Positions 1 to 36,503 of a stretch of 36,503 nucleotides of DNA are shown here, in pieces. Within the stretch, counting starts at the first letter, position 1, and each line of letters starts with the position of its first letter. The stretch is taken from positions 1 through 36,503 of the forward strand of contig JADEWQ010000053.1 of assembly GCA_015207585.1 (NCBI GenBank), read 5' to 3'. Under the pieces are notes generated by a model. The model was not told the DNA's origin. It was given only the letters and a program-made list of their open reading frames with translations, and searched no databases. Source of the DNA: Pleurocapsales cyanobacterium LEGE 06147 (GTDB lineage Bacteria > Cyanobacteriota > Cyanobacteriia > Cyanobacteriales > Xenococcaceae). Both the position numbers and the translations under genes were made by a program.

Positions 1-2
1 CT

Positions 3-104
3 GGTACTGATTATTATGAACAACAATATCGAGAACGAATGGTGAACAATCTCAGGAAAAAGGCGATTTCTTTGGGTTTTGAACTAGTGGCTCAATCCCA
101 GTAA
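3..104 (+). CDS. C-terminal tail of a probable transposase (partial, enters from the left)
   Basis: An open frame enters from the left edge and stops with TAA at 102-104. It reads about 33 residues, including DYYEQQYRERMVNNL and KKAISLGFELV. This basic, Tyr/Arg-rich pattern ending in LGFELV resembles the tails of insertion-sequence transposases common in cyanobacteria, but the family cannot be named from so little sequence. It runs toward cmr2 and overlaps the last ~16 codons of cmr2 on the other strand. Such an antiparallel coding overlap is unusual and fits an insertion sequence next to, or inside, the 3' end of cmr2. It could also be a chance open frame. Confidence 0.42.
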   Translation, partial: GTDYYEQQYRERMVNNLRKKAISLGFELVAQSQ

Positions 105-3072
105 CTAATGGTGTTTCTCGAGAGCGAGTGAAGACTAAAAGGTTGGCAAAGTTTTTTAATTCTTTTCCCGATGAACCGCTAGTCTCTCTTTCTCGTTCAG
201 CTTGAATAACTAATTTGGTAAAGTTTTGAGACAATTCTGCTATCTCTTGTTGGGAAATTAATTCTTTTCCTTGTTGTCGCTTGAGGAGGCGTTTTACTTC
301 GGCACTATATAAATTTTCTAACCATTCATAAGAATATTTTTCTAGATTAAATCCCGTTATAGTTTCTGCTTCAGTACGTAAAACATAAGGAAATTTACCA
401 GAAATCCGATGATTACTAAAACGCTGCTGAAATTCTAATAATAAATTAATTGTATCAATTGTCTTTTCCTGATAAGTCCATTTTGCTCCCGCTTGCATTA
501 TTTCTCCAGAACGCTTGAGAAAAGTTAAATTAAACCGATCTCTCCCAACATCTTTGGCTTTTTTTTCTGCATCTCTAACGGCATTTAAAGTTAAGTCTAA
601 AGGTTGGGTATGATGAGCGATCGCAATACCAGTACTTGCAGCCGCTTTGCATCCCATAGTGGTTAGTAAACTTGCCTTTGTTTCCTGGGATAACTTAAGC
701 CAAATATAACCAGATTTATTATTACCAAAGCTAACTTTTAAATCTTCCCCTTTCGTATTAGTTATTATTTCTCCAGAAAAAGCAGCCCTTAAAAGTCTGG
801 CAGTTTCTAAAGCACAATCTAAAGGAAGTAAAGCTAAAACATCGTCTCCGCCTGCATATATTAATTTGCCTGGATTAATCTCTTCAACAATATATCTAAC
901 TAACTTTAAAGAAAAATCTCCCAATGCTTTACTAACAAATCCATGAATAGCAGGACTCATTAAACGTTTTGTCTTTAAAATTCCTTGCCAATCGGGAAGT
1001 TTTTTTAATTGTTTTAGGGTATCGGGATGGAGAATTAGCTCGTATTCAGGCATTTTTTCTCCAGAAATCCACTGCCCCATACTGTCTCCATCCATCATCA
1101 AGACAGCAAAATATTTCTTGGGCTTAGAAATTTTATATGGTTCTCTACTAGCAACATTAAATAAGTATCTAAGCTTTTTCAAGGCAGCTTTAATTTTTAG
1201 TTTATCTGCTTCGTTTTCGGAATGATTAATCGCTTCTTGATAAGTTTCTTCAAAGAAAAGGCGACCATCAAATCCAAGAAAACTCTTTAGTAGACTATCG
1301 GATTCAGCCACCTGTGATGATAGATAAGGAATAACATTGGTCAGAACGCGATTGCCTTGATATAAAGAAGGGCATTTTTTGATTTCTTGTAACCAAAATT
1401 TTATTGCTTGGCGTAATGCTTCTCCATTTTGGCTATGACATTTTTCCAAGATATCTTTTCTAAAACTAGCTGTAGCAATACTACTGGTAGAAGGAAATCT
1501 CAATTCATACTCCAAAGTCATTTCTTCAATGACCTTATCTTTCTCTTCGCTTTCAATTTCATTAGTAATATTTAGCTGCTTTTGTAAATAAGAACGCCAA
1601 GCACAACGCTTAGTTAATTCGACAGCATCTAGTCTTTCTTGTCCAGTTTCTTGAATTTCAAAACGCCCTGTTTGTTGTAATTTTTTTGCTAGTTTTTTCC
1701 AGAATTTAATAATATTTTGTCTTCCCTGGCGATCGAAGTTATTCTCACTCAAATTTGCTGCGTCAATATTATGATAAAGAGTAGCGCGATCGCCTCCTAA
1801 AGTTGACTTTTCTCCTATCTCTTCTACTTGGGAAAAGTTTCTTAATCCTTTACGACTGCCTAGGGCTTTTTCTGTAATAAAATAAAGTTCTTGATAAATA
1901 GCACCAAGATTAGGTTGGTATTGTCCTCCTCCTCGTGCATCTGGCTTGGCATAAACTTCTAAAATGTTCTTGATTTTCTCGTAGCGATCGCCTAAGTAAG
2001 GTTTATGGCTTACTAAAAAGTTTTCAAAGTTATTATCTTTGATTGGTTCATTATTTGGTCGCCAAGGATAGACTTGCCAATAGACTTCAAAGAAATTTTC
2101 TGTTTGTCGTTCCCAAGTTTGCGCCCAATTAGGAGAATAATCTAAAGTGTCTTCTAAATCCAAACGTACTGCTTGAGTAATTTCTCGCCACTGCGATCGC
2201 AGTTTGAATTCTGCTTTCTCTGCTAAAGTTTTTCCTAGATCTTCTGGGACAATAGCAAAGAAGCGGTTAGGGAGACTAGAAAGGATTAAATCTTCTCCTG
2301 GCGGTTGAGAAATAATACCCTTACTAGCTAACCAGCGATCGCACAAAGGTTGTTCGAGTAAGTTAGGGAAAATTATAGCATCCGGACCAATTGCTTCTGC
2401 TACTACTTCAATCGCCGTCCAGTTGAGGTAAGATAACAAATAACTTCCCGCCCAGAGATCTTGAGTTTTTCTAGCCGCACTGATAAATGCTTGTACTGGA
2501 CCGAGAGTAAATAATAAAAATGCTGGGTTAGGTAAAGCCGTCGCGATCGCGCTAGTTAATGCCTGATGCGTCCAAATAGAATGATCGGGAATGCGAGTAT
2601 CTGCTGGTAATAAATCCCAAAAAAATCCTAATTGATTCCCTTCTATTTGTTGAATTTTACTCGACCAATTACGCCACAACCAGAGGAATAATTTTTGATG
2701 GTCTTGTTTAAGGCGATCGGGAATCTTTTGTAGAGATTTTTCTATAGCTTGATAGATCTCAGATTCATTGATTTGAGTAGGTAAAAATTGTCCTTTAACT
2801 AACTCTAAAGAATTACCCGATAAAGGATGAGTTAGATAAGGATGATTGCGAAAATCTGCCCCACCAATTTGTCTATAACTGGGAAAATTTAGTCGATCTG
2901 CTGCTGAAGCGATCCAATCGGCTTGCTGATAAGCATCTCTGCTTAAGTTGATTCCCAGAGTTTGAGCAATATTTTTTGCTAGTTTTTCATGACCTTTAAT
3001 ATCTAGTGATTTTCCTGGCGGATCGTGGAGAAATGATTGAATTTTATTTAGCCAAATGTCTGCAATGACCAT
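52..3072 (-). CDS. cmr2: Cmr2/Cas10, large subunit of the type III-B CRISPR effector
   Basis: This 1006-residue protein is the signature large subunit of a Cmr complex. The N-terminus has the HD-nuclease start LHDPPGK (H16, D17) followed by GHE (H28), as in Cmr2 proteins. The two-domain polymerase/cyclase part shows DGDSMGQW (D661, D663) and YAGGDDVLAL (GGDD at 741-744). The intact GGDD predicts cyclic oligoadenylate synthesis when target RNA is bound (family knowledge). The gene starts 2 nt after the cmr1 stop with AGGTTAAAG just upstream, so the two are co-transcribed. The last ~16 residues are encoded antisense to a transposase-like frame and do not look like a conserved Cmr2 end. The C-terminus may therefore have been replaced by insertion-derived sequence. 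No cmr3-6 follows inside the window. Confidence 0.93.
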   Translation of the reverse strand: MVIADIWLNKIQSFLHDPPGKSLDIKGHEKLAKNIAQTLGINLSRDAYQQADWIASAADRLNFPSYRQIGGADFRNHPYLTHPLSGNSLELVKGQFLPTQINESEIYQAIEKSLQKIPDRLKQDHQKLFLWLWRNWSSKIQQIEGNQLGFFWDLLPADTRIPDHSIWTHQALTSAIATALPNPAFLLFTLGPVQAFISAARKTQDLWAGSYLLSYLNWTAIEVVAEAIGPDAIIFPNLLEQPLCDRWLASKGIISQPPGEDLILSSLPNRFFAIVPEDLGKTLAEKAEFKLRSQWREITQAVRLDLEDTLDYSPNWAQTWERQTENFFEVYWQVYPWRPNNEPIKDNNFENFLVSHKPYLGDRYEKIKNILEVYAKPDARGGGQYQPNLGAIYQELYFITEKALGSRKGLRNFSQVEEIGEKSTLGGDRATLYHNIDAANLSENNFDRQGRQNIIKFWKKLAKKLQQTGRFEIQETGQERLDAVELTKRCAWRSYLQKQLNITNEIESEEKDKVIEEMTLEYELRFPSTSSIATASFRKDILEKCHSQNGEALRQAIKFWLQEIKKCPSLYQGNRVLTNVIPYLSSQVAESDSLLKSFLGFDGRLFFEETYQEAINHSENEADKLKIKAALKKLRYLFNVASREPYKISKPKKYFAVLMMDGDSMGQWISGEKMPEYELILHPDTLKQLKKLPDWQGILKTKRLMSPAIHGFVSKALGDFSLKLVRYIVEEINPGKLIYAGGDDVLALLPLDCALETARLLRAAFSGEIITNTKGEDLKVSFGNNKSGYIWLKLSQETKASLLTTMGCKAAASTGIAIAHHTQPLDLTLNAVRDAEKKAKDVGRDRFNLTFLKRSGEIMQAGAKWTYQEKTIDTINLLLEFQQRFSNHRISGKFPYVLRTEAETITGFNLEKYSYEWLENLYSAEVKRLLKRQQGKELISQQEIAELSQNFTKLVIQAERERETSGSSGKELKNFANLLVFTRSRETPLVTGIEPLVQNPKKSPFS

Positions 3073-3074
3073 CT

Positions 3075-4133
3075 TTAACCTACTCTTTCACTATTATCAA
3101 AACTTCTAAGGAACTCATTAATAAATTTGTAGTTAGGATTTCCAGGGTTGTTAATTCTTGAATTTGGGGAAAATTCTGATTCCATTTTGATAAGTAAGCA
3201 GTAATAATCCCTAACCGATTGAATAACTTTAATCCTCAGAGGCGAAGGATGACGAGAATTCATATCCAATCTAGTTAAAGGTAATCCAAAAACTGCTCGA
3301 TCTTGTCGGGGTAAAGTTCTTCGATAATCTTGATAACGAGTGCCAATATTTTCTAATGCACCTTCCCAACTTGGAAAAGGAGTTTTAAGAATATAAATTG
3401 CAGCAGTAGCTGGACTATATAACTCGAATTTTGGGGAAGGTAAAGGTTGGGGGAAATTGGTTAACTTGAAATCCAATAATTCGTACAATCTTTTTTTAAC
3501 TTTTTGTCTTGTACTTTTTAGATATTTAGGTACATCATTTTGTTTAAACTTGAGAATAAATTTGGGAATTTCCGCTTCATTAATATCTTTTAAATAAAAC
3601 TTTTTAACTCTCAAACTACCTGCACCACGACGTTCTCTAGAACCAAAGCCTCCAAAGTAAAGGGCAAACCAAAAACAATTAATTGCAGTTAGTAAATTTT
3701 TGTATTGTTGCTCTGAATTTTGAGGACAAGGACGAGTTGATAGAGTTAAAGAAAAAGAAACTGGTTCTTCTACTCCAATTGCCTGACGTGCTGGTTTAGG
3801 ATTTCTTCCTCCCGAACCTTTAGTAGAAAACCATAAATAACTTAGTCCAGGATTGCGTGATTGATTTAAATTAACAGTATCTAATTCCAGATTATTTGGT
3901 AATTGAGAAAGACGAAGAACAATATTAGAACTAGAATTTGTATCGCCAAATATAGAAGATTCTAGTTGTTGTAGTTTGTGCGGATTATCTAAATAATTAA
4001 TTCCTGCGATCGCCCGAAACCAATATCTTAATGCACCGCGAAAAGCAGGAGGACGTAACTCTGCTTTTGTTGGATCTGCACCCCCGAGAAATAAAGGAGT
4101 GACTGTTTCTAAATCAAAAGTGATAGAAGGCAT
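3075..4133 (-). CDS. cmr1: Cmr1, RAMP-family (Cas7-like) subunit of the III-B effector
   Basis: A 352-residue RAMP protein. It opens with the typical Cmr1 pattern FDLETVTPLFLGGADP, then ELRPPAFRGALRYWFRA, and has a glycine-rich segment FGGFGSRERRGAGSLRV near residues 160-180. These match Cmr1, the subunit at the 3' end of the crRNA in the Cmr complex (family knowledge). It is the first gene of the leftward operon and sits 2 nt before cmr2. About 340 bp of non-coding DNA separates it from the next gene, so its promoter is probably in 4134-4474. Length is normal and no defect is visible. Confidence 0.9.
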   Translation of the reverse strand: MPSITFDLETVTPLFLGGADPTKAELRPPAFRGALRYWFRAIAGINYLDNPHKLQQLESSIFGDTNSSSNIVLRLSQLPNNLELDTVNLNQSRNPGLSYLWFSTKGSGGRNPKPARQAIGVEEPVSFSLTLSTRPCPQNSEQQYKNLLTAINCFWFALYFGGFGSRERRGAGSLRVKKFYLKDINEAEIPKFILKFKQNDVPKYLKSTRQKVKKRLYELLDFKLTNFPQPLPSPKFELYSPATAAIYILKTPFPSWEGALENIGTRYQDYRRTLPRQDRAVFGLPLTRLDMNSRHPSPLRIKVIQSVRDYYCLLIKMESEFSPNSRINNPGNPNYKFINEFLRSFDNSERVG

Positions 4134-4474
4134 AGTCGTAAATTAAAAGAAGAAGACTATAGGCAATATAAAAGCTAACTATTTACCAATAACCTCCGAT
4201 GCTAATAGTTCTCAATCAAAACTTAGTTTTCTAAACACCTTTAACTAACATTCCCTTTTGTGCAAAATTTCTCACATCACTAATTAATTTTTTTCGCAAA
4301 AACTGAGATGAAAGTAAAAAAATACTGGCTTTTAGCCAACTTTGCCTCAGTTTGGTAACTTTAGAAAACTTAATGGGTATGTTTAGTAAGGAGTGACCGA
4401 TACTTCAACTCAAACGGAGATGCCGCAATGATCGAGCAGAATTTTCTGATAAAAACTAAAAAGTTAACAACTTA
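4134..4474. other. Intergenic region upstream of cmr1
   Basis: About 340 AT-rich bases between the small membrane-protein gene and cmr1, both leftward. It should hold the cmr1-cmr2 promoter, but I see no unambiguous -35/-10 pair. A short terminator-like hairpin lies at 4316-4338. A 27-codon open frame at 4428-4511 on the + strand overlaps the membrane-protein gene and is not credible. Confidence 0.5.
4316..4338 (-). terminator. Possible terminator of the small membrane-protein gene
   Basis: On the minus strand a TGGCT/AGCCA stem with a 3-nt loop is followed two bases later by seven T. It lies about 140 nt past the stop of the gene at 4475-4798. The stem is only 5 bp, so it is weak. Confidence 0.35.
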
Positions 4475-4798
4475 TTACCATTTCGGTAAATTTCGTTGCT
4501 GTTCCGAATGAAGTGAAGATTGTTCGGATTGAGACAGGGATTGCCCATAGTCAAGATGTTCTGTTTCTCGCCTCGGTTGTATTACCGACCAACCAATCGG
4601 TTTGAGGAAAGAAAGGAATAAGCGATCGCCTACTATTCCAAAGACTATGCTACTGACAAACACTAAGACTGTACAAGTGATTACTGCAAACAGTCCCAGC
4701 GGGGCAATAATCAGAACAATCCAAGTAATACCTGCATTAGCAACAGCGACGAGGATATTACGGTAATGCATTAACTGTGTGAAGAGTGAGCGAGTCAT
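4475..4798 (-). CDS. Small two-helix membrane protein between cmr1 and cas1
   Basis: A 107-residue protein read from ATG 4798. An upstream in-frame ATG at 4846 would run almost up to the cas1 start. I prefer 4798 because GAGAGG lies about 9 nt upstream. After MTRSLFTQLMHYRN come two long hydrophobic stretches (roughly residues 14-36 and 38-58, including ITWIVLIIAPLGLFAVITC), a short GDRLFLSFLKPIGW segment, and a polar Ser/Gln/Glu-rich cytoplasmic-looking tail. I do not recognise a family. It is divergent from cas1-cas2 and shares their upstream region, and it points the same way as cmr1. A role in the CRISPR system is possible, since type III loci often carry membrane accessory proteins, but that is inference from position only. 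Confidence 0.65.
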   Translation of the reverse strand: MTRSLFTQLMHYRNILVAVANAGITWIVLIIAPLGLFAVITCTVLVFVSSIVFGIVGDRLFLSFLKPIGWSVIQPRRETEHLDYGQSLSQSEQSSLHSEQQRNLPKW

Positions 4799-4865
4799 AG
4801 CCGAGTACCTCTCTAAATTTCTTGAGCTATATCTGAGTATTCCCATTTCTTTTTCAATGTTTGCT

Positions 4866-5876
4866 ATGACAACTCTTTATCTAACCGAACCAGGTACGAT
4901 AGTGCGTTACGAAAATCACTCCCTGGCAATATTTAAACAACAGAAAAGGCATTCCTGTCGCCTTACTGAAATTACTTTAGTTGTCGTTCTTCCAGGAGTG
5001 CAGTTTACCGATGTAGCGATCGCTCAATTACTAGATCGAGGTATTGAAACAATTTTTCTGCGCCAAGACGGTCAATTTCGAGGGAGGCTTCAAGGACAAT
5101 TTCATAGCAATCCCTTTACGCGTCTAGCTCAGTATCGCACAGTAGAAACCAGCTTTGGCATGATATTTGCTCAAAAATTTGCTCAAGGTAAAATCCGCAA
5201 TCAGCGAGTTTTATTACAAAGGCGCAATCGAGCTACCAGAGGGCAAATTAGCGAATTGAGCGAGGCAATAGATCTCATTGATGCCTATCGGTTGCAGTTG
5301 AGTAAAACAGAATCACCCCTTAATCGAGATGAAATCATGGGTATTGAAGGGATTTGCGCTCGTACTTATTACCAAGGGTTACGCTATTATTTTCCTTCTC
5401 AATGGAATTTTACTGGACGAAATCGTCGTCCTCCTCTCGATCCAATTAATGCTTTATTGAGTTGGGGATATGGCGTTCTCTTGGCGCGGGTATTTGCTGC
5501 TTGCGTACAGGCGGGACTCGACCCTTATTTGGGCTTTTTTCATTCTATTCAACCCTATCGACCGAATTTAGTCCTCGATTTGATGGAGGAGTTTCGTCCT
5601 GTCGTAGTAGATCAAACAGTAATTGCTATTATTCAGTCTGAGGTATTGCAACCTGAAGATTTTGAGTCTTCTCCCGATGGAGTAGGGATTTGGCTGGGGT
5701 TAACGGCAAAAAAACTTTTTCTAGCAGAGTTAGAGCGTCGGTTCCGTCAACCGCTTCTGTATCCACCTCAGAATCGCCGTTTGAGTTTAAATCAAATTTT
5801 GCTAGAACAAGCGCGAACTTTAGGACGCTGCTTGATGGAGTCGAGTTTAGATTACGAGCCTTTTATTTTGAAATGA
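4866..5876 (+). CDS. cas1: Cas1 integrase
   Basis: A 336-residue Cas1, the metal-dependent integrase that inserts new spacers together with Cas2. ATG 4866 (MTTLYLTEPGTIVRYENHSL) is chosen because Cas1 proteins begin at this beta-strand. The open frame extends upstream to 4779 but that part looks unrelated. The catalytic metal residues are visible: Glu161 in IEGICARTYYQ, His226 in FFHSIQPYRPN and Glu241 in DLMEEFRP. No fused reverse transcriptase or Cas6 domain is present. The stop overlaps the cas2 start (ATGA), so the two are translationally coupled. Orientation is the same as the array. Confidence 0.95.
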   Translation: MTTLYLTEPGTIVRYENHSLAIFKQQKRHSCRLTEITLVVVLPGVQFTDVAIAQLLDRGIETIFLRQDGQFRGRLQGQFHSNPFTRLAQYRTVETSFGMIFAQKFAQGKIRNQRVLLQRRNRATRGQISELSEAIDLIDAYRLQLSKTESPLNRDEIMGIEGICARTYYQGLRYYFPSQWNFTGRNRRPPLDPINALLSWGYGVLLARVFAACVQAGLDPYLGFFHSIQPYRPNLVLDLMEEFRPVVVDQTVIAIIQSEVLQPEDFESSPDGVGIWLGLTAKKLFLAELERRFRQPLLYPPQNRRLSLNQILLEQARTLGRCLMESSLDYEPFILK

Positions 5877-6157
5877 CTAAAATATGGTTGGTTTGCTACG
5901 ACGTACGAGATAACAAGCGTCGCAATAAGTTGGCAAAGTTGATGGAACAACATTGTCAGCGAGTTCAATATTCCGTATTTGAATGTCCTTTAGAGACAGC
6001 CAAACTGGAAAAGCTTTTAGACAAACGTTGGCTAAAGGTGTTGAAGTTAAGCGAGGATAGTTTGCGAGCGTATCCATTGGATAGCAAGGCAAAGCAAGAA
6101 ACAAAGGTCTACGGCAGTCCACCGCCTTATGAACCACCCGACTATATCATTTTGTAA
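5873..6157 (+). CDS. cas2: Cas2 adaptation protein
   Basis: A 94-residue Cas2, the dimer that bridges two Cas1 dimers in spacer integration. The start ATG 5873 overlaps the cas1 TGA. The N-terminus MTKIWLVCYDVRDNKRRNKL carries the conserved strand followed by Asp (YDV), and RVQYSVFECPL is the second ferredoxin-like strand typical of Cas2. It ends in YEPPDYIIL. The CRISPR leader and array follow directly downstream. Length is usual for the family. Confidence 0.95.
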   Translation: MTKIWLVCYDVRDNKRRNKLAKLMEQHCQRVQYSVFECPLETAKLEKLLDKRWLKVLKLSEDSLRAYPLDSKAKQETKVYGSPPPYEPPDYIIL

Positions 6158-6476
6158 CGAGTGACATTATTTTAGGGTTAAGCCAAAAGGGTCGATTTTC
6201 TATCTTTTTAGGCAATGTAACTAATTATTAAGCTCTTGCCAATTTCGTCGCTTAAAATTATTAATAGCTATAACAAGTCTAATTGAGTATAAAGCAGTAT
6301 TTAGGGCTTTAGTAGCTTTATTGCTCAAAAAACTTTGATATAATATTTTTATAGCTATATTTGACGTTTTTTTCTTAAGTGAATATACCGAGTTTCTTTT
6401 TATGCATGGCTGAAACCGTATTATCTCGCTACCGCACCTTGAAAATCAAATACGATCGTAGTTTCCACACATAGGG
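6158..6476 (+). promoter_or_regulatory. CRISPR leader with probable array promoter
   Basis: A 319-bp AT-rich stretch between cas2 and the first repeat. This is judged the leader side because the opposite terminal repeat (7444-7480) carries a substitution, as old distal repeats do. A perfect -10-like TATAAT lies at 6339-6344 without a clear -35, so transcription would begin near 6350 and run into the array. A 10-bp palindrome TACGATCGTA (6451-6460) lies 16 bp before the first repeat, in the zone where leader-anchoring elements act. Confidence 0.6.
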
Positions 6477-7480
6477 GTTCGATATAACCTAATCCCCGCA
6501 AGGGGACGGAAACTTCCTATCCTCCCCCCATAGCTTTTTTTATTTTGTGTGGTTCGATATAACCTAATCCCCGCAAGGGGACGGAAACATACCATTCCTA
6601 TCTTCCCCCCATAGCTTTTTTTATTTTGTGTGGGAGTTCGATATAACCTAATCCCCGCAAGGGGACGGAAACTTATCAATCCTGCAATTAGTACCAATTT
6701 GGTAAACATGTCTCAAGTTCGATATAACCTAATCCCCGCAAGGGGACGGAAACTCTCTTTGCCCAAGGAAGGTCATTTCTAGAAGCTTCTAGATAGTGTT
6801 CGATATAACCTAATCCCCGCAAGGGGACGGAAACCTCTAGTCGGTGTAGAACCTCCCCAAGAAGTGGCAGCTGCTAAGGCATGTTCGATATAACCTAATC
6901 CCCGCAAGGGGACGGAAACGAAACTAATAAACCAAGAGCGATCGCTTTCATTTGATTTTCCTGTTCGATATAACCTAATCCCCGCAAGGGGACGGAAACG
7001 CGTTTCTTAGGTTTACGACTTGTTTTCCAATCTACTAGTGTTCGATATAACCTAATCCCCGCAAGGGGACGGAAACGATACATCGCCGTTAGTAGTGGAG
7101 TACTGCCATTGTTTTCTGTTCGATATAACCTAATCCCCGCAAGGGGACGGAAACAAAGTTAAACCAGATTCAGTAGCACTACTAGCATCTTCATGAAAGT
7201 TCGATATAACCTAATCCCCGCAAGGGGACGGAAACTTGTTGCGTATCTGGAGGGTTAATTCGTTTCTGTGGAGGCGCGTTCGATATAACCTAATCCCCGC
7301 AAGGGGACGGAAACATTGTGTACCAGGGAACCTCGCAAACTTGTCTGTCCGGGTCATCATCGTTCGATATAACCTAATCCCCGCAAGGGGACGGAAACAA
7401 GTCGTAAGGGTCTATCCAATCCCAGACAGATTCTTTCGTTGCTGTTCGATATAACCTAATCCCCGCAAGTGGACGGAAAC
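6477..7480 (+). CRISPR. CRISPR array, 13 repeats of 37 bp and 12 spacers
   Basis: Repeats start at 6477, 6552, 6636, 6717, 6798, 6883, 6963, 7040, 7118, 7199, 7278, 7362 and 7444. Each begins GTTCGATATAACC and ends GGGGACGGAAAC. The core CCCC-GCAA-GGGG forms a 4-bp stem with a GNRA-type loop. All copies are identical except the last, which has AAGTGG for AAGGGG. Spacers are 38, 47, 44, 44, 48, 43, 40, 41, 44, 42, 47 and 45 nt long; such variable length is usual for type III systems. Spacers 1 and 2 are overlapping near-duplicates. Transcription is inferred to be rightward, from the leader beside cas2. The linked effector is type III-B. No cas6 is visible, so the processing enzyme must be encoded elsewhere. 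Confidence 0.98.
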
Positions 7481-7555
7481 TTAGTACTCACTTCTAGCTT
7501 GAAAGTAACCACTTTCATGCTTGGCGGTGAAATTTTTTCATGAGGACTCCTTCTG

Positions 7556-7592
7556 CCTCTACATAACTTAATCTTCGTAAGGAGCATGTCAC
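7556..7592 (+). repeat. Possible decayed CRISPR repeat beyond the array
   Basis: Aligned without gaps, this segment matches the 37-bp repeat at 23 positions. In the core (repeat positions 8-29) 17 of 22 bases agree and all five differences are transitions. The stem is still pairable: CTTC/GGAG keeps C-G, T-A, T-G and C-G pairs. It lies 75 nt after the last clear repeat, longer than a normal spacer. It may be a fossil repeat or chance resemblance. Confidence 0.4.
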
Positions 7593-7672
7593 TGTCCTTC
7601 CCCGCATCCATCCCCACCTATCATGTTAAAAAAATTGACAGACTAGTAGGTGGCTGCACCAGTTAAACAAAT

Positions 7673-8629
7673 ATGTATGTAGTTAATACCCTTGCTCCGG
7701 TTTTCCTCATCATTATTCTTGGTGTTCTCCTGCAAAAAACAAGCTTTTTGAGTCCTCAATTGTCTCGTGAGAGCAATCGCCTGGTGTATTGGGTAGGCTT
7801 ACCTTGTTTGCTATTCAACGAAACTGCTAATGTCTCCATAGCTAGCGGTTCGGCACTGCGAGTATCTGTAGTGTTAGTAGTGGGTTGCTTAGGCTGTATC
7901 ATTTTGGCTTACCTGATTTCGCGGTTACTTCATCTGTCGGGACCATCGGAAGGAGCTTTTGTTCAAGCAGCTTTTCGGGGCAACTTAGCCTATATCGGAC
8001 TACCAGTAGTTAGTTATGCTATTTCTCAAGCTCCAGGTACTTCTGCCGTAGCGTCATTAAGCGGAGAACAACTCCAGTCACTAGCTGTACTCTCGTTTGC
8101 GCCCCTCGTTCCCCTCTATAACGCAATGGCTGTTCTCGTCTTAGTGACGGGAAGTCATCGCTCGCAGGCAAACCCTTGGCTCACTCTGCTACGCTCAGTT
8201 GTTACTAATCCTCTCCTACTGGCTTGCGTGTTAGGTTTGGGCTGGACTGTAACCGGATTGCCTCTTCCCCCTTGGCTGGGTAATACTTGTCAGACGATAG
8301 GGCAGATGTCTCTCCCTCTAGCTTTGCTGGGTATTGGAGTCTCATTGGCAACGACTAGAGTACGCGGTCAAGTTGCTCTCTCGATGCTGGCGACACTTTT
8401 AAAAGTGGCTGGCGCACCAATTTTGGGAGTATTGGTGGCTAATTGGATGGGCTTATCGGCAACAGAACGCACGATCGCACTTCTCTATCTAGCCTGTCCG
8501 ACTGCTGTTGCTTCCTATATCATGGCAGAACAACTGGGAGGAGATGAAACACTGACCAGTAGCACAATCGTTCTCAGTACACTGCTCTCGACCGTAGTCT
8601 TAGCTATTATTCTGTCTGCCTTTTATTAA
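7673..8629 (+). CDS. AEC-family permease (auxin efflux carrier-like)
   Basis: A 318-residue polytopic membrane protein with about ten hydrophobic segments in two halves. The start YVVNTLAPVFLIIILGVLL, the motif FRGNLAYIGLPV near residues 102-113 and the closing ACPTAVASYIMAEQLGGD are typical of the AEC (auxin efflux carrier) family of bacterial permeases. Substrate is unknown; family members move small organic acids or amino-acid-like compounds. The ATG at 7673 has no strong ribosome-binding site. The gene stands alone between the CRISPR region and a secreted-protein gene, and its GC content looks a little higher than that of the cas genes. Confidence 0.85.
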   Translation: MYVVNTLAPVFLIIILGVLLQKTSFLSPQLSRESNRLVYWVGLPCLLFNETANVSIASGSALRVSVVLVVGCLGCIILAYLISRLLHLSGPSEGAFVQAAFRGNLAYIGLPVVSYAISQAPGTSAVASLSGEQLQSLAVLSFAPLVPLYNAMAVLVLVTGSHRSQANPWLTLLRSVVTNPLLLACVLGLGWTVTGLPLPPWLGNTCQTIGQMSLPLALLGIGVSLATTRVRGQVALSMLATLLKVAGAPILGVLVANWMGLSATERTIALLYLACPTAVASYIMAEQLGGDETLTSSTIVLSTLLSTVVLAIILSAFY

Positions 8630-8829
8630 AAACCCTCCGCGATCGCTGTTGCTATAGTCGAATGCACTTAAGTCTAGTAAATGCATAAACCAATCTCAAC
8701 TGACGTACTTAGTTGATGTAAGGAAATGGAAAATTGATAATTAAAGGCAATTAAGTCAAATAATATTAAGAATTTACCGATTTTTCATTCTTAACCATCT
8801 TATTCACCATCGACTATTTGGAGGTTACG

Positions 8830-9228
8830 ATGAGATTCCCTTTACTATCCCTCAGTCTTTTTTCTTTGTCTGCCGTCTTACCCCTAGTTCCTTCTGTTAC
8901 TCCTTCGGCTAACGCTTGCGCGATCGTTGATGCGACTACTCAAGTTGCGATTCACGGTTCTCCCAATCCAGCCCAACAGAAAAATAATGTCACCATGGGA
9001 CATGATGATAACTGCTTTAACAACAATATTGTCAATACCACTACTCAACTAGGAATTAGTCCCGGAGAAGTACAACAAACCCACCAAGGAGACTACTTTG
9101 TTGGTGGTGGGAATCTCAACAACACTGGTTTTACTACTCCCGTGATTCAAGTTCCTGTAGGAACTCAAGTAGATGTCTACAGCCCTGCCCACGATCCTCA
9201 ATTTCTTAAGAGCTTACTACCTCAATAA
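8830..9228 (+). CDS. Small secreted protein of unknown function
   Basis: Start ATG 8830 is preferred over a TTG at 8818 because GGAGG (8820-8824) sits 5 nt before it; this gives 132 residues. MRFPLLSLSLFSLSAVLPLVP is a signal peptide with likely cleavage after a small residue near ANA (about residues 27-29). The mature part is about 100 residues, rich in Asn, Thr and Gln, with two Cys (NACAI, DDNCFNNN) and a repeated theme TTQVAI / TTQLGI. No domain is recognised. It is probably periplasmic or extracellular. No operon partner: the next gene converges from the right. Confidence 0.7.
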   Translation: MRFPLLSLSLFSLSAVLPLVPSVTPSANACAIVDATTQVAIHGSPNPAQQKNNVTMGHDDNCFNNNIVNTTTQLGISPGEVQQTHQGDYFVGGGNLNNTGFTTPVIQVPVGTQVDVYSPAHDPQFLKSLLPQ

Positions 9229-9234
9229 CATATC

Positions 9235-10446
9235 TCATCGACAAAACTTTTCTACACAACGAACAAACATTTCTACCCCCATAGCCAAGGCAGTCTCATC
9301 AAAATCAAAACGAGGATGGTGATGGGGATAAGCTAAACCCTTCTCTGGATTAGCTGCTCCCAAGAAAAAGTAGCAACCAGGTACTTCTTGAAGAAAAAAG
9401 GACATATCTTCTCCACCCATAGTATGACACTCCGGTACTACTCCTACTGGAGTTTCGACTACTTCGATCGCAACGGAACGGACTAACTCAGCTATGTTTT
9501 TATCATTAATGACTGGCGGGTAAAGTTGCCAATAATCTAGTTTGTACGTGGCTCCGTGACTTTGACAAATACCAGCAATAATTTCTTCAATCCGTTTACC
9601 AATAAAACTTTCTAGAGCGGGATTAAAATAACGCACCGTACCGCTCATTTGGGCAGTATCGGCAATTACATTTAAAGCTGTCCCTGCATGAAGTTCGCCG
9701 ACAGTAACGACGGCAGAATCGAGAGGATTAACATTGCGAGCGACAATAGTTTGTAAAGCATTAACGATTTGGGCACTGACTACTACAGAATCAATGGTTT
9801 GATCCGGCATGGCACCGTGACCCCCCTTGCCAAAAATATGGCAACGGAAACACTCTACCGCCGCCATTAAGGCTCCGCTACGAACGCCTAGCTTACCTAG
9901 AGGCAGATTATTCCACAGGTGCAAGCCAATAATGGCATCTACATCTGGATTTTTGAGAACTCCCGCTTCGATCATCGGTTTTGCACCCCCAGGTCCTTCT
10001 TCGGCTGGTTGGAAAATAATCTTAACCTTACCCCGAAAATCTTGTCGGTGCTGCGAGAGATAATAAGCCGTTCCCAGAGCGATCGCTACATGACCGTCGT
10101 GTCCGCAGGCGTGCATTTTCCCTTCGTGTTGCGAACGATAGGATACTTCATTTTCTTCTTGAATGGGCAAAGCATCCATATCTGCTCGAATTGCTAACAC
10201 CGGACCCGGGCGATCGCTATCTACAATCGCTACTATACCTGTTTCGGCAATACCTGTTTGATGCTCGATTTCCCAGGCTTGTAATTGTTGAGAAATTAAC
10301 TCTGCCGTTAGTTTTTCCTGAAAACCTAATTCCGGTCGCTGATGAATGCCACGCCGCCACTTCACTAACTGAGATTGTAAGGCGCGAATTTCTAAGCGAA
10401 TTTGCGCTGAATTAATTGAAGGAGAATTAGGAAAAGTAGAAACCAT
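9235..10446 (-). CDS. M20-family amidohydrolase (N-acyl amino acid / hippurate hydrolase-like)
   Basis: A 403-residue M20D-type metallo-amidohydrolase. The hallmark motifs are present: RADMDALPIQE, HACGHDGH (C114, H116), FQPAEEGPGGAK (E149-E150), GLHLWN with its His, and a C-terminal HTMGGEDMSFFL and HHHPRFDFDE with the last metal ligand. Such enzymes remove acyl groups from N-acylated amino acids (including IAA-amino acid conjugates in relatives); the substrate here is unknown. No signal peptide is seen, so it should be cytoplasmic. It is convergent with the secreted-protein gene (6 nt between stop codons) and single-gene on its strand. Confidence 0.92.
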   Translation of the reverse strand: MVSTFPNSPSINSAQIRLEIRALQSQLVKWRRGIHQRPELGFQEKLTAELISQQLQAWEIEHQTGIAETGIVAIVDSDRPGPVLAIRADMDALPIQEENEVSYRSQHEGKMHACGHDGHVAIALGTAYYLSQHRQDFRGKVKIIFQPAEEGPGGAKPMIEAGVLKNPDVDAIIGLHLWNNLPLGKLGVRSGALMAAVECFRCHIFGKGGHGAMPDQTIDSVVVSAQIVNALQTIVARNVNPLDSAVVTVGELHAGTALNVIADTAQMSGTVRYFNPALESFIGKRIEEIIAGICQSHGATYKLDYWQLYPPVINDKNIAELVRSVAIEVVETPVGVVPECHTMGGEDMSFFLQEVPGCYFFLGAANPEKGLAYPHHHPRFDFDETALAMGVEMFVRCVEKFCR

Positions 10447-11456
<1,010 letters not shown>

Positions 11457-11524
11457 GACAAGAATTTTACTCCGGGATTGGGGATAAGACAAATTTTCTT
11501 GCCCCTCTCCCGATTAGCTAATTC

Positions 11525-13410
11525 TCAAGCCAGATAAGGAATCAGCGCTGTTTGGGTTTCGAGTAAATCGCTAGCCAAGAAAATTTGATTTTTGTCAATA
11601 GTTCCTAACACTTTTTGTGGATTATTTTTGGCTACTACAGGCAATAAGTAAAGACCTCTAGCCCCCATTCTTTTTAACACTTCAGTCAAAGATTCATCCG
11701 GGTAGGCATAGAGAATCTCTGTAGTACAAATATCTTTGATTTTTCTCTTAGCGAGAAGTTCGCTCCCTCCGGTCGTGCCCGCTTCTGGCGGAGATTTACT
11801 TTCGGCTTGTAGAATTTCTCTTCTAATATCTGCCAGAGTAATAATGCCTACTAGTTGTTCGGCTTCATCAAACACCAACGCTGTATGGCATTTGTTACGA
11901 ATCATTATTTGACCAGCTTCTAATAAAGACAGGGAATCGTTTAGTGCCAGATAGGAAGAACTCATCACGGTAGCAACCTTTATTTGTTGTAATCTTCCAA
12001 CTTCATCTTGTTTTTCCAAATTTATTCCCATCTGCTGGAAATTCAATCCTTCAACTTCACTTTTGGATTGTATCTGCTCTACTGCCCAAATGCAGGTACC
12101 GACAGCAACCATCAAAGGTGGAATAATTAGATAGTTATGAGTCAGTTCAAATAACAACAAGATTGCTGTCAGTGGTGCTTTAACACTACCAGCGAGAACG
12201 GCTGCCATACCGACGAGCGCATAGGCAGCAGGCGGTGCAACTGCTAACCAGCTAACAGGTACTATTGCTGCTAAAACATTCCCATAGATAGAGCCCAAAC
12301 AAGCTCCCAAGAACATTGCCGGAGCAAAAACTCCTCCTACCAAACCACTGCCCAAACTAATCGCTGTCAGGAGCGGCTTGATTACTAAGAGTAAACATAA
12401 TAACTCCAGAGAAAATTGTTGCCCTTTGAGAATAGTTTCTATAGTGCCATAACCAACTCCCAGGATTTGAGGTAAATATACAGCTACTATACCAACGACT
12501 GCTCCGCCTATAGCTGGTTTGAGAATAACAGGAGTTTGTTCTAACCAAGTAAAACCCTTGACCGTTCCCTGAAAACATCCTTGAGCTAGTTTGACCCTTG
12601 AGTATATAAAAGGGAAACTACACTGGCAAGTAACCCCAATCCAAGGTAAAATAGCCATTCCCAATGACTGAGAACTACATATTCGGGTAAATCAAAAGCC
12701 GGATGTACTCCCAAAAAAGTGCGAGAGATAATCGCACTAAAAACAGCAGAGAGAAGAATAAGACCGACTGCTGGTGCCGAAAATGTCGTTCCAAGTACTA
12801 CTTCGAGAGCGAAGAAAACTCCTGCAATAGGTGCATTAAATCCTGCTGCCAATCCCGCAGCAACCCCAGCGCCCAGCAGTAAACGATAACGATCTTTAGA
12901 TACCTGAAAAAGCTGACCTAGTAGAATGCCAATATGAGAACCAATTTCTACACTCGGACTTTCTGGACCTAGAGAAGCTCCCGTTCCCAAAGATACCGAC
13001 GCCGCCAACATTTTAATTATCGGTCTGAGGGGAGTAATAGTTTGTACTCGCGGGTCACTCAGCAAAGCTGCAAATTCTTGACCCAGAATATCGCGATAGC
13101 GCCAACGCATCAATCCTACAATTAATCCTCCCAACATGGGAATTAAAGCTACAGTCCAAGCTCCCCAAATGGAAATAGTCCCCATTAAGGTTTTAAAGCT
13201 CAGAGTTTCCCATAGATCGATTAGATAATGAAACAAAACCATCGTTAAGCCCGAACCACTGCCGATTAATAGAGCCGATATCAGCACGACAAATTCTGAT
13301 GACGGCTGTAAGCGGTTCAGCAAGCTTGTAAAACGATTTGAAAGGGAAACTTGTTTGGATTTTGGAACTAAAAGTACTTTCGACTCAGAATCAGCAATAG
13401 TAGTTGACAT
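11525..13410 (-). pseudogene. ClC chloride channel/antiporter with CBS domains, split by a frameshift
   Basis: Two overlapping frames make one protein. The first (13410 down to 12586, 274 residues) holds the N-terminal ClC half, with SLGPESPSVEIG containing the gating Glu (canonical GREGP; here Pro replaces Arg and Ser replaces Gly). It stops just after LLYTQGSN. The second frame continues from about 12600 with VKLAQGCFQGTVKGF, the remaining helices (GSGLVGGVFAPAMFLGA), then two CBS domains (VATVMSSSYLALNDSL and IKDICTTEILYAYPDES) to 11525. One extra G in the GGG run at 12595-12597 (minus strand) would restore a protein of about 628 residues, normal for the family. Either a recent mutation, a sequencing error or a programmed shift; the two halves are otherwise intact. 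Confidence 0.88.
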
Positions 13411-13852
13411 TTAAAGATAAAAATTGCCAGAGGAGTAAGTTCCGTTGTTGTGAGTACGGAAAGTTCGCACAAATTGGGTAGAGCGAGTAGGTTAGGAATA
13501 AATATATAAAATACTTACTATACGGAGACAGAAAACAGTAGAAGAAAGAACTCTTCTTTTAACATCCTAACTTCCAACTACTTCTGATTTGTTTGCTATT
13601 TAGTTTTGCCTACCTATATAGGTAATTATATAAATTTTGAGAGTGTAATTCACGTTAGCTCAAACAGTTTAAGACGAAAATACAAGGCGATCGCAAAAAG
13701 TTATCTGTATACAAAAGCGGTAAACCATTTAACATTTTTGCAAAAGCGCTTTTTAAGTCTTATCAAGAGTATTAGTTGCTAGTGCAAAAGCAGAGAAGAT
13801 ATTGTGAAATAAAAAGAGAGACATCCAACTAAAACGCTCAGGGATATAATTT
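13411..13852. other. Intergenic region between the ClC and methyltransferase genes
   Basis: About 440 AT-rich bases between divergent genes. A perfect 14-bp palindrome TACCTATATAGGTA lies at 13611-13624 and a TATAAT at 13845-13850. A HIP1-like site lies near 13688. No gene is seen. Confidence 0.5.
13611..13624. promoter_or_regulatory. Perfect 14-bp palindrome, possible operator
   Basis: TACCTATATAGGTA is fully self-complementary. It lies about 200 bp upstream of the ClC gene start and 230 bp upstream of the methyltransferase, so it could control either. No regulator can be named. Confidence 0.35.
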
Positions 13853-13858
13853 GTGATA

Positions 13859-14734
13859 ATGACAACTAATCAGGATGTGTGGAGTCAGTGGCTTCTACAA
13901 CGTCGTTTTGGAGGCGATCCGCAACAGCTGTGCATGCTTCTGGATTCCTTCTATCCCATACGTGACAAAGTACTCGATCGTACACAACTCAGGGGTGGCG
14001 AGACTCTACTCGATGTCGGCTGTGGTGATGGGTTAATTGCTTTTGGTGCGCTTGAGCGGTTCCCAACATGCTCGGTTATCTTCAGCGATATCTCGAAAGA
14101 TTTGCTCGATCGCGCTCAATCTCTCGCACATGAACTAAATGTCTCATCGCGCTGTCAGTTCGTTCGGGCGGCAGCCGATGACTTAGCTCCAATTCCTGAT
14201 ATCTCTGTAGATGTCGTTATAACTCGCTCTGTTCTCATATACATAGATAAGAAACAGCAACCATTTGAAGAGTTCTACCGTGTTCTCAAACCTAACGGAC
14301 GCTTCTCTATCTTTGAACCCATCAATCGCTTTAGTTTTCCTGAACCACCACAGCGATTTTGGTGGTATGATATCAGCCCGATTATTGAGATTGCTGGCAA
14401 AGTGAAACAGTTGTATCACCAGTATCAGCCATCTGAGACAGACCCAATGTTGAACTTCGATGAGCGTGATTTACTGAACTATGCTGAGCGAGCCGGATTT
14501 CAAGAGTTGCACCTAGAACTATATGTAGATCTTGAACGACAGACGGAGGATATACAGTGGGATACTTGGGTTCAAATAGCATGGAATCCTAAGATGCCAA
14601 CACTTGCAGAGGCGATCGAGCAAGTACTAAATCCCGATGAAGCGCACCAGTTCATTAGTTATCTTCGTCCACTGGTCGAGAATAAACAAGGTCGCCTTCG
14701 AACAGCTGGGGTTTATGTATGGGGTGTAAAGTAA
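13859..14734 (+). CDS. Class I SAM-dependent methyltransferase
   Basis: About 291 residues from ATG 13859 (a GTG two codons earlier is also possible). Motif I is LLDVGCGDGLIAFGALE near residues 50-66, followed by SDISKDLLDRA and the post-motif VDVVITRSVLIYI, then YRVLKPNGRFSIFEPINR. This is the small-molecule (UbiE/methyltransf_11) Rossmann type; the substrate is unknown. A TATAAT lies only 9 nt before the ATG and no ribosome-binding site is visible, so either the message is nearly leaderless or the promoter is elsewhere. The codon choice looks richer in GC than in the genes around it, which may hint at transfer; this is an impression, not a calculation. Confidence 0.85.
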   Translation: MTTNQDVWSQWLLQRRFGGDPQQLCMLLDSFYPIRDKVLDRTQLRGGETLLDVGCGDGLIAFGALERFPTCSVIFSDISKDLLDRAQSLAHELNVSSRCQFVRAAADDLAPIPDISVDVVITRSVLIYIDKKQQPFEEFYRVLKPNGRFSIFEPINRFSFPEPPQRFWWYDISPIIEIAGKVKQLYHQYQPSETDPMLNFDERDLLNYAERAGFQELHLELYVDLERQTEDIQWDTWVQIAWNPKMPTLAEAIEQVLNPDEAHQFISYLRPLVENKQGRLRTAGVYVWGVK

Positions 14735-14858
14735 TAAGCGATGAGGTAACTTGGTGCTGTCAAGTTTACGAAGAGAGAAATCTTCTTAAGAAATACTTCT
14801 GTCGCATCTCAGGGTAATCGGGTTCTTGCGCACTTTTGTTCCCTGTTCCCTTTTGTAC

Positions 14859-14878
14859 GGACGTAGCATGCTACGTCC
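14859..14878. repeat. Dispersed 20-bp palindrome (GGACGTAGCATGCTACGTCC)
   Basis: A perfect palindrome followed by CTAC. From memory, the same core occurs in many intergenic regions of cyanobacterial genomes as a small mobile or repeated element. It lies between the methyltransferase and the S9 peptidase, about 80 bp before the latter. Confidence 0.7.
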
Positions 14879-14953
14879 CTACTTTTAACTTTCGCGCAGC
14901 GGTACTAGATTCGCTACAGTAATCGAAGATAACTCATAGCAAGGGATAAGTCG

Positions 14954-16858
14954 ATGACTAGTACAACTGTTAAGCAATCGGAGACTAACCTACCTCCTTT
15001 AATTCCTCGCGATATTTTATTTGGCAATCCGCAACGTACCAGTCCTCAACTATCTAAGGATGGTAAGTATTTGGCATATATTGCCCCCGATGATAAAAAT
15101 ATCTTGCAAGTATGGCTGCAGACTTTAGGAGAGAAAGACGATCGCAAATTAACTAACGATCCAAAAAGAGGAATTAGAGCTTATTTTTGGACATATCAAC
15201 CAGAAACGCTAATTTATCTCCAAGATTCCGACGGAGATGAAAACTTTCACCTCTATTCGGTTAATATCAAAACTAATATTGTCCGCGATTTAACTCCCTT
15301 TCAAGGGGTTAAAGCCCAGGTAATCGATCTAGATCATGAATTTCCTGATGAGATTTTAGTAGGACTGAATCTAAATAATCCTCAAAAATTCGATGTCTAT
15401 CGAATTAATCTCAATAACGGCACAGTAGAGTTTAATACAGAGAATCCTGGCAATATTGTCGGTTGGACGGCAAATCCACAATTTGAAATCTTGGCTGCTG
15501 TCGCGGCAACTCCTGATGGTGGTTCCGAACTATTATATCGGGAGACAGTAGACCGACCTTGGGAGATTTTACGTCATTGGGGACCTGATGATGAAGGTGG
15601 AGCGTTAAGCTTTTCTAGCGATGGCAAAACTTTATATATACTGGGCACTCACGATGCTAATGCCGAACGCTTGCTTGCGCTAGATTTAGCTACTAAAGAA
15701 GAAACAGTTATTGCTGCAGACGAACAGTACGATGTCGGTGGCGTAATTACTCATCCCACTAAACGACACATACAAGCAGTTTCTTTCTACAAAGATAAAT
15801 TGTACTGGCAAGTTTTGGATGAAGAGATTGCCGCAGATTTTGATGCTATAGCGAAAATACGCCCAGGACAGTATTCTCTTATCAGTCGCGACTTGGCGGA
15901 TACAAAGTGGATCGTCGGTTACCTTAACGATGACGGACCCGTTTACTACTATCTCTACGATCGCCAATCCAAATCCAGTACTTTCCTATTCAGCAATCGA
16001 CCGGAATTAGAAGATTTACCCCTCGTTCCCATGGAACCTATTTCCTATCAGGCACGAGATGGATTGACCATTAACGGTTATTTAACCCTACCGAAGGGCA
16101 TAGAAGCACCCTACGCTACGGTTCTCCTCGTCCATGGCGGTCCCTGGGCGCGGGATACCTGGGGCTACGATCCTCAAGCCCAGTGGCTGGCTAATCGCGG
16201 TTATGCCGTCTTGCAGCCGAATTTTCGCGGTTCTACCGGTTATGGCAAAGCTTTCGTAAATGCAGGTAATCGTCAGTGGGCGGCGACAATGCACGACGAT
16301 CTGATTGATGGTGTCAATTGGCTGATCGAACGAGGTATTGCCGACCCAGATAAGATTGCTATCATGGGCGGTTCTTATGGCGGTTATGCTACTTTGGTGG
16401 GCTTGACTTTTACTCCCGATGTCTTTGCTTGTGGGGTAGATATTGTCGGTCCTTCTAACCTGATTACTTTGATGCAGAGTATCCCTCCTTACTGGAAACC
16501 GCTGATGGCAATGTTTCAACATCGGGTTGGCAATTTGGAGACGGAAGAGGAGTTTTTAAAATCGCGATCGCCTCTCTTTTTTGTAGACAAGATTAAAAAA
16601 CCTTTACTAATCGGACAAGGTGCGAACGATCCCCGTGTTAAACAAGCAGAAAGCGAACAAATAGTTGAAGCAATGCGTCGAGCTAATAAGCCGGTAGAGT
16701 ACGTTCTTTATACAGATGAAGGACACGGTTTTGCCCGTCCAGAAAACCGCTTACATTTTTTTGCCGTTGCGGAAGAGTTTTTGGCTAAATATTTAGGTGG
16801 TCGATTTGAACCTGCTACTAATATTGAAGGACATTCAGGGATTGTTCAAAAGTTTTGA
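14954..16858 (+). CDS. S9-family serine peptidase (prolyl oligopeptidase / acylaminoacyl-peptidase type)
   Basis: A 634-residue two-domain peptidase. Residues ~15-370 form a beta-propeller-like N-domain with recurring TolB/WD-like strands (for example SKDGKYLAYIAPDDKN, SSDGKTLYILG). The C-terminal alpha/beta hydrolase has LLVHGGPWARDTWGYDPQAQ, the nucleophile motif GGSYGGYA (Ser474), Asp559 in GANDPRV and His591 in DEGHGFARP, a complete triad. Such enzymes cut short peptides after Pro or remove acyl amino acids. No signal peptide is seen, so it is cytoplasmic. AAGGGA lies upstream of ATG 14954. A strong terminator follows, so it is transcribed alone. Confidence 0.93.
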   Translation: MTSTTVKQSETNLPPLIPRDILFGNPQRTSPQLSKDGKYLAYIAPDDKNILQVWLQTLGEKDDRKLTNDPKRGIRAYFWTYQPETLIYLQDSDGDENFHLYSVNIKTNIVRDLTPFQGVKAQVIDLDHEFPDEILVGLNLNNPQKFDVYRINLNNGTVEFNTENPGNIVGWTANPQFEILAAVAATPDGGSELLYRETVDRPWEILRHWGPDDEGGALSFSSDGKTLYILGTHDANAERLLALDLATKEETVIAADEQYDVGGVITHPTKRHIQAVSFYKDKLYWQVLDEEIAADFDAIAKIRPGQYSLISRDLADTKWIVGYLNDDGPVYYYLYDRQSKSSTFLFSNRPELEDLPLVPMEPISYQARDGLTINGYLTLPKGIEAPYATVLLVHGGPWARDTWGYDPQAQWLANRGYAVLQPNFRGSTGYGKAFVNAGNRQWAATMHDDLIDGVNWLIERGIADPDKIAIMGGSYGGYATLVGLTFTPDVFACGVDIVGPSNLITLMQSIPPYWKPLMAMFQHRVGNLETEEEFLKSRSPLFFVDKIKKPLLIGQGANDPRVKQAESEQIVEAMRRANKPVEYVLYTDEGHGFARPENRLHFFAVAEEFLAKYLGGRFEPATNIEGHSGIVQKF

Positions 16859-16918
16859 TGAATCCGAACCCAAACAGATTGTTGTAAATTTTTAGTTAGT
16901 TTATAATCAACAAAACTT

Positions 16919-16953
16919 GCCCCTTTTCTTAACCTAATTAAGGGGCTTTTTTT
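16919..16953 (+). terminator. Rho-independent terminator after the S9 peptidase
   Basis: GCCCCTT pairs with AAGGGGC (16919-16925 and 16940-16946) and is followed directly by a run of seven T. It lies 60 bp after the stop codon. Confidence 0.88.
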
Positions 16954-17103
16954 ATTGTTTACTTTAATTCAATAAAAGTAAGACTATTGCTAGAGTAAAA
17001 ATGTTTCCTCCTTGTCTGAAAATTTTTTTTTATTCCTATCATTTTTTTTACTTTTTGTTTTTATCTTATGAAATTACAGAAACAAAATTGAGGAAAAATA
17101 GTT

Positions 17104-17838
17104 ATGAAACTACAATTTCAAGCTTTTTCTTTAGCCGTAGGTTTAGTAGCAGTTTTGGGTATTTTTACCTCAGTAAACAGTACTACACCTTCCACAGATA
17201 AAAATACTTCCTCTGTAGAAAATTCAGTTCAATTAAATACTCCTAAAGATACTGAAGTAGAAGCTACTGAAGAAATGGAAGCAGAAGAATCGGAAACTAC
17301 TGGATTAGAACCAGTGGATGAATCAGCAGAAAGGGAAACTCCCACAACTTCTGGGATGGAAACAACTCCAGCTCAAACTTCTGAAACCGAAGAATCTGGA
17401 ATCGAAGCAACAGAATCAGATACTGAATTAGAAGCAGCAGACGAATCAGTAATCGAATCTGAAGCGAGCGAAGACTCAACAGAAAGGGAAACTCCCACAA
17501 CTTCTGGGATGGAAACAACTCCAGCTCAAACTTCTGAAACAGAAGAATCTGAAATGGAAGCAACAGAATCAGATACTGAATTAGAAGCAGCAGACGAATC
17601 AGTAATCGAATCTGAAGCGAGCGAAGACTCAACAGAAAGGGAAACTCCCACAACTTCTGAAACTGAAGAATCTGGAACGGAAGCGACCGAGCCGGGAACT
17701 CCAGAACTAGAGTCTAGTGAGGTTACTATTGAAGAAGACGACAAAGAAGTCGTTTTGCCCGACAATAGCACAACTGAAACAAATACTGAATCAGAAGCTG
17801 CCGGATCTACAACTCCAGCACTAGAGCCCGCTCAATAA
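17104..17838 (+). CDS. Secreted or anchored acidic Glu/Thr/Ser-rich repeat protein
   Basis: A 244-residue low-complexity protein. MKLQFQAFSLAVGLVAVLGIF is a signal peptide or N-terminal anchor. The rest is almost only Glu, Thr, Ser, Ala, Asp and Pro, with no Cys or Trp, so it should be strongly acidic and disordered. It contains a 51-residue unit beginning ERETPTTSGMETT, present twice in full and a third time with an internal 10-residue deletion. No enzymatic domain is recognised. It could be an extracellular spacer or a cell-surface polyanion, but the function is unknown. It is a single-gene unit with hairpins on both sides. An antisense open frame over the repeats is a by-product of the biased composition. 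Confidence 0.75.
   Translation: MKLQFQAFSLAVGLVAVLGIFTSVNSTTPSTDKNTSSVENSVQLNTPKDTEVEATEEMEAEESETTGLEPVDESAERETPTTSGMETTPAQTSETEESGIEATESDTELEAADESVIESEASEDSTERETPTTSGMETTPAQTSETEESEMEATESDTELEAADESVIESEASEDSTERETPTTSETEESGTEATEPGTPELESSEVTIEEDDKEVVLPDNSTTETNTESEAAGSTTPALEPAQ
17329..17693 (+). repeat. Tandem 153-bp repeat inside the acidic-protein gene
   Basis: Copies start at 17329, 17482 and 17635, exactly 153 bp (51 codons) apart. Copies 1 and 2 are almost identical. Copy 3 lacks 30 bp between two ACTTCTG words and fades after about 17693. The period is a multiple of three, so copy-number change keeps the frame. Confidence 0.92.
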
Positions 17839-17842
17839 GTCG

Positions 17843-17868
17843 CTGACACAATATAAAAGTCGTGTCAG
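17843..17868 (+). other. Hairpin just after the acidic-protein gene
   Basis: CTGACAC (17843-17849) pairs perfectly with GTGTCAG (17862-17868). It has no T-run, so it is more likely a 3' UTR stem than the terminator, which follows at 17897. Confidence 0.5.
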
Positions 17869-17896
17869 AAGTTAATCGTCAATTTAATCGTCTATT

Positions 17897-17926
17897 ATAT
17901 CTCCTCTTTTAGGGGAGATATTTTTG
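17897..17926 (+). terminator. Rho-independent terminator of the acidic-protein gene
   Basis: ATATCTCC pairs with GGAGATAT around a 9-nt loop, followed by TTTTTGTTTT. It may also serve the convergent MBL-fold gene. Confidence 0.8.
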
Positions 17927-17989
17927 TTTTAGCAGATTGGAGACGATGAAGCTACTATTTTATCTCGATCTCTTGAAATATAGAGCCGA

Positions 17990-18772
17990 TTAATTATGAG
18001 AAAGGGATTGTTGCTCTAATTGTATTTGATAGGTTTCACCAGATTTAGAGTCCATCGCTTGCGTAGTCAAATTTTTTTGCTGAAGCAGGGAGTTAAAATT
18101 ATCTACGTTTCCTTCTGCACGCAGTAGTGATATGACTAAGCCTTCAAAACTAACATCTCCTCCAGCGGCTGTAGAGAAAATAAATTGGGGTTGCAACCAC
18201 TGACACACTTCTAAAGCGGCTTCTTGTCCTTTAATGACAGAACCTACCAAAGGAAGTTTGAGACTGACAATTGGAGTAATTATTACCTCAACGGGAGCAA
18301 ATTCTTTAATTGAGGGAGAATGATGACCGTGGGGTTCGTAATAAATTTTTTTACCAGATTCTAACCCTTTGAGAAGATAGCCGTTTTCTACTAAAGTGGG
18401 ACCGATAGGAGAACCGGGGACGGCTCGAATTTCTACTTTATCTGCCAGAGTGTAAGTTTCTCCATGGGTCAAAGAATTTACCCGAGTATAACCTAATTCT
18501 GTTACTATTTTGGCTGCGTTAGGAGAAGCAACGACAGGAAGATTGCGATCGAGTTTTTTTAAGGTAGGAGGATGAGCGTGATCTTCTAATCCTTGAGAAA
18601 GAAGAATCAAGTCAATTTTTTCTGGAATGGGATGAGAATTATGTTTGATTCCCTTAAATAACCAAGGTAGATTACCAAAAACTAACGGTTCTACCAACCA
18701 AGGATCGAGTAATATGCGTTTTCCTTCAATTTCGATTAGCCAAGAATTGCTATCTAGATAAGTTAGTTTCAT
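17990..18772 (-). CDS. MBL-fold metallo-hydrolase-like protein with altered metal motif
   Basis: A 260-residue beta-lactamase-fold protein of the UlaG-like/metal-dependent hydrolase type (LTYLDSNSWLIEIEGKRILLD). The usual metal motif T/S-H-x-H-x-D-H reads S-Q-G-L-E-D-H here (residues 59-65). Asp64 and His65 are kept but the first two His are Gln and Leu. YYEPHGHHSPS offers other His residues. Metal binding may therefore be reduced to one site or lost; close relatives with such a change are, as far as I recall, found in cyanobacteria and plants. Convergent with the acidic-protein gene; substrate unknown. A divergent membrane glycosyltransferase gene starts about 100 bp away. Confidence 0.8.
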   Translation of the reverse strand: MKLTYLDSNSWLIEIEGKRILLDPWLVEPLVFGNLPWLFKGIKHNSHPIPEKIDLILLSQGLEDHAHPPTLKKLDRNLPVVASPNAAKIVTELGYTRVNSLTHGETYTLADKVEIRAVPGSPIGPTLVENGYLLKGLESGKKIYYEPHGHHSPSIKEFAPVEVIITPIVSLKLPLVGSVIKGQEAALEVCQWLQPQFIFSTAAGGDVSFEGLVISLLRAEGNVDNFNSLLQQKNLTTQAMDSKSGETYQIQLEQQSLSHN

Positions 18773-18874
18773 AAAATTAAGTATGCTAAATATTCGTAAT
18801 CTAGGTTTATTGTATTGTAAACATTTATAAAAAAGCTCCGGTCATCAGATAACCTATTTAAATTTAGATAATAG

Positions 18875-20383
18875 ATGAAGCAAGTGATTAATATGTGGCG
18901 TAATGCTCGCTTATTGTGGCTCATTATTGGCTTTGGCATCTCGGTTCGTCTAATTCAATATTTATCTAATCGTTCTCTTTGGGCTGATGAAGCAGTATTA
19001 GCACTCAATATAGTAAATCGTTCGTATTCAGAATTAGGTCAACCTCTAGATTACGATCAAGCAGCACCGATTGGCTTTTTATTAGTAGAAAAGTTTGCTA
19101 TTCAATTGTTTGGTAATAATGAATATGCTCTCAGACTTTTTCCTTTATTTGCAGGGATTATAAGTTTATTTCTTTTTGCTCGACTGAGCCAATGGTGTCT
19201 TTCACAAACAGGTAGAATAATTTCCTTAGTTCTTTTTGCCAGTTTACCTTCTTTGATTTATTATGCATCAGAAGTTAAACAGTATGCTAGTGATGTTGCA
19301 ATATCCCTACTGTTATGTGTTTTATTATTACCCATTAAACAACAAAAGCTTACTCGAGCTAAAACTATTATTTACTCACTTATAGTAGCAATATCTATCT
19401 GGTTTTCCCATCCAGCTATTTTCGTTTTGGCAGGTATGGGCTGTAGCGAGCTAATTATTTGGTATAAGAGCAAAAAAAAGAAATATTGGCTGAGAAAATT
19501 AATAATTTATTCGAGTGGTTTACTGAGCTTTAGCTTATTTTATTTATTTTTTGTGCGCAATCTAACCAATAATCAGACTTTAATGGATTCTTGGGACGAT
19601 GCTTTTCCTTCATCTCCATTAAATTTAATTTGGTTTTTAGATTCTTTGGGAAAATTTTTCTATAATCCTTTGGGATTTGAAGGTGGATTAGATGGATTAG
19701 CTATTTTTATTTTTGCGATTGGATGTTTTTCTTATTTCTCCAGAAATAAAGCAATTTTAATTAGTTTAATATCACCTCTCTTTATGACATTTTTGGCTGC
19801 TAGCTTGCAGGGATATCCGTTTCGCGGTCGTCTTGTCTTGTTTCTTACTCCATTCTTTATTATAATAATTGCTGAAGGAGCAAGTTATTTATTAAAATAT
19901 AAACGCAATCGGTTAACTATAACTTTGGGAATTTTACTAAGCATATTACTAGTCATTTTTCCCATACTTAATGTAGGTAGTATTTTAAATAAACCCCAGT
20001 TAAAAGAAGAGATTAAACCAGTTATTAGTTATATTAAAACTCATCAGCAGCCTGGAGATATTTTATATATTTATCAGCGAGGAATTTATCAATTTCTCTA
20101 CTATGCCGAGAAATATGGTTATCTCCATGGGGATTACATTATTGGTGTAGACGATTTAGACCAATATGATGGTGAAGGTCTATCAGAACGAGAGTGGCAA
20201 AGATACAAGCAGGATCTAGATAAATTGCGAGGAAATAAACGAGTATGGTTACTATTTTCCCACGCGAATAAAGCCTCGGAAAATACGGCGATCCAATCCT
20301 ATCTCGATCGCATTGGTCAAAAAGTAGATTTTTTTGCAGCCCCGGGCTCTTTTGTGTACTTATATGATTTAAGTACCCGTTGA
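18875..20383 (+). CDS. Membrane glycosyltransferase, family 39-like
   Basis: A 502-residue polytopic membrane protein with roughly 9-11 hydrophobic segments. The N-terminal NRSLWADEAVLALNIVNRSY contains the acidic loop motif (W-x-D-E-a) of GT39/ArnT/PMT-type enzymes that use polyprenyl-phosphate sugars. The later KQYASDVAIS and PFRGRLVLFLTPF segments fit the same group. The C-terminal ~110 residues form a soluble domain. It likely transfers a sugar to a lipid or protein at the outer side of the cytoplasmic membrane; acceptor unknown. The start ATG 18875 lacks a strong ribosome-binding site, and ATG 18892 is not in frame. Confidence 0.78.
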   Translation: MKQVINMWRNARLLWLIIGFGISVRLIQYLSNRSLWADEAVLALNIVNRSYSELGQPLDYDQAAPIGFLLVEKFAIQLFGNNEYALRLFPLFAGIISLFLFARLSQWCLSQTGRIISLVLFASLPSLIYYASEVKQYASDVAISLLLCVLLLPIKQQKLTRAKTIIYSLIVAISIWFSHPAIFVLAGMGCSELIIWYKSKKKKYWLRKLIIYSSGLLSFSLFYLFFVRNLTNNQTLMDSWDDAFPSSPLNLIWFLDSLGKFFYNPLGFEGGLDGLAIFIFAIGCFSYFSRNKAILISLISPLFMTFLAASLQGYPFRGRLVLFLTPFFIIIIAEGASYLLKYKRNRLTITLGILLSILLVIFPILNVGSILNKPQLKEEIKPVISYIKTHQQPGDILYIYQRGIYQFLYYAEKYGYLHGDYIIGVDDLDQYDGEGLSEREWQRYKQDLDKLRGNKRVWLLFSHANKASENTAIQSYLDRIGQKVDFFAAPGSFVYLYDLSTR

Positions 20384-20425
20384 ACTACCAAATAAGCTGT
20401 CACATATTTAGTTTAACAAGTTTAA

Positions 20426-21499
20426 CTATTGTGGTAAATACACTGAACAACCAGTTTTTTCCTGCTGGATCTGACTAATAAACGCAGTAAATTCTTCGAC
20501 AATATAGGGATTACGCCAGCCTTTTGCTGTTTCTTCAGTAATAATTTCTAAGGCTTGAGCGGGAGTATAGGCTTTTTTGTGAGGGCGTTCGCTGGTAAGT
20601 GCGTCGTAAATATCGAGTATTTGAAATATCTGAGCTAACTGAGGAATTTCATTGCCTGCTAAACTATCAGGATAGCCGCTACCATCCCAACGTTCGTGAT
20701 GATGGCGGATTATAGGCAATACTCCTCGACGATTACGCAATGGCTGACATATTTTTTCGCCAATCAAAACATGTTGATGAATTAATTCTCTTTCTTCCGG
20801 AGTCAGTTCTCCCTTCTTTAATAAAACTGCATCGGGAATAGCTACCGTACCAATATCGTGAAGATGAGCAGCAAAAACAAGATTGTCAATCGCTTCTTGG
20901 GAAAATTGTAAATATTCACCAAACCTTTGTGCCAAGGCTGATATTCTAGCACAAGAACTACCACTCTCAGAAGAACGACTTTCTACTGCTTTAGCGATGG
21001 AAAAGAGTACTTGTTCCGTTTGATCTAAACCTTCATTAAGACGTTTCTGATTGATTAAAGATTTAACTCTTGTTAATAATTCAAAGCGGTCTAAAGGCTT
21101 AATTAAAAAGTCATCTCCTCCAACTTCTATTCCCTTACGGCGATATTCTCGTTCATCTGCAACAGTCATGAAAATAACTGGAATATGACAAGTTCGTTCA
21201 TCTTGCTTCAGTAACTTACAAATTTCAAAGCCGTCCAAACGCGGCATCATCAAATCTAGTAAGACCAAATCTGGTTTCTGTTCGAGAATATAGTCGATTG
21301 CGAATAGACTGCTATCTGCTTCCAAGACTTCGTAGTTGTTTAATAAAAGCAAATCTGCAGCTGTCATGCGACTGAGAGGATGATCGTCTACGATGAGAAT
21401 TTTAGCTCGAGTGTAATCAAAGTAATTCATCACCGAAGATCGAGCTTGAGCGGATTGAGATAAACCGGAGGCTTGATTCATCATTTTGCTTGCTACCAA
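20426..21499 (-). CDS. Two-component response regulator with HD-GYP domain
   Basis: A 357-residue REC plus HD-GYP protein. The receiver domain has the acid pair D38-D39 (ILIVDDH), the phospho-acceptor Asp82 in LLDLMMPRLDG and Lys135 in IKPLDR. The output domain has HLHDIGT (H214, D215), HHERWDGSGYP (GYP at 275-277) and ILDIYDALTSERPHK, the core of a cyclic-di-GMP phosphodiesterase. The first conserved His of the family (in D-x-x-T-x-x-H-S-x-R-V) appears as Ser in SSCARIS (~182), so metal binding may be altered. No partner kinase is adjacent. The start may be an internal Met such as M24, but the first ATG is kept. Confidence 0.9.
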   Translation of the reverse strand: MVASKMMNQASGLSQSAQARSSVMNYFDYTRAKILIVDDHPLSRMTAADLLLLNNYEVLEADSSLFAIDYILEQKPDLVLLDLMMPRLDGFEICKLLKQDERTCHIPVIFMTVADEREYRRKGIEVGGDDFLIKPLDRFELLTRVKSLINQKRLNEGLDQTEQVLFSIAKAVESRSSESGSSCARISALAQRFGEYLQFSQEAIDNLVFAAHLHDIGTVAIPDAVLLKKGELTPEERELIHQHVLIGEKICQPLRNRRGVLPIIRHHHERWDGSGYPDSLAGNEIPQLAQIFQILDIYDALTSERPHKKAYTPAQALEIITEETAKGWRNPYIVEEFTAFISQIQQEKTGCSVYLPQ

Positions 21500-21884
21500 A
21501 GACGTGAAGATAAGCTAGCTAATTACATTTGTGTCCTTCAGTATTTCTAACAAAAAATTGGTTTTTTCAACCAAATTTGTTTTATAGCAGTAGTCAACAC
21601 GATTAGGACAGTTTGAATAGCCTAAATCATTGCAGTTTAAGAATCATACTTCTGACTCTTGGCTTCTGGCTCCTGATTCCTGTTATACCAGTCTGAGTAA
21701 AGCTTGGATTTTGTGAATTAGGTAGTCAATATCTATATACGAGCTTTTTTATCACTATGTTCCTTATTATGTTATTTTTTTTTCATATTTGAAATCAGCT
21801 TTTCTACGGACATATAGTTAAAATTTTTGACATACTTCCAAGACAAAAGAAGAATTACTTAAATAAATTTACTGATTTTATCGG
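21500..21884. other. Intergenic region between the HD-GYP gene and mnmD
   Basis: About 385 AT-rich bases. It holds a five-unit heptamer repeat (21649-21683) and otherwise nothing that I can name. It should contain the response-regulator promoter and the mnmD terminator; a long T-rich run lies near 21775-21785. Confidence 0.5.
21649..21683 (+). repeat. Heptamer tandem repeat (STRR-like)
   Basis: Five consecutive 7-bp units CTTCTGA, CTCTTGG, CTTCTGG, CTCCTGA, TTCCTGT, with consensus CTYCTGR. The same consensus is repeated three times before recJ (26086-26106). Confidence 0.65.
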
Positions 21885-22775
21885 TTAATCTGCGGAGCGA
21901 AACCATCTTTTTTTCCACTGGCTGGTTGGTTCAAGGGTACTGATTTGTTGTTCTTGCTGTCGTCTCAGGCAGATCGTATCAGCAGAATCTTGTAGATAAG
22001 GATCGCGATAAGGAATAGCGGCACGAGTATAAAGATGTTCTTTTTCTTGGAGAGAAAGGGAAGGTAAATCCCACCCGCAAAAGCTAGCTACTGTTCCTGG
22101 CGATCGCCTGCCGACACTGGGGGTCGAGCCAAATTGTAAACCTGCTAGAGACAAAGCCATACGCACTGCAGCCGAACAAGAATAAGTAGTGAGTCTTCCC
22201 GTTGGTTTCAAACATTGAGCTACTAACCCTAAAAATTCTACACTCCAAAGTTGGGGACACTTTGGTGGAGAAAAAGGATCGAGAAAAATAGCATCTGCCT
22301 GCCATTGTAACTGACAGAGATATTTAATCGTTTCTCTGGCATCTCCAATGAGTAGTCGTCCCTGAAAAAGATCGCTCTGCATTTTATATACATTCGCTAA
22401 CTCTTTCAATAATTGGGGAATTGGTTCGTGCCACTGAGCTAGTAATTGATGAGCGATCGCTTGATGAGGTACGACATCAGATAGCTCTAGAGCAATTAAC
22501 TCGATTTTGCATTGAGGATTAACTGACCAAATAGCGGCTAAAGCAGCAGCGCTGTTGTAACCGAGACCGTAACATATATCGAGCAAACGGATAGGGATAT
22601 TAGCTCGATCCTTGAGTTGACTAGCCTTTTGTTTTAATTGAGATGGTTCGACGAACTTAGCTTCAGCTTCTTGTTTTGCACCGTAGTGGGAGTGAAAGGC
22701 TTCATTAAATTCCTCAGAAAAAAAAGTGCAAGAACCATCTCCCGTCACTTGAGGGATAAACTGCTCCGCTTTCAT
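21885..22775 (-). CDS. mnmD: MnmD-like tRNA U34 methyltransferase (MnmC methyl domain)
   Basis: A 296-residue SAM-dependent methyltransferase of the MnmC N-terminal type, acting on the wobble uridine of tRNA to make 5-methylaminomethyl-2-thiouridine. The signature start TGDGSCTFFSEEFNEAFHSH, followed by GAKQEAEAKFVEP, LLDICYGLGYNSAAAL (SAM motif) and AIFLDPFSPPKCPQLWS, matches this group closely. The FAD-oxidase half of MnmC is absent, as in free-standing MnmD. It starts 4 bp after the mobA stop, so it is in the same operon. Downstream is a long intergenic stretch. Confidence 0.88.
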   Translation of the reverse strand: MKAEQFIPQVTGDGSCTFFSEEFNEAFHSHYGAKQEAEAKFVEPSQLKQKASQLKDRANIPIRLLDICYGLGYNSAAALAAIWSVNPQCKIELIALELSDVVPHQAIAHQLLAQWHEPIPQLLKELANVYKMQSDLFQGRLLIGDARETIKYLCQLQWQADAIFLDPFSPPKCPQLWSVEFLGLVAQCLKPTGRLTTYSCSAAVRMALSLAGLQFGSTPSVGRRSPGTVASFCGWDLPSLSLQEKEHLYTRAAIPYRDPYLQDSADTICLRRQQEQQISTLEPTSQWKKRWFRSAD

Positions 22776-22779
22776 TTTT

Positions 22780-23394
22780 TTAATTTTTACTTTTTAATTG
22801 TTCTAGGTCTTCTGGAGTATTGCAATTAAAAAGTATTTGGCGATCGCTAACTGGCAGTTCCTCAACTGGATGTTGTTCCAACCAACCTTGAAAAGATCTG
22901 CCGCCAGAATCGATGTAGGCTGTAAGTGAAGGTAAACAGAGACGACGATAGAATCCGCACAAAGGCTCCCAACCTTTAGGATGACGAGGCAAAAAAGCGA
23001 TCGCTTCAGGGGATACTTGAGGTAAATACTCGCACCATTGCTTAACTTCAGACGAACTCAGTCGGGGTAGATCGCAAGCTAAAAGTAAAATCCATTCACG
23101 ATCTACCTGTTGCAAACCTTGAAAAAAACCGACGAGTGGTCCGTGAGGTTGTTCCTCAGAAGATAGGGGTACTTCCCGAATTAATTGACAACCTTGAGGC
23201 AAAATGTCTCGATATTTTTCAATCCAAGGCGTTACCACATAAACTTGACTTGCACATTCTTGAGCGAGAGTGCAAATTTGATCCAGTAATGGTCGAGCGC
23301 CGAGATAGATCGAAGCTTTATCTCGTCCCATACGAGAACTTCGTCCGCCAGCGAGGACAATAGCAGCAACCGATGAGATTAAATCTTCTGCCAT
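22780..23394 (-). CDS. mobA: Molybdenum cofactor guanylyltransferase
   Basis: A 204-residue nucleotidyltransferase. The N-terminal IVLAGGRSSRMGRDKA is the nucleotide-binding signature of MobA, and LLACDLPRLS provides the metal-binding Asp region. It attaches GMP to molybdopterin to make MGD for bis-MGD enzymes such as nitrate reductase. Length is normal. It is the first gene of a two-gene unit with mnmD and divergent from the small membrane-protein gene at 23457. Confidence 0.92.
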   Translation of the reverse strand: MAEDLISSVAAIVLAGGRSSRMGRDKASIYLGARPLLDQICTLAQECASQVYVVTPWIEKYRDILPQGCQLIREVPLSSEEQPHGPLVGFFQGLQQVDREWILLLACDLPRLSSSEVKQWCEYLPQVSPEAIAFLPRHPKGWEPLCGFYRRLCLPSLTAYIDSGGRSFQGWLEQHPVEELPVSDRQILFNCNTPEDLEQLKSKN

Positions 23395-23456
23395 AATTTA
23401 TCTCTTATCCTTTGCTGTTAACTAGTGAGCGCTTACCGGGACTTAAACAACTAAAC

Positions 23457-23840
23457 ATGAACGAGCAACAATCTTCTCAAGAAAAAAAATATTATCAACT
23501 GCAACTTTGGATTTATTTTCTGCCAGTAGTAGGCTTACTACCTTCTTGTTGGACTTTAGTCAAAGGGAAAGGCGATCGCCAACAGCAGAATGCCAGTCGT
23601 CTATCAATTACGCTAGCACTCATTTGGCTGGGATTTTATAGCACATTATCTATTGGTGCTACTCAAGCTTCAGAAATCATTGCTTTTCGATTCCTCTATA
23701 CTAACGCTTTGCTAACTACTGGATACTTTTTGCTGTGTATTTTTCTCCTGCTGCGTCTGGGACGCGGTAAATCTCCTCGACTGCCAGCGAGCGTTAGAGT
23801 TGCTGACCTTCTTAAAAGTAATAACCGTAAAATTCAGTAA
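23457..23840 (+). CDS. Small membrane protein upstream of the LCP gene
   Basis: A 127-residue protein from ATG 23457. The frame is open upstream to a TTG at 23412, but the extra residues look unrelated. A short polar start is followed by WIYFLPVVGLLPSCWTLV, then ITLALIWLGFYSTLSIGAT and LLTTGYFLLCIFLLLRLG, three membrane segments and a basic tail. No family name is known to me. It is followed after ~170 bp by an LCP gene on the same strand, and small membrane proteins like this are, to my knowledge, often found before LCP genes in cyanobacteria. Function unknown. Confidence 0.7.
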   Translation: MNEQQSSQEKKYYQLQLWIYFLPVVGLLPSCWTLVKGKGDRQQQNASRLSITLALIWLGFYSTLSIGATQASEIIAFRFLYTNALLTTGYFLLCIFLLLRLGRGKSPRLPASVRVADLLKSNNRKIQ

Positions 23841-24012
23841 TCTATGCTGTCATTTGTCAACCTACAAGCTAAAATCGGAGGAGATTTTTTGGATTTTATT
23901 TATATTTATATCCGACAGGAGATTTTTCTTATCTCAAAGAAGACAGATAAATGTTTATATATACCTAAAATTATCCGTCGAACTTAAAAATTCTGCACGT
24001 GTGAGGAAGCTT

Positions 24013-25482
24013 GTGTCAGCAAAAAAAGTTTATCAACCCACCCCTTCTGGACGACAACATACTCTCAAAGTTAAATACAACTACAATAAGTCAAATCGAG
24101 CACGATCCATTTTGATTGGATTAGGTTTAGCAGGAGTATCTCTAATTTCTGCTGCTGCCGGAGCTTTATTGGCAGTGACCTTTTCCTTCTCTTCTCCTCT
24201 CCAACAAGCTGAACTGACACCAGCACAAAAGGCAGTTTTTAGTGAAGAAGAAACAGTTGCTCAAAAGAGTTTGACCGTACCCGAATTATCTCGACCGGTA
24301 AATATATTAGTTTTAGGTATTAAAGTTCTTACTTCAGATCTAGATCTTCCCCCAGAAGAAGATTTGGGTTATCATGCCCTGGTCAACTCGTTTGAGGGTT
24401 TGAGCGATACCATGCTCTTACTCCGGTTCGACCCCAAGCAAGAAAAATTAACAGTACTTTCGATTCCTCGCGATACTCGTGTCTCTCTTCCAGGATATGG
24501 CGTACAAAAGATTAATATTGCTAATGATTTTGGCGGACCCGCTCTTACAGCTGAAGCAGTTAGCGAACTATTAAACGGGGTTAATATCGATCGCTATGTG
24601 CGGGTAAACGTGCAAGGGATAGAAAAACTTATTGATGCTTTAGGTGGTGTTACGGTTTATGTTCCCAGAGACATGAAATACACCGATCACAGTCAACATC
24701 TCTACATTAATCTCAAACAAGGCAAACAGCATCTCGATGGGGAGAAAGCAGCACAGTTTTTACGCTTCCGTTATGATGCCTTTGGCGATATTGGTAGAGT
24801 TCAGCGACAACAAATGCTGATGCGCGCAGTAGTCGAACAGACGCTCCAACCAAGCACTTTAGTCAAGATACCCAAGATACTCTCCGTCGTTCAATCACAC
24901 CTCGATACCAATCTCACCCTTAAAGAATTAATGGCTTTAGCTGGCTTCGGTGCAAAACTACAACGAGCGGACGTACAAATGCTCATGCTACCCGGAGAGT
25001 TTAACGGTGACGGCAGAACTGAAATAAGCTATTGGTTACCCAATCGCGATCGTATTGAAAAGCTAGTAGCCCGACATTTTACTCCAACTGTTAACGTTCA
25101 ACAACTAGAACAACTAAATAGCCTCGATCGCTATGAATACAAAGAACCTAAGACTTTGCAAGTAGCCATTCAAGATAGCGTAGACGATCCTCAAGCAGTA
25201 CAAGAAATGGTAGAGCATTTACGCAAAGCTGGCTATACGAGAGTATATGTTAGTGATAATTGGCATCGACCGTTAACTAAGACCCAAATTGTCGCTCAAG
25301 CAGGAGATAATGAGTTGGCGGCTTCTGTCCATGCTACTTTAGGAATAGGAGAAATACTGGTAGAAAGTACGGGTGTTCTAGCTTCCGACTTAACCATCGT
25401 AATTGGGGAAGATTGGCGAGAGCAAATTCATATTAATAAAACTTTTGAAGATCGAGATGAAAATAATTTTAACCATCTTTGA
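24013..25482 (+). CDS. LCP-family (LytR-CpsA-Psr) cell-wall glycopolymer transferase
   Basis: About 489 residues. The start is GTG 24013, because GAGGA lies 5 nt upstream; the frame is open further upstream but that part is not conserved-looking. A basic cytoplasmic stretch is followed by a membrane anchor (SILIGLGLAGVSLISAAAGA). The LCP domain (about residues 95-280) includes SDTMLLLRFDPK, LSIPRDTRVSLPGYGVQKIN, VNVQGIEKLIDALGGVTVYV and AAQFLRFRYDAFGDIGRVQRQQ, with the conserved Arg residues that bind polyprenyl pyrophosphate. A C-terminal LytR_C-like domain (LQVAIQDSVDDPQAVQ) follows. LCP enzymes move glycopolymers from lipid carriers to peptidoglycan or other acceptors. Confidence 0.93.
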   Translation: MSAKKVYQPTPSGRQHTLKVKYNYNKSNRARSILIGLGLAGVSLISAAAGALLAVTFSFSSPLQQAELTPAQKAVFSEEETVAQKSLTVPELSRPVNILVLGIKVLTSDLDLPPEEDLGYHALVNSFEGLSDTMLLLRFDPKQEKLTVLSIPRDTRVSLPGYGVQKINIANDFGGPALTAEAVSELLNGVNIDRYVRVNVQGIEKLIDALGGVTVYVPRDMKYTDHSQHLYINLKQGKQHLDGEKAAQFLRFRYDAFGDIGRVQRQQMLMRAVVEQTLQPSTLVKIPKILSVVQSHLDTNLTLKELMALAGFGAKLQRADVQMLMLPGEFNGDGRTEISYWLPNRDRIEKLVARHFTPTVNVQQLEQLNSLDRYEYKEPKTLQVAIQDSVDDPQAVQEMVEHLRKAGYTRVYVSDNWHRPLTKTQIVAQAGDNELAASVHATLGIGEILVESTGVLASDLTIVIGEDWREQIHINKTFEDRDENNFNHL

Positions 25483-25580
25483 TCGAAAACAAAATTGAGC
25501 AAGATTTCTCGGTATCCTAAAACTAACCCTTTATTAGTAAACACTAAATAAGTGGTAAGTGTACCGAGATAGTTCTGGCT

Positions 25581-26042
25581 ATGAACTCGAATTTGTTTGC
25601 AACAAACCGCGTTCTTATTCCTATTGATTTTTCTGAAGCATCTTTACAAGCGCAGGAACTTACTTTAGATTTTGTTAAAGACCCGTCCCATCTTTATGTG
25701 CTTCATGTAATCCCTCCTCTCAATCCTGGCGAACCAGGGGTAATTTGGAATCGACTAGATGATGAAACGCGCAAACAGCATGTTTATCAGCTATTTAAAC
25801 AAAGATTTAGTCGTTCCGAATACGAGCAAGTTCACTTCAGCGTTGCTGTGGGAGATCCCGTTGCAGCTATTGTAAACTACGCTAAAGAACAAAGAATAGA
25901 TTTAATTATTGTTCCTTCCCACAAACGCACTGGATTAAGTCATTTTTTTCAAGGTTCTGTTGCCGAAAAAGTAATTCGTCTAGCACATTGCCCAGTATTA
26001 GTGTTAGGAAGAGATAGTCTCTCAGCAAGCAGTAAACAGTGA
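25581..26042 (+). CDS. Universal stress protein (UspA family)
   Basis: A 153-residue single-domain Usp. The first strand VLIPIDFSEASLQA and the C-terminal LIIVPSHKRTGLSHFFQGSVAEKVIRLA followed by CPVLVLG form the family core. The ATP-binding motif G-2x-G-9x-G-S/T is modified: the first Gly position reads PSHKRTG, while QGSVAEKV is retained. Role: stress or energy-state signalling, unspecified. It lies 98 bp after the LCP gene on the same strand. Confidence 0.93.
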   Translation: MNSNLFATNRVLIPIDFSEASLQAQELTLDFVKDPSHLYVLHVIPPLNPGEPGVIWNRLDDETRKQHVYQLFKQRFSRSEYEQVHFSVAVGDPVAAIVNYAKEQRIDLIIVPSHKRTGLSHFFQGSVAEKVIRLAHCPVLVLGRDSLSASSKQ

Positions 26043-26085
26043 ACGGTTATCACACTTCAAAGTTATCTGTAAACAGTGGTGTTTA

Positions 26086-26106
26086 CTTCTGACTCCTGAC
26101 TCCTGA
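26086..26106 (+). repeat. Heptamer repeat immediately before recJ
   Basis: CTTCTGA, CTCCTGA, CTCCTGA: three 7-bp units ending 7 nt before the recJ ATG. The unit is the same as at 21649-21683. It occupies the place of the ribosome-binding site. Confidence 0.75.
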
Positions 26107-26113
26107 CTTAACG

Positions 26114-28168
26114 ATGAATCATAACTATAAAAAAAGTCGATTACCTCATCAAAGGTGGCGAATTACACCAGTTCAACCAGAAAAAATATCTCAACTAACT
26201 TTATTTACAGAACTTTTACCACTTGTAAATCAGGTGATTGTCAATCGGGGAATAGATACGCCAGAATTGGCTCAAATATATATCGAACCGGAATCACAAA
26301 ATTTGCCTTCTCCTTTGACAGAATTTAAGGATTTAGCGGCAAGTATACAGTTACTGCAAAATACCATTGCCTGTGGCGAAAAAATTGCTATCTGTGGAGA
26401 CTACGATGCAGATGGCATGACTAGTACGGCTTTATTGTTACGTGCTTTTAGACATTTAGGGGCAAACGTAGATTATGTGATTCCCAGCCGCATGAAAGAT
26501 GGCTATGGCATCAACATTCGTATTGTCGAAGAATTTGCTGCTAGTGGAGTAGGTTTAGTTTTAACGGTAGATAATGGTATTTCCGCTTATGAACCGATTT
26601 TGCGAGCAGTAGAATTAGGACTCAGTGTTATCGTTACCGATCACCACGATCTTCCCGAACAGTTACCTCCAGCCGATGCAATTCTTAACCCGAAACTTCT
26701 CCCCGAAGTTTCTCCCTATCGGGGATTAGCAGGGGTAGGAGTTGCTTATATTTTAGCAGTAGCTACTGCTCAAAGTTTGGGAAAACTCCAAGGACTAACC
26801 AATCAATTGTTAGAATTATTTACCCTGGGAACGATCGCCGATTTAGCTCCCTTGGTGGGAGTAAACCGTCGCTGGCTGAAAAGGGGTTTGCGTCAATTAC
26901 CTAACTCTGAACTAGCTGGAGTACAGGCGTTGATGCAGGTAGCCGGAGTAAGAGAAGAACAAAAGCAACTACAACCGGATGATATTGGATTTAGACTGGG
27001 ACCGAGGATTAATGCTGTGGGAAGAATAGGCGCTCCTCAAATAGTCATTGAATTGCTAACTACCGATGACTTAGGAGTAGCTTTAGAAAGAGCGATGCAA
27101 TGCGAACAAATTAACCGCCAGCGTCAGCACCTATGCGAACAGATCGAACAAGAAGCAATTGCCTTAATTGAAACTACACGGACAACTAACGATGAGGAGG
27201 ATCTGTCTGGCGAGGTGTCCTCACCTAGTCATTGGCAGCAAGCAAGGGTATTAGTCCTAGTCCAAGAAAACTGGCATCACGGCGTGATTGGCATCGTTGC
27301 TTCTCGTCTGGTGGAACGTTATGGCGTTCCTACTTTTATAGGTACCTATGAAGAAGAGGATAGAAGCAAAATTCGCGGTTCGGCTAGAGGAATTGAAGAA
27401 TTTCATGTGTTTGACGCTTTAGAATTTTGCCAAGATTTATTAGGTAAATTTGGCGGTCACAAAGCAGCAGGAGGTTTTAGTTTGCCCGCTCAAAATTTAA
27501 GAGCTTTTGAGCAAAGATTGAGTAAGTTTGCCCGCCAATGTTTAAAACTAGAGTATCTCAAACCACTAGTTAAAATAGATGCCCGAGCTAAATTAAATCA
27601 ACTTTCCCTTCAACTCTACCAACAAATCGATAGTTTACAACCTTGGGGTATTGGCAATGATTTTCCCGTTTTTTGGACTGCCAATGTACGAATCAAAGAG
27701 CAACAGATAGTAGGAAAAAATCATTTAAAGCTAACTCTAGCCGAAGATGATTCAGGAGTAGAATTTAAGGCGATCGCGTGGCGTTGGGGCGAATATTTTC
27801 CTCTTCCTAACCGTCTCGATATTGCTTATAAATTAAGAGAAAATCATTGGAATGGTAATACTAGCCTCGAACTAGAAATAGTTGGAGTTAGATTGCCTCA
27901 ATTTCAAACAATGACAGAAAAAGTTCCCCCACTTCAATCTTCCTTAACAGAATTTTCTTTTCATGGACGTACTTATACTTGCAGTTTATTCAATTCTGCT
28001 AATGAATTAAAAATTATCAATGACCGAGGTAAAGTATTACTAATTGGTAAAGGGAAAAAAGTTGGTGTGTTGGGAATAGATACAGATAATTCTCAAGCAG
28101 TTGACGTGACTAAACCCCCCTATTATCAGCTCGTTAAAGCTGCTCTTGAAGCATTGAAGTATAATTAA
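26114..28168 (+). CDS. recJ: RecJ single-strand DNA exonuclease
   Basis: A 684-residue DHH-family 5'-3' exonuclease for recombination and repair. Motifs are complete: GDYDADGMTST (D96, D98, D100), VDNGIS, DHHDLPEQLP (D176, H177, H178), then the DHHA1 region with GKFGGHKAAGGFSLP and an OB-fold region with WGIGNDFPVF. A C-terminal extension of ~80 residues is usual in cyanobacterial RecJ. The start has no clear ribosome-binding site because a heptamer repeat abuts it; other starts further in would cut the N-terminus. It is the last gene before a region of palindromes. Confidence 0.96.
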   Translation: MNHNYKKSRLPHQRWRITPVQPEKISQLTLFTELLPLVNQVIVNRGIDTPELAQIYIEPESQNLPSPLTEFKDLAASIQLLQNTIACGEKIAICGDYDADGMTSTALLLRAFRHLGANVDYVIPSRMKDGYGINIRIVEEFAASGVGLVLTVDNGISAYEPILRAVELGLSVIVTDHHDLPEQLPPADAILNPKLLPEVSPYRGLAGVGVAYILAVATAQSLGKLQGLTNQLLELFTLGTIADLAPLVGVNRRWLKRGLRQLPNSELAGVQALMQVAGVREEQKQLQPDDIGFRLGPRINAVGRIGAPQIVIELLTTDDLGVALERAMQCEQINRQRQHLCEQIEQEAIALIETTRTTNDEEDLSGEVSSPSHWQQARVLVLVQENWHHGVIGIVASRLVERYGVPTFIGTYEEEDRSKIRGSARGIEEFHVFDALEFCQDLLGKFGGHKAAGGFSLPAQNLRAFEQRLSKFARQCLKLEYLKPLVKIDARAKLNQLSLQLYQQIDSLQPWGIGNDFPVFWTANVRIKEQQIVGKNHLKLTLAEDDSGVEFKAIAWRWGEYFPLPNRLDIAYKLRENHWNGNTSLELEIVGVRLPQFQTMTEKVPPLQSSLTEFSFHGRTYTCSLFNSANELKIINDRGKVLLIGKGKKVGVLGIDTDNSQAVDVTKPPYYQLVKAALEALKYN

Positions 28169-28262
28169 TGGAGATTAAAATTTCGAGCTATCTCTATACA
28201 ACATATAACAGTTCTAAATTATACCAATAGAAAGAAAGGTTAGGATTTACAAAATAGCAAAA

Positions 28263-28282
28263 GGGCGAATGGTCATTCGCCC
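28263..28282. repeat. Dispersed palindrome (GGGCGAATGGTCATTCGCCC)
   Basis: Palindromic except at the central position, followed by CCTACC. From memory, the GGGGCGAATGGCCATTCGCCCC core is scattered through many cyanobacterial genomes. It lies about 95 bp after recJ. Confidence 0.7.
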
Positions 28283-28326
28283 CTACCTTTAAATATGTCT
28301 GCTCTAAATTTATAATGACTAATGAC

Positions 28327-28383
28327 AAAGCGACGGGCGACTATGGCGAACCATCCTAGAAAGAATGGAATTCCCGTCGCTTT
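28327..28383. repeat. 11-bp inverted repeat with 35-nt loop
   Basis: AAAGCGACGGG (28327-28337) and CCCGTCGCTTT (28373-28383) are exact complements. CCAT/ATGG can pair inside the loop. It is 75 bp beyond the tic20 stop codon and could end that transcript or be a remnant of a mobile element. Confidence 0.6.
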
Positions 28384-28458
28384 CAGTGACGCCCCGCTGT
28401 TCCATGGAGACTGGACACGGTCTCTCAAATTTTGCGACTCTGTAGAAGTAAGAAATAT

Positions 28459-28938
28459 TTAGCGAATTTGGGAAGAAGCAGCATCGGAAATAGCTGGAAT
28501 TTCAGCATATAAACCGCGTACGGACTGAACTATGCCATAAAAACAAGCAGCTAAAGTCCCTAAAAAAATCGTATTATTAAGGGTTTCTGTCAATAAACTG
28601 TAGCGACCGAATCCCATTTCTAAAATACTCATGAGCAAGCTACATAAAATTAAGAAAATATCCAATAAAATTGCTTGCATGGTATTAAAACGAACAAAGT
28701 AATTAAACCGTTCACTTCTGACTATGGCAAACCACAACACAAAGAAAATAATCAATCCAGCAAAGGGAAGACCATAGTAAATGGTAATCAAAGGAGCTAG
28801 AGGAGCATAAATAATGCTGAGAAAAGGAAATTGTTTCAGTAGTAACAAACCAAAGGGTAAAACATAAACGAGTGGCAGTAAATAAACTAAGGCAGCGATC
28901 GCCCGGTCTTTAGCATCTACTGCTTCGGGATTGGACAT
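28459..28938 (-). CDS. Tic20-family membrane protein
   Basis: A 159-residue protein with four hydrophobic segments, related to the Tic20 channel subunit of chloroplasts. The sequence YLLPLVYVLPFGLLLLKQFP, then YYGLPFAGLIIFFVLWFAIV and NYFVRFNTMQAILLDIF is the core pattern of cyanobacterial Tic20 homologues. I take ATG 28938 because AGGAGA lies just upstream. An ATG further up at 29001 adds 21 residues (KQEALVLATGTSLQLLGEI) that come from the neighbouring mobile-element remnant. Role in cyanobacteria is not settled. Confidence 0.88.
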   Translation of the reverse strand: MSNPEAVDAKDRAIAALVYLLPLVYVLPFGLLLLKQFPFLSIIYAPLAPLITIYYGLPFAGLIIFFVLWFAIVRSERFNYFVRFNTMQAILLDIFLILCSLLMSILEMGFGRYSLLTETLNNTIFLGTLAACFYGIVQSVRGLYAEIPAISDAASSQIR

Positions 28939-28961
28939 GTTTATTTCTCCTAACAGTTGAA

Positions 28962-29150
28962 GTGACGTACCCGTCGCTAAAACGAGGGCTTCCTGTTTCA
29001 TCTACAGTCGCCTCTACTAGCAAGCTAGTTTTGGACTTACACCATATCCACTGGTTTTGCTTCACCCCGAAAGGTGGCACTGACAGTCGTATAGCTTCAG
29101 CTATACCCAGGCTACATTCCCAAGGTCGCGTCTGAGGTTTATCTCAGACT
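28962..29150 (-). mobile_element. Right-end remnant of an IS200/IS605 (TnpB) element, possible omega-RNA
   Basis: Read on the minus strand this segment is dense in short hairpins: CTGAG/CTCAG (29132-29147), a perfect GTATAGCT/AGCTATAC (29089-29106), CACC/GGTG with loop (29063-29076), and a bulged CCCTCG/CGACGGG stem (28970-28988) followed by GGGTACGTCAC. This order, including GAAGCCC before and a terminal TCAC, resembles the tnpB 3' end and right-end hairpin of IS200/IS605 elements, the part that encodes the guide (omega) RNA. No intact tnpB or tnpA is seen. It ends about 24 bp upstream of the tic20 start. Confidence 0.55.
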
Positions 29151-29570
29151 GAGATCGATGGCAAAACACCAGGCACACTCTGAGGAACTATTCAGCAATA
29201 ACGCCTAGCTAAATAGCAACATTAGTATTTTACAACACTTGAAGCCCTTACTACATAAAGATTATGTATCTAAACTGTCAACCGACTGACCCTGCCTCCG
29301 AATTCATCCCAGTCCTGAGCTTGCGAAGGATCAATCGAGGGACTTCTTCGGACAAACAGTTAAATTTATTGCTTCGGCTCTCTTCCGATCATAGAGCAAT
29401 TAAGTATTTACGACTCTAAATGGATGCCGTGTTTGATGCTTTGGATTGCGATCGCGATGGTAAAATTACTCTGGCAAAGATAACAGCAGGTTTAGGAGCC
29501 GCTCATCATTTAGCTCAAGCTAGCTAGGACCGCGTGCGGAAGTAAAAAAGTAGAGGTCTAGGTTTAGCTC
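29151..29570. other. Intergenic region with decayed sequence
   Basis: About 420 bp between the mobile-element remnant and the lysozyme-like gene. Apart from the 35-codon EF-hand frame at 29420-29527, no coding sequence is visible. A GC-richer stretch at 29280-29350 may be old coding or mobile DNA. Confidence 0.45.
29420..29527 (+). pseudogene. Orphan EF-hand fragment
   Basis: A 35-codon frame, ATG 29420 to TAG 29527, reads FDALDCDRDGKITLAKITAG, a canonical EF-hand calcium loop (D-x-D-x-D-G-x-I) except that the twelfth position is Lys where Glu is usual. A TAA immediately precedes the ATG and no other EF-hand or ribosome-binding site is near. Probably the last piece of a decayed EF-hand gene; a HIP1-type GCGATCGC falls inside the loop. 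It could be chance. Confidence 0.4.
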
Positions 29571-30254
29571 CTAATTGTTTGAATTAGTAATAGATGCCAG
29601 TTCTTCCTGCAACATATTTTGGTAAATCTGGGGTAAATACTTACTCATCGAATTGGTTTCAATACCGTAACCTAAACTCGTCCAAGTAGGCGAAAGCAAC
29701 CGCAGTACTTGCTCGATTTCTCCTTCTCGCAATAATTGCCGGATATTTTTACCCCAAACTTGAGAATCGCTTAACCAAGCGTGAACTACTTCATCCTGGT
29801 ACTCTGGTTCAAAACTATAAGTTTTCCACCACAAGATGCCAGAAGGTCTGGGATGATATCGTTCGGCTGTCTCATACCAGGTATAATTAAGCATCTGATA
29901 ACGTCCGGCGGCAGTAGTACAATTACCGACATTAGGACCTGCGACAATGGGAACGCAAAGCTCGGGATGACCGCTTAAATCGGAAACGTAGCGATTGCCA
30001 TAAAGTACGTGGTAAGGTTGTTTAACGTTAGACTCACTAGCTGTAATCGTCCGCATCAAGGCGCGAATATAAGGATCTCCTCCTTCCATAGCTAGTGGTT
30101 GCGTACCGTGTATGCTTGATGGGTAATTAGTGTAAGTAAAAGGCGATCGCTTTTTATCAAAAAATCCTTGTAAATTAACAATAAAAAAAACCAAACCAAT
30201 AAAAACAATTATTTTCAGTCCTAAACTGGCTTGGTAAGCCTTATTTTTTCCCAT
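29571..30254 (-). CDS. Membrane-anchored lysozyme-like glycoside hydrolase (GH104/muramidase type)
   Basis: About 227 residues from ATG 30254. A TTG three codons earlier is also open. An N-terminal membrane anchor (LKIIVFIGLVFFIVNLQGFF) is followed by a lambda-lysozyme-like domain: ALMRTITASESN with a likely catalytic Glu, YHVLYGNRYVSDLSGHPE, TAAGRYQMLNYTWYE and QDEVVHAWL. Such enzymes cut peptidoglycan glycan strands. The pattern is of the phage-type, but a chromosomal, membrane-anchored copy is common in cyanobacteria. It starts 54 bp after the SDR gene stop on the same strand, possibly an operon. Confidence 0.8.
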   Translation of the reverse strand: MGKNKAYQASLGLKIIVFIGLVFFIVNLQGFFDKKRSPFTYTNYPSSIHGTQPLAMEGGDPYIRALMRTITASESNVKQPYHVLYGNRYVSDLSGHPELCVPIVAGPNVGNCTTAAGRYQMLNYTWYETAERYHPRPSGILWWKTYSFEPEYQDEVVHAWLSDSQVWGKNIRQLLREGEIEQVLRLLSPTWTSLGYGIETNSMSKYLPQIYQNMLQEELASITNSNN

Positions 30255-30307
30255 TATTAGCAAAAGTCACAGAATTTATTCATTGTATTCAATTGATCAA
30301 TTATTCG

Positions 30308-30967
30308 TCAGGCAACACTGGCAAATAATTCTTCCCAAGTTTTGTCTTCTGCGTCCGAGCTAGCCACTATTTCTACAATTTTATTTTTGGCTTCCGGTTG
30401 GAATAAAGCTTCTACGCATACCCGAGCTACTTTAGGACGAGGAATGCTTCCTTCAAACAGAGTATCTGCCGATGACATAACTATCTTGTCTGGATTGTCT
30501 TCGTTTTTCAATCCTCCCGGTCGAACAATAGTATATGTCAAACCGCTTTGCCGTAAATAATTTTCTGCCTGCTTTTTCCAATAAAGAATCAGCCAAAATA
30601 AATTAAGGGGATGAAAAAATTTTGAGGTACACAAAGAGGAGACAAAAACAAAATGCTCGATTTTTTTTGCTTTAGCCGCATCGACCAAATTTTTCGTTCC
30701 TTGATAATCTACTTTATAAGGTCCTGTCGGGTCCAAACTAGGACTAGCACCAGTAGCACATAACAAAACAGTGCAATCAGTCAATGCTTCTTCTAAACTG
30801 GCTGGTTGGAGGACATCGCCAACGAATAGTTCTGCTTCTTTTGGCAATAATTCTTTTCCTTTATCTAAATTTCTGACTAATGCCCGTACGGCAACATTTT
30901 TTTGTACTAATTGTTTGACGATATTTTGTCCTGTTTGTCCTGTAGCTCCGGCAACTAATGCTTTCAT
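30308..30967 (-). CDS. Atypical short-chain dehydrogenase, NAD(P)-binding
   Basis: 219 residues from ATG 30967; the frame extends 7 codons upstream but the Rossmann start MKALVAGATGQTGQN favours this Met. The glycine motif GATGQTGQ binds NAD(P). Further on come LLCATGASPSLDPTGPYKVDYQGTKN, FVFVSSLC and YTIVRPGGL, typical of atypical SDRs of the NAD(P)H-binding/YwnB/Tic62-like kind. The catalytic Tyr-x-x-x-Lys is not clear (YWKKQAENYLRQSG is the nearest). Substrate unknown. Likely cytoplasmic. Confidence 0.87.
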   Translation of the reverse strand: MKALVAGATGQTGQNIVKQLVQKNVAVRALVRNLDKGKELLPKEAELFVGDVLQPASLEEALTDCTVLLCATGASPSLDPTGPYKVDYQGTKNLVDAAKAKKIEHFVFVSSLCTSKFFHPLNLFWLILYWKKQAENYLRQSGLTYTIVRPGGLKNEDNPDKIVMSSADTLFEGSIPRPKVARVCVEALFQPEAKNKIVEIVASSDAEDKTWEELFASVA

Positions 30968-31080
30968 AACAATCTCAATCACACTCAAATAAACAAAAAA
31001 GTGTTTAGCTGATATTTAACTCTTTCATTGTAAAAAAAATTAGTAATTGGCGAGCTTGCAATTAATATTTTTAGGATTAT

Positions 31081-31809
31081 ATGCAGTTTAATTTTATGAA
31101 TCATTATCAATTGAGCCAGTCAGAATTATCCGATGAGAAAATTTTGCCTGTAATTCCTCCTAAAGAACCAAAACTGTTTCTTTTTGAAACATATTTTGCA
31201 GGCTGCATGGATATGTATAGCGATGCTGACACTGTCGCCGATTATCTTGACGATCACGAAGATTGGTTTTGTCGCTGCGCTCAACCAATGAAAGTAGAAC
31301 CTCTAGGAGATAACGGCTATAGTTTGACGGTAAGCAATTTTGGTTCTTTTGGCTATGAAGTAGAACCGAAAATTGCTGTAGTACTTAATCCTCCAGTGGA
31401 TAGAGTATATACTATGCATACCATACCCCTACCTAATTATGAATCTGTGGGTTATGAAGTTAATTACCAAGCGGTGATGGAATTAAAGGAAGTTTTTCAA
31501 GAAGTTCTAGTTGGCTCATCCTCAGTAAGTCAGCCAATAACTTCTTGTCTGCCGCCAAAAATTACCCAAGTAACTTGGAAGCTCAATCTTGCTGTCAAGG
31601 TTGTTTTTCCTAAGTTCATTAATAAGTTACCTTCATCTTTAATTCAGGGAACTGGCGATCGCCTTCTCGGACAAATAGTGCGTCAAATATCTCCCCGTTT
31701 AACTTATAAAGTACAGCAAGATTTTCATAATCGTCTTAGTTTACCTCTTCCACCTAAAAGCGGAAGAAAATTAGAAAAAGTAAATAAATCTGAGTTCAGT
31801 GCAGCCTAG
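31081..31809 (+). CDS. DUF1997-family protein
   Basis: A 242-residue soluble protein. The segments FAGCMDMYSDADTVADYLDDH, EPLGDNGYSLTVSNFGSFGYEVEPKIAV and WKLNLAVKVVFPKFINKLP match the cyanobacterial and plastid DUF1997 family as I know it; function is not established. ATG 31081 is followed by an in-frame ATG at 31096, which may be the true start. It is divergent from the SDR gene. Confidence 0.83.
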   Translation: MQFNFMNHYQLSQSELSDEKILPVIPPKEPKLFLFETYFAGCMDMYSDADTVADYLDDHEDWFCRCAQPMKVEPLGDNGYSLTVSNFGSFGYEVEPKIAVVLNPPVDRVYTMHTIPLPNYESVGYEVNYQAVMELKEVFQEVLVGSSSVSQPITSCLPPKITQVTWKLNLAVKVVFPKFINKLPSSLIQGTGDRLLGQIVRQISPRLTYKVQQDFHNRLSLPLPPKSGRKLEKVNKSEFSAA

Positions 31810-31921
31810 AGAAATAAGCTCGAAAGGATGGGGTTCAGAGCATAACTACCAATGAGCGGGGAACAGGTATTAGGTTAAATAATAATCCACCTAACACTTA
31901 CCACCTACTACCCAACACCTA

Positions 31922-31956
31922 ATAACTGATAACTGATAACTGGTAACTGCTCACTG
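31922..31956 (+). repeat. Heptamer tandem repeat (STRR-like)
   Basis: ATAACTG three times, then GTAACTG and CTCACTG. The preceding stretch CCACCTAACACTTACCACC is also typical repetitive intergenic text of cyanobacteria. It lies between the convergent DUF1997 and DUF4079 genes. Confidence 0.8.
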
Positions 31957-31978
31957 ATATACTCATTCCCCAATCGTC

Positions 31979-32449
31979 TTACATTTTTTCGATTATTCTT
32001 TGGATAATTTGCATTCCAGTAATAGCTTGCCAGCAAAATAATGCGAGCAAAATAAGATTAAGAGTAATATGAGTATAGCGAGCAAAGTCGTTGCCTTTTT
32101 GCATATAAGGAACTAAAGCAGCAGAAGTAGCGATCGTTGCTGTCATTCCCAATCCCGCTAGAAGATGAGGACCGACAAATAGCTTACCATTGTTAATATA
32201 AGTAACTGCCATACCACCAAGAGTACCGATTACCATAAACGCAAGCAGAATCGAACCGATTTGATGATGTTTTAGATTAAAATTTTTCTTAACCAATTCT
32301 TTTCTTACATCTTTATCAGCAGTACGGGTACGTCTAATTTGTATACCCAAATACAAAGCATAAATCGCCAATCCTAGCAACACCCACATTAATACTGGGT
32401 GACCGAATTGAGACCAGACTTTTACTGGTTCGGGAATTGCAAGCTCCAT
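31979..32449 (-). CDS. DUF4079-family membrane protein
   Basis: A 156-residue protein with four hydrophobic segments (for example HPVLMWVLLGLAIYALYLGI, HHQIGSILLAFMVIGTLGGM, LAGLGMTATIATSAALVPYM). Conserved His residues inside membrane segments (GHPVLMW, LKHHQIG, GPHLLAG, YTHITLN) resemble a cytochrome-b561-like heme arrangement, which is the usual remark on DUF4079; heme binding is inference. AGGAGA lies just upstream of the ATG. Divergent from the DUF1802 gene, 73 bp apart. Confidence 0.85.
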   Translation of the reverse strand: MELAIPEPVKVWSQFGHPVLMWVLLGLAIYALYLGIQIRRTRTADKDVRKELVKKNFNLKHHQIGSILLAFMVIGTLGGMAVTYINNGKLFVGPHLLAGLGMTATIATSAALVPYMQKGNDFARYTHITLNLILLALFCWQAITGMQIIQRIIEKM

Positions 32450-32522
32450 AATGTTCTCCTTTCAAAGCTCATAATTTTCATAAAACTTAACTTAACACAA
32501 CCTGAGTTGAGAGTTCCCAGTC

Positions 32523-33104
32523 ATGCTATCAACAACAACAAAAACTCTTAGTCATGCGCTTAAAGAATGGTGTGTTGCCGTAGAAGCTCTCGAAGCAGGC
32601 AAGACTATTATGCTGCTGCGCAAAGGTGGTATTCGCGAAGAAAGCAAAAATTTTGAAGTTCCCTATCGGCAAGTTTGGCTATATCCTACCTACGAACATC
32701 AAAAACCTCATCTATTGAAACCGGAATATGCATCCGGCGTTACTCTAGTCGAGTCTGGTTGGCATCCAGACACAGTGCGTATCGGTAGCTGTGCCGAAAT
32801 TACCGAGGTTTTGTCTGTCAGTGACTCGGAGAAGATCGAAGCTTTACAACCCTATCATATTTGGAATGAGCAAATGATAAGCGATCGCCTGAAATGGAAG
32901 CCCCGCCAACCCCTATCCGTGCTTCTACTGCGAGTTTATCTACTTCCTCAACCCGTAATAATTCCCTATAATGAAGCTTATAAAGGCTGCAGATCTTGGC
33001 TCGATCTAGTAGAACCAATTTCCCTAGAGAATTTGACTCCAGTTTTAAGCGACCATAGTTATAATCAACAAATAACCACTATCGACAGTTTAGTTAACTC
33101 TTAA
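32523..33104 (+). CDS. DUF1802-family protein
   Basis: A 193-residue soluble protein. The N-terminus ALKEWCVAVEALEAGKTIML, then LRKGGIREESKNFEVPYRQV and WLYPTYEHQKPHLLKPEY, is characteristic of the DUF1802 family. Function unknown. It converges with the anti-sigma-type gene; the two stop codons overlap (33101-33104). Confidence 0.87.
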   Translation: MLSTTTKTLSHALKEWCVAVEALEAGKTIMLLRKGGIREESKNFEVPYRQVWLYPTYEHQKPHLLKPEYASGVTLVESGWHPDTVRIGSCAEITEVLSVSDSEKIEALQPYHIWNEQMISDRLKWKPRQPLSVLLLRVYLLPQPVIIPYNEAYKGCRSWLDLVEPISLENLTPVLSDHSYNQQITTIDSLVNS

Positions 33105-33748
33105 CAAACTAATGGCTGTTTTCTTTGGCTTTTTTTCATCTGTTTAGAGAGTCTAAGCTGAGTTCCTTCTCTGTTCCAGTGAACGCGGTCAAAAACTTCG
33201 TGCAAGATACACAATCCGCGACCATTGTCTGCATCGTCTGGGGGTAAATGTTCTTTGATAGCTTGATGACAGTCACAATGAGGAATAAACCCCATACCTT
33301 CATCAGAAATAATCCAAGAATATTCTGTAGCCGTAACGGTAAACTGCACGATAACTGTTTTGCTAGGATCGAGCTTATTGCCATGTTTGGCTGCATTAAC
33401 CAAAGCTTCTTGCAAGCCCAACCGCACTTCTGGTCTCCATTCTGGAGGAATGTGAGCTAAAAGTAAATCGAGTATGGGATAGAGATAAAGGGTAGAAGCA
33501 AAACTTATAGTACTCCATTTGCCTTTATGCCAAGGAATAGGAATGGCAATCACTGGCTTTACCTCTAAATTACTTTCCAGTAGATGGACGTATAAAACGA
33601 CGATGATGTTAATAAAGATAACAATGATTTTCTCTGGCTTTGCTTTGTTTGTGAGTTGAATGTCAATGCCAATAAATGTAAATAGGCAAGCAAAAAGTAA
33701 AGTTAAAAGTGAAGACAAGGAAATAAAAAATAGGGAACAAAAAAACAA
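33101..33748 (-). CDS. ATP-binding anti-sigma-factor-like (RsbW/HATPase_c) protein
   Basis: The conserved part, from about residue 55 on, includes IPIPWHKGKWSTISFASTL, RLGLQEALVNAAKHGNKLD (the N-box of GHKL ATPases), WIISDEGMGF (G1 box) and DADNGRGLCILHEVFDRV (G2 box). This is the serine-kinase/anti-sigma regulatory family. No ATG or GTG is in frame upstream of VKPVIAIP: the only upstream options are TTG near 33748 and near 33718, and these would add a hydrophobic N-terminus (two membrane-like stretches). Either the protein is membrane-anchored from a TTG, or it begins at a rare start codon near residue 55. The reported start is therefore uncertain. Confidence 0.8.
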   Translation of the reverse strand: MFFCSLFFISLSSLLTLLFACLFTFIGIDIQLTNKAKPEKIIVIFINIIVVLYVHLLESNLEVKPVIAIPIPWHKGKWSTISFASTLYLYPILDLLLAHIPPEWRPEVRLGLQEALVNAAKHGNKLDPSKTVIVQFTVTATEYSWIISDEGMGFIPHCDCHQAIKEHLPPDDADNGRGLCILHEVFDRVHWNREGTQLRLSKQMKKSQRKQPLVC

Positions 33749-34162
33749 GTGAGTAATAACTTTTACTTAAGTACGTTAGTTCCTTATTTCTTATTGTCCA
33801 AGTAAATTGGGAAATCTGAACCCAAGAAATCTCATGTTGAGTATTCCTCTATATTCATATTTCCTTTATGTTTCAAACTTTTAACTCAGACAAGTTTTCT
33901 TTATTTTTGTTTTTAGCAACGTTTGATCTTAATTTATTTCCCAAATGCATAAATTTCCCCTTTGGGTCTAAAAAACTTGCCATCCCTATTATACTAGAAT
34001 TTTTATGGATAAAATACTCAAACTCTCGCTTAAACAGCAGAATTGAAAAAACTTATAGCTCCTACAGACAAGGATTAAATTAATTCAGACATATCTGAAG
34101 TCCAAATAAGAAAAAGAGAAAATTGGTATTTTCCTCTCTTCGTTTTCGTGGATTTTTTACAA
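33749..34162. other. Intergenic region before tRNA-Glu
   Basis: About 410 AT-rich bases. A 71-codon open frame at 33868-34083 has no similarity, no ribosome-binding site and looks like AT-rich chance. Nothing else stands out. Confidence 0.5.
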
Positions 34163-34235
34163 TACCCCCAAGGGAATTCGAATCCCTGTCGCCTCCGTGA
34201 AAGGGAGGTGTCCTAGGCCACTAGACGATGGGGGC
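34163..34235 (-). tRNA. trnE: tRNA-Glu (anticodon UUC)
   Basis: 73 nt, no encoded CCA. The acceptor stem GCCCCCA pairs with TGGGGGT (one G-U at the end), discriminator A. The anticodon loop CTTTCAC is closed by CCTCC/GGAGG, giving anticodon TTC. The T arm is AGGGA-TTCGAAT-TCCCT. The sequence matches cyanobacterial and plastid tRNA-Glu, which also feeds tetrapyrrole synthesis through glutamyl-tRNA reductase. Confidence 0.98.
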
Positions 34236-34336
34236 TAGTGAGTTTAAAGAGTTCATACTCATTCGCAACATTTCTAAGATTAGCGAATATTTATGTGTAT
34301 GTCAATACTTTTACTCGATAAAATAAATTAACTCAT

Positions 34337-34885
34337 TTAAAAACTTCCTTTGCGCCACTGTAACAGACGCTGTTGAGCAGCAGGGTCAAGGGAATTATAC
34401 AAAAAACGACCCGCAGCTTTTTTTCTGGGTCGTTTTCTTCGGTTAATCTGGCGAGCGGTCATTTCTACTTCTACTGCCAATCTTTGAGCCGAAATCCATT
34501 CGGCACCATAACCTGTTACAGTAAGTCGTTGTGCTCGATCGGAAGTCGCCACAATTAGCCGCAAAGCTTTTTGTTGTCTATTGTTTTGAAAAGCAGCACA
34601 AAACTTTTCTATATAAGTGTCAGCTGTTTCGGCGAAAGCGGTATAATAAACCGATACTAAGGAGGTGCATACTTCTCTGTAACTGGGTGTGTTTTGGTAA
34701 TGAGCATCAAAGATTATGTAAGTTTGATAAGCTTGAATGGCAGCATAATCGATCAAAGTTTCAACCAGTTGTTGGCGGGCAGTTTCCAAACCATGGCGAT
34801 CGCGACTCTGTTTTAGAGCGGACCAAGCACCGATTATATTGTAACCATCTACCAGCAGAAGCACTTGGTAAGGTGAAAGCAGCAT
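34337..34885 (-). CDS. YacP-like NYN-domain ribonuclease
   Basis: A 182-residue NYN (PIN-like) domain protein of the YacP/DUF901 group. LLLVDGYNIIGAW holds the first active-site Asp, YIIFDAHYQN the second acidic region, FAETADTYIEKF the third, and LIVATSDRAQR the last. The C-terminus has a basic segment RRKRPRKKAAGRF that could bind RNA. In Bacillus the homologue (Rae1) cuts mRNA in the ribosome A site; here the function is only presumed. A single gene with the tRNA-Glu on one side and an ABC ATPase on the other. Confidence 0.88.
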   Translation of the reverse strand: MLLSPYQVLLLVDGYNIIGAWSALKQSRDRHGLETARQQLVETLIDYAAIQAYQTYIIFDAHYQNTPSYREVCTSLVSVYYTAFAETADTYIEKFCAAFQNNRQQKALRLIVATSDRAQRLTVTGYGAEWISAQRLAVEVEMTARQINRRKRPRKKAAGRFLYNSLDPAAQQRLLQWRKGSF

Positions 34886-34957
34886 ATTGTTTGAGAGAGT
34901 TATTTAAAGAACACTTGTGCTTCTATTTTAGGTAAAGTTGTTAATAAATATTTAAAA

Positions 34958-35656
34958 TTATTGGGTTTCTTCTTGAAGCAGTCTTGTTCTAAGTCGTTGA
35001 GGTTCTCCTCGTTCGACAACCCTACCGCCCTCTAGTAAAAAGGCACCATCACAATAATTCAATTCATCTAAGCGATGGGTTACCCACAAAGCAGTCAAAC
35101 CTTGACTTTTAACCAATCTTTGTACTTGTCCTACCAACTCAAGTTGAGTATCGGGATCTAGCAAAGCCGTAGGTTCATCGAATAACAGTACTTCACAGTG
35201 ACGAGCGAGGGCTCCAGCTATAGCAATACGCTGTTTTTGTCCGCCACTGAGCGCGTATATGGGTCGCCTTTCCAATTCAAGTAAATTTACTGCTGCCAAG
35301 GCTTCACGAACGCGCTCTCTTACCTCTACCGTAGAAAGCTTTTCGGCTACTAAGCCAAAAGCTACATCGGCTGCTACTGTGGGCATAACTAACTGATGGT
35401 CGGGATTTTGAAAAACAAAGCCCACAGGGGACAAAATTTCAATTTTGCCAGAATCGGGTGTTAATAGTCCTGCCAGCAAGCGCAACAGAGTTGATTTGCC
35501 ACTGCCATTGGTCCCCAACAACATCCAAAACTCTCCCTTGGGAACCGATAGAGAGCAAGATTGCAAAATAGGCTCTCCATTTGACCAGCTAAAGCCAACA
35601 TCTTGCACTTTGATTGCTGTTGGCTCAACTATCTGCTCGGTTGCAGATTGTTTCAT
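34958..35656 (-). CDS. ABC transporter ATP-binding protein (ECF/CbiO-like)
   Basis: A 232-residue ABC ATPase. Walker A LLGTNGSGKST, Q-loop VFQNPDHQLVMPTV, signature ALSGGQKQR, Walker B EVLLFDEPTALLDPD and the switch His in WVTHRLDEL are all intact. The Q-loop text (NPDHQ) and the short length resemble ECF-type (cobalt/energy-coupling) ATPases. No membrane partner is adjacent, so the transporter it serves is unknown. Its ATG overlaps the stop of the UPF0367 gene (ATGA), so the two are co-translated. Confidence 0.9.
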   Translation of the reverse strand: MKQSATEQIVEPTAIKVQDVGFSWSNGEPILQSCSLSVPKGEFWMLLGTNGSGKSTLLRLLAGLLTPDSGKIEILSPVGFVFQNPDHQLVMPTVAADVAFGLVAEKLSTVEVRERVREALAAVNLLELERRPIYALSGGQKQRIAIAGALARHCEVLLFDEPTALLDPDTQLELVGQVQRLVKSQGLTALWVTHRLDELNYCDGAFLLEGGRVVERGEPQRLRTRLLQEETQ

Positions 35657-35925
35657 TCTGCTACAGCCGAAGCAGCAAAACCAGCTACTCGACCAGAAGC
35701 AGTCGTTCCCGATTTTTGTCCTACTATGACGGCACTGATTTGATCGCTTAAGAGTGCAATTTTTTTATCTTCTTGTTTTTCGCACGTAAGTTCTAAAACT
35801 TGAGGGGTAGAAGAGCGCATGACTGCCAAAACTTGCTGATAGATAGATTCGGCTGCCTCCGCTTCTTTCCGTTGAACGGAAATCGGTAAAGGAGTGTTTT
35901 TCAAGGTTATGTCGATTGTAAACAT
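35653..35925 (-). CDS. UPF0367-family protein
   Basis: A 90-residue protein. FTIDITLKNTPLPISVQRKEAEAAE and VLELTCEKQEDKKIALLSDQISAVIVGQKSG fit the small, cyanobacteria-specific UPF0367 family. Function unknown. The stop overlaps the start of the ABC ATPase gene downstream (4 nt), suggesting linked expression. Divergent from psbD. Confidence 0.88.
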   Translation of the reverse strand: MFTIDITLKNTPLPISVQRKEAEAAESIYQQVLAVMRSSTPQVLELTCEKQEDKKIALLSDQISAVIVGQKSGTTASGRVAGFAASAVAE

Positions 35926-36007
35926 TGATTCGTGTAAATTTACTCAACTAGATCGATTATCTTTCAGATTAACGCAATTGAGCCAAGATACTCCGCCGTG
36001 AAACAGA

Positions 36008-36036
36008 CGAGGCAGGGTGTTCGAGGTCTGCCCTCG
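36008..36036 (+). promoter_or_regulatory. GC-rich hairpin upstream of psbD
   Basis: CGAGG-CAG pairs with CTG-c-CCTCG (8 bp with one bulge) in a GC-rich island of about 70 nt inside very AT-rich DNA, 250 bp upstream of psbD. It might be part of a small RNA or an upstream regulatory element; nothing known matches it. Confidence 0.4.
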
Positions 36037-36283
36037 CCCGACAGAGAGTTGCCTGCTTAAACTTTGTTAAGATTAGCCGCTAAATTCTAGGTTCAAATTT
36101 TTAGTTTTTATTAACAATTAGACTGGAAAATCTAGCTAATATCTTCTAATATAAACTAAGTAAAGAAAAGTAAACTTTTCTCAGATTAGGCTTAACTAGA
36201 TGACTACTGATCAAAGATAGTCAAGTCTAAATAGCTAATTAAATAAACTTCAATGTACTTATAGCTATCCGGAGATTTAATTT

Positions 36284-36503
36284 ATGACAATAGCACTAGG
36301 ACGCGCGCCGTCAGAGCGGGGATGGTTTGACGTCCTCGATGACTGGCTCAAGCGCGATCGCTTCGTCTTCATCGGTTGGTCCGGGCTGTTATTATTCCCC
36401 TGTGCCTATCTAGCCTTAGGAGGCTGGCTGACCGGAACCACCTTTGTCACTTCCTGGTATACCCACGGTTTAGCCTCCTCCTACCTGGAAGGCTGTAACT
36501 TCC
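36284..36503 (+). CDS. psbD: Photosystem II D2 protein (5' part, runs off the window)
   Basis: The first 73 codons: [40 protein letters not shown] and [20 protein letters not shown] are the standard D2 N-terminus and first membrane helix. D2 is half of the photosystem II reaction-centre heterodimer. ATG 36284 has GGAG 9 nt upstream. In cyanobacteria psbD usually overlaps psbC, which would lie beyond the window. Divergent from UPF0367. Confidence 0.99.

Follow-up and report, generated by a model that had tools for sequence, protein, structure and literature searches.

The best described relatives of the locus studied here are guide RNAs of TnpB and small mobile elements without genes. In ISDra2, an element of the IS200/IS605 family, the guide RNA (omegaRNA or reRNA) sits at the right end, takes its guide from the flanking sequence and overlaps the 3' end of tnpB, according to the sections of the two papers available to us (PMC8612924, PMC10097598). 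In the same RNA, -5U to -3C are base-paired with -103A to -105G, which lie between the two strands of stem 1, as described in the available part of the structural study (PMC10097598). The RAGATH-18 RNA of IS607 is likewise placed downstream of tnpB in the available text on that system (PMC11061315). Gene-free elements are known from cyanobacteria too: the MITEs of Anabaena sp. 90 are small, repeated, devoid of ORFs and mostly intergenic, in the portion of the report consulted (PMC3542288).

We analysed a stretch of 36,503 nucleotides from the Pleurocapsales cyanobacterium LEGE 06147 (contig JADEWQ010000053.1, positions 1 to 36,503; hereafter the window). Our main reading, to which we assign a probability of roughly 80%, is that a decayed, non-autonomous (ORF-less) element of IS200/IS605 type lies 3' of TTAAC and 23 nt upstream of the tic20 start codon, that it has an omegaRNA-type right end, and that this copy is most likely a relic. 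Its parts are listed in Table 1.

Table 1. Features of the putative miniature element and its surroundings, in window coordinates
Feature	Position	Strand	Basis or remark
Miniature element, whole, 397 bp	28962..29358	-	Right end 28962, left end 29358 (left tentative)
TTAAC, presumed target/TAM, left flank	29359..29363	-	Comparable spacing to left-end motif in other copies
Left-end motif GAAGTCCC...GGGATGA, degenerate	29301..29350	-	Motif match
5' part common to genome copies C171 (whole) and C234 (part)	29134..29192	-	Sequence identity
OmegaRNA-like scaffold	28962..29142	-	Covariance model R1, window held out
Place of stem 1	29111..29132	-	Arms lost; GACG (29132-29129) complements 3'-end CGUC (28967-28964)
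Extra hairpin GTATAGC-TGAA-GCTATAC	29089..29106	-	Variable hairpin at the same place in other ORF-less copies
Stem 2, TATGGT (29046-29041) with ACTGTA (29008-29003)	29003..29046	-	Encloses GTAAGTCC and the loop hairpin
Right-end hairpin GGAAGCCC...GGGTACGTCAC	28962..28993	-	Terminal pattern
Guide position TTCAACTGTTAGGAGAAATA, the tic20 leader with ribosome-binding site	28942..28961	-	Sequence
tic20 (PF16166)	28459..28938	-	Pfam; start codon at 28938

Read in the direction of tic20, GGAAGCCCTCGTTTTAGCGACGGGTACGTCAC (28993-28962, minus strand) is followed by TTCAACTGTTAGGAGAAATAAAC and then by the start codon at 28938. The terminal GGGTACGTCAC occupies 28972-28962, and the tic20 leader adjoins it directly. 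The initial annotation had reported this hairpin, the terminal motif and the adjoining leader, with the right end read in the tic20 direction and the leader in guide position, and all of these are found in the sequence where it placed them. The start at 28938 fits the MSNPE/MANPE starts at two other loci (L086 and L089). An in-frame ATG within the right end (29001-28999) would lengthen the tic20 ORF by 21 residues (to 180 aa), and automatic annotation may overcall the gene in this way. The genome holds a second tic20 paralogue, 58% identical, on contig C107 (17041-17502). By eye, an inverted repeat, GCGACGGG/CCCGTCGC, lies between recJ and tic20 (28333-28382), possibly another mobile-element palindrome, and a short stretch left of the element on the plus strand (29420-29528, MDAVFDALDCDRDGKITLAKITAGLGA...) resembles an EF-hand fragment.

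To identify the right end, we built a covariance model, R1, from seven copies of other cyanobacterial genomes and held the window copy out. On the window, R1 matched 28962-29142 on the minus strand with 53.1 bits and an E-value of 4.4e-16 (the runner-up had 1.9), E-values being rough here by the tool's own warning. Over 52 loci, including the seven used for training, 48 matches were obtained at E <= 1, and the model also recognised right ends linked to tnpB (82.5 bits at L141, 79.0 at L144, 76.3 at L126 and 63.0 at L084). In the genome itself (6.23 Mb in 244 contigs) R1 had 19 matches at E <= 1, and for 16 of these the E-value was under 1e-4; in the class, with stricter filters, 52 of 291 genomes were matched at E <= 1e-12. 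A DNA search with 28940-29210 matched 10 of 388 class genomes at E <= 0.001, the own genome included, and the others reached E 2e-6 at best.

The terminal pattern GGAAGCCCN{8,30}GGGTASKTCAC, in which K was permitted at one position to accommodate the window's own variant, occurs four times in the genome (in the window, C70, C217 and C171; 6.2 Mb) against none in the reversed sequence. The tnpB-bearing stretches of C217 and C70 finish in GGAAGCCC-stem-GGGTASTTCAC. Across the order, 76 of 195 genomes carry the pattern, with no reversed-control match among the matches listed. The right end at 28962 is of TnpB/omegaRNA type, as the R1 match and the agreement of its terminal motif with those behind tnpB show. 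The likeness to IS200/IS605 ends, on which the initial annotation had staked its proposal, is borne out by the same motif, found behind tnpB in this and in other genomes.

The segment is repeated in the genome. A second copy of 28960-29133 lies on C26 between unrelated flanks, with 169 of 189 aligned positions identical (89%) and a 15-nt insertion that is mostly a repeat of the adjoining sequence. Partial matches occur at C171, C234 and C13. The common 5' part of the element is 90% identical to C171 over 60 nt and agrees with C234 at 24 of 25 positions. The C26 copy and the partial copies therefore show the segment to be a moved or copied repeat and no unique leader, and several copies at unrelated sites are also found among relatives in genome G040 (see below). 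The span first proposed, 28962-29150, is exact at its start and wrong at its end: similarity to other copies runs on to 29192, and by the left-end motif the element would extend to 29358.

Genes of TnpB type are plentiful in this genome. The zinc ribbon PF07282 has 76 matches at E <= 0.001 (71 over the cut-off), PF01385 has 56, and the TnpA domain PF01797 (Y1_Tnp) has 14. The window element itself contains neither transposase nor tnpB, and its longest stop-free stretch is 60 codons. In agreement with the initial annotation, which saw no tnpB left, tblastn with 27 TnpB proteins of the genome detected nothing similar over 1.4 kb upstream of the right end. Among the neighbouring proteins, the six that were scanned contain no TnpB-like Pfam domain.

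We assessed how often such right ends lack tnpB at 34 loci with the terminal pattern (4 own, 30 from other genomes). TnpB similarity was present within 1 kb upstream at 19 (at L118 on the opposite strand) and absent at 15, as judged by tblastn at E <= 1e-4 with the same 27 proteins as probes, which may miss divergent TnpB. Besides the window, the 15 comprise eleven loci that have a block in common with it (L083, L116, L117, L121, L124, L129, L130, L133, L135, L139 and L140) and three that resemble other remnants (L115, L127 and L137); the C26 copy was added to the block comparison. Among ORFs of at least 70 codons in the window and the eleven loci, similarities occur only where frames cross the RNA or its end, apart from one pair of flanking genes (L124 and L140), which stand at different distances from the element. 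For the 16 strong R1 matches of the own genome, tnpB similarity was found upstream of 6 and not of 10. At 30 further loci in five genomes, tnpB lay within 90 nt in 7 cases, a weak match 1.47 kb away in 1, and none was found in 22. Both linkage counts were taken from the best scorers to a model built on ORF-less copies, so they are biased towards that class and give no prevalence, and four loci (L148, L183, L184 and L189) had fewer than 500 bases upstream available.

The alternative that survives best, which we nevertheless consider unlikely, is a truncated ordinary element: tnpB once lay inside, was deleted, and the right end remained. The many tnpB matches of the genome, some with the same terminal motif, would suit this history, as would two right ends that follow short tnpB fragments (L152 and L159). 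Against it, the hairpin and TGAAGCAAAACCAG block of the window also occur in the ORF-less copy L129, and the best matches outside the genome among the 45 loci compared are ORF-less copies of G501 (80% over 83 nt and 71% over 133 nt); the search upstream, at a threshold that a divergent TnpB could escape, found no TnpB similarity. We also considered 28993-29192 as a tnpB remnant and rejected it, since it has no TnpB similarity and the ORF-less class fits better. What had been described as a right end left behind by loss of tnpB is indeed a right end; given that its best outside matches among the 45 loci are ORF-less, it more likely forms the better part of an ORF-less element of 397 bp.

We next describe the fold of the family, which was written from seven aligned copies of other genomes. 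Stem 1 contributes 8 bp to it and stem 2 another 6 bp; a crossing helix of 2 bp and three pairs from the right-end hairpin complete it. In the alignment 96.2% of the cells are paired, a measure favoured by the derivation of the fold from the same sequences, and double changes occur in 11 of the 19 pairs. The covariation score is 0.599, and sliding the partners by 1-3 columns yields no more than 0.180. Of 500 shuffles, none equalled the family fold on four of five measures, and 16 equalled it in further pair types, the remaining measure.

The bases before the guide covary with the stem-1 loop. The 3' ends of the relatives mostly read CUUCAC, GUUCAC or CGUCAC, and the loops mostly GGAAG, GGAAC or GGACG/GGGCG. 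All four pairs of this pseudoknot can form in 63 of 72 sequences and are broken in 9; with shuffled ends the mean was 29.5, and 63 was reached in none of 5000 trials. The 72 sequences are what remained of 98 model matches after 26 were dropped: 14 repeated a stem-1 region and end already in the set, 8 (including the window, C26 and C13) had no 5-nt loop, and the ends of 4 were unusual. When loop base 5 (G or C) was set against end base -6 (C or G), the counts were 39, 2, 0 and 29 (Fisher 1e-17, kinship ignored). Both states exist inside the own genome, GAAG/CUUC at C217 and GAAC/GUUC at C16 and C238. Judged by this covariation, the standalone RNAs are linked to TnpB guide RNAs through the pseudoknot fold as well as through the shared motif. 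Comparison of the copies also places the window element in an ORF-less, omegaRNA-bearing cyanobacterial group with a covarying fold.

The initial annotation had called the segment hairpin-rich. Hairpins are present, but in terms of folding energy the segment does no better than chance: as RNA, 28962-29142 has a z-score of -0.62, with 51 of 200 shuffles folding as well or better. As DNA, 28962-29000 scored -1.71 (12 of 200) and 28962-29110 scored -1.34 (15 of 200). Folding energy as a sign of a structured RNA was discarded, being significant in neither the RNA nor the DNA shuffles.

At the start of full-length relatives stand a TATAAT-like box and conserved sequence that reads TGGTCGCTGACCCGCCCGACTGTATGGAACAGACAGGCTAACTTC or a variant of this. 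This promoter-like start was seen by eye in an alignment of 18 copies, with the window and a few others as exceptions, and 14 of 16 loci matched a pattern drawn up from examples. A seed search of 98 pre-filtered ORFs revealed divergent small ORFs of ribbon-helix-helix (RHH) type about 170-210 nt upstream of the model match at eight loci: L172, L184, L192, L201, L203 (the same locus as L243), L239, L240 and L241. Weaker or sub-threshold Pfam matches added L179 and L205, which brings the total to 10 loci in 5 genomes among 105 locus entries scanned, some of them the same place; a seed match at L178, downstream of its RNA, was left out. Only the L205 protein clears the Pfam cut-off (RHH_1, 21.6 versus 20.5). 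At L172, L184, L192, L201, L203 and L239, the RHH-type ORFs (46-67 aa) start beside the promoter-like box of the standalone RNA. Such a divergent ORF could possibly regulate the RNA. The window element is too short for an RHH-like ORF, and its 5' domain aligns unclearly.

Taken together with the window, these loci lead us to a broader proposal, which we hold tentatively and at slightly under even odds. Cyanobacteria would have widespread standalone omegaRNA genes that are driven by a promoter, carry a conserved 5' domain of their own (unseen in tnpB-linked ends), are sometimes paired with a small, divergently placed RHH-type regulator gene, spread as ORF-less elements and are served by TnpB or a relative in trans, the host sequence at the landing site being the guide. 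The window copy would be a decayed member turned tic20 leader.

We searched for the left end with a pattern of TTAAC, 5-20 nt, the left-end motif and GGATG at 291-484 bp, loosened after examples were seen. It matched 8 of the 39 copies that have no linked tnpB, among them the window copy (397 bp); in controls it matched 5 of 402 equally long stretches taken from tic20 loci and 1 of 115 taken downstream of right ends. For the window alone, chance would produce the match in about 1% of cases. An earlier scan of 35 copies without tnpB gave 8 matches against 0.36 expected from mononucleotide shuffles; it left out L188, L195, L196 and L192 (the last with a weak distant tnpB match), and the scan of 39 covers all. 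An earlier form of the pattern also matched L108, a tic20 locus without the element. Matching left ends are carried by the tnpB-bearing L125, L143 and L181 of other genomes, L181 being 1 of 8 tnpB loci scanned. When 45 other copies were compared, none significantly resembled the part from 29193 to 29358, and the predicted DNA fold of the left end (z +1.12) is worse than most shuffles. We regard 29358 as a likely, not certain, left boundary and keep it tentative.

Evidence of movement comes from genome G040, where eight near-identical copies of about 540 bp (L228-L235) carry the omegaRNA scaffold, end in TTCAC and differ in their flanks; they share TTAG, not TTAAC, at the left. To judge by these copies, the G040 family is recently active. 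Turning to the window site, we obtained a tic20 match in 78 of 80 relatives. Inspection by eye of the region upstream of tic20 at 13 of the relatives' loci (L096 was out of register) showed neither the element nor an alignable spacer. A scan of genome contigs with tic20 gave three further loci.

The window copy has lost the stem 1 with pseudoknot loop that 63 of 72 relatives possess: R1 puts a single pair at its place, and 20 nt stand where the loop should be. Stem 2, whose six pairs are all standard and which covaries in the family, can still pair, as can the loop hairpin and the right-end hairpin. GACG can still pair with CGUC, but such a complement could well arise by chance (about 0.27 in 20 nt by a hand count of pairing 4-mers); the C26 copy ends in CGCC. 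Besides its own locus, TAM plus guide has one match with 3 mismatches in the genome, and so has the reversed control; no clear second target of the guide preceded by TTAAC was found in the genome. A simple sigma-70 scan of 28900-29450 found no promoter or terminator. Because stem 1 is lost, we read the window copy as most likely a relic, once mobile and now the tic20 leader, and probably not a working guide RNA. The right end stands so close to the start codon that the tic20 promoter would have to lie in or beyond the element, and the putative leader role follows from the same distance.

That the copy is instead domesticated, either as a working guide RNA with a TnpB homologue in trans or as a structured, regulatory 5' UTR of tic20, seems to us quite improbable, more so than truncation. 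Its strand and its closeness to the tic20 start agree with such a role, as do the still pairable stem 2, loop hairpin and right-end hairpin, the four-base complement and the abundance of TnpB matches in the genome. The loss of stem 1 speaks against it, together with a target search that equals its reversed control, the relatives' tic20 loci in which the element was not seen, and an ordinary folding energy. The suggestion of a domesticated RNA in the initial annotation finds no backing in a copy whose stem 1 is destroyed and for which the simple scan gave no promoter.

Known RNA families do not account for the segment. Rfam 15 at the gathering threshold gave one tRNA in the whole window and no match on the element; nothing matched 28850-29450 at E up to 5. 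At E up to 1, 11 ORF-less and 12 tnpB-type pattern loci gave tRNA and sub-threshold microRNA/snoRNA chance matches only. IscB/HEARO and RAGATH-18 RNAs are represented in Rfam, and neither was found by it in the window or the 23 related loci. Because no Rfam family matches the segment, the identification rests on the model made here. This dependence would leave room for chance similarity or for another structured RNA or mobile end (IscB/HEARO, RAGATH-18/IS607 or a riboswitch), but we judge that extremely improbable in view of the held-out match (by rough E-values), the empty Rfam result on the segment even at E up to 5 and the identical terminal motif behind tnpB.

Under the relic reading, the element would have inserted 3' of TTAAC upstream of tic20, with TTAAC as the presumed TAM. 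Its intact relatives are plausibly moved by TnpA in trans. An omegaRNA-type right end would put any flank, here the tic20 leader, in guide position. TnpB in trans plausibly binds the standalone omegaRNA of intact relatives and cuts the empty site, which carries TAM plus guide, and such cutting would favour retention of the element. The window copy, with stem 1 gone, is most likely only a transcribed leader and perhaps a promoter region of tic20.

For tic20 alone this is an ordinary case, a mobile-element relic serving as leader. If the class is true, TnpB guide RNAs are not mere by-products of tnpB and can exist and spread as separate small elements; the TnpB of a cell could be aimed from many loci, and RNA-guided control of genes would find natural raw material in such elements. 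A sharp test is offered by the covarying pseudoknot, with which such RNAs can be found and typed, and the family could join RNA libraries. Altae-Tran et al. reportedly mentioned standalone omegaRNAs for IscB in 2021, and the principle may therefore not be new. Among the literature matches listed, judged by title and the start of the abstract, none concerned standalone TnpB guide-RNA elements in cyanobacteria, nor was the cyanobacterial family, its 5' domain or its RHH-like neighbour found described there.

How does the family compare with the known systems? TldR proteins descend from TnpB. Their guide RNAs would be the precedent for an RNA-guided regulator, going by the available text (PMC13418256), whereas here the neighbouring proteins scanned lack a TnpB-like domain and no target was found for the window guide. 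The RAGATH-18 RNA is similar in that it serves TnpB as a guide without depending on the coding sequence, as the accessible part of the source presents it (PMC11061315), and differs in that the element here has no tnpB and no Rfam match. The ISDra2 omegaRNA shares the right-end position, the flank-derived guide and a pseudoknot of the stem-1 loop with the bases just before the guide (UUC at -5 to -3 in most relatives here), and its stems come in the same order, as we interpret the published description in the sections at hand (PMC8612924, PMC10097598). Relative to it, the full-length relatives add a 5' domain, while the window copy lacks stem 1, ends in CGUCAC and neither overlaps nor adjoins a tnpB. 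The MITEs of Anabaena sp. 90 are of type II, without evident similarity to the inverted repeats of IS elements, and the available part of that report mentions no guide RNA (PMC3542288); in the elements described here, by contrast, the omegaRNA scaffold is conserved.
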